Program-made: the position numbers and the translations under genes
The notes under the pieces: generated by a model
Databases searched by the model: none
The model's input: only the letters and a program-made list of their open reading frames with translations
What the model was told of the DNA's origin: nothing
In this document: piece after piece, positions 1 through 64,000 of the stretch
How the letters are laid out: each line of letters opens with the position of its first letter
Numbering within the stretch: position 1 is the stretch's first letter
Source of the DNA: Peltaster fructicola
Lineage: Eukaryota; Ascomycota; Dothideomycetes
Assembly (NCBI GenBank): GCA_001592805.2
Contig: CP051140.1
Location: 2,791,501-2,855,500 of the forward strand
DNA length: 64,000 nucleotides
Direction of reading: 5' to 3'

Positions 1-1042
1 GGCTGCCATCGTACCACATGTGGTGTGCTGCCATTGCTGAAGCGAGCAGTGCACACGCCTGTCTCCGTGTCCCACACCTTCATCTGCTTGTCGTATGACG
101 CAGAGATGAACTTGCTGCCGTCTGGTGTGAAGTCGATGTCCACCACACTCTTCACGTGGCCGGTGTATGTTCGTAAAAGCTCGCGGTCGTGATAGCAGTC
201 CCAGATCTTGACCTTGCCGTCTGCGCCAGAACTCAGCAAGAGATGGCCACTGTCAGGGATGAACCTAGCAGCAGTAAGTGCCTTTTCGTGTGCGTTCTTC
301 CCGTGTGCCTTGAACGTGTGTATAGTCTTTTTTGGATGGTAGCATTTGAGATTGAGGTTCTCAAAGTCGCCAGACAAATCGATGCCCAGATCCTGAGGTA
401 CATGCATGTACGTCCGACCCTGATAATCGTGTAGCTGACTCCCCTCAAATACTGTGCTTTCCTTGTCAATACTCGTCTCCTCATAGCTAGTACCGGCATG
501 GCCGCCCTTGATCGGCATAGCTGCGATCGAGTCCTCCTCGTATATGATGCTCTCTCCATCCTCGTCCGCAGACACTTCCACCTCCTCACCACTGTCACTA
601 TCTATCCGACGCTCTTCATATTTAGCCCAAGGACCCAGATACGATCCAGCGCCATAGACCACGCTGCTGTCGCCTTTACTCTCTCTTTTGCGCTTCTTTC
701 CTGCCGACTGCTGTGATTGCACACCTCGATGTAGCTCGCGGAAAGACTGTTCTGAGATAACGATTTCTTGCGCATATCCTGTGGGAAGCTTGCCGTGTGT
801 TGCGCTTTTGGCGGGCTTTGCAACGAGGTCAGCTCCGCGCACTGGAGGCGCATTCGCACCGTTTCGCGCCGGTACTAGAGACATGAAAGTCGCTGTATGT
901 GGAAGTGTGGTGTCTGGGCCGATGAGCGACGATCTCTGTGGCGTGACCGCGTGCGACTTACCTTGAAGAAAGTCGAAGAAGTGGTTGTCAAGCGGAATTT
1001 TGGGCAGCTTGCGGATCAGCAACCCGCCAAATATCAGCCACA
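1..1042 (-). CDS. PRP17: Pre-mRNA splicing factor Prp17/Cdc40 (N-terminal part, runs off left edge)
   Basis: This is the N-terminal part of the WD40 second-step splicing factor Prp17/Cdc40, which acts in the spliceosome in the nucleus. The minus-strand frame is open from the window edge. It contains the family motif YMHVPQDLGIDLSG, then KKTIHTFKAHGKNAHEKA, then WD40 blades with SSGADGKVKIWD and SASYDKQMKVWDTETG. The C-terminal blades lie outside the window. The 5' end is uncertain: the frame is open back to an ATG at 1042, but a second in-frame ATG at 884 begins a more protein-like stretch. A possible 48-nt intron (914-961, GTAAGT donor) between them is a multiple of three. A far-upstream first exon cannot be excluded, because fungal homologues usually start with a short acidic segment. 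Identity is firm; the start is not. Confidence 0.88.
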
Positions 1043-1311
1043 TGGCAAATCATCACACGATACTGCACACATACATGTACTTGACTCATGAAGGAAGCAC
1101 GGTAAAGGGTATATAAATTGCTTATAGTCCTGCGCTTGCTGAGAATTGCTCGAATTTGTACCTCCAGTCGTGGTTCCTGGTATTCGTGAGCTCGTTGATC
1201 GTCTTGCACATGTCTTGCCATCTCTACTATGATGAGAGCACCACATCTCATCCGACCTCCAACATCCTGTTGACCACACGTGGGCAATTATGAGGTCGTG
1301 AATGTCTCTCT

Positions 1312-1833
1312 TTACCGGCTCTCGTCTCTGATCAGTGCAACGATCATGGAGTAGAGGTAGAAGAAGAACATCAACAGGTGGAAGCCAAGCTTGACAAAGG
1401 ACTCTCTCTTGTGGATGTTAAGCTTTCGGAAGATCTCAGTGGCGTCCAGAAGATGCTGGTTGTCGAAGATTCTAACCATATTAGCCAGGGCTCCCATCTG
1501 TTTCACTGATATCACTCACTTCTTTGCATTCCATGCTACGAGTGGCAGGTTCAGCAGTAGAGGCAGCCAGTATCCGTTGATCAAGAACAGTACGGTCAGG
1601 AATGCGTGCACACCAGCCTCTGGAATGATGTACATGTTGAGTCGGTTGCAAAGGTCGATTGGGTTGATGTAGTCGCATTCGAGGTCAGAATACATGATGG
1701 TGAAGAAGACTTGAAGGAAGAGGTTCACTGCATTGAGCAGGACTGCGAGCAGGAAGAGCCTGCATACGAGCATCAGCTGCTGCGCGTAGACATATGTTCA
1801 CAATCGTTGTTCTCACCATGCTTCTCCTGACAT
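1312..1833 (-). CDS. ERV14: ER-derived vesicle cargo receptor Erv14 (cornichon family)
   Basis: Erv14 is a cornichon-family membrane protein that loads transmembrane cargo into COPII vesicles at the endoplasmic reticulum. Three exons (1817-1833, 1520-1759, 1312-1471) join to 138 aa, the usual family length. Exon 1 codes MSGEA plus two bases of Trp. Intron 1 (1760-1816, 57 nt) and intron 2 (1472-1519, 48 nt) both have GTGAG donors. Diagnostic text includes [35 protein letters not shown] and DATEIFRKL, with three hydrophobic segments. The C-terminal [12 protein letters not shown] matches the conserved tail. It is read in the same direction as PRP17 downstream, with about 270 nt between them. 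Confidence 0.95.
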
Positions 1834-2114
1834 CTTGGCGGGTTGAATGTGGTGTGCTCAACAATATCCTAGCTCCTGTACACCTGTAGACACAGCTCCT
1901 CGCTACGCTGAACAATCTTTATGCTTATCGTAAAACGTGTGGTGTTGGGGGAGCGCTGGTCGCTTTGCCGAATCGCAGTAGCTATGCTGGCCGCTGCAGG
2001 AGGTGTTGAGGTCGATTCGTTGAACGTGAGGTACCTTTCGGATGGGACACAGCTAAGCAGGCACACTATACAGGCGTCTGCGAGGAGGATGCTCTATGTT
2101 GTCGATAGGTGAGG

Positions 2115-2428
2115 TCACCAGTATTCGCGTGCAAACATGAATTTGAGCCGGAAAGTCGGAGCTGAGGCTCTGGCGGGCGCGAACTCTCTTGGCACTACAC
2201 TCGAGCGCACTTCCCAGCCACTCCGTCCACCTTGACACAATCTGAAGTACAGGACCATCATTGTGTATGATCCCATCCGTAGCTTCGATGCGTTCGAGGA
2301 AGCCAAGGCGACAGTGCCGCGCTGCGATTGCAGGTAGAACTCCACGGCCTGCCAAGCGTGTAGTTAGGAAGCAAAGACGGCCATGATTCTACCTCGACAG
2401 CAACGGCAGTCGGATTCACCTTGTCCAT
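2115..2428 (-). CDS. Weak hypothetical small protein (two exons)
   Basis: I do not recognise this protein. An ATG at 2428 opens a 36-nt exon (2393-2428). A 44-nt intron (2349-2392) follows with a GTAGAA donor, a CTAACT branch-like site and a TTGGCAG acceptor, and then a 234-nt exon (2115-2348). The joined frame codes 89 aa beginning MDKVNPTAVAVE. There is no signal peptide, membrane segment or domain. The intron size and signals match the other genes here, which is the only reason it is listed. It could equally be chance in a gene-poor region, or part of a longer unrecognised transcript. Confidence 0.25.
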
Positions 2429-4209
2429 TCACACTGGAGCTGACCAGCCCTCCGGCCAATGCCAGCTGACTGCAGTGCTGCGCGTCACATATGCCTGGCG
2501 CCATCCTGCCTTGGAGGTAGACGTAGGTTTACCAAGCGTCGCGTGGGATTGCCGGCAGTAAGCAATTTTTTTTAAAACTTACAAGCTACACAACCTCCAT
2601 CGTATCTGGGACATCGTCACAGACGAGTCTTGATGAGCTGATCTCCCGAGCCTTTGTCCGATACGGGGAGTTGAGGGCGGAATACGTCGTTGTGGCGGTC
2701 TGTCCGACCAATGCCACTACACTGGTAAGGTTGATACTAAAATGCTTACCTGCGATGTCCTCCAAATTCGCAAGAGTGTAGCGACAGCGCTACTTGGTCT
2801 TCCTGGTCTGACGCATGCCGACTCGGACGATGGCGAGGGCGAGAACGACGCATGTGGTACGTTGACATTCGTCAATTTACCAGCAGAGAGTCTCAGCGTA
2901 CAGCACTGGGATTTTTCCAATGGACGCTCTGGTTGGAAGCGCGAGGCTGTATCTCTTAGTCTGCAGTTCGGAGGGTCTGGCTGCTCACTCGCATGCTAAG
3001 AGATACAGGGACATCTGGCACTCCATTGTTCTTCAGCTGAATCGCTCCAGGGGATTGACATTTACGCCATGATGCAGACACCGCGAGAGAAGGCTTGTCA
3101 CTGTGTACGACTATTGCCTTGATCGGACAAGTCTGTAGCCCGGAATCAACCACATTCTTTGAGCTGGCGGCATTTCTACGCCTACCGTTATTGGCGCTGC
3201 GTATATCTAGATATGAGACTTACATGAAAGCCTACACAGTGTGCAGCGAGTCTATCCCGTCCGCTACGTCGCAAAGCTATGTCAAATTGAGCTTGCATCG
3301 TCCATGCAGTGCATGTTGCGACAGCGGTTTCGATTGGGCTTTACTACTCCTCGTACTTGTTGGTAGCCTATATCCAACCCTTTCCGAGATGGCCTGTTCA
3401 GAGCAAGACTTCCTTGTCATAGTGTTATGAATTGCTTCAGCTATTGCCTAAGGAGAGTCATTCCAGAGCCATGCGGCTGATCAAGTTTGACCATTTACAA
3501 GCACTCACTGGATCAACATTAACCCGATCGAGGCATTGTCGCGAGTGATGGCAGAACGTCAAAGGCTGCTCGTATATGCAAGCAAATCATGATCTACCAC
3601 ACGACGAACAGGAAGCGGAGCTTTTCGATGTCAGCGAGCCATTGCTCTTTACAGAACCGATCTTGATATCGTGGAGCTTGTGGCATAAGCTTCTTCATAG
3701 CGAAGCATGCGTCAAACTCTCTCGAGCCCAAGATCGGCAAACAGCACCATACGAAGAGCTAGGCACGCGTGTGAAAAGCGGTCCGATCGATGCACGGCAC
3801 TCGTCTGTGATCAGGACCCACGAGAATCAGATCAACGCTGGTTCGAGCAGATGGCAAGCATCCCAGATATCGACCCTGCTGTCTGACCAGAAGGCAAAGA
3901 ACGATGGAGTCAATCCAGAAGCTAGACGAAGACACAGAGGCAGCAGATCAATACTCTAATGTTGCGCTTCTTAGCTACTGCAGCATTGACGAGACCTGCG
4001 TTGGGAGATCATCCACTCACCATCTCCTGATTGATACAAGCCTTGGCCAGAAGATCCACCAACCCTCATGCATCGTGAGCCATGTGATCTCGTCGGCGGA
4101 GACCTAGCAGCAGCATGTATGAACTCTATCAGCTCAACATGCGGTATTCCCGTTCTCGGGCGACTCAGGGCTTGTCGTCAGAGCGAGGAGACCTGTCGAG
4201 GGCGGCGCC

Positions 4210-4217
4210 TATATAAG
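4210..4217 (+). promoter_or_regulatory. TATA box of the small secreted protein gene
   Basis: A TATATAAG sequence lies 104-111 nt before the ATG at 4321. A CT-rich leader (tcctcttctcacctcc) follows it. This is the classic layout of strongly regulated fungal promoters for small secreted proteins. Position and motif are seen; function is inferred. Confidence 0.6.
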
Positions 4218-4320
4218 GCCTCATCATTCTTGACGAGATCCTCTTCTCACCTCCAAAGCAACTCACTCAGCAGATCCAAGCATCAACCAGCTCTTTCAGC
4301 ACCAGACCGACTTCGTCGCC

Positions 4321-4808
4321 ATGTACACAAAGTCCCTCGTTCTGGCCGTCATGGCTCTCTTCGCCTCTACTCGGGCTCTCGCCATGCCTGAGCCAAGTCC
4401 AGCTGATGCTGCCGCTCCAGCAGCCACCACGGGCAGCCAGGTCGGTACTCTCCTCGCATTCTCAGGACAGGGCTATTCGGGAAACTCCACGATCCTATCC
4501 ATCGTCAAAGGCTCTGAAATCTTTTGCCAGGAATGGTAAGTAAGAGAGGCTATGTCAACGCGCCTACTGACCATGTTCCAAGGTTCGATGTCGAGACCAG
4601 GAAGCCTCTTCCCCCAATCGATAGCTATGTCACCGCGAATATCGTCTGCTTTACCTACTCGGGAAGCGGTTGCACCGGACAGGTCACCGGCGGTCTCGCT
4701 GTAAGCTATTCGAATCGGTAGTATGGTCGTTCCATGCTGATGACTCGTCGGCAGGGACAGCGCAACGTCACGAACATTGCACTCCAGTCGCTCTACTGCG
4801 CTTTCTGA
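4321..4808 (+). CDS. Small secreted four-cysteine protein, possibly crystallin-like
   Basis: Predicted extracellular protein of 128 aa, of unknown role. Exons are 4321-4535, 4583-4700 and 4755-4808, with 47- and 54-nt introns (GTAAGT and GTAAGC donors). Residues 1-21 form a signal peptide (MYTKSLVLAVMALFASTRALA), followed by a short Pro/Ala-rich segment that may be a propeptide. The mature part holds four Cys, in FCQEW, NIVCF, SGCTG and LYCAF, enough for two disulfides. The segment AFSGQGYSGNSTILSI resembles the Greek-key signature of beta/gamma-crystallin-like secreted fungal proteins, and CFTYSGSGCTGQ may be a second, weaker copy. Size, signal peptide and TATA promoter suit an apoplastic effector or a cell-wall-associated protein. 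No family assignment is secure. Confidence 0.8.
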
Positions 4809-5425
4809 GTGCAATGTCCGTTCGCGATTTCAGCTCGCCCGGTCATGAGCTTCCTTCTGCAGCAGAGATGATAAGGCGAGGCGAGGTGGAAGCACGATCG
4901 ACATACGAGATTGATGCAGATTGCGAGGGTGCAGCCGGCTTGGAATGAATGGCTGTTTGTAGTGCGTTGCTTGGTACACTCCTTTCAGTGGATAGCATGG
5001 AAATTGATCACTTCCAAGAATATGAGAGAGTCAGTGTCGTCTCATGTGTAGATGTGACCATGTGATGATAAGGGCGGCATGTGATGATGGAATGATCATG
5101 CAGAGTCAGTCATAGGGTCGTTTCAGCCTTGACAAGCAGCTGCAATCGAGATGATACTTTGATCAAAACGTAAGTTCATTCAAAGAGGTAAGTTGACACC
5201 AGGTACTGCCAAGACTTAGATTGTGACATCGTGCATACTGTATCAAATACCAGCTCATGCGACCCCGCTGTACTACATCGCAAGGAACATCAACTGGCTG
5301 CGAACGTGAAGTCGTCAACTTCAGCACTTGCAACATTTACAAGCCAACTAGCAAACCTGCTGATCGGCCTGAGCGAAGCCCAAGTCCGAAAACAAATCGA
5401 TCAAAGAGACACTGCGGCAGCGGCG
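4809..5425. other. Intergenic region before the tetraspanin gene
   Basis: Holds the 3' UTR of the secreted-protein gene and the promoter and leader of the tetraspanin gene. The tetraspanin frame stays open upstream of its chosen ATG back to 5231, but that extension is polar, unlike the family, and precedes the first membrane segment. I see nothing else. Confidence 0.5.
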
Positions 5426-6318
5426 ATGTTGAGGTTCACCAGGCGTCAAGTCTGGACCCTGCTATCCACAATCTACCTGCTGGTCTTGACAGCTCTAGCA
5501 GCATACGGACTCTACAGTGCCAACGATCTGTCTTTACCAGTACCGAACATCCTGTCGGCGCTCGCAGTGGCATTGCCATCTCTCGCTGGTCTGGCTCTCG
5601 AGACGTCCTCATCGATGACATCCGCAAGACGCACTAATGCTTCAGCACATGTTCGTCCATACGTGCTTCAAGTCGTCAGCGCTTTCTTCCTCATCTATGA
5701 GACGGTACTGGCGACGCTGGCAGGCACACACCTAGCGCCAGTGGGCACCCTCGACTGTGCTCTCTTTAAGCAGTGGCAACATCTCTTCCGGATCAAAGAT
5801 GAACAGTCAGTTCGGAGAATCCAAGATCGATTCGACTGCTGCGGTTATCGAAGTCCACAAGACATGGCATGGCCGTTCCCGCAACGTAACGCAGGTATCG
5901 ATGCAGGGGCATGCGTTAGCAGATTCCAGAGAAGCGTGGCATGCTTCGAGCCGTGGCAAGAAGCCGAGCGGCGAGTTGCAGGATTCCTACTTGCGGTGGC
6001 CTTGAGCATGTTCATATGGCAGGTGAGTAATCTGTCGGAGAGCGAATCAAGCTGATGTTCCAGATGCTGTTCTTGTACATTGGTCCAGAGGAGACCTCCT
6101 GGTTGCCTTCAACGATTCGTCTGCCATCGGATACAGCCAATGGACGGCGCCAACGACAGATTGCCTACCGAGACGATGAGGCCAGAGATGAGAGCAGTAT
6201 AGCCGGTGCTGTCAGGATCTTGAATGGCGATGCGCAGTTCGCATCCAACATCGAGGGTGGCCGTGAGCGTGCGACAGCTCGTGTGCAGGATGATGATGCC
6301 TGGGTTGATGAGCGTTGA
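5426..6318 (+). CDS. Tetraspanin, Tsp3 type
   Basis: Four-pass plasma-membrane organiser protein of 283 aa. Exons are 5426-6022 and 6064-6318, with a 41-nt intron whose removal joins MFIWQ to MLFLYIG and completes the fourth membrane segment. Membrane segments lie near residues 10-30, 40-60, 78-99 and 183-206. The large extracellular loop has the tetraspanin CCG motif (FDCCGYRSPQ) followed by DMAWPFP, typical of the ascomycete Tsp3 group rather than Pls1 or Tsp2, plus further loop cysteines (ACVS, VACFEPW). The cytosolic tail is charged and disordered. The chosen start is the Met directly before the first hydrophobic segment. The Tsp3 call is from memory of the motif. Confidence 0.85.
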
Positions 6319-6610
6319 AGATTGTGATGAACGTGTGCTTCTAACGGCGTTTTGGCTGTGTGGTACTTCCTAGAAGCTTTCTCGGCGCAAGTGTTGGACT
6401 TCTGAAGGCATAAGACTAGGCTGCTGACTGTTGTAATGATGTGTAGTTGTATGCTTGAACTGAGCTTCGAGATCGTTCCAAGAGTAGAACGGTGGGCACC
6501 CTCGAATATGAGCCGTGATCGAGTCGACAAGCTAGAGCTTGCGAAGCTTGCGGATGTCATGACGCTCTCTAGCTCGATATGAGTGTGTCAGGTCAGATCG
6601 AGCAAGCTCC

Positions 6611-7818
6611 TCATTCAGTTTCGATCTGCATCTTCTGCACATCATGTTCAACATTGCCAATGTTTTGCTCACCTTTCAGCACCACTTTCGCAAGCTCTTC
6701 GATCTTCTGCACAGCCTCCTCACCAATCTGATAATGCACTACCAACCGACCACCACCCAGTCGCAGTCCTACCTGCTGGCCAGCAGCGACGAAGTCGTCA
6801 ACACTGATGCCAGCGCGTTTCAAATCAAACCACACCATGTTAGTCTCCACTGCATTGGTCAGCTTGCCGCCGTGCTGCTCCCATATGGATGCAATGCGCC
6901 TTGCACGATCGTGGCATGCTTTGAGCTTGCCACCAATGAAAGTGTCCTCGACCGCGACTCGTGCTGCTGCAGTGACAACTCCTGCCTGTCGCAAACCACC
7001 ACCATAGAACTTCCGTATGTGTCGTGCTCGTTCTCGCCATGCTTTTGGACCGACGATGATGGATCCAATCGGTGCACCTAGACCTTTGCTGAAGCACAAG
7101 CTGATGCTGTCGAAGCATTCGCAAAAGTCCTTCAGCTCGCCCGCGCCACTGGCTATCACCTCCCAGAGTCGTGCTCCATCAAGGTGAAGCAGCACGCCTT
7201 TCTCTTTTGCCCAGGCCGAAATTCGCCGGACCTCCTCGAGCGGCATGATCATGCCATCTAGTGTATTCTCCAGACTGATTAGCTTTGTGGGACAGAGATG
7301 TATGTTGTCATCGAGCTCAGTCGCCTCTTGCACCTCTTCTAAGGTGACGTACCGACTATTGGCAGGCTTGATCCTGTTGAGCTGAGCACCACAGAGCGCA
7401 GAGATGCCACCGGCTTCCCAACAGGCTATATGGCACCTCGTATCGCATACCACACTGTGTGGAGGGGCTCCGAGATGTGCTCTGATGCTCACTTGGTTGC
7501 CCATGGTCCCTGACAGTACAAACAATGCCGACTCTTTCCCTGTGAGCTCTGCTATGAAAGCTTCGAGGCGGTTCGTGGTAGGGTCTTCCTGAAAGACATC
7601 GTCTTGCAGTGTTGTGGCAGCGATCGCTTCGAGCATGCGTGTAGTTGGCGTGGTCATGGTGTCACCTTGAGGATTGAGCGACATGCTAAGGCTCCGTTGG
7701 AGGACTTACTGCGCAGATCGAAGGCAGCGCCGGCTTTTGACCACTCATTGACTCTGACGGTGCCATTGCTCAGGTGCTTTGCTTCGTTCTGAATTCTTTC
7801 TTGTGACATAGTGGACAT
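6611..7818 (-). CDS. GLY1: L-threonine aldolase (low-specificity, PLP-dependent)
   Basis: Cleaves threonine or allo-threonine to glycine and acetaldehyde, a major cytosolic glycine source. The 387-aa protein comes from exons 7710-7818 and 6611-7665, with a 44-nt intron (GTAAGT...CAAG). Splicing creates the hallmark FDLRSDTMTTPT at the N-terminus. Other family signatures are QEDPTTNRLE, SGTMGNQV, HLDGARLWE and the PLP-lysine motif SLCFSKGLGAPIGS. FYGGGLRQAG and the C-terminal RLGGGRLVVHY complete the fold. Length is normal for the family. The start at 7818 has a second Met four codons in, which could also serve. Confidence 0.93.
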
Positions 7819-8287
7819 CTTGTTGTGGCGGGAAGCAAGGAAGTGAGCGGTAGGTAAGTATGTCAGTATCCCCGAAATTAGTCGTGAGTGAGCTGTCCTG
7901 CAGCTCAGTGAAAGTGTCATGTCATGCAGAAAGCCATTTCAATGTCTCTTAATGGACTGAGGTTGTATTAGGATTAGTCAGCATTGTTGCAGCGTCGAGT
8001 TATACAACTACATTTCGTATGATCAACAGAGGTCCAAACTTGCGGCCCATAGAAAGAGGCATGCTCGGATACTATTGTCCAGCAAGGGGTCATGATAACA
8101 CTCGGCCTGCTCTGTCGTCTTGCTTCCTGTGCGACTCAATCGATCCTACGTACAAGCATAGCCCTCTATGCCTCAGTTCGAGCGTGCTCTGATGAGGTAC
8201 AAGATTATGTGGTACTATCATACTTACAGCAGGCAATTCCGTATCGGACGATGTCTTTGTGACACCCTTTGCGGAGCACATGTCTCT
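7819..8287. other. Intergenic region between two minus-strand genes
   Basis: Upstream region of the threonine aldolase gene and 3' UTR of the HMG-box gene. The aldolase frame extends upstream to a Met at 7920, which I judged leader. Nothing else is seen. Confidence 0.5.
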
Positions 8288-10700
8288 TTATGCCTTCACT
8301 TTGGTGCCATGAGCTCTTACCCATTCACTCACCTCAAAGCCGAGTCTTCTCAGGGTAGTGCTATCGATATCAAGCTCATTGCTCGCTTCGGTCTTGTTGC
8401 GTTTCACGACGAACAGTCGCTCCGCTTCACTCTGCTCGACCGTGCGACTGCTGTCCTCAGCATCTGTATCACGCAAGTAGATCGTGAGATCCGGTCCGAC
8501 TATGCCTCGCCACAAAGTAGCACTCCACTGCCAATGCTCCTTAGGCGAATAGACATCGGTGATAGGTATGCGGCAGGAGAAGACGTTGGTTGCGTGTAAC
8601 GAGAAGGCAGGTATAACCAAGACTGGCTTTTGTGTTCGCATCTTTGTCGCTTCTGCTGGCTCGGTGACCATGGCGTCGGTGAAGTGGCTCCGGGTTTCTT
8701 GAGCGTGTGACGTTTCTCCTCGTCCTCCTTGGTCCTCGCGCGGGTCCTGCGTCAGCTTCGTGTTGGCCTCTTTCTGATTGTCCTTCTGCTCACTGCTGAG
8801 CTTTGAATCTGAACCAATGCTATCAAGACTCATTGCAGAGCCTGTATTTGGAGGCGTCGGCTGCACATAAGAGAGCTCATCGATGATAGTCTTAGATTTT
8901 GTTAGCCAATCAGCAGCAAGGATGTGGTACTGTGCCATCGAGGAATCGTCATCGCATTTTGCCGCCACTTCAGGAGAGTCGATGGCTTTGACGTCGAGTT
9001 CGTCTTCTCTGCCCAGCATATCCACCAGCCAGCGTCCCAGGCCCTGTACAGCATCATGACTGTCTCCTTCAATTGCGATCAGAGGTCCTCTTGCTGCAGC
9101 ATTGGTCAGACGTGCAGGCGGTGCAATCCGACGCAGTACTTCAAGCTTCTCGGAGAGTGGCATGCCCATGATCACATCACGAGCTGATCTGGTCTCGGAC
9201 GATTTGGACGAGGATGTCGTGGGTGCCTGAATACCCGTTTGAAGAGGTGGTAGTATCAAAGAGCGGTCTGGAGGTATGTGGCCTTGAGATAGACGATGCT
9301 GATGGTAGCCAGGTCCAGGTCTGGGAGGAGGCGCCATCGGTCCAGGCGCATCCATCATGCGCAGACTTGGCAGACTCTCCCTCCGCGCATGACTTGCTGA
9401 TTGCGTAGTTGGATACAGTTGTGGATGTTGTCCTGGCGGAAATGGATATGGCGTGCCTGGATTCATGGGCGGTCCTGTTGCAATGGCGTACCTAGGTGGC
9501 ACCGCTCTATACATGAACATTGGCTGTTCGTTGTTGAATCGCCTTCGTTTGCTGTCAGGGCTTTGAGGACCGTCATCGCGCTCCTCAGCATGTCGCGGTG
9601 ACATCTCCACTGCAGAGAAAGGCCGTCCCATACGTCGTGCGCCAGGAGATTGTAGGCTAAGATCTCCCAATATTGGCAACGTTCGTGATGATGGTGTGTT
9701 GGTTGAGTTTGGAGTCGATGGTTGCAGAGACGATGAAGACGCACTTCCGGCGCCTTGCGAAGGGCCTGCGTATGTTGAAGGCGGTAGAATGGTGCGACCA
9801 CCGCACTTAGAACAACGACTCTTCTCGGATGTGGTCGATGCGGACGCAGAGCTCTCTATAAGACTACCTCGTCGTGTGTGCCGTCTTGGCTGGTATCGAT
9901 AGCTTGGATACTGCTGTTGATGTCTGACCTTCTCCTCTTCGGCCAGTCGCTTCCATTCGTTCTTCACGTCCGCAGGCTGGTTGCGCCACTGCTCTCCGAT
10001 GATCTTGGAGATCTCAGGGTTGGCCAAGCCTGGATGCTCAGCGATGACTTTTGCTTGGTGATGCTGTCGGTAAAGAATGAATGCTGAAACTGTCGTCAGC
10101 ATCCATCGAAATCTTAGCATACAACATACCGTTACGAGGCCTCGGAATCTTAGGTTCAGGCTGGCATATGCAAACCTGCACCGCCGCCTGCTCACTGCTA
10201 TTTGTTCGCGAGTGGGTTGGCGACGGCTCAACGGAGTGATAGGCACGATCGTCGTCCTCCACGTTGCTTATAGCGCGTTTCCTCGTCGAACGATAGGGAG
10301 GGGACTCTTCCGGCGTCAGTGGTGTTCTTGATTCTGCTGTTGGACTTTTAGGTGGTCTGATCGATCGCGAAGAGACCGTGGATGACGTACGTCGACTCCG
10401 ATCGGCATCAACATCAATTCGAGCACTGCTCGACGATGTCTCGGCTGACTCTAGCGTCTGTTCTCGTCTGGAGGCAGGGACTTCTGGAGCCTCTGTGGGC
10501 ATTCTGTGCTGCCAGAGTTGTCGTGCGAAGATGGACCTGTCTTCTGGTGCGCGTTGTTTCCTCACCGCTCGCACGTGGTAGTGAAGAGTGGAAGCAGGTG
10601 AGGGCGTCTTCACTCTTGCGATCCTGTGCGATGATGATGACAATAGCGAGGTTCGCGCCAGCTGCTCATGTGGTGACGGTAACTCGTGCAGGACTGGCAT
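8288..10700 (-). CDS. HMG-box transcription factor (Rox1/Ste11-like)
   Basis: DNA-binding regulator with a single sequence-specific HMG box. The 788-aa model uses exons 10130-10700 and 8288-10083 with a 46-nt intron (GTATGT...TTTCAG). Splicing restores the box start KIPRPRNAFILYRQHHQ, continuing through IIGEQWRNQPADVKNEWKRL at about residues 183-255. A basic segment follows, then a CSKCGG pair that recurs in fungal proteins of this kind. The long C-terminal part is Ser/Pro-rich and disordered, with a better-conserved end (TLRRLGFEVSEWV). The N-terminal 180 residues are low complexity, so the start is uncertain; an in-frame Met at 10502 is an alternative. Ste11/FMF-1-type sexual regulator or Rox1-type repressor cannot be separated by eye. 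Confidence 0.85.
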
Positions 10701-12885
10701 TGAGAGGAGACAAGTAACAATAAGGGAACGTGCGGGTTGTGCTCGTGTCTTGTTGCACTGGCATGCTCTTCAACAATGCGAAGAGGGAATGAGCCAATGA
10801 AGTTGCGTAGTGAATAGAGAATCGCCATAACTCTCGGACAAGAGAGGCAAGAAGAGGTCAAAAGAAGAAAGAGGAAACAACGGGCTGGGAGAGCCTTTCC
10901 TTGAAGCGTGCCTTTGTTGTTATTATCTCGTACCAGCGACCAGAGTGGAGGTAGTGTGGTAAGGCATGCAAGCAGTCAATGAGAAGTCGTAGAGGTCAGG
11001 CTGCCTTTGTCGTAGGGTCTGAGGCTCGCTATGGTGCTTGGATGAGCATCTGACAGGCGACGATAGCGACTAGAGAGGCTGGCTTGCAGATCTGATCGAA
11101 ATGCATGGATTGTCGTTCAGTAGTCTATTGATGAAGGGCTGAGTATGCCCGGATCTGGTCAAGGGTGTTTTTGAGGATGGGTGCGTTGCAAACTAGGAGG
11201 GCTCAGAATTCCTCTGCGGTTCTTTGTTCTTTGTTGGTTGGTTGCAGGCAGCCGGTTGCGGATAGGCCCATGAAAAGCGTGCACAGCGCAACACTGTGAG
11301 ACATTCCAGCAGGTAGTCATAAAGCAAGGAGCTGAGCTCAGAGATGAGAAGCTCCTGGCCAATATAATGTGTCAAATGGATTGGTTCTCTGGGGTTCGTT
11401 GCCGCGGCAGGACACAGCTTGGTTGATGGCATCCATAGTAAAAGTAGCGGTCCGATGCTCGTTTCAATGGACTGTTCCATCGAAGGTTCCGGAATGTGAC
11501 ACGTAAACGTGCTGTGTGACCAAAAGATGAAAGTGTTGTTTCCAATCATTGCACCGTGATGAGATCTGAATGCTCCTTGTATACCACTCACCTGTTTGGA
11601 CGAAGTTCTTTCACATGCGTTCCCTCCCGAAGCTGCTGCAGTGTTCGACTATCGATGATCATTCCCATGAAGATGGGATGCAAAAGCTTTGTCCACGTCG
11701 GTCGCCAGGCAATTGTCCGCATGCAAAGAGACTGCGGAGCAGTATGCAAGGGATGCTATTATGCTTAGTATGGAACCATGGATTGTCTGACCCAAGAAGT
11801 AGATCCTATTGCGCAAGATGTCAAGGATCATCTCGCTTGACATCACAGCAACAGACCACTTGGGAGAAGCGACGAGAATCGAACGAATTGATCATTGGTG
11901 CGATGAGGAGGTCATTTCGTGTTGTACAATGTGCGGTTTGATCTGATGCAGTCGTGCGAGCGCGACTCGGCAGCTTGCATCTAGCATCGCTTGTACCAGC
12001 GAATGCTGCTGTGATTGTAGCTCGATGGTCGGAATACTCGTTGGTGACATGCAACCCTGACATGGCATGAAGATCTGATGTGTTTAGTGCTCGTGCAGCA
12101 GGAAAGGAAGGCGTGTGCCTGGCTGCAACGCGTCCGACGCAGGGCTCCACTTTCTCCTTCGCGACAAATCAACATTTTGAATGAGCCCAGCATCGCAGTA
12201 TCTCATCATCGCTATGTGGCCTTTGATGAGCTACAATGCTCATCGTCAGTAGCATGTCCAAGGTGTCGCAAGGTGTCGCAAGGTGCCGTTCGGGTCTGGC
12301 TGTCGCTTGACATCAACGCTTGTTGACAGTGCTAAGACTGCCACGAGGATGATCGTTACCCTGCAAGCTCCTTGCGCGCTCCTCTAAATGTTGCCTCAAG
12401 GTCGATGATAGTCAAGAATGCTGAGCGCGACACGCAGGTAACCTCACCATCCATTGTCCTACAAGGAGGACATGGCGTGCTCCTGCGCCCGCACTTGCTT
12501 CGTCGCGTGACAGTGAGATGGACAAGCAATAGAAGACAATCTCACGATAAGATTGTATGCTGCGCCACAATTTGTTGGTTATCACATGGGATGCGGCTGG
12601 TCAGAATTTCACATGCTCCAAGGGGCGCCATTTTCAGCCACTCTGAAGACCGACTTCCGGCTACTCGCGATTGTCAGTGAAGCAGATGACCTTTCTGTCA
12701 TCATTCGCCATGCGACGGACTGAGGTCACTGTATGATGAGACTCGGTGCCATGCTCCGATAACATTGACTGTGGGTCGCGCCTTGAGCATTCAGTAGTAC
12801 ACAAGCGGCGGACTGTCTATCCATATCAAAGAGCTGGCCTCGTGCAAAAGAGCATACACACAATACAACACAGCAGCGCCGCAGC
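10701..12885. other. Gene-poor 2.2 kb divergent intergenic region
   Basis: Separates two divergently read genes and probably carries long 5' leaders and regulatory DNA for the HMG-box gene. Open frames of 100-130 codons occur on both strands (for example 11193-11591 and 11821-12150) but lack motifs and splice support. A tiny tandem repeat lies at 12260-12288. I see no RNA gene. Confidence 0.5.
12260..12288. repeat. Three-copy 10-bp tandem repeat
   Basis: The unit aaggtgtcgc occurs twice in a row, and a third copy begins with one change (aaggtgccg). It lies in the intergenic region and has no visible role. Confidence 0.7.
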
Positions 12886-15120
12886 ATGATTGGTAAGTAT
12901 GCCTGCGAGATGAAAGCCTTGCTGACGATTACAGACCACGTCCTGGGTAGACCTGACACCCGCTTCAGGAAGTATCAGGTCTTCACGGTCGTCCTTCTTT
13001 GGTCGCTATACTTGTACAAAGGCAATAACCATGGCCCTCCTGTTGTACGAAGGCTATCATCCTTTTTGAGCAAACGCCTCACGGCATGGCAGACAGTCAT
13101 CACAACCTTCCTATTCTTCTATGTCTCGCAGAACTTTGCTAAACTGGTCGGCCTGGTCTCGCCGGAACCACTTGCCAGTATGTACACTAGAGACTACTTC
13201 CGAGCAACATGGATCACAACTGCATTGGACGCTGGCTTCTGGTCGACCATGAACCTCAGACCCATCTGGTTTCGAGACATAGCGAGCATTGTTGCAAGCA
13301 TTTACTATCTTTTCCGTGCTGAGCAAGCCGACATCATGGTCAAGAAAGTCTTGGGTGTCATCAATATCGACTTCATGCGCGTGAGCTGGAATAAAGCTCG
13401 TTCGCCGTATCTTGCCTTGGCTACAGATATCATGCGTCCTAGGTTTATGCGGACACAGCCACGCAAGATCGTCATACATCGACCTCCTTGGAGTCAGTAC
13501 ACTGAGCCCATCTCCGCCTGGCTCTACTTCGATGGTCCAATAGAACATCTCAAACGGCATGATAAGATCGTGCTCGACATTCCAGGAGGTGGTTTCGTTG
13601 CTATGGATCCTCGCTGCCACGACGACAAGCTGCTTGAATGGGCAGGCAAGAGCGGACTGCCCGTCGTAGCACTCGACTACCGCAAAGCTCCAGAACACCC
13701 ATACCCATACGCCCTGAACGAGTGTCACGATGCTTATTGCGAGCTGGTACGTACTAAGGGACGCTGTGTTGGTCTTGCAGGGGATGTCTCGCCAAAGATT
13801 GTCGTCTCTGGCGACAGTGCAGGTGGTAACTTGGCGGTGGGCATGACTCTCATGCTTGTGCAGACAGTGACAACCCGCCAGGAGAGAGGCCGAGAAAGCG
13901 TTCCCAGCACACCAGTGCCAGAAGGTCTTGTTCTCACTTATCCCGCGCTGGACACAAACATGTCAATCTGGATGACACCACAACAGATCGATCTCATGCG
14001 TAGAAAGCGTGCAGTCAACAACAAGGGTATCCTCGATCGAAAGAATGAAGACTATAGGAGACTTCAGCCTAAGACGCCTTATGGATCTGGCCTTTTTGAC
14101 GAGAGCTCTCCATCCGGGTCCCCTACAGCATCACCACGAAGAATGTCGTTATCAGACTTCGGCCGGAATATCGCTAAGGATACAGATCTCGAACGTGCTG
14201 AACGGCACTCCCTGGACGCAGGCACAAAGGAACCCGTGGGACTCTCCGTCAATCCGTCACAAAGTAAGCGGCCTTTCAAGACGAGTCTTGCTATGTCAAG
14301 CATGATCTCATACTTTCACGATCGTGTTCTGTCGCCTGAACTCATGCGTGCTATGCTGCTGCTCTATGTCGGCGAGCACAACCAGCCAGACTTTGCAACG
14401 GATTATCTGCTTTCGCCGTTGCTGGCACCAGATGAGCTTCTGGCTCAGTTTCCGAAGGTGTACATGCTTACTGGCGAGCGCGATCCGCTCAGCGACGACA
14501 CTGTACTGTTTGCGGGACGACTGAGACAAGCACATGAAGAGCGGTTCATCAGCCGACAAGAGCTAGGACTGGAATCGTCTAGGAAGCTGTTCAACGTTAA
14601 CGAACACGTGGAATACGTTATGGTCCCGGGTATCAGCCACGGCTTCCTCCAGTTCGTCAACATCTACCCTGCAGGCTGGAAGTATGTCGCACAGTGTCGT
14701 CACTGGATGATGGAACTCTTCAAAGAGGCCGACAAGCGATCATTCAAGAGTGCAGGACTGGCTACTAACCACAAGCAAGCAGAATCTCCAACAGACACAC
14801 GCGATTCTAGAAGGAGTTCTGAGAACGACATTGATGATAGTCAGCCTTTGGAGATGAGCTCGCTGCCACGACACAGCATCAGTGCACTCGAGGCTCAGTC
14901 GCTGCGTGAAGAAGCTGAGAGCAAGAACGGACAGAAGGCCGCACAGATCTACTCGTCAGGTCGACGATCACCAGCCAGTACAAGAAAGACGCTGAGCAGA
15001 TTGACGTCTACTGACAATCTCATCGATCGTAGGATGAAGGGTCTGACTATGAACATCATGGGTGCTGGTGAAGCTAGCGGACAATCTGGGTCAACCCAAC
15101 CATCCGTATCGAAGGACTGA
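12886..15120 (+). CDS. Membrane-anchored HSL-type alpha/beta hydrolase (esterase/lipase)
   Basis: Serine hydrolase of the hormone-sensitive-lipase group, probably acting on lipid esters at a membrane. A 42-nt intron (12893-12934: GTAAGT, GCTGAC branch, TTACAG) sits after the seventh base of the frame and is a multiple of three. Spliced and unspliced proteins are 730 and 744 aa and share everything after the first residues. Hydrophobic segments lie at VFTVVLLWSLYL and VITTFLFFYV. The oxyanion segment reads DIPGGGFVAM, with Pro where bacterial relatives have His. The nucleophile motif is GDSAGGN, with acid and base in TGERDPLSDD and PGISHGF. A disordered insert splits the fold, and the C-terminal 130 residues are Ser-rich. 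Substrate unknown. Confidence 0.9.
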   Translation: MIGKYACEMKALLTITDHVLGRPDTRFRKYQVFTVVLLWSLYLYKGNNHGPPVVRRLSSFLSKRLTAWQTVITTFLFFYVSQNFAKLVGLVSPEPLASMYTRDYFRATWITTALDAGFWSTMNLRPIWFRDIASIVASIYYLFRAEQADIMVKKVLGVINIDFMRVSWNKARSPYLALATDIMRPRFMRTQPRKIVIHRPPWSQYTEPISAWLYFDGPIEHLKRHDKIVLDIPGGGFVAMDPRCHDDKLLEWAGKSGLPVVALDYRKAPEHPYPYALNECHDAYCELVRTKGRCVGLAGDVSPKIVVSGDSAGGNLAVGMTLMLVQTVTTRQERGRESVPSTPVPEGLVLTYPALDTNMSIWMTPQQIDLMRRKRAVNNKGILDRKNEDYRRLQPKTPYGSGLFDESSPSGSPTASPRRMSLSDFGRNIAKDTDLERAERHSLDAGTKEPVGLSVNPSQSKRPFKTSLAMSSMISYFHDRVLSPELMRAMLLLYVGEHNQPDFATDYLLSPLLAPDELLAQFPKVYMLTGERDPLSDDTVLFAGRLRQAHEERFISRQELGLESSRKLFNVNEHVEYVMVPGISHGFLQFVNIYPAGWKYVAQCRHWMMELFKEADKRSFKSAGLATNHKQAESPTDTRDSRRSSENDIDDSQPLEMSSLPRHSISALEAQSLREEAESKNGQKAAQIYSSGRRSPASTRKTLSRLTSTDNLIDRRMKGLTMNIMGAGEASGQSGSTQPSVSKD

Positions 15121-15561
15121 TGTAGTATATATGGTGGGCTCGGAGTTGGGAAAGGGCGGCTCCCATGTTGCTAAGTTGATATACGGCGATACATGCATAG
15201 AAGTCATTGATGACATTATGATAGTTCATGTCAATATCATTAGCCTTTCACAGATGTATAGCCGATCTTGAGATAGTGATACAAGATTCAGTCTTTCTGC
15301 AGATGCTGGTCCGCTATGTCGGTGGTTGCCTGGCGATGGAGACACGAATGGTCTCTCCTGAATGGCATTGCAAGACATCTGGTCGTCGGAGGTCGTGCTC
15401 AGAGCTGATGGTGCCTCAGCTCGTCCTCCACGTTTGGAGCTGTGCTGACCACGATCCAGGGTTCTCCGCGAGTCAAGCCGCTTTATATGGTGTCACGAAA
15501 TAGAACAACACGCATTCCTTGAACCTCAAGATTTGTGCTGGCCTGCGCACGTTACAGCAGG
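15121..15561. other. Intergenic region before the PPP4R2 gene
   Basis: 3' UTR of the hydrolase gene and promoter of the PP4 subunit gene. No gene is recognised. Confidence 0.5.
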
Positions 15562-16947
15562 ATGTCGAGCACGATGACGTACGAGAAGTCGCTAGAAGAG
15601 GCCGCAAAGGATGGCTCACTCGACATGTGAGAGCAGTCAACGCGACGAAGAAGCTTTGCTGATGTCAACAGCGCCGACTGGCCACGCTTGCTCGAAGAAC
15701 TCCTACAACGACTACACAATGTGAGATTCGCGATGAACAGGAAAGGACATGACTGATTGGAATAGATTGTGTACAACGACTTTCCCATTCCACAACTCCC
15801 TCCACCTGCTTCGCTACTCCCCTCACAGCAATCAGAGCTCGTCACATCCACACCACCTCAGCCATCGATCCTCTCAACGCATGCAGATACAGATATAACG
15901 GACCTGCCTCCTGCAAGCCAACAGAGCACAAAAGAGAATGATGTGCCAGCTGTCGCAGAGGATGCGTCCGTACTTGATTCCTCTCTACCGACCACATTAC
16001 CTCCAGATCTACTCAGCTCATATCAGTCGTCTGTACGCATCCTTGAGCGTGACTTTCCACAAAGCCCACCATACACTGTGCAGAGGCTTGCGGAACTCGT
16101 CTTGCAACCTCGAAAGCACTACAGATATCTACCAGCATATCTGCGAGCGCTCGACCGTGTAGTGTCGGTCTCGTCACCAGTATCAGACTTTCCACTCCCG
16201 ACAGGACTTGCAAACATCAACGGCAGCTTCCTCACACATGGCGATCCAAGCGACATTAATGGAATACAAGAGCGCGAAGGACTCGGCAGTGACGAGAGTT
16301 TGGGCGGAGCACTTCTTACACCAATACCTTGGCTGAGGAACAGCGGAGCGCTTGCGAGCCAAGGTGAAGGAGAGTTTCACAGCGAGCGCCTTGAGACAAT
16401 AATTGGTCCAAATGGTGCTGGCAGCATCGAGACAGTCAGTGTCACCATCAACGGCGTACCTTCCGCCTCGAGCGCAGCACATACATCGCCTAACACGAGC
16501 ACACCTGCATCTCCTACGCTTAGTGAGCAATCCGATGCAAGCACGAACTCTTCGGGATCATTCTCCATATCGACTGAAGCACAATTACGCGAGCAGGGCG
16601 GCGTCACGCAGGGTGAGCTACTTCGACAAGAGCAGGAAGCTGGCGTGATACCTGTTGCTCAGGCTATCAGTGGACGACGAATGCACTTGTCAACAGACTA
16701 TGCGGCTGCCAGTAGAGAGCCAGCGCCTATGACTACAGATCCCACAGACGAGCAGGAGGAGGTGCCGCACGCTCTCGGACCAGACGTGATCGGTATGGAG
16801 GATACTGGTCATGTACAGAGTACGAGTGGGCTTGATATGGAAGCTGCTGTGGGCAGAAGTCGAAGCAAATCACCTCAGCCACCAGCGGCCGAGCAAGAAG
16901 ACGAGCAGGCAAAAGATCGGGATGGCGATGTGATCGTTGCTGATTGA
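15562..16947 (+). CDS. PSY4: Protein phosphatase 4 core regulatory subunit R2 (Psy4 family)
   Basis: Regulatory subunit that directs protein phosphatase 4 to targets in DNA-damage recovery. Exons are 15562-15626, 15672-15720 and 15766-16947, with two 45-nt introns, giving 431 aa. Splicing produces the family start SLDIADWPRLLEELLQRLHN followed by IVYNDFP. The R2 core continues with RDFPQSPPYTVQRLAEL, then RKHYRYLPAYLRALDRVV. After about residue 180 the protein is disordered, Ser/Thr- and acidic-rich, ending in KDRDGDVIVAD, as is usual for R2 proteins. The first exon is short, and its ATG was chosen because splicing keeps the conserved segment in frame. Confidence 0.9.
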
Positions 16948-17245
16948 AAGAAAGGCGTCTTTACGATGATGTGAAGACTATTGTACTGACTTATGCAGTG
17001 CATGATTGCATCTGATAACTCCTGCTGTGAGTATCATCACCCGATCTGATCGCGCCGATCCGTTCTTCAGTCTATCCGTGTTAGGCAGTTCGGTGCTGCC
17101 CACTCCACTCGTCTGCGACGCCATTAGCACGCCAAGCACGCAGAGAACGTGTCAACGGATCATCAGACATGTCGTCTCTAGCCGTGGTATGACTTTGAGG
17201 TAGGCATGAGCTCGTTGTTCTCATCCATCACACTACTCCATAGCT

Positions 17246-18706
17246 ATGACGTCGGGACGACTGGCCTGGCTCAATGGCTCTCTCGACAAGCCTCCAATCT
17301 TCCTCAAACTGCGCAGTTCCAAGACGTTCATCATAATCACGGTTTCAACAGCGATTTTCACCGATATCTTTGCCTATGCAGTCATCGTGCCTGTCGTGCC
17401 ATTCGCCTTGACTTCTCGGGTTGGAATACAGCCAGACAACATTCAAACATGGATCTCCATCCTCTTGTGTGTCTATGGCGCTGCTCTGCTAGTCACAGCT
17501 CCATTCTGTGGCTGGCTCGCTGATCGAAACAGCTCTAGGAGGATGCCTCTCCTGGTCGGTCTGATTGCTCTGGCAGCCAGCACAGTCATGCTCTGCATAG
17601 GAAACTCTATCGGTGTGCTTGTCGCTGGCCGTGTACTACAAGGAATGTCAGCTGCTGTTGTCTGGGTCGTTGGTCTTGCTCTATTAGTCGACACAGTCGG
17701 CTCTGAGCAGGTCGGTCAGGCGATGGGTTACGTTGGCATCAGCATGTCGTTGGCAGTCTTGCTTGCGCCGTTACTGGGAGGCGTTGTTTTCGCAACGTCA
17801 GGCTATTACGCAGTATTTGCGATGGCTTTCGGTTTGATCGCTCTCGACATCGTCTTGCGTCTGACGATGATCGAGAGAAAGCTTGCGGCTAAATGGCTCC
17901 CAGCTGAGGATGCGATCCCAGACGGAGGGAAGAATGATGACACAGCTGGGGTGGTAGAAGGCACTCCACAAGCAGTCGACATTGAGATGACAGCAGCACA
18001 GACTACAAAGGCTGCCGAACCTGTCGAGACGGAACCCCCGCCTCAACGGCGTAAGCTTCCTGCAATCATTCGACTTTGTGCATCTCGACGTCTGTTATCA
18101 GCGCTCTTCGCTTGTCTTGTCCAGTCAACTCTTCTCACCTCATTCGATGCGACACTACCACTCTTTGTCAAGGACACCTTCGGCTGGGATTCAATCGGAG
18201 CAGGTCTGATCTTCCTACCTCTGGTCGTAGCGACCTTCCTTGGCCCTATTGCAGGGACTTTGAGCGACAAGTATGGCCCGCGCTGGTTTGCCACGATAGG
18301 CTTCATCATAGGCTGCCCATTTCTGATACTGCTCCGACTGGTCGATCACAACAGCCTGGGTCAGAAGATTCTATTATGTGCATTGCTTGCCTTGATAGGT
18401 GTTGCTTTGACACTCATGCTTACACCAATTCTCGCAGAAATGACATACATTGTTGCAGAGAAGGAGAGAACTCGACCACCAGGCTATTTTGGTAGAAATG
18501 GAGCTTATGCCCAGTCGTACTCACTACTGAATGTCGCCTGGGCAGCTGGGCTCTTTGTTGGTCCGTTGCTGGCTGGTCTTGTCAACGAATCTTCTGGTTG
18601 GATAACGTCGACCCTGATACTAGGCTGTGTCAGTCTTTTCGCCGCAATACCAACGGTCATATTCACCGGAGGCAGTTTGCTCAAGAAGCGCAGACAAGCG
18701 GTCTGA
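17246..18706 (+). CDS. Major facilitator superfamily transporter (DHA1/vesicular-amine type)
   Basis: Predicted 12-segment drug:H+ antiporter-like transporter of 486 aa in one uninterrupted exon. Signatures are TDIFAYAVIVPVVPFAL in segment 1, GWLADRNSSRRMPLLVG in the cytosolic 2-3 loop, GRVLQGMSAAVVWVVG in segment 4 and the repeated loop motif GTLSDKYGPRWF in the second half. A charged central loop (about 210-270) separates the halves. It ends LLKKRRQAV. Likely plasma- or vacuolar-membrane export of small organic compounds. No biosynthetic cluster adjoins it, so the substrate is unknown. Confidence 0.92.
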   Translation: MTSGRLAWLNGSLDKPPIFLKLRSSKTFIIITVSTAIFTDIFAYAVIVPVVPFALTSRVGIQPDNIQTWISILLCVYGAALLVTAPFCGWLADRNSSRRMPLLVGLIALAASTVMLCIGNSIGVLVAGRVLQGMSAAVVWVVGLALLVDTVGSEQVGQAMGYVGISMSLAVLLAPLLGGVVFATSGYYAVFAMAFGLIALDIVLRLTMIERKLAAKWLPAEDAIPDGGKNDDTAGVVEGTPQAVDIEMTAAQTTKAAEPVETEPPPQRRKLPAIIRLCASRRLLSALFACLVQSTLLTSFDATLPLFVKDTFGWDSIGAGLIFLPLVVATFLGPIAGTLSDKYGPRWFATIGFIIGCPFLILLRLVDHNSLGQKILLCALLALIGVALTLMLTPILAEMTYIVAEKERTRPPGYFGRNGAYAQSYSLLNVAWAAGLFVGPLLAGLVNESSGWITSTLILGCVSLFAAIPTVIFTGGSLLKKRRQAV

Positions 18707-19692
18707 CAGCCTCCTCCATAGCTTTCGGATCATCTGGAGCCACCAGAACAGTGCCAGCAGCTGAGAGGCAAGGTCTATGAGGAGAACTGAACTCCCGTCT
18801 CTGAAGCTTTCTGACAGCCTATAGAGCTGCCGCTCGATCGGCCCAAAGATCCATCAGATTGAATGGTGGAAGCTCTGAGCCAAGGAAAGGTGAGTGAGGC
18901 GAGCGCACATCTGAGGATACCATAGAAGACAAGTAGTCGCTATCATACATGTCATGGCGTTTCGAAGCAGAGACGCTACTAGTCACTGCAGAGTCTGCAT
19001 AGCATACTGCAGATATGGATGAGCGCATGGTCGAGGCAGAGACGTCCCAGTGTACTATGGGACCATGCTCGAAGCCAAGCAGTCGATGGGTACTCTGTGT
19101 CCGAAATCGCAAAGGGTCGAATCACCTGATCCAGCAGCAAAGAAATTCTACAATGTGATTCAGATTTTCACAGTTCGAGATCAGATGTGAAGCTGCTGCC
19201 GGCAAGATGGGCGCCAACACCAATCACGGCTTCGACATCCGAAGACTGACCAATTTGAATCTGTGAAGCCAGCGAGGGACATTTACGGTCTGGTGCAGTA
19301 CTTGGAGTGGCTTTCTTGCCACTGCAACACGAGCCTGAGTCAATGCTAGATAGCCATCGGATGAAAAGAAGTCATATGGGAAAGATAGTATAACAAATCA
19401 ATGTTTTTATTGCACGGCTGTCCTAGCCCTGACGGTAAAGTAGCTGTGGTACTCTCATGATAGGCTGCAACATCATCCGAAGCATAAGCATCAAGTACTT
19501 GAGATGTAGGGCTGCTAGCCGGTGTCGACAATGAGGAGTTCTCCACGGTCGTCGAGGTTATGGTCGGCACAATCGGGAGCGGCGATTGTGAGATCGTCAG
19601 ACCTGTTCTTAATGTGAAAGTTGATTTACTGCGACACCAGTCAGTGTACTGATCGTAGGGAAAAGTGCATGGGAAGTTACCGATTGGGACGA
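18707..19692. other. 3' flank of the Pro-Val repeat gene, with a Ser/Thr-rich open frame
   Basis: About 1 kb between two convergent genes. On the minus strand a frame coding Cys-containing and then Ser/Thr-rich text (GNFPCTFPYDQY..., STTVENSSLSTPASS) is open from about 19680 to 19346. It lies just past the stop of the upstream repeat-protein gene but does not join it in phase by any good splice. An AATAAA on the minus strand at 19406-19411 lies inside it, which argues for 3' UTR. A further open frame at 18819-19112 lacks an ATG. Confidence 0.45.
19406..19411 (-). terminator. Polyadenylation signal AATAAA
   Basis: A canonical AATAAA on the minus strand about 280 nt past the stop at 19693. Best read as the 3' end signal of the secreted Pro-Val repeat gene. 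Confidence 0.4.
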
Positions 19693-20982
19693 CTATAGCA
19701 AATCAGCCTGAGTCAAATTAATGGCTGGGCTACTCACGCATAGTACTGGTGGACCCAATCCGCTCTTCGGAGGACAATAGAGGGGGTTGTTACTTACCAC
19801 AATACCTCCTGTTGAGGCCTTGGGGACGGTACCAGTGAGGCCACCAACTGTGCCAGTAAGACCGCCAGCAGCGTTAGGTACAGAGACTGCTGGGGCGGCG
19901 CCTGCAACGTTTGGCACTGCGGCTACTGGGTTGCTCACTGGGAGTGAAGGTGCTGCCGCTGGGAGGTTTGGAACGGCGACGGGAACTGATGGTACAGCAG
20001 CTGGAACTGCTGGGACAGCGACCGGAACTGATGGCGCTGCTGCAGGGAGGTTTGGCACAGCGACTGGGACCGATGGCACAGCGACTGGAACTGATGGCAC
20101 AGCAACTGGGACTGATGGGACAGCGACTGGAATAGATGGGAGACCTGCTGGTAGAGATGGCACGCCTGGAGCAGCGACTGGAACTGATGGTAAACCTGCT
20201 GGTAGAGATGGCACACCTGGAACAGCGACTGGAACCGATGGTAGACCTGCTGGTACAGATGGCACGCCTGGGACAGCTGGTGCAGAAACGCCAGGGACAG
20301 CTGGGACACTGACAGGCAGCGACGGCAAAGATGGAACACCAGGAACGCCAGCAGGGACCGAAGGCAGGGCTGGAGTGCCTGGTACAGCTGGAACACTTGG
20401 AAGTCCAGGTGTAACTGGGAGTGCTGGAGTAGAAACCGCTGGGACAGCGGAGACAAGATTGCCCAGGCTGGCGATCTGGCTTTGGACAGCGCCAAGGCGG
20501 GCCTCAACTGCCTGGATGATGCCAACAAGTTGCTGCGGGATCTGACTAAGACAGGTGTCGATGTTACCAGCGAGACCCGTGACACCTGATGCGGTGCTGC
20601 CAACGGAAGGCAGAGAGCCTGTGCCTGGGACCGCGACTGGCACTGCGCCTGTAACACTACCAGTGTTGGGCAGAGAGCCAACAGCACCAGTTACACTGCC
20701 TGTTGACGGAAGATTCGCTGCGGCTGGGACTGCAACAGGTAGGGAGCCAGCATTTGGAACAGCTCCAGTGACGCTACCAGTGTTTGGAAGAGAGGCAGCA
20801 TTTGGAAGAGCTGCTGCTGCTGCACCAGTGTTTGGAAGAGATCCTGCAACATTGGGAACGCTTGGGAGTGCAACACCTGCTTGACGTTCGACTAAATGCT
20901 CATGTTGTGGACGAGCATGAGCATGTCGTGCTGAGATTGCTGAGGCGCTTAAAGCGACAAGAACTGTGATGAACTTTGCCAT
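19693..20982 (-). CDS. Secreted Pro/Val/Ala-rich tandem-repeat protein
   Basis: Predicted extracellular or cell-wall protein of about 429 aa, of unknown function. Residues 1-18 are a signal peptide (MAKFITVLVALSASAISA), followed by a His-rich stretch with a KEX2-like basic site (VERQ) at about 31-34. Residues 35-140 hold repeats of the SLPNTGSVTGAVP type. A short non-repetitive segment with one Cys (IDTCLSQIPQQLVGIIQAV) follows. Then come some 180 residues of VPSVPVA/VPGVPSLPA repeats and a tail containing two Cys. Low-complexity repeats, Pro spacing and secretion suggest a wall or adhesive matrix protein. The 3' end is uncertain: a GTAAGT at the tail (GIV|VSNN) and a GTGAGT ten codons before the stop could splice, replacing the last residues. 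Confidence 0.85.
   Translation of the reverse strand: MAKFITVLVALSASAISARHAHARPQHEHLVERQAGVALPSVPNVAGSLPNTGAAAAALPNAASLPNTGSVTGAVPNAGSLPVAVPAAANLPSTGSVTGAVGSLPNTGSVTGAVPVAVPGTGSLPSVGSTASGVTGLAGNIDTCLSQIPQQLVGIIQAVEARLGAVQSQIASLGNLVSAVPAVSTPALPVTPGLPSVPAVPGTPALPSVPAGVPGVPSLPSLPVSVPAVPGVSAPAVPGVPSVPAGLPSVPVAVPGVPSLPAGLPSVPVAAPGVPSLPAGLPSIPVAVPSVPVAVPSVPVAVPSVPVAVPNLPAAAPSVPVAVPAVPAAVPSVPVAVPNLPAAAPSLPVSNPVAAVPNVAGAAPAVSVPNAAGGLTGTVGGLTGTVPKASTGGIVVSNNPLYCPPKSGLGPPVLCVSSPAINLTQADLL
19965..20430. repeat. Degenerate 21-bp-based coding repeats (VPSVPVA units)
   Basis: The minus-strand coding sequence consists of seven-residue units such as VPSVPVA, VPNLPAA and GLPSVPVA in repeated groups, with near-identical copies in tandem around 20080-20260. 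Copies differ mostly at third positions. Such arrays expand and contract by replication slippage. Confidence 0.85.
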
Positions 20983-21058
20983 GTTTCTTGGAGTGATAAT
21001 GGAGGCGCGGTGATGCTGAGATGTTCTGAGTAGTTAATCCGCACATCGTCGAGGATGG

Positions 21059-21065
21059 TTTTATA
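21059..21065 (-). promoter_or_regulatory. TATA box of the Pro-Val repeat protein gene
   Basis: A minus-strand TATAAAA, 77-83 nt before the ATG at 20982. The strong TATA box fits a highly expressed secreted structural protein. Confidence 0.55.
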
Positions 21066-21885
21066 TGTGCTCTTCAGTGCAAGACCCTGTTGAAGGCTGC
21101 CAGCAAAGTGGTAGGGGCGGGGATGACATACGAGAAGCTGTTAATGATGGTATGTGAGAATGCCTTCACAACCCACCAAGCATTCCAGTCGAAATCCACT
21201 TCATGGTGTCACGGGATGGAGTTTTATACTGACCTCAAACACCGAGCAGATGGACCAGCATCTGACAATTGGACATGACGGCTGTCTCCTGGCATGACTC
21301 GAGGTGTTTTGCTGTTTCGTGCTATAATTGCGAGACTGTTCGCTGGTTTTTACCTCGATGATCGACCGTCGACTGACAGCTGTAGCCGTCCGCGGTAGGC
21401 GATCATCCGGCCCGGCATTCGCTCAGCTGGTAGCTTTTGTGGCAGTCCGTAGCCGTTCGTCTAATGTTGCAGGTTGTTCAGCATACCGCATCTCCATGCA
21501 GAAGAGATGATAGGCTGATGGTTGCGATCGTATATGCAATCAGCGTGCTGATGTTACCTTGCGAAATGCTTGCAAGAAGCAATGTACGATGTATCCCTGG
21601 AGCGACGATCTGTCTGCTGTGACTGGATTGCAGGTAGATTGAGAAGCTCGAAACTTGGTGTCCTTGCTATGACGAAGGCCTTGCGTGATATCGCAATGAT
21701 TGGTTCGAGAGCCCAAGAAGCTGAGCAGACTCCGTCCCCAATCTGATGATTGACACCTGTTAAGCTGCTCTTGCAAGATTGCAGGGCTCCTGAATGGCCG
21801 AGGGCACTGTGCCTTCACGCTGGAGATTGGCACCAACCACACAGCTACCGGGTAAGTTGCGGCAAGGTGGAGAGACTCACAACAT

Positions 21886-22105
21886 GCATGCCTGAGAGCA
21901 CGAGCAGCAGGTTGCTGGTAGACCCCGATGTCGCGATCACTGTATCCCTGAGGCAACCATTGAGATTGGAAGGTTCTGAACACACTGTGCCCTTGACATC
22001 GTCTTGCATAGTCAGCAGACTGCTCTCCAGGGTATCACAGGGCGGCTGGCTAGCTCTGGCTTCTCGAGCACGCATGCCCAAGAGCACGAGCATTAGGTTG
22101 TTGGT
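21886..22105. repeat. Imperfect 34-bp direct repeat, copies 186 bp apart
   Basis: Copies at 21886-21919 and 22072-22105 match at 29 of 34 positions and share the core agagcacgagc followed by aggttg. Both lie in non-genic DNA. Confidence 0.6.
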
Positions 22106-22697
22106 GGTATGTTGTTCACATACATGATAACGCGATGCTGTTGACGTGCAGTACTGACCTGCAGCATTAAAGTGAGAGCTGCAGTACTAGTCAGAAGTGT
22201 AATCCGCTATCGACTTCTGTCCAATGATGTCGACGAGCCTTTTTCCCGATGGCTACCACGATGGCTCTCACGGCGTCGCCGGATGCTCTCGATGCTATCA
22301 TGCATTAGCCATATCGTCTTTGCCGAAGATAGCCAAGCGAGCGTAAGATCCATCTCTTGCTCAACAGCGGCTGCTCGTCCGCGGTCTCAGTGTATCAAGG
22401 TAAGAAGGGGAGTGAGACAAGTTGTGAGGCTGATGAAGGATAGTTGCTTATGATTGGAGTGATAAAATAGCATCCTCTAAGATCAGCGAACGATTTGAAG
22501 AACGCAGCTGCGAGCGGCGTTTGGTTAGCGAACCGCGAGATCCACAAGCGGAGACCTTTGTGTTGACCGAGAAGAGCACCTCGAGACACAATCTTTCCTT
22601 CATCTCCACTATCGCACACTCATCATGTTGTCGATATAACCTCAGGCCTGGCATTGCGTGTCCTCCACGGCTCTGCGACTGCCTCCGCCCCATCAGG

Positions 22698-24095
22698 ATG
22701 CATCAGCAACAGACATATAACCGCGCGGGGCGCAGCAATGCGACTGGCTATTCTTCCACTATATCTTCGATGAGCCCTGCTGGATCTGGGCCTCGATCTA
22801 CGCTCGCCAAGTCATACACCATGGGAGACGAGGCTCGGCCAGGCGCTGTCTCAGCTCCCAGATATCACTCTACAACCGACTTCGCTTCACGATCCATGAC
22901 CACGCCCAGTATGAGCGCAAGCCTGGCAGCATCGCCAGTGTCTGCGACGCCTTCTCCGGCGAAGACAATGCCAAACCTTATGCATGCGAAGTTACACAAG
23001 CGAGGAGGCTCTGGTTCAGGTTCCGCGCTTGGTACTGCTGGCCAGCCAACAATGTCAACTTCGTTCAACAATGCCATCGAGCCTTTTCCGAATATTACCA
23101 CGCCGGTGCAGGCGAGTCCCATAGCCAAAGTCAAGCCGTATCTGCGCAAATTATCCTCAACGCAAGATGATTCAGGCCGAATAGACTTGTCGAAGTCGTT
23201 GGCCGAGAACGAGAAAGTCGCAGGTCTAGGGATCCAGGACTTTGCTGGGAGGCCCTCAACAGAAGCCTTTCCACCGAAGGCCACTCACGCGCGGACAACT
23301 AGTGTGGGCTCGCAAATGTCGACTGGCTCAGGCTCGTACCGTCCTCAACCCTTCATACATCCAATGCGACAGGCACCACGTCCTTACACACCCTCGCGTT
23401 CAACGTCAGCACAAGACGAAGAAGACGACTTTGCCGAGGACGACTGTAGGCCGAGTTATGCATTCAGGACGCGTCGCAGCATGTCGAACAGCTCAGCACA
23501 GGTGGCGCCAACCCCGTTGTCACAAACAATCACAGCAGCAGACCTTAGCAGTATACCGCGTCTCACGAGTGGCTCTCAGAGTAATTTGTCAATCATATCG
23601 ACGAAGTCATCCATGCCAAATGGCTCCCGGCGCAACACAGGTCGGTCGACAGAGCTAGCCACCTCTCCATCGTCGAGGACGAGCTTCGACAGGACATTTG
23701 GACCTCGTCGGTCAGATACTTCAGCCCAGACACGAGACGAACGAATTCAGGCCGCACGACGGAAGTTCCAAGAGAAGGAGGCTGGCAAGGATCGTAAGGC
23801 TGAGAAAGAGGCAATGAAGCGGCGAGAGGCGGAAGATGCGAAAGAGCAGCGTCGACAGCAACGACAACGAGGGAAGTCTGATGCTTCGGAAAGAGCTCGA
23901 CCACAGAGACCTGCTGTAGGAGGAAGAACTGGCAGCGCTCTGGGTATGGTCAGCTCGCTGGCCTATGAGCCGACAACAGCAGGAGCAGCAATGCCTACAC
24001 ATTCCGAGAAGCAGCCCAGGCTCACTCAGGCCGTTAGCAAGGAGGAGAAGAGCGGCTTCTTCCTGCGCTTGCTTAGCTGTGGTGGAAGCAAGTGA
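22698..24095 (+). CDS. Disordered Ser/basic-rich protein of unknown function with coiled coil
   Basis: Single-exon ORF of 465 aa from the Met at 22698; the frame is open farther upstream but reads like leader. I do not recognise a family. Most of the chain is Ser/Thr/Pro-rich and probably disordered. Residues near 345-410 (RIQAARRKFQEKEAGKDRKA and following) form a strongly basic predicted coiled coil. The end, GFFLRLLSCGGSK, is hydrophobic with a single Cys, and could be a palmitoylated membrane-contact tail. The layout suggests a cytoskeletal or membrane-linked scaffold, but that is inference. Confidence 0.75.
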   Translation: MHQQQTYNRAGRSNATGYSSTISSMSPAGSGPRSTLAKSYTMGDEARPGAVSAPRYHSTTDFASRSMTTPSMSASLAASPVSATPSPAKTMPNLMHAKLHKRGGSGSGSALGTAGQPTMSTSFNNAIEPFPNITTPVQASPIAKVKPYLRKLSSTQDDSGRIDLSKSLAENEKVAGLGIQDFAGRPSTEAFPPKATHARTTSVGSQMSTGSGSYRPQPFIHPMRQAPRPYTPSRSTSAQDEEDDFAEDDCRPSYAFRTRRSMSNSSAQVAPTPLSQTITAADLSSIPRLTSGSQSNLSIISTKSSMPNGSRRNTGRSTELATSPSSRTSFDRTFGPRRSDTSAQTRDERIQAARRKFQEKEAGKDRKAEKEAMKRREAEDAKEQRRQQRQRGKSDASERARPQRPAVGGRTGSALGMVSSLAYEPTTAGAAMPTHSEKQPRLTQAVSKEEKSGFFLRLLSCGGSK

Positions 24096-24487
24096 GGGAG
24101 GCCTCGAATGCTTATCACGATTGGTGGTTCTTTGTTGGCACAGCATGGCGTTCTGGATAAATAGACACTCATCACGTCTTGCATCGGATTAGCATGATTT
24201 TACGAGGATATGAGAACAAGACAACATCAACGCATCAGATCGACTCGATTCTACGTCTCGTGCTCGCCGTGACTCTGCAGTACCCACAGCCAAGCATCAG
24301 ACGCAAACGCATTGACGCGTTCGAAAAATGACGTCGAGTGACTGACGGTACCACGCACGGACAACAGCTCACGCGACAATTAGAAGCTCCAAAGAGAGCT
24401 TCCCATCTTCCTCTTCACTGTACTGACGCTTGTTCGATTGCACGCACACACTACATACACGCTATCCAAGACCGCAACACCGCCAAC
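24096..24487. other. Intergenic region before RTC3
   Basis: 3' UTR of the disordered-protein gene and the promoter of RTC3. Nothing further is seen. Confidence 0.5.
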
Positions 24488-24926
24488 ATGCGAGGAGACC
24501 ATGCAATCACCAAAGTCCACTACCATGGCAACGACGACGACTTCATTGTGTACGCCGACAGTGCTCAAGCCGTCCAAGACTGGAAGAAAGACAGCAGCAT
24601 TCCACTAGCTCAAGTCGTCTCAGGGTTCAAGATCTTCGTCTCACACAAGTAGGTTGATCAGCAGGATACCACATGCACATACTGAGCTGTTTCCAGGCAT
24701 GGTAATCAAGGTGTGCACGACGGTGCTTCCAAGAGCCAACTTGAGGGAGAGTTCGGTACTAGCAACGAAGACGAAGTGATCAAGAAGATTCTGGAGTCAG
24801 GATCTATCATCGCAGGCGAGGTAGGCTACTTTCATCCAGCAGCAGGAGACAATACTGACCAATCCCTAGAACAGCGCTCGTGGAGGCGATCGCAACATCT
24901 CCCAGGGAGGTAGCGTTGCTCACTAG
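24488..24926 (+). CDS. RTC3: SBDS N-domain-like protein Rtc3
   Basis: Small stand-alone homologue of the N-terminal (FYSH) domain of the Shwachman-Bodian-Diamond protein. In yeast, Rtc3 is linked to RNA metabolism and stress. Three exons (24488-24648, 24697-24820, 24870-24926) with 48- and 49-nt introns give 113 aa, against 111 in yeast. Matching features are the start TKVHYHGNDDDFIVYADSA-like strand, LAQVVSGFKIFVSHK, the central GASKSQLEGEFGTSNEDEVI and the Gly/Asn/Ser-rich end. Both introns have GTAGG donors, a less usual choice here, yet they keep every conserved segment in phase. Confidence 0.92.
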
Positions 24927-25480
24927 ACGTCGCGACTCTGAGGCCGCCCACACGACCACGAATCACGACCTAAGCATAAGAATATGTACTCAGAAATGAA
25001 TGGACATCAGGTTCCTCAAAGAGCTAGCCACTGTCGAGTGCCATGGATATCTTGCTGTGTTTGGGATGCCTTTGTACGTTTCTTGGGACATCAACGCCCT
25101 TGACACGTGAAACGATCCTCAGATCGCAGGAAATGGACACTCATGCTCGTCGCCAATGTATTCACTTCATCTCATCGTGGAGTAGCAATGCGAAAACACC
25201 CCGCAAACAACTTTTGTAGCAGCTTCATGACCACACGTCATGTTACCAACTTCTTGCTTTCGTGCCTCCTACCTTCTAAATAGAAACGATTGTCCTCAGA
25301 GTTCCACACGACAATTGATTGCACGATTCTCGATCATCAGTAATTGCGCATCCTCACTGCATACTGTATAACCTGCTTGTCAATAAATGCGCCTCCATCA
25401 TGGCAACAGGCAGCAGAATTCCATAATCCACATCAACAGCTTGTCTACACACTTCCTTCTCAACAGCGATTCCCACCACA
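24927..25480. other. Intergenic region before the glycosyltransferase gene
   Basis: 3' UTR of RTC3 and about 400 nt of promoter and leader for the next gene. No open frame of note. Confidence 0.5.
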
Positions 25481-28400
25481 ATGACGACGGAAGAGAAGCT
25501 GCCACAGTCCGACAAGACCATCAATGGCGTGCCTGCTTTAGCTGTACAGCAAGCAGAGGCAGCCGCCGCTGCTGCAGCAGAGGATGACGATGGGACACAT
25601 TGGGCGAGGACGCGAGTGTCAATGGATAGTCTAAGAACTTCAGTCTATCAGGATAGTATCAACAGTGACACCACTATCCCAGCAGCAGAAGATCCTCTAT
25701 CGGAAGAGCAACATGATACATCAGATGTACCACCACCAGCATACGGCTCTGAATACGGCGAGATCGAGCAAGAGCAGAATGGCTTGGAGACTAAAGCATA
25801 CGTTGTTGAAGACGGCAGAATCGACATATCGATTGATCAGCATACCAAAGCCATCGCGGAATTGCTAGGCCCAGCTCTGCGACATGAAAGAGAGATCGCC
25901 GAAGAGGAGGAACCACCACCGCCCGCATACATTCCTCCTTCCCTAGGTGGAATCGATGGCGTGCCACCACCGCCGATGAACGTCGTGATACAGGTTGTAG
26001 GATCACGAGGAGATGTGCAGCCATTCGTTGCACTGGGCCTTGTCCTCAAGCAGACATATGGCCATCGAGTACGATTGGCAACACACCTGACATTCAAGGA
26101 GTTCGTAACCTCAAATGGTCTCGAGTTCTTCAACATAGGTGGCGATCCCGCCAAACTGATGGCTTTCATGGTCAAGAATCCTGGACTAATGCCAGACATG
26201 AGTGCAATAGAGAGCGGCGATATTGGTCACAGACGAGATGAGGTCAAAGAGATGCTTCGAGGATGTTGGCGCTCCTGCTATGAAGCCGGAGACGGCACTG
26301 GTCCTAAGGAGACTGACGCATCTATCCGAGGTTGGTCATCGGATCCGACCACACTCTCTGAGGATGAGCTCAATCGACCGTTCATCGCGGACGCCATCAT
26401 TGCGAATCCACCCAGTTTCGCACACATACATGTGGCGGAGAAGTTGGGAATACCATTGCACATCATGTTTACTATGCCATACTCACCCACGCAGGCCTTT
26501 CCACATCCTTTGGCCAACATCAAGTCGTCCAACGCCGATCCAAACATCACGAACTACCTGTCCTACTCACTTGTCGAGATGATGACCTGGCAAGGCCTTG
26601 GAGATGTCATCAACAGCTTTCGAAGCGCGACACTAGCACTTGACGAGATCACGACATGGTCACATCAGATCCTTGGTCGATTGAAGATCCCTCACACATA
26701 TTGCTGGTCGCCAGCCCTGATACCGAAACCCAGCGACTGGCGGAGACATATCAACATAGCAGGCTTCTACTTCTTAGACACGAGCACGGCATACACTCCT
26801 GAAGCAGATCTGAAAGCATTCCTCGATGACGGCCCTCCACCTGTGTACATTGGCTTTGGCTCAATCGTCCTGGATGATCCTAATGCCATGACTCAACTCA
26901 TTTTCAATGCTGTTCGTCGGAGCGGACAGCGAGCATTAGTATCGAAAGGTTGGGGTGGTATGGGAGCCGATGAGCTGGGACGACCACGTGATGTCTTCAT
27001 GCTGGGCAATTGTCCGCATGACTGGCTCTTCCAGCGTGTCTCTTGTGTGGTTCACCATGGCGGCGCAGGAACAACGGCAGCTGGCATTCGAGCTGGTCGA
27101 CCGACTGCGATCGTGCCGTTCTTCGGTGATCAGCCGTTCTGGGGAGCCATGGTTGCCAAGGCAGGAGCTGGACCGGAGCCCATCCCACATAAACAGCTCA
27201 CCTCTCAGAACCTTGCCGCGGCCATTGACTTCTGTCTACAACCACAAAGTCAAGAACGAGCGCAGGAGCTTGCGGACAGCTTGGCTAGCGAGAAGGGCTC
27301 AGATAGAGGCGCCCAGCTATTCCATCAGTTCCTCGGAACCGACGACTTGAGATGCTCCCTAGCACCATCGCGTACAGCAGTCTGGCGATACAAGAAGACG
27401 AAGATCCATCTTTGCGCCTTAGCAGCTTGTACTCTAGCAAATGCTGGCATACTCGACTTCAAGGATCTCAAACTATTCAGACCAAGAGAGTATGAGACTG
27501 ACACTGGGCCAGTTGATCCCATTACTGGCGGTGCTGGAGCTATCATCGGTACTGTAGGAGCAGTGATGGGGGGTGTGATGAATTTACCACTGGACAAGTA
27601 CAAACAACAGCAAAAGAGATCACAGCGAAAAGCAGGCAAAGCCAAAGCAGAGCGCTCTACGAGTGAGGCTGAGGCTGGTACCCAGACCATGGACACGACA
27701 ATGCAGGACGTAACACAGTCACGTACAGCATCGATGAACAGTGGTCAGAGTACCCCAGCATCAAGTCGAAGCGGGTCTACTTTCAATGTTGAGGAGAGCT
27801 TAGCACGACTTGGAACGCCGCTCAATCGCACAAATACCGACAGCGAGAAGCTTGGCCACACTGAGGCGGCTAGCAGACCGAAACCTTCCACGAGATCCTC
27901 AAGCTCTAGCGTCTTCGACCCCAAGCAACACTTTGAGACAGCAGCGTCCACTGGTAAGGGCATTTTCAAGATCATCGAAGCTGGACTCAAGTCACCTATG
28001 GACTTCACAGATGGCGTCGCTCGTGGCTTCCATAACGCACCCAAACTGTACGGAGACGACACTGTACGCAAGAGTGCCAAAGTGACCGGCATACGATCTG
28101 GTATCAAAGCGGCCAGCCGAGGCTTTGGTCTTGGTATGTATGATGGTATCACTGGCCTGGTAACACAACCAATGCGTGGCCTGCAGAAGGAGGGCGCCGC
28201 TGGCTTCATATCAGGCATCGGCAAAGGAGTAGGCGGATTGGTCTTGAAGCCTGGTGCTGCCGTGTTCGGCATTCCCTCACAAGTGATGAAGGGTATCTAC
28301 AGAGAGATGCACAATGTTCTCGGGTCCAGTGTGCAGAACTACATCATTGCTTCTCGCACAGCACAAGGTTACGAGGAGTGGAACGCAAGCATGCCCACGG

Positions 28401-29209
28401 AGCGAGACGACATCATCAAGAGGTTCTTACGACTCCAACGAGATGCGGTGTCAAGTCCAGCCGCCGAACCAGCAAGACAGGAGACATTGTTCGAGCAACC
28501 CGAAGCGAACCCAATGCCAGGCGCTTGGCATCAACTTGAGACAGGCACAATATCGGGTCCTGTTCATCAGCCACTCGAACGGAGTGTCAGCGACACAGCA
28601 GTTGCGAGCACAAAGCCCAGCGTCAATAACACAGCCGCTGCGAGCACTGATGCCAGCATTGAAAGCCTGCACCTACGTCACGCAGACACAGAAGAGGACG
28701 ATGCAGACCTAGAAGAAGCAATCCGACTCAGCTCGCAGGAAATTCATCGAGCACAATCGGCTGATGATGCAGAAATACGGCGTGCAATTCAGGCATCGAT
28801 GGCCGAGCCTCGAGACGAAGACATGGACCGAGCATTGGGGGAGAGCATGCGATCCCAATCGAGTGGACAGCGCGATGCTCTATCTCACAATCGCCCGCAA
28901 GCGACCAGACGAGAACCTAGTCTTCGTTCGATTGGCTTCATGCCTCCCCACACACGTTCGATGCAACAGCGTGAGCCGCCTCCTGCATACGAGGAGAGCA
29001 CAACTCCACAGGGACATCGACCGGATGGCAAGACAACTGACGAGAGAAGCGAGGAGCAGATTGTCATGGATTATGTCAAGAAGCAGAGTCTGCTGGAGCA
29101 GCAACATCGTCAAGGACGTGGCGACCCGGCTGCAGGCTCCTCAAGCTCTGCTGTTGAAGATGAAGAATTGAGAAAGGCAATCGAGGCCAGTCTGAAGGAC
29201 AGCAGATGA
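25481..29209 (+). CDS. Sterol-glucosyltransferase-like GT1/GT28 protein with VPS13/ATG2-like segment, PPxY and UIM motifs
   Basis: Single-exon protein of 1242 aa. Residues about 165-620 are a UDP-glucosyltransferase fold of the sterol 3-beta-glucosyltransferase type: VVGSRGDVQPFVALG near 172, GFGSI near 458 and the donor-binding HHGGAGTTAAGIRAGRP near 524. Unlike Atg26 it has no PH or GRAM domain before the enzyme part. Residues about 826-940 (SPMDFTDGVARGFHNAP, GFISGIGKGVGGLVLKPGAA) resemble the C-terminal lipid-contact region of VPS13/ATG2 proteins. PPAY motifs lie at 85-88, 147-150 and 1167-1170. Four ubiquitin-interacting-motif matches lie near 1073-1088, 1095-1110, 1112-1126 and 1226-1242. 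Likely membrane-associated glycolipid or sterol glucosylation under ubiquitin control. The family is seen; the regulation is inferred. Confidence 0.9.
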   Translation: MTTEEKLPQSDKTINGVPALAVQQAEAAAAAAAEDDDGTHWARTRVSMDSLRTSVYQDSINSDTTIPAAEDPLSEEQHDTSDVPPPAYGSEYGEIEQEQNGLETKAYVVEDGRIDISIDQHTKAIAELLGPALRHEREIAEEEEPPPPAYIPPSLGGIDGVPPPPMNVVIQVVGSRGDVQPFVALGLVLKQTYGHRVRLATHLTFKEFVTSNGLEFFNIGGDPAKLMAFMVKNPGLMPDMSAIESGDIGHRRDEVKEMLRGCWRSCYEAGDGTGPKETDASIRGWSSDPTTLSEDELNRPFIADAIIANPPSFAHIHVAEKLGIPLHIMFTMPYSPTQAFPHPLANIKSSNADPNITNYLSYSLVEMMTWQGLGDVINSFRSATLALDEITTWSHQILGRLKIPHTYCWSPALIPKPSDWRRHINIAGFYFLDTSTAYTPEADLKAFLDDGPPPVYIGFGSIVLDDPNAMTQLIFNAVRRSGQRALVSKGWGGMGADELGRPRDVFMLGNCPHDWLFQRVSCVVHHGGAGTTAAGIRAGRPTAIVPFFGDQPFWGAMVAKAGAGPEPIPHKQLTSQNLAAAIDFCLQPQSQERAQELADSLASEKGSDRGAQLFHQFLGTDDLRCSLAPSRTAVWRYKKTKIHLCALAACTLANAGILDFKDLKLFRPREYETDTGPVDPITGGAGAIIGTVGAVMGGVMNLPLDKYKQQQKRSQRKAGKAKAERSTSEAEAGTQTMDTTMQDVTQSRTASMNSGQSTPASSRSGSTFNVEESLARLGTPLNRTNTDSEKLGHTEAASRPKPSTRSSSSSVFDPKQHFETAASTGKGIFKIIEAGLKSPMDFTDGVARGFHNAPKLYGDDTVRKSAKVTGIRSGIKAASRGFGLGMYDGITGLVTQPMRGLQKEGAAGFISGIGKGVGGLVLKPGAAVFGIPSQVMKGIYREMHNVLGSSVQNYIIASRTAQGYEEWNASMPTERDDIIKRFLRLQRDAVSSPAAEPARQETLFEQPEANPMPGAWHQLETGTISGPVHQPLERSVSDTAVASTKPSVNNTAAASTDASIESLHLRHADTEEDDADLEEAIRLSSQEIHRAQSADDAEIRRAIQASMAEPRDEDMDRALGESMRSQSSGQRDALSHNRPQATRREPSLRSIGFMPPHTRSMQQREPPPAYEESTTPQGHRPDGKTTDERSEEQIVMDYVKKQSLLEQQHRQGRGDPAAGSSSSAVEDEELRKAIEASLKDSR

Positions 29210-29449
29210 CAGTTTTGTCCGATGGATACCTGATGATCGTCAATGTGAGATTTCACATGTAGCGGACCATGGTGATGAGACTTGTATGATACCCTGATGA
29301 AGTTCAAATTGCATGCAAATCTAGCATCAATGCTTGACTAGACATCACCATCGAGAAGCTTTGAGCTCGCTCTGGGTAGACATCGCAGCGATCGTCTAAC
29401 TTGTTGGTTTCTAGCATCATCAGAGATACGGTTGTGTGTTCGGAGCTTC

Positions 29450-30647
29450 TCATATTCTCACTACTCCAAGCTTGTCCATGAATTCGTTAAGCTGGGCAAC
29501 CGTCTCATCTGGAGCAAGCTCAACAATGAAATGACCTTGACCACAACAAACGGCTTGTGTTGTCAGAAGCGACATGTCATCCACGTAGTTCCCCCAGATG
29601 GCCTTCATGTCGAACCCAGAATACGTCACCATGTTCAGCTGCGAGTACTCAACGTGAAGCGGCATCTTGATCTTTCGTCCAGCCTTCTGATCAGCAACCA
29701 TGTCGAGGTAGTCTGGTCCTGCAGCACTCCAGTAGTCCCAGACCGAGGCATTGGTGACAGAGAGCTGATCGAAGAAAGTATGATACACAGCGAGAGCATT
29801 GTCGGAGTAGAATTGCGCCTTCGCTGTAGCGTTAATGCCTGCGCCCTGCTCGTTGAGGAAGTCTGCCATGTTGCCACCTCCGAAGGCCATGATCATGCGC
29901 AGCGAGAACTGATCTTGCACGCGAGGGAGGAAGGCCCAATGGAAATATCCCACACTGCTGTTAGGATTTGCGAAGGAATCATACTCGTCAACAATAGGGA
30001 CGATGTCAGCAAGGAAGACTCCAAGACCATGAACCTCTGGATGGGCGCCTTGTCCCATGTCGACTGCTAGTCTCTGCATTGCTCTAGCACCTCGATCATG
30101 TCCTCCGAGGATGATGTACTTGTCCTTGCCGAAGATCTTGCTGACCAGCTCTACCAAGGCATTGGCATTCGTCCGTTCGTCGTATGCGTCAGGACAGGCC
30201 TCGGAAAGTCCATAACCCGGCCGCTGTGATGATTAGGAAGTAACACAAAGGCTGTAGCCCACTTACGTCGGCTACGATAAGAGGTACTCGGCGTGAAAGC
30301 CTCGCCGTGGTCTTACGCCAGATATAGCTTGATTCAGGATAACCATGTTGTAGCAACAGAATGGGACGGGTTTGGCTTCCGGCGTCCTTGAAGACATCCG
30401 GATCGGTGTGATGCACCGATAGGACTGCACCACAGCTCACACGAATGAAGCTGTGGGTAAGAGTGTCAGAAGCTCCATTCGAGCCATTGAGCTTATAGTA
30501 GGCAAGCTGTGAATTCAGTGGCGCACTGTTCGTCAATGTAGAGCATGAGGGTGATACGAGGCTGGAAGGCGAGAGCTTGTGCTGCTGCTCATGGCACTCG
30601 ATAAGAGAGAAAAGGCAAAGAAGGGCTGTCGTGACAAGGAGATGCAT
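29450..30647 (-). CDS. Secreted alpha/beta hydrolase (epoxide hydrolase / haloacetate dehalogenase-like)
   Basis: Extracellular alpha/beta hydrolase of 384 aa. Exons 30267-30647 and 29450-30223 are joined across a 43-nt intron (GTAAGT...CACAG), which restores LIVADRPGYGLSE. The signal peptide is MHLLVTTALLCLFSLIE. The HGYPESSYIWR oxyanion motif, the Asp nucleophile in GGHDRGARAM and the catalytic His region GQGHFIVELAPDETV place it with Asp-nucleophile enzymes (soluble epoxide hydrolases, fluoroacetate dehalogenases). The cap domain lies between. GHDRGAR favours the dehalogenase-like branch, but reaction and substrate cannot be set by eye. An upstream in-frame Met at 30719 would mask the signal peptide. 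Confidence 0.88.
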
Positions 30648-31088
30648 GATCTTGATGGAATTTGTGGAAATCTCACTGTACCTGCAGTCGAGCGAGCTCA
30701 ATCTCTTTATCATCAGCAAGATGTGCTCTCTATGTCATCGCTCAGCGTATTCCCAGCATGAGACGAGGTCATTGAGTCTCGGTGCTCTCGGCGTGTGCAT
30801 ATAAAACGCCATCACTAGCTCTATTGTGGACCGGCGGCCGTCAGGATTGAGGCTCTCCATGTTGACGTCAACTAGGCTGGAAGCAAGAGACGATGGTACG
30901 AAATCGAAGCTGTGAAGGGGACTGCGCAAGTCATGTCCATCTTGGCATCACAACTGAGGACGTGATTGTAGGGAGATGAAGCACATAAGCTGCTTTCCCT
31001 TGTGCTAAAACGATACTCGTCCTCACCTATGCAAGTCAAGCTACTCTATCCTTAATGCTTGCTGCGAATATGTACATCTGCTATGCCC
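30648..31088. other. Intergenic region between hydrolase and VMA2
   Basis: Promoter of the secreted hydrolase and 3' UTR of VMA2, both on the minus strand. Nothing else is seen. Confidence 0.5.
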
Positions 31089-32806
31089 TTATGCATCAAT
31101 GAGGTTCTCAGAGTCGCCGTTCTGTTTTGACTTATCTTCCTCCTCCTCGCCATCGTTATCCTGACTTCCCTTGTCCTTGCCCTTGCGACCATAGAACTCG
31201 TCCAAGATCTTCTTGGGAATTCTGTTGAGCATCTCCTTGGGGAAGATTCGCAACAGCTCCCAGGCCTGGTCGAGTCCCTCAAAGATACTTCGCTTCTCAT
31301 AAGCACCCTGTGAGACATAGGTCTTCTCAAACTTCTCCAAGAACTCCAGTGACAGCTTGTCTTCTGCGGACAGAGCTTCCTCTCCAACAACTGCCTTCAT
31401 TGCTGCGGCATCACGCGCAATGGCGTACTTGGCGTACAGCTGGTTGGACACATCACTATGATCCTTGCGCGTGCGCTTCTCACCAATGGCAGACTTCATC
31501 AGTCGGGAGAGTGATGGCAGCACGTTGATCGGAGGACTAATTCCCTTGTTGTACAGTCCTCTGTCGACAAAGATCTGGCCTTCGGTGATGTAACCAGTCA
31601 AATCTGGGATAGGATGAGTGATGTCGTCGTTCGGCATGGTCAGAATTGGAATCTGCGTGATTGAACCATTGCGTCCCTCAACTCGTCCAGCGCGCTCGTA
31701 GATGGTCGACAAATCTGTGTACATGTAACCTGGGTATCCACGACGACCCGGCACTTCTTCTCTTGCTGCTGACACCTCACGAAGAGCGTCGCAGTATGAT
31801 GTCAGATCTGTGAGGATAACCAAGACGTGCTTCTCCAGTTGGTATGCGTAGTATTCTGCAGTCGTGAGAGCGAGACGAGGTGTGATGATACGTTCGATCC
31901 TAGAGACAGTCAGCGATGCTCACACGAGCACAAGTGAGCTTACGTTGGGTCGTTCGCCAAGTTCAGGAAGAGTGTGACACGCTCCATAGAGCCGTTCTCC
32001 TCGAAGTCCTTGGTGAAGAATCGACTAGTCTCCAAGTTGACACCCATAGCTCCGAACACAATGCTGAAGTTGTCCTCATGTCCATCGTGTACGCCCTTGT
32101 TAGGACCTTTGACCAGACCTGCTTGTCGACAAATCTGTGCTGCAATTTCGTTGTGTGGAAGACCGGCAGCTGAGAAGATAGGAATCTTCTGTCCACGGGC
32201 GATCGAGTTCATGGTGTCAATGGTGGAGATACCTGTTGCAATCATCTCTTCGGGATAGACACGAGAGTATGGGTTGATAGGTGATCCGTTGATGTCGAGG
32301 TAGTCCTCTGCTAGGACCTTTGGTCCCTTGTCGATAGCGCGTCCAGAGCCATCGAAGACACGACCAAGCATGTCCTCACTTACACCGAGCTTCAGACTGT
32401 GTCCTGTGAACTCCACTTTGGTCTTCTTATGTCAGCTATGTCTTATCTTGCAACCCTACTCACCTTCTTGACATCGATACCAGTTGTGCCTTCGAAGACC
32501 TGAACGACAGCACGATTGCCTGTGAGTGTGAGCTTGACCCTCACGACATAATTACATGTCTAGTCCTACCTCTTGCCTCAAGAACCTGTCCACTTCGCTC
32601 AGTGCCATCAGGGAGTGTCAAAGACACAATCTCGTTGAATCGTGGGAACTTGACCTGTAGACAAAATGGTCAGTAGCTGCGACTGTCTTCAAGCTGCGAC
32701 TTACGTTCTCAAGGATGACGAGGGGCCCATTGATGCCGCCGACAGTATTGTATCGTATTCTAGGTGTGACCTTCATCATGCGAGGGTCTGCCTCGTCGCC
32801 TGCCAT
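31089..32806 (-). CDS. VMA2: V-type proton ATPase subunit B
   Basis: Non-catalytic nucleotide-binding subunit B of the V1 sector, needed to acidify vacuoles and endosomes. Five exons (32705-32806, 32570-32654, 32464-32519, 31944-32422, 31089-31899) with 41-50-nt introns give 510 aa, the normal size. Joined text reads [88 protein letters not shown] and [19 protein letters not shown]. The C-terminus is acidic and variable ([20 protein letters not shown]). Every splice is confirmed by conserved sequence running across it. Confidence 0.97.
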
Positions 32807-33244
32807 CTCGCTTTCGGTCGAGCTTGTAGCTCACTCACAGACGACGGTTGAAGGGGGTGTGTCCGTTACGCCAGCTATCTCACAAACGAGTGCTGGTGAG
32901 AGTCAGGTGGATGGGTGGCTAGCTATCTTGGAAGTCCTCGCAGCAAGCTCGTAGATAGCTCAGATGAGGTCAGAGTACAACTACGGGTCGTGCCGAAGAC
33001 CAATGATATACGCCGAATCCTCGAGTAATGACTTCTGTATAGCTATAGCATATATCTTACAACAGGAATATCTCCCAAGCAGGACTTTAACAGTGTCCAA
33101 ACAGGAGCCCGTTCTCAAAGCAATGCCGCAGAGTATCGCAAATAATCTCCAAGCAATCGTATGCCTGGATGCAAGTCCCAGACACTAGCCTCAACGCCTC
33201 GCTCATTTTGGGTTGAATGCATGCCACAAGCAATAAATACCATC
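32807..33244. other. Intergenic region upstream of VMA2
   Basis: VMA2 promoter and leader, then the 3' UTR of the PtaB/Mfg1 gene. Nothing else is seen. Confidence 0.5.
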
Positions 33245-35580
33245 CTACGATGGCCTTGCCTTCTTGCCCAGACGTGGCGAAGGCTTCACTTTACCTTCAC
33301 CTCCACCATCGTCACCCTCCATCTTCACGGTACTCCGCCGTCGTTTGTTGTTGACTTGAGGACTGGTGTCAGCACTAACCGTGGACGAGTTTGTGCCTTG
33401 CTGAGAGTGCTGTGGTAGCATTGGAGGTGCCATATGTGCCTGCGCTGGACTGGACATAGCCATGCCCATCTGTCCTTGCATACTCGGTGCGTTCAGATGC
33501 GCGAAATGTGGCGAGCCATTCATCGCACCATTCTGCATAGGCAGATTCATGTGTGAAACATTTGGCGAAGAGTTCATTAATCCTGGTCCGCCTGGTTGCC
33601 CCTGTGGCATGCCCATCTTCATCATTCGCGGCGTACCATTCATGATACCTGTTCCATTCTGTGCCTGCCGTTCGTATTCAGAAGCTAGCTGATCGATGGC
33701 CTGTGCGGGTCGTAGTGATCTATCTTGAGCGAAATGCATGAGGTCCTGCATGGAAGACAGTGTATCGGAAATCTGCTTATGTCAGTTTGGACTTGGGTCA
33801 CACGCCGCATGCATACCTCTAGGAGTTGGTACATTCGATTGCTCATGCCTCCTTGACCTTTCGGCACTCTTGGGAATGCATCAATGGTCAGCGTATCGTT
33901 CTGCGACTTCTGCGCCTTTGGAGCGTTCTTCTTCGTCAGCTTGGGCGATTTGGTATTACTCATTGTGGGACTCCACGTGGATAGCACCCTCTCGATCTCC
34001 GTTCTGGCAATATGTTCGTCGTACTGAGACATGACAAACTCGAATGCTTCAATGCCTCCGAGCTGTGGCGCAAACAAGACTGACAGTGGTCCTGATAGCT
34101 CAGCGCGAGCACCATTCGGATATGCGATCGTCAATGTAGCCTGATTACAGGACACTCGACAGCGCCCATCAGGCTGCATCATCTCCTGGGCGGCTTCAAT
34201 GTGTAGCCGCAAGCTCTTGGCGCCAGTCTCAAAGTAGCACCAGAAGTATCGCGGAAGCGTAGCTCGAAATATCTCGACAGGCCTGCTCATTTCGTAGAGC
34301 TGTAGCTGCAGTCTACCGTCTGGCGCGAAGTGTCGCTCAACGAAAGAATGCCAGTTGACTAGTTCCCTGCCATCCTGAATGGTGTGCTTACCCATGTCAT
34401 CGGCAAATAGCATCAGTCTAAGCAGAGCCTGCCCAGCAGCAGACTGATTCGCTTGAGCTTGTCCAGCTTGTCTATTCAGAGCGGCTTGCTGTGCTTGTTG
34501 CATTCTCCTATTGTGCAGCATGGCCATTTGCTGTTGCGTCAATTGCGGCTGCTGAGGAGCCTGCCCTTGCTGTTGGGCAGATTGTGCCTGAGCCTGCTGT
34601 GGTTGTTGTGGAGTCTGCGATTGGCCCTGCGACTGATTCTGCTGTGGTGTGGATTGCTGTGGTGGCTGCGGTGGCTCTGTTGCCGTTGATAACCTTGACT
34701 GTGGTCTCGCTTGTGCTGGTATCGAAGCCTGACTTGCTTGTGTAGTGACAGGTGGTTGACCTGGGTTGCTCTGTTGGGAATTCGCCTGCTGCATAGCCAG
34801 ATGCTGCTGTTGCTGCTGCGCAGCGTGGTGTGCAGCTTGTTGTGCTTGTTGCGCATGCTGGGCCTGCTGAGCCTGCTGGTGTGCTGCTTGCGCCTGCACC
34901 TGTTGCGCTGCGACATTCTGCGCTTGTTGCTGTCGAAGCTGCTGCTGCTGCATGATCAGATGTGCAGGTAGTTGCACAGGCTGCCCGCCTTGGAAGCCCT
35001 GCGGATTCTGCGCCATGGCCTGCATGATCTGTGCCATGCGCGCGGTATCGTTGGGATTGACGCCTTGGGCTTGGGCTATCTGCATAGCCATCCGCTGCTG
35101 TGCTAATCTCGCCTGCTGTTGCTGCAGTTGCGCAACCATCTGCGGATTTTGTCCTTGCAAAGCTGCTTGCTGCTGTTGTGCCTGCTGTTGCTGCTGCTGT
35201 TGTTGCTGTTGCTGTTGCTGCTGTTGTGCCTGCTGCTGCTGCTGCTGCTGTTGTTGTTGTTGTTGCAATAATTGCTGATGCTGAGGTGTAAGATGTGCTA
35301 CATTGCCAGGCATTCCAGCCATTTGTCCTCCCATACCTCTTCCTGCCATTGCCATGTTGCCTGGATGTGGTCCCATCATGCCGCCAGGCATTGCACCAGG
35401 CTGCATTCCCGCTACTACCCCTGGCTGCATGCCCATCATCGCACCGGGTTGGCTAACGTGTGGTGGTGCTGTTGCTCCAGGGTGCATTGGCATAGGCTGT
35501 GCCATCATCTGAGGGTTTGGCGTCATAGCTGGGTGCCCAGGCTGCATACCTGGATGACCCGGAGGGAATGTTGCCATCAT
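33245..35580 (-). CDS. ptaB: LIM-domain-binding (SEUSS/Mfg1/PtaB-type) transcriptional coregulator
   Basis: Nuclear adaptor that in other fungi pairs with Flo8/SomA-type factors to control adhesion, filamentation and biofilm. Exons 33817-35580 and 33245-33772, with a 44-nt intron (GTATGC...AGCAG), give 763 aa. Residues 1-95 are Met/Pro/Gly-rich, and 100-145 are a polyglutamine tract broken by Ala, with further Gln-rich text to about 380. The LDB core (about 390-560) has GKHTIQDGRELVNWHSFVER, LPRYFWCYFETGAKSLRL and RCRVSCNQATLTIAYPNGAR. The C-terminus carries a likely nuclear signal, NNKRRRS. The PtaB name is by family recognition. Confidence 0.88.
35161..35277. repeat. CAG/CAA microsatellite encoding polyglutamine
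   Basis: Minus-strand mixture of CAG and CAA codons interrupted by GCA/GCT, coding some 40 residues of Gln with single Ala. The mixing of synonymous codons lowers slippage compared with a pure array, but length variation between strains is expected. Confidence 0.9.
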
Positions 35581-37403
35581 CTTGAAATGCTGTATAGGTT
35601 ATGAAGAATGCGATCGCGGAGGTCTAGTGGTGGTGTTTCTCATACGTGATATCGTGAAATGAGCGCGTGGAGTGCGGCCAGCGGCCAGGTGATGGTCGTC
35701 CGGCTATGATTATGTGTCCCGTATACATATAGTTGGTAAGCCTCTTCTTCTCAATCCATGATTAAGTGCCTGACTAGAGCTTCTGGTTTCGGTGTTGGTG
35801 TAACAGTAAAGCTGCGCTGTGCTTCGCGGTCAAAGTCGCGTATCTACTGGTGACGATGTTGCAGCACTGGACGGTCCTTCACAAGAGACTGTATGCTGCC
35901 GAGTTGTAGGCGTGCACAATGGTGGCCTGGCTCTGCGACGTGAGATCGAGCACGCAGCACCAAGTAAGTGCTTTTGAGCTCGTGGTGTCCGAAGCACAAC
36001 GATCAGAGCGCATGAGCGCGAAGAAGCTCGGCCACGTGGTATGCTGTTGAGGTTGACGATGCGACAATATGGTGATAAGCCTCGAGGTGGTTTGCTTGTT
36101 GTTATGTCCGTTTCGAAGGATGAGACGCTGCGCGCTGCTGCGGTCGTCCAGGGCAGGGCAGGTTGTGGATCACACTCTCCTCGTCGGCAGCAGCCGCGAG
36201 CTTGTACCGACTGAGCTAGTGTCTGACTTGGCATCGGCATCAAAAGATTTTTGCTGACAACCGTGAGTGTCTCCTCTCTTCACGCTGTACGCTGTCTCAT
36301 CGCTGTGACATCGTACAGCTCGTCCATCCATCAGGTCAGTTCATCCTCCTTACTCCTTTTGCAACAGATGACAATCACTAAACATGTCTTCTTTTCCCAA
36401 CTGATTCGCCCTTGAAGAAGCCAGTCTTTTCGTACGCCTTTCGCAGGGTGGACGTATACTTGCCAGTAACCTTTCCTGATGCACAATACCATATCTCTCG
36501 GCACATCTTCACAGACCTCATGCTGACCCTTTCAAGCTGTAGATTTCTCGATTCAAAACACATCTGTTCGACCTCAACCACCCTTTCGTCCTCGTGGTAA
36601 GCAAACTCAGATTTCTTACACCTCTTAACATGATGAAAAACGTTCCACATTCGCAGTTTCCACGTGAGCTCCGCCAGAACCTATCTAGGAGCGCCATGAG
36701 CGATTAATCTTCCTTGGATGTCTTATTAAATCAACCATTTACCCATTCGGCAGCACGCGTTATGATGAGCATGGCTGACATTACGTTAGATACTCTCTCG
36801 TTCATCTCGATAGTACTAAGGCTCATAGCGTTAGGTGACCGGAGAGCTCGCTGTCCGATACGCGTTGCGTCTTCGTGACTGAATGCTTCGCTGCTGAACG
36901 GCTCAATATACAATGTATACATTCACGTTTTACGTCAGCCTGAAACAATCTCAATAGCTTGCAGCTGTCCATATCAGAGACGCAAAACTTCACTCATTTG
37001 AATACTCGACGACAACGGCATGACGTGCCAAGTCAACTTTCGGTGCTCTAGCTCTCGTTGCAAGGTGCACCATACTGTGCATCGTCGTGGCTCAGGATGA
37101 GCGTGTAGCTGTCCGAATTCGGAAGTATGTTTGAAGCTATGTTTAGCCTCCCACCTCTTGCGAACGACAGCATCATCACAACTCGTTTTCTCCACTCCAT
37201 ACACTCATCACAGCACAAACCAGCGACGTCAAAAGCAGTTGTAGAAGTACAGCCAAAGAGTCAGCTGAACTGCATCGTATGGTGGCACATTCTTCTCGTG
37301 GTGGTCACCAAGCTAACCTAAGGAATGGTCGTAGCAAACAACGAAGCACTTCCACTGCTCTGAGCAGAAACACGACAACGCTGACGCGAGTACCTCGCTC
37401 ATC
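35581..37403. other. 1.8 kb divergent intergenic region between PtaB and MOB1
   Basis: Long shared upstream region of two divergent regulators. A minus-strand frame at 35830-36243 (137 codons) and several shorter ones show no motif. No tRNA-like fold was found by eye. Most likely regulatory DNA and a long 5' leader of the PtaB gene. Confidence 0.5.
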
Positions 37404-38423
37404 ATGGCCTCATTCATGCAAACAATGTTCGTCCATCACTCTCCTACACAATTTCCGCACTGCCCTCAACCACTGCCAGCACTGCAATGCAACGTGCTTG
37501 CAGAGTCCGAGTCTACCATACACTTTCCGACCTTGCAAAATCCCGATCCTGCCTACCAATCACCGCTACAACGACACATTCAGCTACAATTCTCATCAGA
37601 TGAGATTGCACCAGCTGTGCCAGCTTCCCGATATGCTCCTGAACAGCGAGCCCATGCGGCACATCGAGGACACGGATATGATATCGCGCACGTAGCGACA
37701 TGTGCTGACCTATTGACTCGTAGTAGCTCGAACGCAAGAAACAGACAAGCATTCCAACCACAAAAGAGAGCGAAAGGCACACAATCATGGCAGTTGAAGC
37801 AGTTTGCTGAGGCGACATTGGGTAGTGGTAGTCTTCGAAAAGTGGTCCAGCTTCCAGAAGGAGAGGACAAAGACGAGTGGATCGCAGTCAACGGTATGCC
37901 ATATGGTGTTCAGCCGCACAACAACTGATTCAACATAGTGGTCGACTTCTACAACCAGATCAACCTGTTGTATGGTAGCATCACAGAGTTCTGCTCACCA
38001 AGCACATGCCCGGAGATGAAAGCAACAGATGAGTTCGAGTACCTCTGGCATGATCCACCCGCCTTTGCTAAGCCCACTCGACTGCCGGCTCCAACATATA
38101 TCTCACATCTGCTCACGTGGACCTCGAACTATATCTCAGATCCTAATGTCTTTCCTACTTCGCCAGGCGTTCCCTTTCCAGCAGACTTCGAGAAGACTGT
38201 GAGGCAGATCTTCAAGCGGTTGTATCGCATTTACGCCCACATCTACTGTCACCACTACGGCGTTGTTCGTGGATTAGGTCTCGAGGCACACCTCAACACA
38301 GCTTTCAAGCACTACGTACTCTTCGTGCAAGAGTTTCAGCTCGCAGACGAGAAGGGTGCCAAGAGTGGCGAGTGGTACGGACCACTCGGCGAACTAGTTG
38401 AGAGCATGTTGAAGAGCGACTAG
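37404..38423 (+). CDS. MOB1: Mob1 kinase activator (mitotic exit / septation network)
   Basis: Co-activator of the NDR/Dbf2-type kinase in mitotic exit and septation. The 225-aa model has exons 37404-37426, 37724-37893 and 37939-38423. The first intron (37427-37723) is 297 nt, far longer than its neighbours. It uses a weak GTTCGT donor but a fine GCTGACC branch and acceptor. Splicing gives MASFMQTI joined to [19 protein letters not shown], matching the family start. The core reads [53 protein letters not shown] and a HIYCHHY zinc site, and it ends [13 protein letters not shown]. Without the first splice, the N-terminus would carry about 90 unrelated residues. Confidence 0.9.
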
Positions 38424-39178
38424 GAGCGTTCAGATATGGATGAATGGGCATACGACACAGATGTCATGGACTGGCAGCATGAGCAATGAGCATGGGTGGT
38501 AATTCTGGCGTTCGCGGCGCAGGTAACAGTGTACAATACCGAGCATAAAATCATGTATGCTGTCGTCTGGTGCTCTTGAGTGAGACCCCTCATAAGGTCA
38601 GTAGATACATGTATGCAACTCACGCCAATCGTGCTGAGTATAAACCGTTGAGCCTCACGCGACGTGCAGTAGCGTCATCAATACCGCTTTCTTCGCAGCA
38701 GTTTTTTCAGGTACATTCACGGCAGGTCGAAGAGCCGCAAGACTCCTTCAGGTCAAGAGCGAAAAATAGTCGGCATCGTTACTACTGAGGTCGATCATCC
38801 AGTCTTGTGCTTGCCGATTGAGATAGCTAGTAGTCTACCTCTTGACCATTCTTCGCTTGTTCAGCAACAAATACCTTCAACTTCGCAGTCTTATCTCAAA
38901 CTACATTTCCTCGTCACGCACATCACAATTTCGTCTATCACTTGCATTGTACACTTGCTAGATCATCGTCCAACAGCAATCGTCATTCCCCACCAATCCT
39001 TGCGGCTACTTGAAGCTTCTTAGCAGAAGCTAACCACACCGACGTCGAACACAGTTGACGACCGCGTGCTCATCTTTTCAACAATCTTCGCTCTGCGTAT
39101 CCTTGAATCCCGAGCGAGCCAGGAGCGGGACAACGTCCACCAAGCCCTAGCAAGACCTGGGACTGGCACGTCGTCACC
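38424..39178. other. Intergenic region between MOB1 and the GH63-like gene
   Basis: MOB1 3' UTR followed by the promoter and leader of the glycosidase gene. Short open frames only. Confidence 0.5.
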
Positions 39179-42100
39179 ATGGTTCTTATTGACAAGCAAG
39201 ATGTCCAGAGCGTAGAAGAGCAACGTCTGCGTGAAGACCGTGAGCGGACGAAGTACTGGAAGAAATGGGGTCCTTACGTTGCTGAGCGTCAATGGGCCAC
39301 AGTACGAGAGGATTACTCGTGAGTGAGACATTCTACTGCTGCAGATGGTCACTGACGCCGCACAGCGACAACGGAGATGCATGGAGCCACTTCACCTACG
39401 ACATGGCACGTGCCAGAACATTTCGTTGGGGTGAAGACGGTATCGCAGGTGTATCTGACTCACACGGTCGTTTGAATATCGCATTTGCATTCTGGAATGA
39501 GAAGGAGTGAGTCTACACAGAACTATAGCACCGCATAGCTAACCAGATGTAGTGGACACATCAAGGAACGTCTGTTTGGTTTGTCCAATCCTCAAGGTGT
39601 GCACGGCGAGTCGATCAAGGAGTGCCACTTCCACCTAGACAACACACCCACACACCCCACATGAAGTATCTTTACAAGCTGCCACAAAACCCATTCCCAT
39701 ACGAAGACATCATCAAGGAAAATGCCAGACGGACGAAGGAAGAGCGAGAGTATAACCTGGTTGACACTGGTATCTTCAAGGATAATGCGTATTGGGACTG
39801 TTTCATCGAGACCGCAAAGGAGGCAGATGACCCAGAAGAGCTGTTGTTCAGAGTTACCTGCTACAATCGAGGCGACAAACCTGCCAAGATACATGTTCTT
39901 CCACACGTCTGGTTCCGAAACACATGGGCATGGGGTTACGATGCAACAAAGCCAAATATCAAGCAGATTGGACCATTGACTGCACAGATCGATCACAAGG
40001 ACCTGGGTCAACGTTTCTTCCACGTCTCACCATCGCCAAACAGCTGTGAGCGTGAGGAAGATATCGAGCCGGAGTTCCTCTTCACAGACAACGACACCAA
40101 CTATGAGAGCATTTGGGGCACCAAGAACAAGACGCCGTACACCAAGGACGCTTTCCACCAGTATCTTGTCAACAAGAACAAGAAAGCTGTCAACCCACAG
40201 AAGACCGGCACCAAGAGCTGTGCACACTTCGCATTTGACCAAGGTGATGGCGTGCCTCCAGGAGGTGTCGCTGTTGTTCGTTTCCGTATATCAAAGAACA
40301 AGGGGGAGACATACCTCGACGAGGAAGAGTTCGACAACATCATGGACCAGCGTCTAAACGAGGCCGACGAGTTCTACTGGAAGATCAACCCGATGCCGAT
40401 GGCAGACGATCTGCGCAACATCCAGCGACAGGCACTGTCAGGCATGATGTGGTGCAAACAATACTATCACTTCATCTGGGACCAATGGGCTAATGGAGAT
40501 CCTGCTATGCCTCCCCCTCCGCCGGCTCGTAAAGCAATTCGAAATGCACAATGGAAGCACATGTATCTGGACGATATCCTGTCCATGCCTGATTCATGGG
40601 AATACCCATTCTTCGCAGCCTGGGATTCTGCTTTCCACTGCATACCAATAGCCATGGTCGATCCTGACTTTGCGAAGAAGCAGCTTGATCTGTTCACACG
40701 AGAGTGGTACATGCATCCAAACGGACAACTTCCTGCTTACGAATGGAACTTCGGCGACGTCAACCCACCTGTACATGCTTGGTCGACATTCCGTACCTTC
40801 AAGATTGAGCGCAAGATGTACGGTCGTGAGGATCTTGACTTCCTTGAGCGAGTCTTCCAGAAGCTGCTCATGAACTTCACTTGGTGGTGCAACCGCAAGG
40901 ACTTCGATGGCAAGAACGTTTTCGAAGGTGGCTTTCTCGGTCTGGACAACATCGGTCTCTTCAACCGATCGGATCCTCTACCAACTGGTGGTACCCTTGA
41001 ACAAGCTGACGCAACAGGCTGGATGGCTTTCTATTGCTTGAGCATGCTCAACATCGCACTTGAGCTGGCCAAGCATCGTAGGACGTACGAAGACATCGCC
41101 TCGAAGTTCTTCGAGCATTTCATCCTCATCTCTGACGCGATGACTTTCCGCAAAGGTAGTGAAGCCAAGTCATTGTGGAACGAGGAGGACGGATTCTACT
41201 ACGACGCAATCAGCTGGGGTGGTCCGTGGACACACCAGATGCCAGTACGATCGCTGGTCGGTCTGATCCCGATGTATGCAACATTGACGCTCGAACCACA
41301 AGTCATCAACCGCTTTCCGCAGTTCAAGAAGCGACTGGAGTGGTTCATCCAGAATAGGCACGATATGGCGAGCCGAAACATTGCCTCGATGACACGTCGA
41401 GGTAAGGATGAACGACTCCTGCTCTCGCTCGTCAACGAGGACCGCCTGCGTGCTATTCTCAAGTACATGCTCGACGAGAACGAGTTCCTGGGTGACCACG
41501 GCATTCGATCGTTGTCGAAGCATCACAAGGAGCACCCTTACAGTATGGACGTGAATGGCCAGAAGTACTCCGTCTCATACATACCTGGTGACTCCGATAG
41601 TGGACTCTTTGGTGGCAACAGCAATTGGCGTGGTCCTATCTGGATAGCAGTCAATTTCCTGCTTGTCGAGAGCTTACTGCGCTTCTACATGTTTTACGGC
41701 AATACCTTCAAGGTTGAGTGTCCCACTGGCAGTGGCGACTACATGCATCTTGGCCATGTAGCAGAGGAGATTCAGCACAGATTACAGCATCTCATGGCCA
41801 AGAACGATCAAGGACGTCGTGCAATCCACGATGGCAACGACATGCTCGACTTCGATCCTCACTGGAAGGACAATCTCTGGTTCTACGAATTCTTCGATGG
41901 TGACAGTGGTCGTGGATTGGGCGCAACACATCAGTGTGGCTGGACTGGTCTCATGGCCAAAATGATCCACGATACTGGGTGAGTATCTGTGCTTCTCTTG
42001 ATGCTAATACTAACAAATACAGTGTCAATTGCCGTCTGCCACAGACTCCACGAACGCCAGCAACCGCGGCAGCGCACTATTTCGATGATGTGTTCACCCG

Positions 42101-42455
42101 ACAACGTCGCGCTAGTCTCGCAGGCCGCCGTCCAGCAGGTCTCGCACGAAGCCAAACATCTGCCCGCTCAATCGGTGCCCGTAGCGACTGGGGCTCAACG
42201 AATGGCGACAACACAGAGGCCGAAGACGACGACGATGATGATAACAAGACCAGCGACGGTCCTTCTCGAGCATGGTCGATCTACAACGAGGATGGTCACA
42301 CGAGCGACAAGAAGAACGTCAAGCCGCTGGCAGAAGATCCAGATGATCCGATCAACAAATACGTGCAAGATCAGCTACAGCGCCTGAAGACGAACGAGAG
42401 TGCTGAGATGAGCGACGAAATCTCGGCGCAGAATGATGGCCCTGACGATCGATGA
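39179..42455 (+). CDS. Cytosolic GH63-like glycoside hydrolase, with an apparent one-base frameshift
   Basis: Large GH63-family-like glucosidase without signal peptide, probably cytosolic; substrate unknown. Exons are 39179-39318, 39366-39506, 39553-41978 and 42023-42455, with 44-47-nt introns. The N-terminus reads [20 protein letters not shown] and [10 protein letters not shown]. The (alpha/alpha)6 part includes [58 protein letters not shown] and [17 protein letters not shown]. The C-terminal 140 residues are acidic and disordered. In exon 3 the frame coding [10 protein letters not shown] reaches TGA at 39662, while the downstream frame ([12 protein letters not shown]) is shifted. Relatives run straight through here, so one base is missing in the ACAC/CCCC stretch near 39645-39660. 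This is either a sequence error or a recent break. Confidence 0.85.
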
Positions 42456-42716
42456 GGACGAGATAGACCTTTCCTGAGCATCAGTGGGAGAACCTGCGAA
42501 AGCGCTTACTTACACCTTGGACCAATGGAGCATACATGACGACAAGAACAAAACCTAAGAGCTATGCATGAGTATACAGCCATAGACGTAGAACGAGAGC
42601 ATTTTGCTGAACATGCTACCCATACTGTGTTGCCCCATGTTGACCCCACGATCCCCACCATTCATAAAGAGTTACAACTCAGTATCGTTGACATAAAACA
42701 CGCTCTGCGGTACAAG

Positions 42717-43541
42717 ATGTCTGGACATTCTCATTCGCACAATGGCAGCGCCTCACATTCGCATGCTAACGGCGCTGATCACGGCCACACACATGAGATA
42801 TTGGATGGGCCAGGAAGCTTCCTAGGCAGAGAGATGCCAATCGTTGAAGGCCGAGACTTTCACGAACGAGCATTCACGGTGGGCATTGGTGGGTAGGTGA
42901 GCCTGACCACGCTGTACTCCAAGAGCAAGATTGACATCGCTAGACCCGTGGGTTCAGGAAAGACAGCATTGATGCTGGCACTGTGCCTGGCGCTTCGCGA
43001 GAAGTACAATATCGCCGCAGTGACGAACGACATCTTCACGCGAGAAGACTGCGAGTTCTTACACAGGCACAATGCTTTACCAAATGAACGTATCCGAGCG
43101 ATAGAGACAGGAGGTTGTCCACACGCTGCCGTCCGAGAGGATATCAGTGCCAATCTCGCTGCTCTTACAGATCTCCATCGCGAATTCGAGACTCAGCTGC
43201 TCTTGATCGAATCTGGTGGTGACAATCTGGCGGCCAACTACTCTCGCGAGCTCGCAGACTTCATCATCTACGTGATTGATGTTGCTGGAGGAGACAAGGT
43301 GCCAAGGAAAGGTGGTCCAGGCATCACCCAGAGTGATCTGTTGATTGTGAACAAGACAGATCTTGCTGAGCTGATCGGCGCGGATCTAGGCGTGATGGAG
43401 AGGGATGCTAGAAAGATGAGAGAAGGAGGTCCGACGATCTTTGCTCAGGTGAAGAATGGTGTCGGTGTGGACAAGATCGTAGATATGGTGTTGAGTGCGT
43501 GGAAGGCCTGTGGTGCAAGTGCTGCAGGAAAAGCTCCATGA
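42717..43541 (+). CDS. ureG: Urease accessory GTPase UreG
   Basis: SIMIBI-class GTPase that delivers nickel to apo-urease. Exons 42717-42892 and 42944-43541, with a 51-nt intron (GTAGGT donor), give 257 aa. The N-terminus is His-rich (HSHSH, HSH, HGHTHE in the first 27 residues), a metal-binding extension typical of eukaryotic UreG. Splicing restores the P-loop [21 protein letters not shown], the metal-site [33 protein letters not shown] and VIDVAGGDK-type motifs follow. The start at 42717 places the His-rich stretch directly after Met; an upstream in-frame extension reads as leader. Confidence 0.95.
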
Positions 43542-43586
43542 GACAACTTATGTTGCTCTACCCATCATGCTATCAGGACCTGTAGC

Positions 43587-43606
43587 AACGTCCTTGCCTG
43601 GACGTT
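43587..43606. repeat. Perfect inverted repeat (7-bp stem, 6-nt loop) after ureG
   Basis: Arms AACGTCC and GGACGTT enclose TTGCCT, 46 nt past the ureG stop. It could fold in the 3' UTR RNA; role unknown. Confidence 0.6.
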
Positions 43607-43636
43607 AGGAAACACCTCTGACAAAAGGTTAGGGAT

Positions 43637-43663
43637 CGTTATATATTTGAGCTCAATATAACG
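43637..43663. repeat. Near-perfect AT-rich palindrome after ureG
   Basis: CGTTATAT at the left pairs with ATATAACG at the right around a TTGAGCTCAA centre, with a three-base bulge. It lies about 95 nt past the ureG stop and may be a 3'-end or protein-binding element. Confidence 0.55.
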
Positions 43664-44581
43664 ACATTCTCATCCTGTTGATGGCGTAGTCGCGCAGGGA
43701 TACACTCAGAATGAGTGTTAACAAGACAGCAAGGTGTTTGGACTGTCATCGCTTCGGGTCTTGTGCGTGCTACCAGGGACAGCCCTGACACTTGCGTTGC
43801 CAGGGTTTCGGCATCCATCTCGTATAGACCGAGCGCATGTCAAACCGTCGCGCACGGTCAGATGAACGTGGACCATTGTGCAGCCATGATGGCTTACGGT
43901 GTAATTCTCTAGAAGAGAGAAGCACCCGATCCTCGCTGTAGATATATCGCTCAATGTCAAGACCAGAGATCTGATCGTCCATGTGAGAACCGAATGGTAG
44001 GATGTGTGACCTACAGATTTTAGCTGCATGCACTCAATTTAGCTACCCTGGTGCCTGGCTAGACCTACCCCAGTTCGGAAGGATGAATGAAACAAAGTCC
44101 GCGATCAGTCTGTGCCGATGGTACACCATTGAAGTCTGTCGCAAATCACACATACAGTCCTGCTCGTGTTTATGCTGCGTCCGGCCAAGCGATCTTGCAC
44201 CAAACGCCCGTCGTGCTTCGTTTGCAACCTGTCAGTGTAGCTGCATAGCTCCTCCTCGACGTCACGAACAACAGCAGCTTACCGGACTACCTCAAGAACT
44301 CCGACCTTGCATATCGCGGTCCTTCAGAGCTGCTGTAGCACATGCATGACTGGCCATGATTACTAGCAGTCGCAGAAAAGACATCTTACTCATCACCATC
44401 GGGAGGACTGCCACAACAACGGTCTTGAAGACATGCTCATCCACATCTGAGGCGGAAACCGGCATTGGTGGCACCACGACGTAAAAGATCTGTTTGTACA
44501 ACATACGCATGTGCAACGCTCGTTCCTGCAGCAAACGCTCACTTCGCACCTGTGAGCGCCTCTAATTGTGATATCTCCACC

Positions 44582-47500
44582 ATGGAGGTCGTCAATCCAA
44601 CATACAATGCGCCAATGCTCGCTCCACCTTCACCTACGAAGCGTCTACACTCTCGATCACCCTCCACCTCACCCACAAGACCGTACTCAGCTCTCGGATT
44701 CGATCCCTTGCTGCGCTGTCTCAGTCCGACATCGACACTGCAAGCATTCACGACTTCTTCTTCTCCTGCATTTCGCGATTCAAGGTCCCCTTCACCCCGA
44801 CGATTAATACTCGATGCTTCATTCAGGCATGTCTCCGACGAACAGAAAGAGCTCGGCATCAAGGCTGCACAGGCATGTCTCGATATCAGAGGCTGGACAC
44901 ACGAGCTTGAAGGCTGGGACTGGCCAGGCTGCTTCGAAGAGCCCGCACCTGCAAGCAAACGCGCACGGTTTTCGATCATGTCGATAGGCAGTCTGGCTTC
45001 CCGGCAGACGACTGAGACGCACGAAGACGATGAGAAGCACGAGTTCTGGGGTTCACTACCTGCTGCGATTGTCAAGGGATATGACGAGCGTCTGCAGGAG
45101 ATTTCTACCCAGCTTGACGAAATCGATCTCGAGGACCTCAAGAACTATACATTACAGGCACATACTTCACCAGACACGACACCACGATTGCAGCAGAGAG
45201 AGGATGAGCTAGACTCGAGCAGCAGTTCACCAGACCTGCGCCAACTAGACGACTTCACAGCCGTTGTCACAGCGACGATTCTGCAGACACTCCCGTTTGT
45301 CAATCGCTTAGCGCGACTCTTGGACGATTGGTCAGCTAGAGTTACCATCTTGAAGGCGATACCATTGTTCCTGCACGATCTCGATCGTTTGCGGACCGAT
45401 CTCGACCATGGCTGGGCAGCTGTCGCGGTCTCATTGCGAAAGAACGGCACGTATGCATCCTTGGGTGCGGACGATATGCAGACGATGCAAGCCCTGATCG
45501 ATTCCAACATGGCATCTCTAGGTCAGAGGCTCGATAGCTTCCTTGATCTGCTCGAAGGCAGGCAAGATACCGTACCGGATGTGTTTCTGGACAAGTTTGA
45601 GGAGCTTGAAGAGCGCTATGCAGAGTGGGTTGTCATGGCACAACAAAGAGTTTTGGGCGATGAGCTCAAGGAGTATTATCTGGACTCCTCTCCATCTGTG
45701 GTACAGCTAGGACGAATGTCGGCTGATCGAGCAAAAACGCCTACACTGCGTGATGGCTTTGACGAGCAATCAAGAGGTCCATCAGTTGAACGAGGAAGGA
45801 CACCAACCCTACTCCCTAGTTTCGACCATGTCGAGAGAGCCAGGACACCGACTTTCTTGAACACCAGTGATGTTATCGATCGAGCAATCACTCCCACCAT
45901 TCGCGATGCAACTTCACCTGCTCCATCCACGCCTGAGGAGGATCTTAGTCGGGAGACGAACAAGAGCAGGATTCTGCAAGACTACGAACGTCCTGCCGAG
46001 AAGATGCTCAGAACGCCCGCTGCTGGTGGCTTCACAGCACTTCCGCAGTTCGCAGTCATCCAGGTTCCAGCTGCGAATGAAGCAGATCTACGAGGCACAT
46101 CGCCTAGCCGATCGATGAGACATGTGCCGATCATTCTACCAATTGATGGCGATGGGTCACAGTATCAGCCTTCTCCCTCAGCATCAGCAGTCAATCTGCA
46201 TGCACAGCACACGAAACTTGTCGAGTTGCCCGACAATGACATCGCTCACCCTGCCTCGCCACAGAAGACGCCGAAATCTCCAGTCCGCCAGGCCAGCAAT
46301 GCTCTTGCTCGACTCTTTAAGCGAGAGAAGAAGCAAGGTGGCGAGGCTGCCGGTCAATCGCCCAAATCTGACACATCCAGTATCTTCTCCTCCCGACGAG
46401 GTCTCAGCAGGAAGCGAACCACCAAGACGACGGATTCGATGGTTCGGGTAGGTCGTCCGGACACGCCACAGAGCTCCAAGGAGCGACCAGGGACGGCGAG
46501 TAGGATCACTGCCAGTACTGTAGCTCCGTCTGGGCAGTCCGATCATGGACGAGCTCAATACGAACATGGAGAGACGCTCAGGAAGTTAGAGCAGCCTGCA
46601 GAGATGGCAACCTCACCAAGCGCCAATCAACGACCACAGACTGCAGTCCGCGGTGCGCCAGAGACATATCAGCCGAAACGACGTAGCAGGTCTGTCACGA
46701 GTCCGAGTGAAGCAACGTTCCCAGATGACTGGCCTCTCATGCCATCTGAGTTGCGAGCTTCACGTGTCCTTGGTCCGCCTTTTGAGCTACCCGTGCGGCA
46801 CTCAGGCATGCATGGTCCTCCCTTCGAATTGCCAGTGCATGAGCCTGGTACCGCCATCACCCGCGATAGCATTGCTTCTCAGGGCAGTGTGCCAGACCTT
46901 CGGACGGTCCGCTCTATGGCACCAATTGGCAGTGATGCTTTTGACCAGATGTTCTTGGCCGAATTTCCCTCAGTACCAGGTGAGCCAAATAACTCAGGAT
47001 TTATCACGTTCGACTCAGATGGATCGCGGTCGGATGCTACCACTGAGGTCGTCCAGACACAAATCACAGAGAACACTGATGACCTGGACGAGGACAACAG
47101 CGTAGTTGAACCAGTGCCCTCGGACACTCGGAAACTGTCTGTGCCTACGGTCACCTCATCTATGCTCAGTAGTAATGGACGGCAGGACGACCTGTCCGTA
47201 GCCAGAGCTATCAGTATTGAAGGTTTGAAGCAATTCAATAGTCCTCCGCAACTGCCGGAGCACAATCACAAGGAAAGGTACATGAACATCTTGAAAGACG
47301 ACCGTTCTTCAAGCCTGCCTGTGGATGGCTTTGCATCTGTCGATGATGTCTCCTCCCTCGACGATCAGGCACACTCTCCACCTAAAGCCTCTGCTGCAGC
47401 ACTTGCAGCCTTGACAGCAGCCACGAGGACTGCTCAAGCTCCACACCACGGTCATCATCAGCATGCCAATTCCATTGCCGAGCTGGCTGCTGTGCAAGCG

Positions 47501-48943
47501 ATGGTCATGCATGCACCACAACATGAGTACCCGCCAGCAGTACCAATAATGTCGGGAGACACACTCGAAAACGGCGATGACGAAACTTCTGCGGACACAA
47601 AAGCAGTCAAGCGAGCAAGTATGGCAAGCATCAAGGCACATCTTGCTTCCGAGATTCGAAGTATTGACGTGCCAGCGCGAAAGAGAGACTCGAACAAGCT
47701 AGATGCTGCACGAGAATCGTCAGGACACAGTACGCCAGGCTTTGAGTCGGCACCTGAATCTCGGCGAAGCTCATTGTCATACTTCCAGAAGTCAGCCCAC
47801 ACTGGCAGGGGCTCATTATCAGGTGCACAGAGCCCGACTAGCTCGCTCGACACTCCCAACTTCAGTCGCTTGCGCTCAAGCAGTGTTGACACCAACAGCG
47901 AAAAGGCGCCTCTGAATGCTTCGATAGCCAAGAAGCGGCGCACCGCTCCAGCCTTAGAGACGATTCAGCCATCAGCCGAGTACGAGGCGGACCCTACTAC
48001 TCAAAGCAAGACTGCTCGACTTCCAAAACGCACTGTACCTGTGGATGAGATCGATCGTCATGTTAGTGAAGTACTCGAGAAGATTCCGGCACCGATCCGT
48101 TTTCGAGCTCGAGATGCTGAAGCTTCGGCCGCGCCTGGACCGCGAGCTTCGGAAGGCAAATCCCAATACACTCGACCAAGACATGCGATCGCGGCTCGAC
48201 AAGTCAGTGGAGCTGGCGCAATGACGCTGACTCCTGCTGAAGTGTCGCCCAAGAAGTCACACGATGAGTCGGGCATCAAGCTTTACCACCTTACACAAGC
48301 CGGTCGTGAAGAACCAATCAAGCTCTTTGTGAGGCTTGTTGGCGAGAATGACAGAGTTATGGTTAGAGTTGGTGGTGGCTGGGCTGATCTTGCGGACTAT
48401 CTACGACAGTATGCCGAGCACCATGGCAGCAGAACGGTGTCTGGGACGGGACTAGGCTTTGAGCTGCAATCAGGTGGCACAACACCTGCAGGCAGTCGCA
48501 GAACTAGCGGTGCTGCGATCACTCCTGCAGAACGACGAGCCATCAAGGACGCCGAAGCAAGTCCGTCCGTTGCTGGCGCCGGCATGGCGGCACAAGAAGA
48601 TGGCACTCCAACCATTGAAGGTCGAGCAGAGCTGCCAGGATCCGACGTTGCATTCACACTGCAGTCTGTTGATGCTAAACTGCAAGCAAGACCGAGCTCA
48701 AAAGGCCGTGCCAAATCAGCACTGTCAAGCCGCAGCAGTAGATCTGACCTTCGAGAGGCCAAAGACACATCTTCAGAGCACAAGGCCAAATGGGTCAAGA
48801 CTATGCTCGAAAAAGCTAGGAAGGAGACGTCTGGTGCGAAGAATCGCAAGGACAATGCATTCGGAGATATGGGCAGGATAGGATCGACTCGCAGGGTCAT
48901 ATTCCGCAGTCCGAGTGCGATGGACGACAGAAAGTCCAAGTAG
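44582..48943 (+). CDS. KAR9: Kar9-type spindle/nuclear positioning protein with C-terminal GAR motif
   Basis: Single-exon protein of 1453 aa. The N-terminal about 390 residues match the Kar9 family, which links microtubule plus ends (through EB1/Bim1) to cortical transport. Signatures are ACLDIRGWTHELEGWDWPG near 95-115 and DDFTAVVTATILQTLPFVNR, then LLDDWSARVTILKAIPLFL. Residues about 380-445 hold four spaced copies of an R-x-x-TPT-[LFI] motif. PPFELPV occurs twice near 735-750. The long middle is disordered, Ser/Pro-rich. Near 1240-1290, EEPIKLFVRLVGENDRVMVR and VGGGWADLADYLRQY match the GAR microtubule-binding module of GAS2/plakins. The chosen start is the Met at MEVVNPTYNAPML; the frame is open upstream to 44465. 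Confidence 0.85.
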   Translation: MEVVNPTYNAPMLAPPSPTKRLHSRSPSTSPTRPYSALGFDPLLRCLSPTSTLQAFTTSSSPAFRDSRSPSPRRLILDASFRHVSDEQKELGIKAAQACLDIRGWTHELEGWDWPGCFEEPAPASKRARFSIMSIGSLASRQTTETHEDDEKHEFWGSLPAAIVKGYDERLQEISTQLDEIDLEDLKNYTLQAHTSPDTTPRLQQREDELDSSSSSPDLRQLDDFTAVVTATILQTLPFVNRLARLLDDWSARVTILKAIPLFLHDLDRLRTDLDHGWAAVAVSLRKNGTYASLGADDMQTMQALIDSNMASLGQRLDSFLDLLEGRQDTVPDVFLDKFEELEERYAEWVVMAQQRVLGDELKEYYLDSSPSVVQLGRMSADRAKTPTLRDGFDEQSRGPSVERGRTPTLLPSFDHVERARTPTFLNTSDVIDRAITPTIRDATSPAPSTPEEDLSRETNKSRILQDYERPAEKMLRTPAAGGFTALPQFAVIQVPAANEADLRGTSPSRSMRHVPIILPIDGDGSQYQPSPSASAVNLHAQHTKLVELPDNDIAHPASPQKTPKSPVRQASNALARLFKREKKQGGEAAGQSPKSDTSSIFSSRRGLSRKRTTKTTDSMVRVGRPDTPQSSKERPGTASRITASTVAPSGQSDHGRAQYEHGETLRKLEQPAEMATSPSANQRPQTAVRGAPETYQPKRRSRSVTSPSEATFPDDWPLMPSELRASRVLGPPFELPVRHSGMHGPPFELPVHEPGTAITRDSIASQGSVPDLRTVRSMAPIGSDAFDQMFLAEFPSVPGEPNNSGFITFDSDGSRSDATTEVVQTQITENTDDLDEDNSVVEPVPSDTRKLSVPTVTSSMLSSNGRQDDLSVARAISIEGLKQFNSPPQLPEHNHKERYMNILKDDRSSSLPVDGFASVDDVSSLDDQAHSPPKASAAALAALTAATRTAQAPHHGHHQHANSIAELAAVQAMVMHAPQHEYPPAVPIMSGDTLENGDDETSADTKAVKRASMASIKAHLASEIRSIDVPARKRDSNKLDAARESSGHSTPGFESAPESRRSSLSYFQKSAHTGRGSLSGAQSPTSSLDTPNFSRLRSSSVDTNSEKAPLNASIAKKRRTAPALETIQPSAEYEADPTTQSKTARLPKRTVPVDEIDRHVSEVLEKIPAPIRFRARDAEASAAPGPRASEGKSQYTRPRHAIAARQVSGAGAMTLTPAEVSPKKSHDESGIKLYHLTQAGREEPIKLFVRLVGENDRVMVRVGGGWADLADYLRQYAEHHGSRTVSGTGLGFELQSGGTTPAGSRRTSGAAITPAERRAIKDAEASPSVAGAGMAAQEDGTPTIEGRAELPGSDVAFTLQSVDAKLQARPSSKGRAKSALSSRSSRSDLREAKDTSSEHKAKWVKTMLEKARKETSGAKNRKDNAFGDMGRIGSTRRVIFRSPSAMDDRKSK

Positions 48944-49203
48944 CTAGCCTTGCCAGAATGTTTGGATTTGGTTTGTAGGACCAGTTGAGATACCCAGGAC
49001 GATCCAGTGTTGATCTGTCACCATGTATGCATCCGGCATCTGTAATTTGTACATATCTTATGTCCTTGTTGTGACATCGCAATCATGCTTCACTATGCAA
49101 GCCGCTCGTAAGTATCGTATGCCAGGTAAGTTTACGCACTTGAAGAAAAGTAAGCTGTAGATCGCACAGGGGGACGGCTTGTGTTGAAGGAAACGGGCAT
49201 GAC

Positions 49204-49806
49204 TTACAAGAGCGATAGTGTAATGTCTCCTCTGATGCTTGCTTTCAACTCGATCTCAATCTCGAGATTGGCCTCGAGTGTAAGCTTCAATCCATCTGTG
49301 TTCTTCAGGTCGCTACCCTTCTCTTGCTTCTGAGGCATGTAGTAAGGTTGACGAGGGTCAGAACCTCGCACTGGAATCTCACCACGCATCGCACGAGCGT
49401 GTGTGACCGGTCCGTCCATGGACGTGCTGTCTGGCCCTATCCGATCGAATGGCTGCATTGCCATGGTCTCTCCACGAGCATCGGCCTCTTCGAGTGCAGC
49501 TAGAGAGCCCGTCTTCATGTGTTTCCCATCGTTCATGGCCTTTCGCGTTCGTGAGCGACGGTCGCGACGTGACGTGGATCGAGAATGATTTCCCTCTAGA
49601 CCGGCTTCGCGGCGTTGCAGTTTGGTCTTACTTTCCTGCTTCTGCTGCTGTTCCTTCGTCCGTTGTTCAGTCAGACTCCCATCTGGCTGACGGTCGAGGT
49701 CGCTGTCCTCGCGTTGCATTCGTTCGAAGGTCTCTTTGCGCTTGTTGAATTCATTCTGTACACTTTCGTTGGACTTTTGTGGCCCTCCTTGTTGTACGTT
49801 GGCCAT
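49204..49806 (-). CDS. Unknown protein, paralogue A: basic/disordered with beta-type C-terminal module
   Basis: 200-aa single-exon ORF of unknown function. Residues 1-90 are highly charged (NEFNKRKETFERMQREDSDL, many Gln/Lys/Arg) and partly coiled-coil. A basic stretch RRDRRSRTRKA may target the nucleus. The middle is nondescript. The last 28 residues (LKLTLEANLEIEIELKA, then SIRGDITLSLL) alternate hydrophobic and charged residues as in amphipathic beta strands. They clearly match the end of the neighbouring gene at 50523-51242, although the rest does not. The stop overlaps a GTAAGT donor-like string, so a spliced extension is possible, but the neighbour also ends there. Confidence 0.75.
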   Translation of the reverse strand: MANVQQGGPQKSNESVQNEFNKRKETFERMQREDSDLDRQPDGSLTEQRTKEQQQKQESKTKLQRREAGLEGNHSRSTSRRDRRSRTRKAMNDGKHMKTGSLAALEEADARGETMAMQPFDRIGPDSTSMDGPVTHARAMRGEIPVRGSDPRQPYYMPQKQEKGSDLKNTDGLKLTLEANLEIEIELKASIRGDITLSLL

Positions 49807-50522
49807 GATAGGTGATACTCGAACAGAGCCTACAGTGAGCGATGCCCAAGGACTCGAACACCACGAGCATTATCCAACGGGACTTCAGGGGCGATCGTTG
49901 GTCAGGATGCGCGTCAGAGCTGGTAACATCCCGGCGGCAGCAGGACTATCCTCCGCAGCTGAGTGCTCGAGCTGTCTAGTAGCATGATCGTGCGACCTGG
50001 TCTGCCACGGAACAGAAGTGGTTGCTCACGAGGAAGCCCACAAGTCTCTGGGTCATCTTGCAAGACCTGACCAATGGTGCAAGGGAAAGCAGGATATTGT
50101 ATTACAGATTGTGTCTCGCCTGCGCCACCCAGTGACCTCCTCGCGCTCCTGGGTTCGAGGATGTGGATGCTGTGGCAATGCTGTAGCCAAGATGAGCCAA
50201 GTTACATTGCAAGGTTGTGGACGCACTTTGCGTCATGTACTCCCATCAGACGGCCCAGCACGGCATGAGAACCATGCAACACGCGGCTGGATAGCCCAGG
50301 GAGAAACAAGCATAACGACAGCTGCTGACATCTGAATAATGGGAAGAATCTGATGGTATACACTGCAATGCTCGCGAGTGCTGTCGTCTTGCTGTCGTAG
50401 CCAATGAATCGTTGTGGTGGAAGAAGGTTTGCGCTAATGTCTACTGCTATACACTGGTCGCGACGACAACCTAATGGACAATGAGAAGAGCGCTGTATGG
50501 AGGATGCTATTGGCACCACGGG
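49807..50522. other. Spacer between the two paralogues
   Basis: About 0.7 kb holding the promoter of paralogue A and the 3' UTR of paralogue B. A plus-strand frame (50018-50335) has no support. Confidence 0.5.
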
Positions 50523-51242
50523 CTAATTCAGCAGACCAAGTGTCAGATCACCATGGATCTTGGCCTTTAGCTGAATCTCAATGTCAAGGTTGAGTTCGAG
50601 ACGAAGACGAAGCTGCTCTCCACCACCATCATCACCGCCCTTCTTCTTGTCTTGGCCACCCGTGAGGCCACCAAGTGCCTTGCCAGCAGTATCGCCGACC
50701 TGACCGACGGCCTTTCCAGCAGTGTCTTGCACCATATCGCCAGCGCCGTTGACGAGCTCGCCACCTGGAAGACCCTCTGTGATGTTGTCCAGTGGACCAC
50801 TTTGTGAGCCTTTGGCTTGTTGTTTCTTCGCTCGTTGACGCTGACGACGTCCGCCTGCTGCACTGACATCTGAGCGATAAACAGACTCAGTATCGCTGTC
50901 AGACACCCGACGACCACGACTAGGACGGCGTCGAGACGCTTGTCGAGATTGCTGCATCTGTGGCTGTGGCTCCTTGTCTGCGCATGATCAGTTTGGAACA
51001 CGCTCGACACTGCGTAGCATACCCTCTTGTGTGGTATCTTCCTGCGTAGGACTTGCGCCACCCTCCGTATCTTCACTCTCTTTTGCTGTTGCTGTGGCGG
51101 AGGCTGCTTGTTGGCTCCAAGCTTTTGGGTGTACGTTTTCGGTCCTACGGTTCGCCTGGGCCTCTCCTTTGGCGCTGGCGTTCATACCAACGTTGCCCTC
51201 GCCATTGATTGAAGCCTGTTGCTCCTCTGTCTCAGCGGCCAT
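50523..51242 (-). CDS. Unknown protein, paralogue B: disordered with the same beta-type C-terminal module
   Basis: 224-aa protein from exons 51023-51242 and 50523-50977, with a 45-nt intron (GTATGC...GCGCAG). The N-terminal half is acidic and Gln/Ala-rich, followed by an Arg-rich part (RRRPSRGRRVSDSDTESVYR). A small repeat, QDTAGKAVGQVGDTAGKALG, precedes a Lys/Gly linker. The C-terminus QLRLRLELNLDIEIQLKA, then KIHGDLTLGLLN, pairs with paralogue A (roughly 60% identity over 28 residues). From memory, similar tails end other disordered proteins in filamentous ascomycetes. Function unknown; an assembly or anchoring module is a fair guess. Confidence 0.78.
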
Positions 51243-52203
51243 GTTTAGATTTTGCTCTGAGCGACTCGAGATGTCAAGACATTGAAGAGAAGACTACTGA
51301 GTTGATGATCACTTTCCTCGTGACTGGGGTAGTGGTCGGAACGAATCATGGAAGCATCTTACCACTCTGACGCAATGTACTCGAGCCGAAGTTGGCAGCA
51401 TCATTGTGCTACCACCGTATCAGCCACACGGCCCACATGTAATACATGTGCTCGTGCCGAGTGTGCCTGGAAGTAGGTCCGCAGGGCCACGGACATTTCT
51501 TGCAGATCATGGAGACTCGCCACACTCAGAACCTGAGCGACGTGGACGACCTCACTCGTGCCCAGTACTTGCAAGCAGGCCACGCTATCGAAGGGTGTGC
51601 TCAAAGCGTGAGTTGGCACGTGTGGTCGTGTGCATGATCGAACACATGATCATTTGCATAGGATAGCGCATGCTTCGCTGAATGCCTGCTCCAGCGTCGG
51701 GTTCTCTCCATCTACTGCTCATGTAGAGGAGAGAGAGAAGCAGCCAATCTCACCGCGATGACGACGGTGCAAGTGAGCTGGCCTGGTCAGCGGCTGGAGA
51801 GTGTCATTCCAGCATCAGGTTTGTGCAGCGACCAGGATGTTGAGCCAGGATGATTCAGCTCTCTCGTGACCTACATGAGGCTCTTGGCGACACCACAACG
51901 GACATCATCCATCATTGATATGCCCTTGGTGCGCATCTTGCGTCGAGTCTGAAACCGATACACACTGCAGACTGCTGTGTTGAAGGATGAATACTGCTGC
52001 TGTCGCGAGCGGAAATACGACGCCAAAATGCTGCACCGTGATTGGCTCTTGTGCTTGGCCTATTCATAATCTAAGCCGAGGTCCTGATCATGTGTTCCAG
52101 AAGTGATGAAGGTTATGAAAGAATCTAGGCAACCAACAACAAAACTACCCCCTCAGGTTTACACAGAATCTACCTTGCAGAGAAGCACGTCTCGAGAGCG
52201 AAG
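51243..52203. other. Divergent intergenic region
   Basis: Roughly 1 kb shared upstream by paralogue B and the DUF2470 gene. Only short open frames are present; no RNA gene is seen. Confidence 0.5.
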
Positions 52204-52923
52204 ATGGCCGACTCCAAATCAGCTAGCGCCAAGAACGGCATCATTACGCACATGAACAAGGACCACAGCGATTCGGTGAGTGGAACGAAAGAGCCATTGA
52301 AGCTCTGCCTGACCACATTATAGCTCATTCGATACCTGGAGTACTATCACAAGCTGTCAGGATGGCGAGCATATAACGCCAAAATGACCGATATCGAGCT
52401 CGACAACCTCAAAGTGCGAGCAAGTGGACAGACCTACACCATTCCGTTCCACCCACCGATGAACTCCTTCAGTGAAGCTCGTCACCGACTGGTCGACATG
52501 GACAAGCTCGCAGCACTGCATCTCAGGAAGTCAGATGTCACCATCAAGCGCTTCGTGCCTCCTTATGGCCTCTATGCCATAGGTTTCGTCCTGACTGTTG
52601 GTGGTTTTGCAGTCCTCAGTCAGCGCCACTTGTTCGAGGCAGGTGGAGTTGTTGAGCAGCTTGCTGGTCCTCAATTCGGTCCTCGTCTGGCAGCACTGCT
52701 CCATCACGCTCAGCCGCGCATCTTCTACGGCCTCATTGCCGTCCACATCGCCGAGATGTTCTATTTCATCCGATATAAGCTCGTGGAGCACTCCGTGAGC
52801 ATTCGTGCTCCTCAATTCTGGCTGTGGGCAATTAGTGTGCTCATCGAGGGCATTGGTGCTCAGGCTCGTTTCAAGAGGACTGTTGAACTTGCTAGGATCG
52901 AGAAGGAGAAGCAGAGGCACTGA
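52204..52923 (+). CDS. DUF2470-domain membrane protein
   Basis: 223-aa protein from exons 52204-52275 and 52324-52923 (48-nt intron, GTGAGT...TTATAG). The N-terminal about 100 residues are a DUF2470 domain (HMNKDHSDS, then LIRYLEYYHKLSG, and TIPFHPPMNSFSEARHRLVD), related to the C-terminal part of HugZ/pyridoxamine-oxidase-like haem proteins. Three hydrophobic segments follow (YGLYAIGFVLTVGGFAVL, IFYGLIAVHIAEMFYFI, FWLWAISVLIEGIGA), with a basic cytosolic tail. The family is widespread in fungi, but its role is not established. The fusion to membrane segments suggests a membrane-bound ligand- or haem-handling protein. Confidence 0.88.
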
Positions 52924-53218
52924 TTTACACGAACCCGAATACGGTCTAGTGTCATTTGTGACTGTATCATAGAGCTGCCTATCATGCTTTACAGTAGACT
53001 ATCTTCTTCATCACATCGAATGTGTCCAATTCAAAGGCAGTGTCGAACTGACGCATCGCACCAAGCTGCTCAGACCTCATCTCATCCTCTGTGCTTTTCA
53101 AAGTGGCGCTTCACGAGCTGATATCAATCCCGCCACCGTCTCGATGATGCGAGGAAGGAGAGGAGCATTTCAGGAGTGTCGATGATGCAGAGCCACTATC
53201 CCAGCTAGAGAGACACCC

Positions 53219-56200
53219 ATGACGAGGATGTCGGATCTCGCGGACGAGCAGAGGCTGCCTACCCAACAGAACGGCACGTTGCATCAACCATCTCCCATAG
53301 ACACTGAGGACTTCATTGCATTTGGCTGTCTGGTTCTGGGAAGCAGCGCTACAAGCACCAACGATCTCTCGGACGAGACACTGCTTCGTATGGTCGAAGA
53401 CCTGAAAAGACATGGCTGGCTTATGACAGAGACCATCATTGAGTCCCAGGATCTCCAGATCCTTCGACTCTATGTACAACCACCGGATGTGGCGTACAGA
53501 CAGATCGATCACAAGAATGCTAAGCTTACCGCTGCAATCTCACTTCTCCTGACAGTCGTCGATGTCAGCCCACAGACATGGTTGGGAGCCTATCAAGCAG
53601 ATCAGCAACAGAGCTTCGACCCTTGGGCCACACCTCATGATCAATCACTGTATTATACCTTCAACAACATTCAATCTCCAGCACCAGATAAGACACTCTT
53701 TCATCCGAGACGCCACAAATATGTGCGCGAAGCCATGGACGATTTGCTCGATCCAGAATGGTTCACAGGTCTCAAAACGGACCTCTATCCCTACCAACGA
53801 CGATCTGCAGCGCTTATGCTACAAAGAGAAGAGCATAGGCAACTGTTACTAGACCCTCGACTCGAAGAGCGTACAGCTCCTAATGGCCAGAAATACTATT
53901 ACAATGCACGAGAAGGCACAATTCTAAAGAATCCACTCTACTACGAATCGTGTAGAGGTGGCATCTTAGCTGAGTCTATGGGTTTAGGGAAGACCTTGAT
54001 TTGTCTGGCCTTGGTTCTTGCCACAAAATACCATCTGCCAAAGATTCCTGCAGAGTACAACATCCCTCCACCGCGCGATCGAGTCGCTACACTGCAAGAG
54101 ATGGCTATCACAGCGATGCACCGCTCCTCTGTGCCATGGGAAGTTGAGCTTTCCAGATTGAAGAGCTATGGTCGAGACTTCGACAACATTCGGACAATGC
54201 TTGAGTCAAGAGGTGCCTCGTACACGATTCCAGTGCTCCCAATGCGATGGAACCGCAACACGATCATACCGCCACCAAAGACACTCACTCTTGCGTCAAC
54301 AACTATCATTGTTGTGCCTCGCAACTTGTGTAAGCAATGGCATTCGGAGATCAGCAAGCACGTCATCGAAGATGCCCTCAAGGTACTGGTCATGGAGGAC
54401 TTACGAACAATATTGCCACATCCTGAGATCCTCCGAACGTACGATGTGATACTGTTCAGTCGCAATCGCTTCGAGGCTGAGGTGCGCGATGGGTCTGATG
54501 CGGACGGCCGCAGATTGCCACCGGCTCATGTACCACTCGTGTGTAGATGTCCCTACATCAGCGCAACACGAACTAGAGACTGTCGCTGTCTCAATGCCGA
54601 CGATGTTTACGACTCACCATTGAAGCATCTACACTTCAAGCGTTTGATAGTCGATGAAGGTCACTCCTTTACAGCGGCACATACCAAGGCCATGTCTGTT
54701 GCAACAAAGCTTGTCGTTGCCGATCATCGATGGATCATCAGTGGTACTCCAGCCAAGGATTTACTTGGAGTTGAGGTCGGCATGACTGGTCTTGACGACG
54801 GAGAGGCAGATGTCAACGAACTTCGCCTTGCGTCACTCGAGCAGCGACGGAAGTTCAGTAGCCATGAAGCACAATCGGGCGCCGTGAAGAGTCTTGGTGC
54901 ACTGGCTAGTGGGTTCTTACAAATGCGACCATGGTATGCTGGCGATTCTGGTGAGAGTGCAGCAGTATGGGACGAGCACATCTACCGACATGAGGATGTG
55001 AGGAAGCGTACATACAAGTGCTTCTCCAATGCTCTCCAACGAACCATACAGTCTCTCGTCATCAAGACGCAGCCTCAGGATGTTGAGCGAGACATTATCT
55101 TACCACCTTTGAGCCACCGGGACGTCTATCTAGAGCCATCGTTCTACGACAAGCTGACTGCGAATCTGTTCACACTGGTTTTGACAGCCAATGCTATCAC
55201 CTCCGAACGGACCGACCAGGACTATCTCTTCCACAAGAATAGTCAGAAGCCACGACAACAGCTCATCAGCAACTTAAGACAGAGTGCTTTCTTCTGGACT
55301 GGATTCAGTGTGGATGATGTTCATGCCACTCTGAAGAACGGTGGGAACTATCTCGCAAAGGAAGGCACATCTTGCTCAGAGGCGGATCGCGAGTTGCTGA
55401 CCGAAACTCTGAAGAGCGCTGAGATCATCTTGTCCTCCAAAGGCTGGGGAATGCTGAGTAAATCACACGAGCTTGGCCTCTACGTTCAGTACTGGCCCGA
55501 GACAAGTGTGGAGCATTGGTCATTCGACGGCGATGGGCAGTCTATGATGACGGGTGTCTCACAATTAATCGAAGCGCAGAAGTATGTGAACGACCGAACA
55601 GAACAGGACGATCCTGGAGAGGGCTTGTCAGGCCTGGGCATCAAGAGCTTGTCTACTGCTCGACGTGGTGACGCCCCGCCAGAGGATAAGTCTAAGTTAT
55701 CAAAGACTGGCGTGCCGTCATCAAGCCTTCTTGGTGAGCCTTCGCTCAAGAGAAGAATGCCAGGCATACAGAAGTTGGGATCACCAAAGAAGCAGACCAT
55801 CCGAACTGCTCCATCACCCGATGGTGCTGATGACCTAAGCGTAACCACGAAGAGACCACACGAAGACGACCGGCCAGAACTTCCTGAGGACTCTCCATAC
55901 CACAAAGCAAAGATCATTGGTTCGACATCTACGAAGCTGAGCTACTTGATCACACAAATCTTGCGATACTACAAGGACGAAAAGATCCTTGTATTCTACG
56001 ACGGCGATAATGTTGCATACTACATTGCCCAAATGCTGGAACTACTTCACATCAAGCATGAGATCTATGCAAAGTCATTGATGGCCTCTCTCAAGAGTGA
56101 GTATGTGGTTCGCTTCAACGAGGAGCCTCAAGACCGAGTCCTGCTCATGGATGTGAAGCAAGCTGCCTTCGGTCTCAACATATCGTCAGCCTCACGGATC

Positions 56201-56650
56201 TATTTTGTCAACCCGGTCTGCCGTCCCAATATCGAAGCACAGGCGATCAAGCGAGCGCACCGAATTGGTCAAACTCGTAAGGTCTTCGTCGAGACGCTCA
56301 TCCTGCGTGGTACGGTCGAGGAGCAGATCCACAATCGTGCAAAGCGGATGACCACAGCAGAGCATCTTGATGCCAAAATGCTTGAAGATGATGGCGGCAT
56401 TCGCGAGATCATCCAGAGCGCTCGAACATTGCCACTTACTGACGATGAGATGTCTCTTATTGGTCAAATGGCGTGCTTTGGTGAGCCGCAACAACTCTGG
56501 TGTCGAGAAGGATGGCGTGAGGCCTACCCAGAGGTACAGCGTGAGCCGAAACGACGAAGAAGTACCAAGGCCGCAGCGCCGACACGAAAGCCTGCGCAGA
56601 AGCGCAAGAAGGTGATCTTGACGCCGGTACGAGGCATTGGCGTAGAGTAG
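53219..56650 (+). CDS. SNF2-family DNA-dependent ATPase (Rad5/Rad16-like, no RING)
   Basis: Single-exon nuclear ATPase of 1143 aa. The helicase N-lobe has the P-loop AESMGLGKT near 251 and DEGH near 478. Motif III-like HRWIISGTPAKDLLG follows. The C-lobe (about 915-1045) has KILVFYDGDNVAYYIAQML and IYFVNPVCRPNIEAQAIKR, then AHRIGQTRKVFVETLILRGT. Between motifs of the N-lobe lies a Cys cluster, CRCPYISATRTRDCRC (about 441-457), which could bind zinc. I see no RING between the lobes, unlike Rad5/Rad16. The N-terminal 180 residues are unclassified. A C-terminal basic tail (RKPAQKRKK) may be a nuclear signal. Confidence 0.9.
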   Translation: MTRMSDLADEQRLPTQQNGTLHQPSPIDTEDFIAFGCLVLGSSATSTNDLSDETLLRMVEDLKRHGWLMTETIIESQDLQILRLYVQPPDVAYRQIDHKNAKLTAAISLLLTVVDVSPQTWLGAYQADQQQSFDPWATPHDQSLYYTFNNIQSPAPDKTLFHPRRHKYVREAMDDLLDPEWFTGLKTDLYPYQRRSAALMLQREEHRQLLLDPRLEERTAPNGQKYYYNAREGTILKNPLYYESCRGGILAESMGLGKTLICLALVLATKYHLPKIPAEYNIPPPRDRVATLQEMAITAMHRSSVPWEVELSRLKSYGRDFDNIRTMLESRGASYTIPVLPMRWNRNTIIPPPKTLTLASTTIIVVPRNLCKQWHSEISKHVIEDALKVLVMEDLRTILPHPEILRTYDVILFSRNRFEAEVRDGSDADGRRLPPAHVPLVCRCPYISATRTRDCRCLNADDVYDSPLKHLHFKRLIVDEGHSFTAAHTKAMSVATKLVVADHRWIISGTPAKDLLGVEVGMTGLDDGEADVNELRLASLEQRRKFSSHEAQSGAVKSLGALASGFLQMRPWYAGDSGESAAVWDEHIYRHEDVRKRTYKCFSNALQRTIQSLVIKTQPQDVERDIILPPLSHRDVYLEPSFYDKLTANLFTLVLTANAITSERTDQDYLFHKNSQKPRQQLISNLRQSAFFWTGFSVDDVHATLKNGGNYLAKEGTSCSEADRELLTETLKSAEIILSSKGWGMLSKSHELGLYVQYWPETSVEHWSFDGDGQSMMTGVSQLIEAQKYVNDRTEQDDPGEGLSGLGIKSLSTARRGDAPPEDKSKLSKTGVPSSSLLGEPSLKRRMPGIQKLGSPKKQTIRTAPSPDGADDLSVTTKRPHEDDRPELPEDSPYHKAKIIGSTSTKLSYLITQILRYYKDEKILVFYDGDNVAYYIAQMLELLHIKHEIYAKSLMASLKSEYVVRFNEEPQDRVLLMDVKQAAFGLNISSASRIYFVNPVCRPNIEAQAIKRAHRIGQTRKVFVETLILRGTVEEQIHNRAKRMTTAEHLDAKMLEDDGGIREIIQSARTLPLTDDEMSLIGQMACFGEPQQLWCREGWREAYPEVQREPKRRRSTKAAAPTRKPAQKRKKVILTPVRGIGVE

Positions 56651-57408
56651 AACCGGGGCAGCAGTGACATCCTAGCAGCAGCAACATTAGAGCAGCAGCA
56701 ATACCATAGCAGCAGCAACATCAGAGCTGCCGTAACACCAGAAACTCTTCTTTGCAAGCACGACACCAAGTCTGTCGTTGTGAACACTAGAATACCACGG
56801 CGTTCTACTGAGCAGCAGCACTGCCAGTGGTTGAGGGTCTATTGACGACTCAAAAGAAGCATCTTGCTAGATTGCCATACGCATCAGCATTTTGACCACA
56901 TCATCTTACGAGTGCTTGGAGGACACCAGGGAAAGCATTGTCTAGAGGAATGCTCTGCGGCACCCCATTCAGTGAACGGCATCCCTTGTGATAGCAGCGC
57001 AGTTCTGGCTGAACACGCAGTCCAACGAACAACACGACGATCCGCTCTTCCAGAGTCTCACAACAGCTGACTTCGAGTGGTCACCAGCCAGCGCAAGATG
57101 TAGCGGTATTTCTTGGCACCGCATGTTCGCATGTCCTGTGCCTTGAAAGGCTCAAGTGGCATCTCCCAAACGGACGCCTTGATAGCCTATGAAGCGATCG
57201 GTGAAGCTTGGTCCTACTGCTCCAGCAAGCATGCCATCGCACTGCATTATCACTGTCTCAGGGACATACTTGTGCTGTGAGCAGTCTTGTGGCTCCAGAC
57301 GACTGTGTATCGACGGTGCTTTCCGTGTCTCGAGAGGAGCGAGGTAGCGACATGGTTGCAGCACCGCTGTATCAGGGAACGATCGAGTCTGCGTCACTGG
57401 GAACGCTA
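56651..57408. other. Convergent intergenic region
   Basis: 3' flanks of the SNF2 gene and of the minus-strand disordered ORF. A minus-strand frame at 57152-57517 overlaps that ORF's end in another phase and could be an alternative 3' exon, but no good splice links them. Confidence 0.45.
56673..56727. repeat. Short imperfect repeat in the 3' UTR of the SNF2 gene
   Basis: The string tagcagcagcaacat followed by yagagc occurs twice, about 34 bp apart, within a run of AGC triplets just past the stop. Probably slippage-derived. Confidence 0.6.
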
Positions 57409-58551
57409 CTAGTGCTGTGAACTCACAATCGCCCAAGCCATGTGGTGGAACATAAAGCTTACGAGCCATTCTGCTGGCTTTACCCAGGTCGTTTCCGCAT
57501 GGCCGATTGAACACCAAGCACCATTTTCAACCTCCATTCGTCCATTGCTCGTGGGTCGCCTGTGGCATCTTTGGAAATGGTCGCATGTACTTTGCGGCGT
57601 CTCGATGGCGGTATGCTTGTGGTTTGTGGTGCTACTAGTGAGGCTGGAGCCTCTAAACTCGCTGAGGCCACCCTGGACCTTTTTCCGGAACGGGAAGCCA
57701 TATCTCTCAGAGTCATCTCCAGAATCTCGAGGAATAGTACTTTGTGAGAAAAGTGCCCGTGCGGATTTGACTGCTCTACTACTGTCATCAGGATCGTGAC
57801 CAGGCTCTCTCGAAGTGTCATTGTGGACTGGAAGCCTTCTGTCCGCACGGCCATGAAAGCTCGCTGAGCTCTCTGGACTCTCAGGATAGTTATCGGGGAC
57901 GGAGCTGGCAACGAACAGTGGTCCGGAGCCGATGATAAGGCGTGGTCCGTCGTCCAGACCGTGCCTTGTGTCAAGTCGAGCATCGCCAGTAATCTCCATC
58001 GTGGTCTCACCGTAGGAGATCTGTATAGCCTTGCTTCTAGGTAGTGTCTCAACATTGCTTGGTCGAGTATCGATTACACTGTCATGTCGCAGAGCTGTCC
58101 TTGAATGAGTTCTACGAGCTATGGAAGGCTCAAGGCCTTCCATCTCCTGACCACGGAGACCGCCGGTCCTGTGTGCTCGGAATCGAAGCGTGTTGCTCTT
58201 CCGATCTTGATTGCTAAATGGCTCAGCGATGGTAGCCACATCGGGCCTCTTTTGATCACGAAGTGCACTCTCTATATGCGTTTGACGTTCCTGATAGTAC
58301 CGCATCGACGACTGTCTTCTCACTTCTCTCGGTTTACGGTCTGCTCGTGAGGCTCGTGCCCACTTTGGATCATCGTGTGCGGCGATAGCAGAGTGCGCGG
58401 GATTCGTGAATGGTTCAAAAGTGATAGATTTGGCATCTTGCATACGGGATTCGATCATGCGTGCAGATCTTTCATGTCGCGCATGCAGGTCCATTTCGGC
58501 TCGTGTGCTCGACAAGCAGAATGATAGTCCGGTCGGTGGATTGTGTATCAT
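57409..58551 (-). CDS. Uncharacterised disordered, Arg/Ser-rich protein
   Basis: Open frame of 380 aa, no family recognised. Most is polar and Arg/Asp/Ser-rich (RRTHSRTALRHDSVIDTRP). The stretch IQISYGETTMEITGDARLD, then GPRLIIGSGPLFVASSV, looks like short beta strands. There is no signal peptide or membrane segment except a hydrophobic end. The frame is open upstream of the Met (QQRPRP) to an AACTTAG acceptor at about 58573-58579, preceded by a CTAAC branch. A first exon may therefore lie farther upstream, and the true start is unknown. It could be lineage-specific or partly degenerate. Confidence 0.45.
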   Translation of the reverse strand: MIHNPPTGLSFCLSSTRAEMDLHARHERSARMIESRMQDAKSITFEPFTNPAHSAIAAHDDPKWARASRADRKPREVRRQSSMRYYQERQTHIESALRDQKRPDVATIAEPFSNQDRKSNTLRFRAHRTGGLRGQEMEGLEPSIARRTHSRTALRHDSVIDTRPSNVETLPRSKAIQISYGETTMEITGDARLDTRHGLDDGPRLIIGSGPLFVASSVPDNYPESPESSASFHGRADRRLPVHNDTSREPGHDPDDSSRAVKSARALFSQSTIPRDSGDDSERYGFPFRKKVQGGLSEFRGSSLTSSTTNHKHTAIETPQSTCDHFQRCHRRPTSNGRMEVENGAWCSIGHAETTWVKPAEWLVSFMFHHMAWAIVSSQH

Positions 58552-59036
58552 TGGTCGAGGACGTTGTTGGCGCCTAAGTTAGTATAGAGTTGGCTAAAAT
58601 ATGTGCACAAAGATGCCAGGCTCAAGCTCTAGACGTTACCGACTAGTATGAGTCAATGCATCCCAGCACAAGTCTAAGCCTGATCATAAAGTGAGCAAGC
58701 TGATGTTGTCGATAGAGTTAGGCTGTACTTCGTTATCGCAGCAATACTACGCTCAGTCCTTGGCTTGCATACACCTTGGCAATCCTGTACACAGCCAATC
58801 AGCGTGGCGAGCTAGGAACCTGCTCATTGTCAATAGAATTCTGGCCGTCCTGGGTCTATAGCATTTAGCATACAGTAGCTCTCATGAGCTGCAGTAAGAC
58901 CAGGGATGGTCGCAGTCGAACGTTCTGGCCAGTCTGGCACTTATTGTCACGATAGGATGATTACGATATGTAGTGTAGGACCTGCTTGGGCTACCTAGAT
59001 CTCCGTCTCTTGTCATCATACCATTGATATTCCATC
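58552..59036. other. Divergent promoter region before the O-methyltransferase gene
   Basis: Upstream region of two divergent genes. It contains the possible intron of the minus-strand ORF near 58575-58640. Nothing else is seen. Confidence 0.45.
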
Positions 59037-60320
59037 ATGGCTGACACTCAAGAATTGACGGACTTGGCCCAAACAATCTCACAGGCCACGCAGATCATCA
59101 CTAAGCATCGCAATGCAGAGGATGGAGACTCAAGCAGTACAGAGCAGATGCTCAAGGCGACTGCACAGCTCATACAGGCCACCACAGACATGCAGATCCT
59201 TGTGTCGGGTCCAGAGAACTTTTTGAAGAACATGTCACTTGCCTACCATGAGATGACGGCAATGGCAGTTGTCGTGGAGTTCAATCTGGCACCACTGGTG
59301 CCTCTAGAATCGTCAATCACCTTTCAGGAGCTTGCCAAGCAATCTGGTGCTCCTCCAGGACGACTGGAAAGAGTGCTCCGTCTTCTTTTCTTGCGAAAGA
59401 TCTTCTACGAGCCAACGTCCGGCTCCGTCGCTCACACTGCCATCTCTAGATGTCTTGTTACCAACCCAGAGTTGACCGCTTATCTAGGTCATTGCACTCA
59501 TGAAGCTTTTCCTGCAGCCTCAAGACTGGTAGACTCCATGCGACGCTATTCTAGCACTGAAGGTCCCTCGGAGACTGGCTTCAACATCGCCTTCGATACG
59601 CCCGATCCAATGTTCAGCTTCATGGCCAAGCATCCCGAGCGATATGACAGATTCAACAAAGGTATGGCTGGCTTCAGCAAGCATGGCGGTCGATCTGTAC
59701 AGGCTGTGGTCGACATTTATCCTTGGGACAAGTTGAACCAAGCAGTAGTTGCTGATGTGGGAGGTGGCCACGGACACGTAGCTATAGCCTTGGCTAAGCA
59801 ATACCCGGAGCTCTCTTTTGTTGTGCAGGATCTCAGTGTCGCAGTCGATGCAGGTGCCAGACTATTGGCACCCGAGCTGAAAAAGAGAGTCGCATACGAA
59901 GCACACGACATGTTCGACAACCAGACTGACAAGAAGATTGGCGTGTTCTTTCTTCGACATATCCTGCACGATTGGCCAGATGAGCACGCTATCAAGATCC
60001 TCAGGGCTCTGATTCCTGCTATGCAACCAGGTTCGAGAGTGCTCATAATGGATCTCGTCATTCCACCTCCTCAGCAGCTGCACGGTCTGCACGAGAAATT
60101 CGTAAGGTAGGTGATCCTGGACAGGTGTGCTACCAATGCTAACCAGCATCACAGATATCTTGACATGCAGATGATGGTGCTTCACAACGCTCGAGAGCGT
60201 ACTGTGGAAGACTTCGAGCATCTCTTTACCCAAGCAGATCCGCGATTCAAGGTCGAGAAGGTTTGGACCAAAGGCTCGGATCCTCTGGCGGACGCCTTGA
60301 TTGAAGCAGTCTTCACCTGA
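59037..60320 (+). CDS. SAM-dependent O-methyltransferase (COMT / fungal secondary-metabolite type)
   Basis: Transfers a methyl group from S-adenosylmethionine to a hydroxyl of a small aromatic compound, by family. Exons 59037-60106 and 60155-60320 (48-nt intron, GTAGGT...CACAG) give 411 aa. A winged-helix dimerisation domain (about 65-170: ITFQELAKQSGAPPGRLERV, RLLFLRKIF) precedes the SAM-binding motif VADVGGGHGHVAIALA near 238. The catalytic-base segment is FFLRHILHDWPDEHAIKIL near 300. Splicing restores EKFVRYLDMQMMVLHNARER, the conserved C-terminal helix. It resembles fungal cluster O-methyltransferases, but no synthase gene adjoins it, so it may be a stand-alone enzyme. Confidence 0.92.
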
Positions 60321-60767
60321 AAGGAATTCTGTCGCCTGTGATGATCTCGCTCGCTCATGTAGCGGACTACAAATGCACACTCATGCAAAGGCCGACAGCG
60401 TAGTACTTCGAATCTCCTTGACTGACACAGAAAAATGATTGGGAACCTGTATATGATGGCAACTTCGAGCACATCTTGATACGGTGTAGATGAAAAGTAA
60501 CAGTGGATTGATCCTGTTCGCAAAGCTCTATGCGGCGGCCTGAAGCCTTGCACTACGATCGCTGCGCCAATGCGTATTCAGCAGGATGATTCAATGTCCA
60601 TCTTAGCTTGGTGAGCATGTGGATGTTCTCGTGTAGGCAGGACTACCAGCCATCACGAGCTCACGCGTAAATTGATGACGCGAAGTCGCGTCCTCCACCC
60701 CATATGATCAACCACATTTTACGACACATCGCAAAGCTCAACCACAACTCGCCCGGACCCGCTCACC
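60321..60767. other. Intergenic region before RFC5
   Basis: 3' UTR of the O-methyltransferase gene and the RFC5 promoter, which contains an ACGCG-like element (cacgcgtaaat near 60663). This resembles the MluI box of S-phase genes, though its function here is only a suggestion. Confidence 0.4.
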
Positions 60768-62079
60768 ATGGCGCTGCTCGTGGACAAGCATCGTCCTCGC
60801 TCGCTAGAATCATTGTCATATCACAGTGAGCTCTCCGACCGACTACGCTCGCTGGTAGGATGTCACAACTTCAGTTTTGTGCATGACTGACACAATACAG
60901 GCAGCCAGCGGCGATTTCCCGCATCTCCTTGTGTACGGGCCATCAGGAGCGGGCAAGAAAACTCGAATCACAGCTACGCTACGTGCTCTCTACGGCCCTG
61001 GTGTGGAAAAGATCAAGATCGATGCGAGAGTCTTTCAGACCACATCCAACCGCAAGCTCGAGTTCAACATCGTCTCGTCGAACTACCATCTCGAGATAAC
61101 ACCTTCAGATGTGGGCAACTACGATAGAGTGGTCGTACAGGATCTGCTGAAAGAGGTGGCTCAGACACAGCAGGTCGATCTCGCTGCAAAGCAGAGATTC
61201 AAGGTGGTGGTCATCAACGAGGCAGAACACCTTACACGAGACGCACAAGCAGCACTACGAAGGACAATGGAGAAGTACAGTCCAAATTTGCGTCTGATAC
61301 TGGTTGCAAACAGCACGAGCAATGTCATTGCTCCAATCAAGAGTCGATGTCTGCTTGTCAGAGTCGCCGCACCGACTGAAGAACAAATTGCTGGCATACT
61401 GTCCAAGGTCGGCAAGCAGGAAGGATATCGAAGCAATGCAGAACTCGAAAAGAGAGTGTCCAAGGAGTGTGGTAGAAACCTACGCAAAGCACTTTTGATG
61501 TTTGAAGCAGTGCATGCACAGAAGTGAGTGTCGGTGATGAGGGATTGAATGAGGCTGATTATCTACCAGTGAGCAAGTTACAGAGAAGACGCAGATTGCG
61601 CCACCAGACTGGGAAGCATTGATTGAAGTCGTTGCTCGAGAGATGATCGAAGAGCGATCGCCTGCTCGCATCCTCCAGGTGCGAGGCAAGCTGTACGATC
61701 TGCTTACCCACTGTATCCCAGCCACGACGATTCTGAAGGTATGTTACGAGACGTCGAAGTGGTGCAATGCTGACATACCGGGGCCAGACGTTGACGTTCA
61801 AGTTGATGCCCAAGATCGATGATAGTCTCAAAGCAGAGGTCGTCAAGTGGAGTGCTTTCTATGAGCACCGGATTCGTACTGGCAGTGTATGTGCTCGATG
61901 CAAAGCCTGCAAGCTATTTCTGACGACTTAACAGAAAGTCATCTTCCACCTCGAAGCATTTGTTGCCAGAGTTATGAGGGTATATGAAGCGTAAGTCGAG
62001 CAGTTCCGTTTCTCGATCGTGGCTGACCAAAGCTAGCAATCTTATGGGTATGGATCTCGACATGGATCTTGATGTTTGA
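60768..62079 (+). CDS. RFC5: Replication factor C subunit 5 (clamp loader small subunit)
   Basis: AAA+ subunit of the RFC clamp loader that opens PCNA at primer ends, equal to yeast Rfc5 and human RFC3 (38 kDa). Six exons (60768-60854, 60901-61523, 61570-61738, 61788-61886, 61935-61990, 62037-62079) with 46-49-nt introns give 358 aa, against 354 in yeast. Motifs are LLVDKHRPRSL, the P-loop YGPSGAGKKTR, NRKLEFNIVSSNYHLEITPS, INEAEHLTRDAQAALRRTME and IKSRCLL. The Walker B reads NEAE rather than DEAD, as is normal for this subunit. The C-terminal collar includes YDLLTHCIPATTILK and VIFHLEAFVARVM. Confidence 0.97.
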
Positions 62080-62176
62080 GCACCCCGGAAGTGGACAATG
62101 GTCTTAGCGTGGCGTTTATGAGGGTGCTTCCTAACGAAATGCTCGTTCGAATGTCTCGAACCATTCTCTGTGTCTG

Positions 62177-62893
62177 TCAGTCATGAATATGCATGTGTAA
62201 TTCTGTGACTTGCGCTCCTGTCTCAAGACAAAGCCTTTTCACAGCATGTGAGATGTCGGTTCCACAACTCGACCTTCGAAGCTCCACTTGAACGTCACCT
62301 TTGCATCTAATAGTGAGAAAGGCGAAGAGGATGTTGTTGATAGTCGGTCCAGATAGTCGACTTAGTCGTGGCCTGATCGTGAGCGAGCGGACCTTGCTGA
62401 AATCTTGCGTCCACCTCATGAGCGTCTCGATGTTGTAGAGGATCTGCTGGACATCAGGCCTCCGGTGATCTGCGTGTATCACTAGCTGTACATAACGCAT
62501 GTGCAATAAGAATGTGACATTAAGTAGACTAGGGTGATGTTGTCTCATATTCTTGGCCACAATTCTTCTAAACACCGCGCGTTGCTTTCCTTTGATGTTC
62601 CGGATGTCAAAGTGAAAGGTAGTGATGTCGTAGAGGCGTGCTGCAACCTCGTGTGCGAATCGCTTACACACCAGAGCGAGTGATGGTGGGTGATTGAGCC
62701 CATGCCCGGCCAGCTCGCCCACTTCATAGGAGCGACGCAGAGTGAAGACACGAGCGTATGTCATGAAGACCGATCTTCGTTGTGGCATGAGTAGCGCGAT
62801 AATCTCTCCAAGCAGCTCCGATGGCAGAGACAAGATGCCTGAGTCTGTCGAGTTTACTACTCTAGTAGGGCGTGGTGGAGTGGTCGGAGGCAA
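62177..62893 (-). CDS. F-box-like protein of unknown target
   Basis: 238-aa ORF. Near residues 20-35, ILSLPSELLGEIIALLMP has the start pattern of an F-box (Leu-Pro-x-Glu-Leu...Ile), and SLALVCKRFAHEVAARLYD supplies the second helix pair (normally L..C+.). Such proteins in Dothideomycetes form large, poorly characterised families that could act as SCF substrate adaptors. No leucine-rich repeats or WD repeats follow. The intervening insertion makes the F-box imperfect, and the start could lie farther upstream, so the call is tentative. Confidence 0.5.
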   Translation of the reverse strand: MPPTTPPRPTRVVNSTDSGILSLPSELLGEIIALLMPQRRSVFMTYARVFTLRRSYEVGELAGHGLNHPPSLALVCKRFAHEVAARLYDITTFHFDIRNIKGKQRAVFRRIVAKNMRQHHPSLLNVTFLLHMRYVQLVIHADHRRPDVQQILYNIETLMRWTQDFSKVRSLTIRPRLSRLSGPTINNILFAFLTIRCKGDVQVELRRSSCGTDISHAVKRLCLETGAQVTELHMHIHD

Positions 62894-63733
62894 TGGGCCT
62901 ATGAAGCCAGGTCCTATGTTGAAGTCAATCGTTTATCCTACCTTTTGTGATCTATCAAGTCAGGTTGCAGTCGTCAGTCAGAAGGCAGTTGTGTTCGGTC
63001 CATCGGCCGTCTCCTAAGTACAGATCAGACAGCTTGCCACGTCACTACAACACCTTTCCGACGCGGCCATTGAGGTCTGCCTGAGGAAATGGCTTCGAAA
63101 GAGCTGATAATTTGTTATGATAGATCCACAGCGCATCAACCGTGACCAGAAGTACAGTCCTTGCTTGGTAATGGAGTAATATTTCCGACAGCGCTGGCGA
63201 GTTGTTATGATATGCCCAGCGTAGCGATATGTGTCGGCAGTGATGTTCCTGCTTGGAGGTTGAGGAGGGCATTGGTACATCGTCACGAATCTCACAGCAT
63301 GACATGACGGTCTCAGCGAGGCAAGCTCTGTCGGTCACGCCTGTTGTTGTGTCAAGAAGCTTAGAGTACGCTTTGAAGGTGTGAAGCTGGCTGTTGAAGC
63401 GCAGACCTGTTTCTTGTTATGACGATCCCCATGTTGGCGATCTTGCTGCAGAAGGAAATGCGAAGCGCTTCGCACGAAGCAAGCTACTCCTGATACTTAC
63501 TCTGGGTGTAATGTCTGCTAGCTATGGCGAGGCAGTTGTGTAAGGTGTCGCGTGATGAGCCACAAACGCGAGCTGTGAGGTTCAAAAGTTGCTTTCGTGC
63601 ACGGATCCACACAACACGCTAGCGGCCTTGGCGCTCTAGAATTGCACACACACCTCCAAATCTCGCGAACACAAACTGTTTAGCTTCAGTCGACCATTCA
63701 GCGTTTCTTCATCACACACCCCCAACCGCCACG
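62894..63733. other. Divergent intergenic region before RPS6
   Basis: Promoter region of ribosomal protein S6 and the 5' flank of the F-box-like ORF. It contains a degenerate duplication (63096-63136 and 63185-63228). Frames at 63014-63338 on the minus strand cross this repeat and are not supported. Confidence 0.5.
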
Positions 63734-64000
63734 ATGAAGTTGAACATCTCATTCCCAGCCAACGGCTCGCAGAAGCTCATCGAAGTCGAAGATGAGCGCA
63801 AGCTCCGTGTCTTCATGGAGAAGCGCATGGGACAAGAAGTTCCAGGTGACTCCGTGGGCGACGAGTTCAAGGGCTACATCTTCCGAATCACTGGCGGCAA
63901 CGACAAGCAGGGCTTCCCAATGAAGCAGGGTGTCATGCACCCAACCCGTGTCCGACTCCTCCTCGCCGATGGCCACAGCTGCTACCGCCCACGACGCACT
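63734..64000 (+). CDS. RPS6: 40S ribosomal protein S6 (N-terminal part, runs off right edge)
   Basis: Small-subunit ribosomal protein eS6. The first 89 codons are present. [58 protein letters not shown] and [14 protein letters not shown] match the family closely. No intron interrupts this part. Translation stops only at the window edge, in [10 protein letters not shown]. The C-terminal phosphorylated helix lies outside the window. Confidence 0.97.

Follow-up and report, generated by a model that had tools for sequence, protein, structure and literature searches.

A Peltaster fructicola glucosyltransferase paralogue with a VPS13-like region and conserved motifs of the ubiquitin system

Layout of the locus

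We analysed a window of 64,000 nucleotides from the Peltaster fructicola genome (contig CP051140.1, positions 2,791,501 to 2,855,500 of the forward strand) in which one uninterrupted reading frame encodes a protein of 1242 amino acids. The features of this protein, in window coordinates, are as follows.

25481..29209, + strand: whole open reading frame, single frame, ordered as PPxY, GT28/UGT, ATG_C-like region and tail with ubiquitin-interacting motifs (UIMs)
25529..25564, + strand: conserved N-terminal stretch, residues 17-28 (VPxxMVQQAEAA)
25733..25744, + strand: PPxY1, residues 85-88 (PPAY), in coil
25754..25765, + strand: [YF]xx[ILV] with acidic neighbours, residues 92-95, a weak candidate Atg8-interacting motif (AIM)
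25919..25930, + strand: PPxY2, residues 147-150 (PPAY), in coil
25988..27301, + strand: UGT51-like glucosyltransferase domain, residues 170-607, by phmmer and Foldseek
26837..26848, + strand: fourth PPxY (PPVY), residues 453-456, an element of the enzyme fold
28079..28312, + strand: VPS13/ATG2-type ATG_C-like region, residues 867-944, by phmmer; helical in the structure model
28700..28741, + strand: candidate UIM1, residues 1074-1087, by core pattern; low-confidence helix 1073-1088
28766..28807, + strand: candidate UIM2, residues 1096-1109, 22 residues from UIM1; low-confidence helix 1093-1108
28814..28855, + strand: third candidate UIM of the P. fructicola copy, residues 1112-1125; low-confidence helix 1113-1128
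28979..28990, + strand: PPxY3, residues 1167-1170 (PPAY), in a disordered stretch
29036..29113, + strand: near-invariant tail helix, residues 1186-1211 (EExIVxYVKKQSLxE)
29159..29200, + strand: C-terminal candidate UIM, residues 1227-1240; helix 1226-1239, block pLDDT 69

Conservation was followed in the 120 closest relatives listed, the query included, and in a second set with 86 full-length members. Matches shorter than 800 amino acids start in the last part of the glucosyltransferase domain; we took them for truncated gene models and excluded them from full-length counts. The pattern QAxAx[AV] falls within the first 60 residues in 87 of the 120 closest relatives listed.

Glucosyltransferase domain and ATG_C-like region

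The glucosyltransferase domain matched the UGT51 structures 5xvm and 5gl5 (phmmer, 1.2e-71 and 1.4e-71, respectively), the latter being also the top Foldseek match (TM 0.85 by target length). Taking the eight UGT51 active-site residues tabulated in an excerpt of PMC10381798, seven correspond when placed by hand on the alignment (G177, D178, S461, H526, T531, D550 and Q551), and the motifs GSRGD, HHGG[AS]GTT and FFGDQ are each present in 120/120 of the closest relatives listed. The eighth, Ser847 of UGT51, is Asn309 in the P. fructicola protein, and Asn is reported at this position in several UGT51-like enzymes of C. rosea (PMC10381798, excerpt). The protein is probably an active UGT51-like glucosyltransferase for lipids with a sterol as the likely acceptor. 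Knockouts tie two UGT51-like C. rosea enzymes to the accumulation of 15-acetyl-DON glucoside (PMC10381798, excerpt), so that a sterol is not the sole possible acceptor and that of the P. fructicola enzyme may be a different compound. UGT51/Atg26 has the same GT-B catalytic domain and, Ser to Asn apart, the same active-site pattern. In contrast to the Atg26-type gene on contig C1 of the same genome, which carries a GRAM domain (3.4e-26), the protein studied here has no Pfam match to GRAM or PH at E<=1, and it extends the UGT51/Atg26 pattern with ATG_C-like, PPxY and UIM parts.

Residues 867-944 matched VPS13A (1.3e-10) and VPS13C (2.3e-10) in phmmer searches, and also matched the VPS13 encoded in the same genome (6.6e-10; in a second comparison 42% over 66 amino acids, 7e-05). 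The Pfam ATG_C model found no match in the protein, a Foldseek search of the modelled region against solved structures found none either (best E 0.45), and BLASTP of the sister paralogue described below gave no match to VPS13. Judged by these sequence matches, the region after the glucosyltransferase domain is homologous to the ATG_C region of VPS13 and ATG2. A subgroup of fungal sterol glucosyltransferases is described as having ATG_C (Levine 2022, PMC7613979, citing Grille 2010), with the order of glucosyltransferase followed by ATG_C-like region that is seen here; the excerpts of that account mention neither PPxY nor UIM, and the term UIM appears nowhere in its text, whereas one of the two paralogue clades examined here has both. 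The original prediction had likened the protein to arrestins and endocytic adaptors and missed this region, which offers a more specific link to membranes.

PPxY motifs

A motif scan found PPAY at residues 85-88, 147-150 and 1167-1170, all three of the sites originally proposed. Among the 120 closest relatives listed PPxY1 keeps P85 in 116, P86 in 120 and Y88 in 118, and PPxY2 keeps P147 in 117, P148 in 109 and Y150 in 118; both conserved motifs lie in accessible unstructured stretches, PPxY1 at a low-confidence edge of the structure model (block pLDDT 47). Conservation of PPxY3 is lower (Y1170 82/120, P1168 78/120 and P1167 70/120 of the same relatives), and a C-terminal PPxY was found in 26 of the 86 full-length members of the second set. 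Composition-preserving shuffles produced two PPxY motifs within residues 1-165 in 34 of 20,000 trials and one in the tail in 226 of 20,000, so that PPxY3 alone is weak by count. On contig C2 of the same genome three WW domains lie directly upstream of a HECT, giving a candidate gene for an Rsp5-type partner.

PPVY at residues 453-456 makes a fourth PPxY that went unmentioned in the original prediction, its Pro, Pro and Tyr being kept in 118, 120 and 120 of the 120 closest relatives listed. A strand modelled with confidence in the glucosyltransferase domain begins there, and as an element of the enzyme fold this motif was rejected as a docking site. The AIM-like [YF]xx[ILV] beside PPxY1 was found in 171 of the 196 relatives that keep PPxYG, from 206 examined. 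In the model the stretch leads into a small strand, and the block after it is, by eye, common to the sister clade; we retained it solely as a weak candidate for an Atg8-interacting motif.

UIM array and tail

Four UIM cores had been placed near residues 1080, 1102, 1118 and 1233, and these are present, with Ala at those four positions (core starts 1077, 1099, 1115 and 1230). All four are acid-preceded [LIMV]xxAxxxS cores; when the acid requirement is dropped the core pattern also occurs at 305, 474 and 831, within folded regions. Shuffling residues 985-1242 with their composition kept gave four strict UIMs in 0/20,000 trials and three in 4/20,000, and across the family set the mean number of strict UIMs was 3.76 compared with 0.12 in shuffles. 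PF02809 matched 28 of the 38 family members scanned (E<=0.01). On the P. fructicola copy the Pfam UIM models reached 13.0 and 14.8 bits (UIM_2), under the cut-off of 21, and a PF02809 search across the genome returned no match anywhere, with the controls likewise silent, and so carries no weight either way. Candidate UIM1 aligned weakly with UIM1 of ataxin-3 (E 0.01 when the tail was searched and 0.094 with the whole protein). Every UIM sits on a separate predicted tail helix, the first three of low confidence (block pLDDT 46-59), as is most of the tail.

UIM1 and UIM2 are spaced by 22 residues in 107 of 110 aligned tails, and the third UIM keeps Ser1122 in 107 and Ala1118 in 79 of the 110. 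Within the second set the same spacing was found in 42 of 56 aligned tails, where Ala is kept in 8 (UIM1) and 9 (third UIM) and the Ser of UIM2 in 1; the spacing thus persists where these residues degenerate and alone is no proof of UIM function. A strict UIM is missing in 6 of the 86 full-length members of this set. We looked for free drift of the motifs between relatives, which the original prediction had named as evidence against it. PPxY1 and PPxY2 are almost fixed in the 120 closest relatives listed, PPxY3 and individual UIMs are more variable, and members of the second set often lack PPxY2 and PPxY3 and have several UIMs mostly degenerate.

The near-invariant tail helix has a mean entropy of 0.94 over residues 1188-1210, compared with 2.38 for the remaining tail, and a block pLDDT of 73-77 over residues 1186-1211. 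It is itself UIM-like, with Val at the Ala position, and a search of the genome found no second copy.

Sister paralogue

The sister paralogue in P. fructicola, AMS68_006270 on contig C4, shows 48% identity over residues 98-766 and 39% over 782-967, and the two paralogue clades separate on the tree. AMS68_006270 lacks a strict UIM as well as any N-terminal PPxY, and its sole PPxY outside the glucosyltransferase domain lies within the ATG_C-like region. The combination of N-terminal PPxY with strict UIM occurs in 116 of the 120 closest relatives listed for our protein, query included; among the 120 closest listed for the sister an N-terminal PPxY occurs in 0 and a UIM in 6. Strict UIMs average 0.034 in the sister set (117/120 usable) against 0.035 in shuffles, and PF02809 matched 0 of 40 sister-clade members scanned. 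A C-terminal PPxY is present in 46 of the 120 sister members; in 46/46 it comes after one shared LK[NST]-type block within the ATG_C-like region, and it was therefore rejected as a docking site. We read the enzyme as a Pezizomycotina paralogue combining a glucosyltransferase and ATG_C core with motifs of the ubiquitin system.

It is highly improbable that the motifs arose by chance in a proline-rich, acidic, disordered tail. The shuffle count of PPxY3 alone and the low model confidence of most of the tail would fit such an origin, but the conserved columns, the remaining shuffles, the motif-poor sister clade and the helices predicted at the motifs speak against it, and on shuffles, columns and the paralogue control we rejected it both for the N-terminal pair, PPxY1 and PPxY2, and for the UIM array taken together. 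Conservation and the motif-poor sister paralogue lend good support to the motifs being real and linking the enzyme to the ubiquitin system, and the modelled helices lend weaker support; the original interpretation is partly supported.

Proposed function

From the anatomy of the protein, its conservation and active-site residues, the near-absence of the motifs in the sister clade and the WW-HECT gene we infer, with about even confidence, an Rsp5-coupled, ubiquitin-binding lipid glucosyltransferase acting on ATG_C-targeted membranes. The ATG_C-like helices would anchor the enzyme on a membrane such as that of a lipid droplet, autophagosome or endosome, and Rsp5, a Nedd4-type ligase, would attach through its WW domains to the PPxY motifs in flexible stretches. 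The UIMs together would bind ubiquitin, whether it sits on proteins that Rsp5 has modified in that membrane or, through coupled monoubiquitination, on the glucosyltransferase, and this binding would govern the place or duration of lipid glucosylation.

The enzyme could instead be a UGT of metabolism or detoxification, with PPxY motifs and UIMs that act solely in the Rsp5-dependent ubiquitination, sorting or turnover of the enzyme, so that ubiquitin sets its level and not its site. We consider this unlikely: UIM adaptors do undergo established UIM-dependent coupled monoubiquitination (PMC4276913, excerpt) and the 15-acetyl-DON glucoside link of UGT51-like C. rosea enzymes would suit it (PMC10381798, excerpt), but a typical array of three to five UIMs with a fixed-spacing pair seems beyond the needs of self-modification and the ATG_C-like region favours a membrane role. 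Slightly less probable again is that the UIMs, perhaps with the [YF]xx[ILV] by PPxY1, bind Atg8 and make the enzyme a selective-autophagy adaptor that takes lipid glucosylation to the forming autophagosome, as Atg26 does in pexophagy. ATG8 has a UIM docking site that UIM helices with an Ala/Ser core are able to bind (review PMC8666691), ATG2 also has an ATG_C region (PMC7613979) and Atg26-type fungal sterol glucosyltransferases function in pexophagy in several species (PMC9698648), each according to excerpts, and the AIM-like pattern is frequent among relatives keeping PPxYG. However the acid-preceded UIMs, their tandem spacing, the weak ataxin-3 match and the co-occurrence with PPxY suit ubiquitin equally or better, and the AIM-like stretch enters a strand whose following block is shared with the sister clade.

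Returning to the Rsp5-coupled enzyme, a reader-writer mode of action is conceivable at low probability, in which the UIMs would read ubiquitin on an organelle surface, docked Rsp5 would add more and the glucosyltransferase would write a lipid-glucoside mark there. If true, ubiquitin on proteins would be translated into a glycolipid signal of the bilayer, which might serve lipophagy or pexophagy, for instance.

Relation to known systems

A paralogue with candidate ligase and ubiquitin docking parts and a sister without them in the same genome form a ready-made comparison, which lets one ask whether ubiquitin steers a lipid-modifying enzyme. Spartin (SPG20) acts through a PPxY and is not known to have a glucosyltransferase or a UIM array. 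It is described as a protein of lipid droplets to which the Nedd4-family ligase AIP4 is recruited and by which AIP4 is activated (PMC2887783, excerpt), and its likeness to the P. fructicola enzyme would be functional only. Yeast epsin Ent1 and other UIM endocytic adaptors join a membrane-binding region with UIMs, and the receptor itself is ubiquitinated (PMC6723200 and PMC4276913, excerpts); they are however non-enzymes that bind membranes via ENTH and not ATG_C. VPS13D and plant VPS13 proteins carry UBA or other ubiquitin-linked domains together with an ATG_C-type region, which most of them have (PMC7613979, excerpt), but these are lipid-transfer bridges with UBA whereas the P. fructicola protein is a glucosyltransferase with UIMs. 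The open-licence PMC literature yielded no sterol glucosyltransferase joined with a ubiquitin-interacting motif or PPxY, and earlier print elsewhere is possible. One relative, from Septoria linicola, is already named 'ubiquitin interacting' in the database.

Identification of a probable lipid glucosyltransferase with PPxY and UIM motifs

Features of the gene and of its sister paralogue within the searched genome (5 contigs, 18,987,130 bases)
Window 25481-29209, plus strand: query ORF, a single open frame of 1242 aa
Window 25529-25564: conserved N-terminal stretch VPxxMVQQAEAA
Window 29036-29113: tail helix EExIVxYVKKQSLxE (residues 1186-1211), almost invariant
Contig C4, L007:482-3775: sister paralogue (AMS68_006270), GT and ATG_C-like regions, lacking an N-terminal PPxY and any strict UIM

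The three PPAY motifs of the original prediction (residues 85-88, 147-150 and 1167-1170; PPxY1 to PPxY3) and its four UIM cores (centred on Ala 1080, 1102, 1118 and 1233) were all recovered in the translated ORF. An additional PPVY (453-456), absent from that prediction, lies at the start of a confident enzyme strand in the predicted structure and is retained in nearly all relatives of the first set (best 120 of 3153 matches, query counted), and was therefore taken to be structural. QAxAx[AV] occurs within the first 60 residues of 87/120 of these best-matching relatives. The adjoining upstream ORF (window 24338-24652) carries an SBDS N-terminal domain (2.3e-11) and is presumably Rtc3-like. The downstream gene (window 29450-30719, minus strand) consists of two open pieces, neither giving a Pfam match at E ≤ 0.001, and by eye resembles an alpha/beta hydrolase with an intron.

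The GT domain (residues 170-607) is similar to yeast UGT51 (5xvm, 1.2e-71; 5gl5, 1.4e-71), and 5gl5 was the top solved-structure match of the predicted model. Seven of the eight UGT51 active-site residues in the table of PMC10381798 correspond in the query, as assigned by hand on the UGT51 alignment with a constant offset of 720 between chain and table numbering. The eighth, Ser847, is Asn309, and is replaced likewise in several of the UGT51-like enzymes covered in that table's source (PMC10381798, in part). GSRGD, HHGG[AS]GTT and FFGDQ are each present in 120/120 of the first set (best 120 of 3153).

Residues 867-944 form a putative ATG_C-like region, with similarity to VPS13A (1.3e-10), VPS13C (2.3e-10) and the VPS13 encoded on contig C3 of the same genome (6.6e-10; BLASTP 7e-05 with database size fixed at 6 million). 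BLASTP run in this way with the sister paralogue gave no VPS13 match, and its own ATG_C-like region is recognisable only through homology to that of the query (39 % over residues 782-967). No GRAM or PH match was obtained for the query at E ≤ 1; a GRAM domain is present in the Atg26-type gene on contig C1. ATG_C in fungal sterol glucosyltransferases is already in print (a passage of PMC7613979) and 'ubiquitin interacting' already appears in one database name among the relatives listed. In the open-licence PMC literature we found no paper linking a sterol glucosyltransferase to UIM or PPxY.

Conservation of the PPxY motifs

PPxY1 (P85 116/120, P86 120/120, Y88 118/120) and PPxY2 (P147 117/120, P148 109/120, Y150 118/120) are retained throughout most of the first set, with lower counts for PPxY3 (P1167 70/120, P1168 78/120, Y1170 82/120). 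A second search, using the tail of a Hypomontagnella member, yielded 113 new proteins among the matches listed, 86 of them full-length (>1000 aa and containing GSRGD). An N-terminal PPxY is present in each of these 86. PPxY2 and PPxY3, in contrast, are frequently missing: only 26/86 of these listed members have a C-terminal PPxY, and 44/86 have a single non-GT PPxY. In the model PPxY1 and PPxY2 fall in predicted coil and the PPxY3 stretch has a pLDDT of about 33.

The UIM array and the conserved tail helix

Strict UIMs, requiring ≥2 acids within five residues before [LIMV]xxAxxxS, average 3.76 in the first set (best 120 of 3153) versus 0.12 in shuffled tails, and 1.79 versus 0.09 in the 86 full-length second-set members among the matches listed. 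N-terminal PPxY and strict UIM occur together in 116/120 and 80/86 of these, respectively. Pfam UIM (PF02809, E ≤ 0.01) was matched by 28 of 38 first-set members scanned, the window's own copy not among them. An anchored tail alignment of 206 proteins, 40 of which were dropped through anchor failure, retained 110 first-set and 56 second-set tails, and gave a mean column entropy of 1.61 bits for UIM stretches versus 2.38 for the rest of the tail.

UIM core residues in the anchored tails
UIM1: first set Ala 101/110, Ser 108/110; second set Ala 8/56, Ser 40/56
UIM2: first set Ala 99/110, Ser 91/110; second set Ala 36/56, Ser 1/56
Third UIM: first set Ala 79/110, Ser 107/110; second set Ala 9/56, Ser 51/56
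C-terminal UIM: first set Ala 82/110, Ser 86/110; second set Ala 32/56, Ser 39/56

By these counts, much of the array is gone from the second set. The 22-residue UIM1-UIM2 spacing is kept in 107/110 first-set and 42/56 second-set tails, the latter despite mostly missing the UIM1 Ala and UIM2 Ser; the remaining spacings vary widely in the first set and are fairly constant in the second. This constancy suggests a tandem unit but is by itself no proof of ubiquitin binding, because the spacing outlasts those residues and other second-set spacings are fairly constant too. Similarity of the pair to the ataxin-3 tandem UIM structure 2klz is weak (E 0.01 for the tail alone, 0.094 for the whole protein). 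Each UIM is modelled as a separate helix (1073-1088, 1093-1108, 1113-1128 and 1226-1239), with block pLDDT of 46-59 for the first three, 69 for the last and about 30 in the longer linkers. The family consensus has an extra LRxAMxAS-type UIM between UIM2 and the third, which the query lacks.

The most conserved tail element, residues 1188-1210 (mean entropy 0.94 bits), is not a strict UIM. It falls within a predicted helix (1186-1211; block pLDDT 73-77) that is UIM-like with Val in place of Ala; Ser1203 is invariant in the anchored alignment, and a genome search found no second copy of this helix.

A motif-poor sister clade

The sister paralogue (1239 aa in the named record versus 1097 in the open frame) shares 48 % identity with the query over residues 98-766. 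Among its best 120 of 3193 matches, itself counted, N-terminal PPxY occurs in 0/120 and strict UIM in 6/120, the strict UIM mean of 0.034 equalling that of shuffled sequence (0.035; usable tail in 117/120). Pfam UIM matched none of 40 sister-clade members scanned. A tree of GT domains alone comprised 91 rows (37/120 of the first set, 29/86 of the second, 24/120 of the sister set and the C1 gene) and was built by a quick method with SH-aLRT as its only support measure. A branch supported at 90 sets the sister group apart. On the opposite side 66/66 rows have N-terminal PPxY and 62/66 strict UIM, against 0/24 sister rows for either. Because of the very long outgroup branch, the tree is compatible both with the motifs having been gained by one clade and with their having been lost by the other. 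In the C1 gene the single PPxY lies within the GT, and there is no strict UIM.

A candidate partner gene and a proposed mechanism

On contig C2 (1957600-1959493, minus strand) three WW domains lie within 600 bases, directly upstream of a HECT domain, the layout of Rsp5. The HECT match is split, and one of its two pieces contains two in-frame TGA, maybe an intron. The analysis thus shows the arrangement of domains and motifs, how far it is conserved, the scarcity of the motifs in the sister clade and the presence of this candidate partner gene. In the mechanism proposed from these, the ATG_C-like region may target the enzyme to lipid droplets or autophagic/endosomal membranes, where the PPxY motifs would dock Rsp5, the UIMs would bind ubiquitin and lipid would be glucosylated. 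In other proteins, PPxY docks the Rsp5 WW3 domain and coupled monoubiquitination depends on the UIM (PMC4276913), epsin leaves membranes once ubiquitinated (PMC6723200), and AIP4/ITCH is brought to lipid droplets by spartin (PMC2887783). The chief rivals are that the UIMs bind Atg8, a reading based on part of PMC8666691, and that the PPxY/UIM motifs are purely self-regulatory.

Distribution

Named members among the matches listed, drawn from the best 120 of each search, include Zymoseptoria, Cercospora, Aureobasidium, Cadophora, Fusarium, Talaromyces, Aspergillus and Xylographa, which represent several classes of Pezizomycotina. Neohortaea (P0086/P0341) and Acrodontium (P0004/P0346) each have two members, one per search set, suggesting further duplication or transfer. 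Records named Quercus suber (P0088, P0089, P0161) fall inside this fungal family and are probably fungal contamination of a plant assembly.
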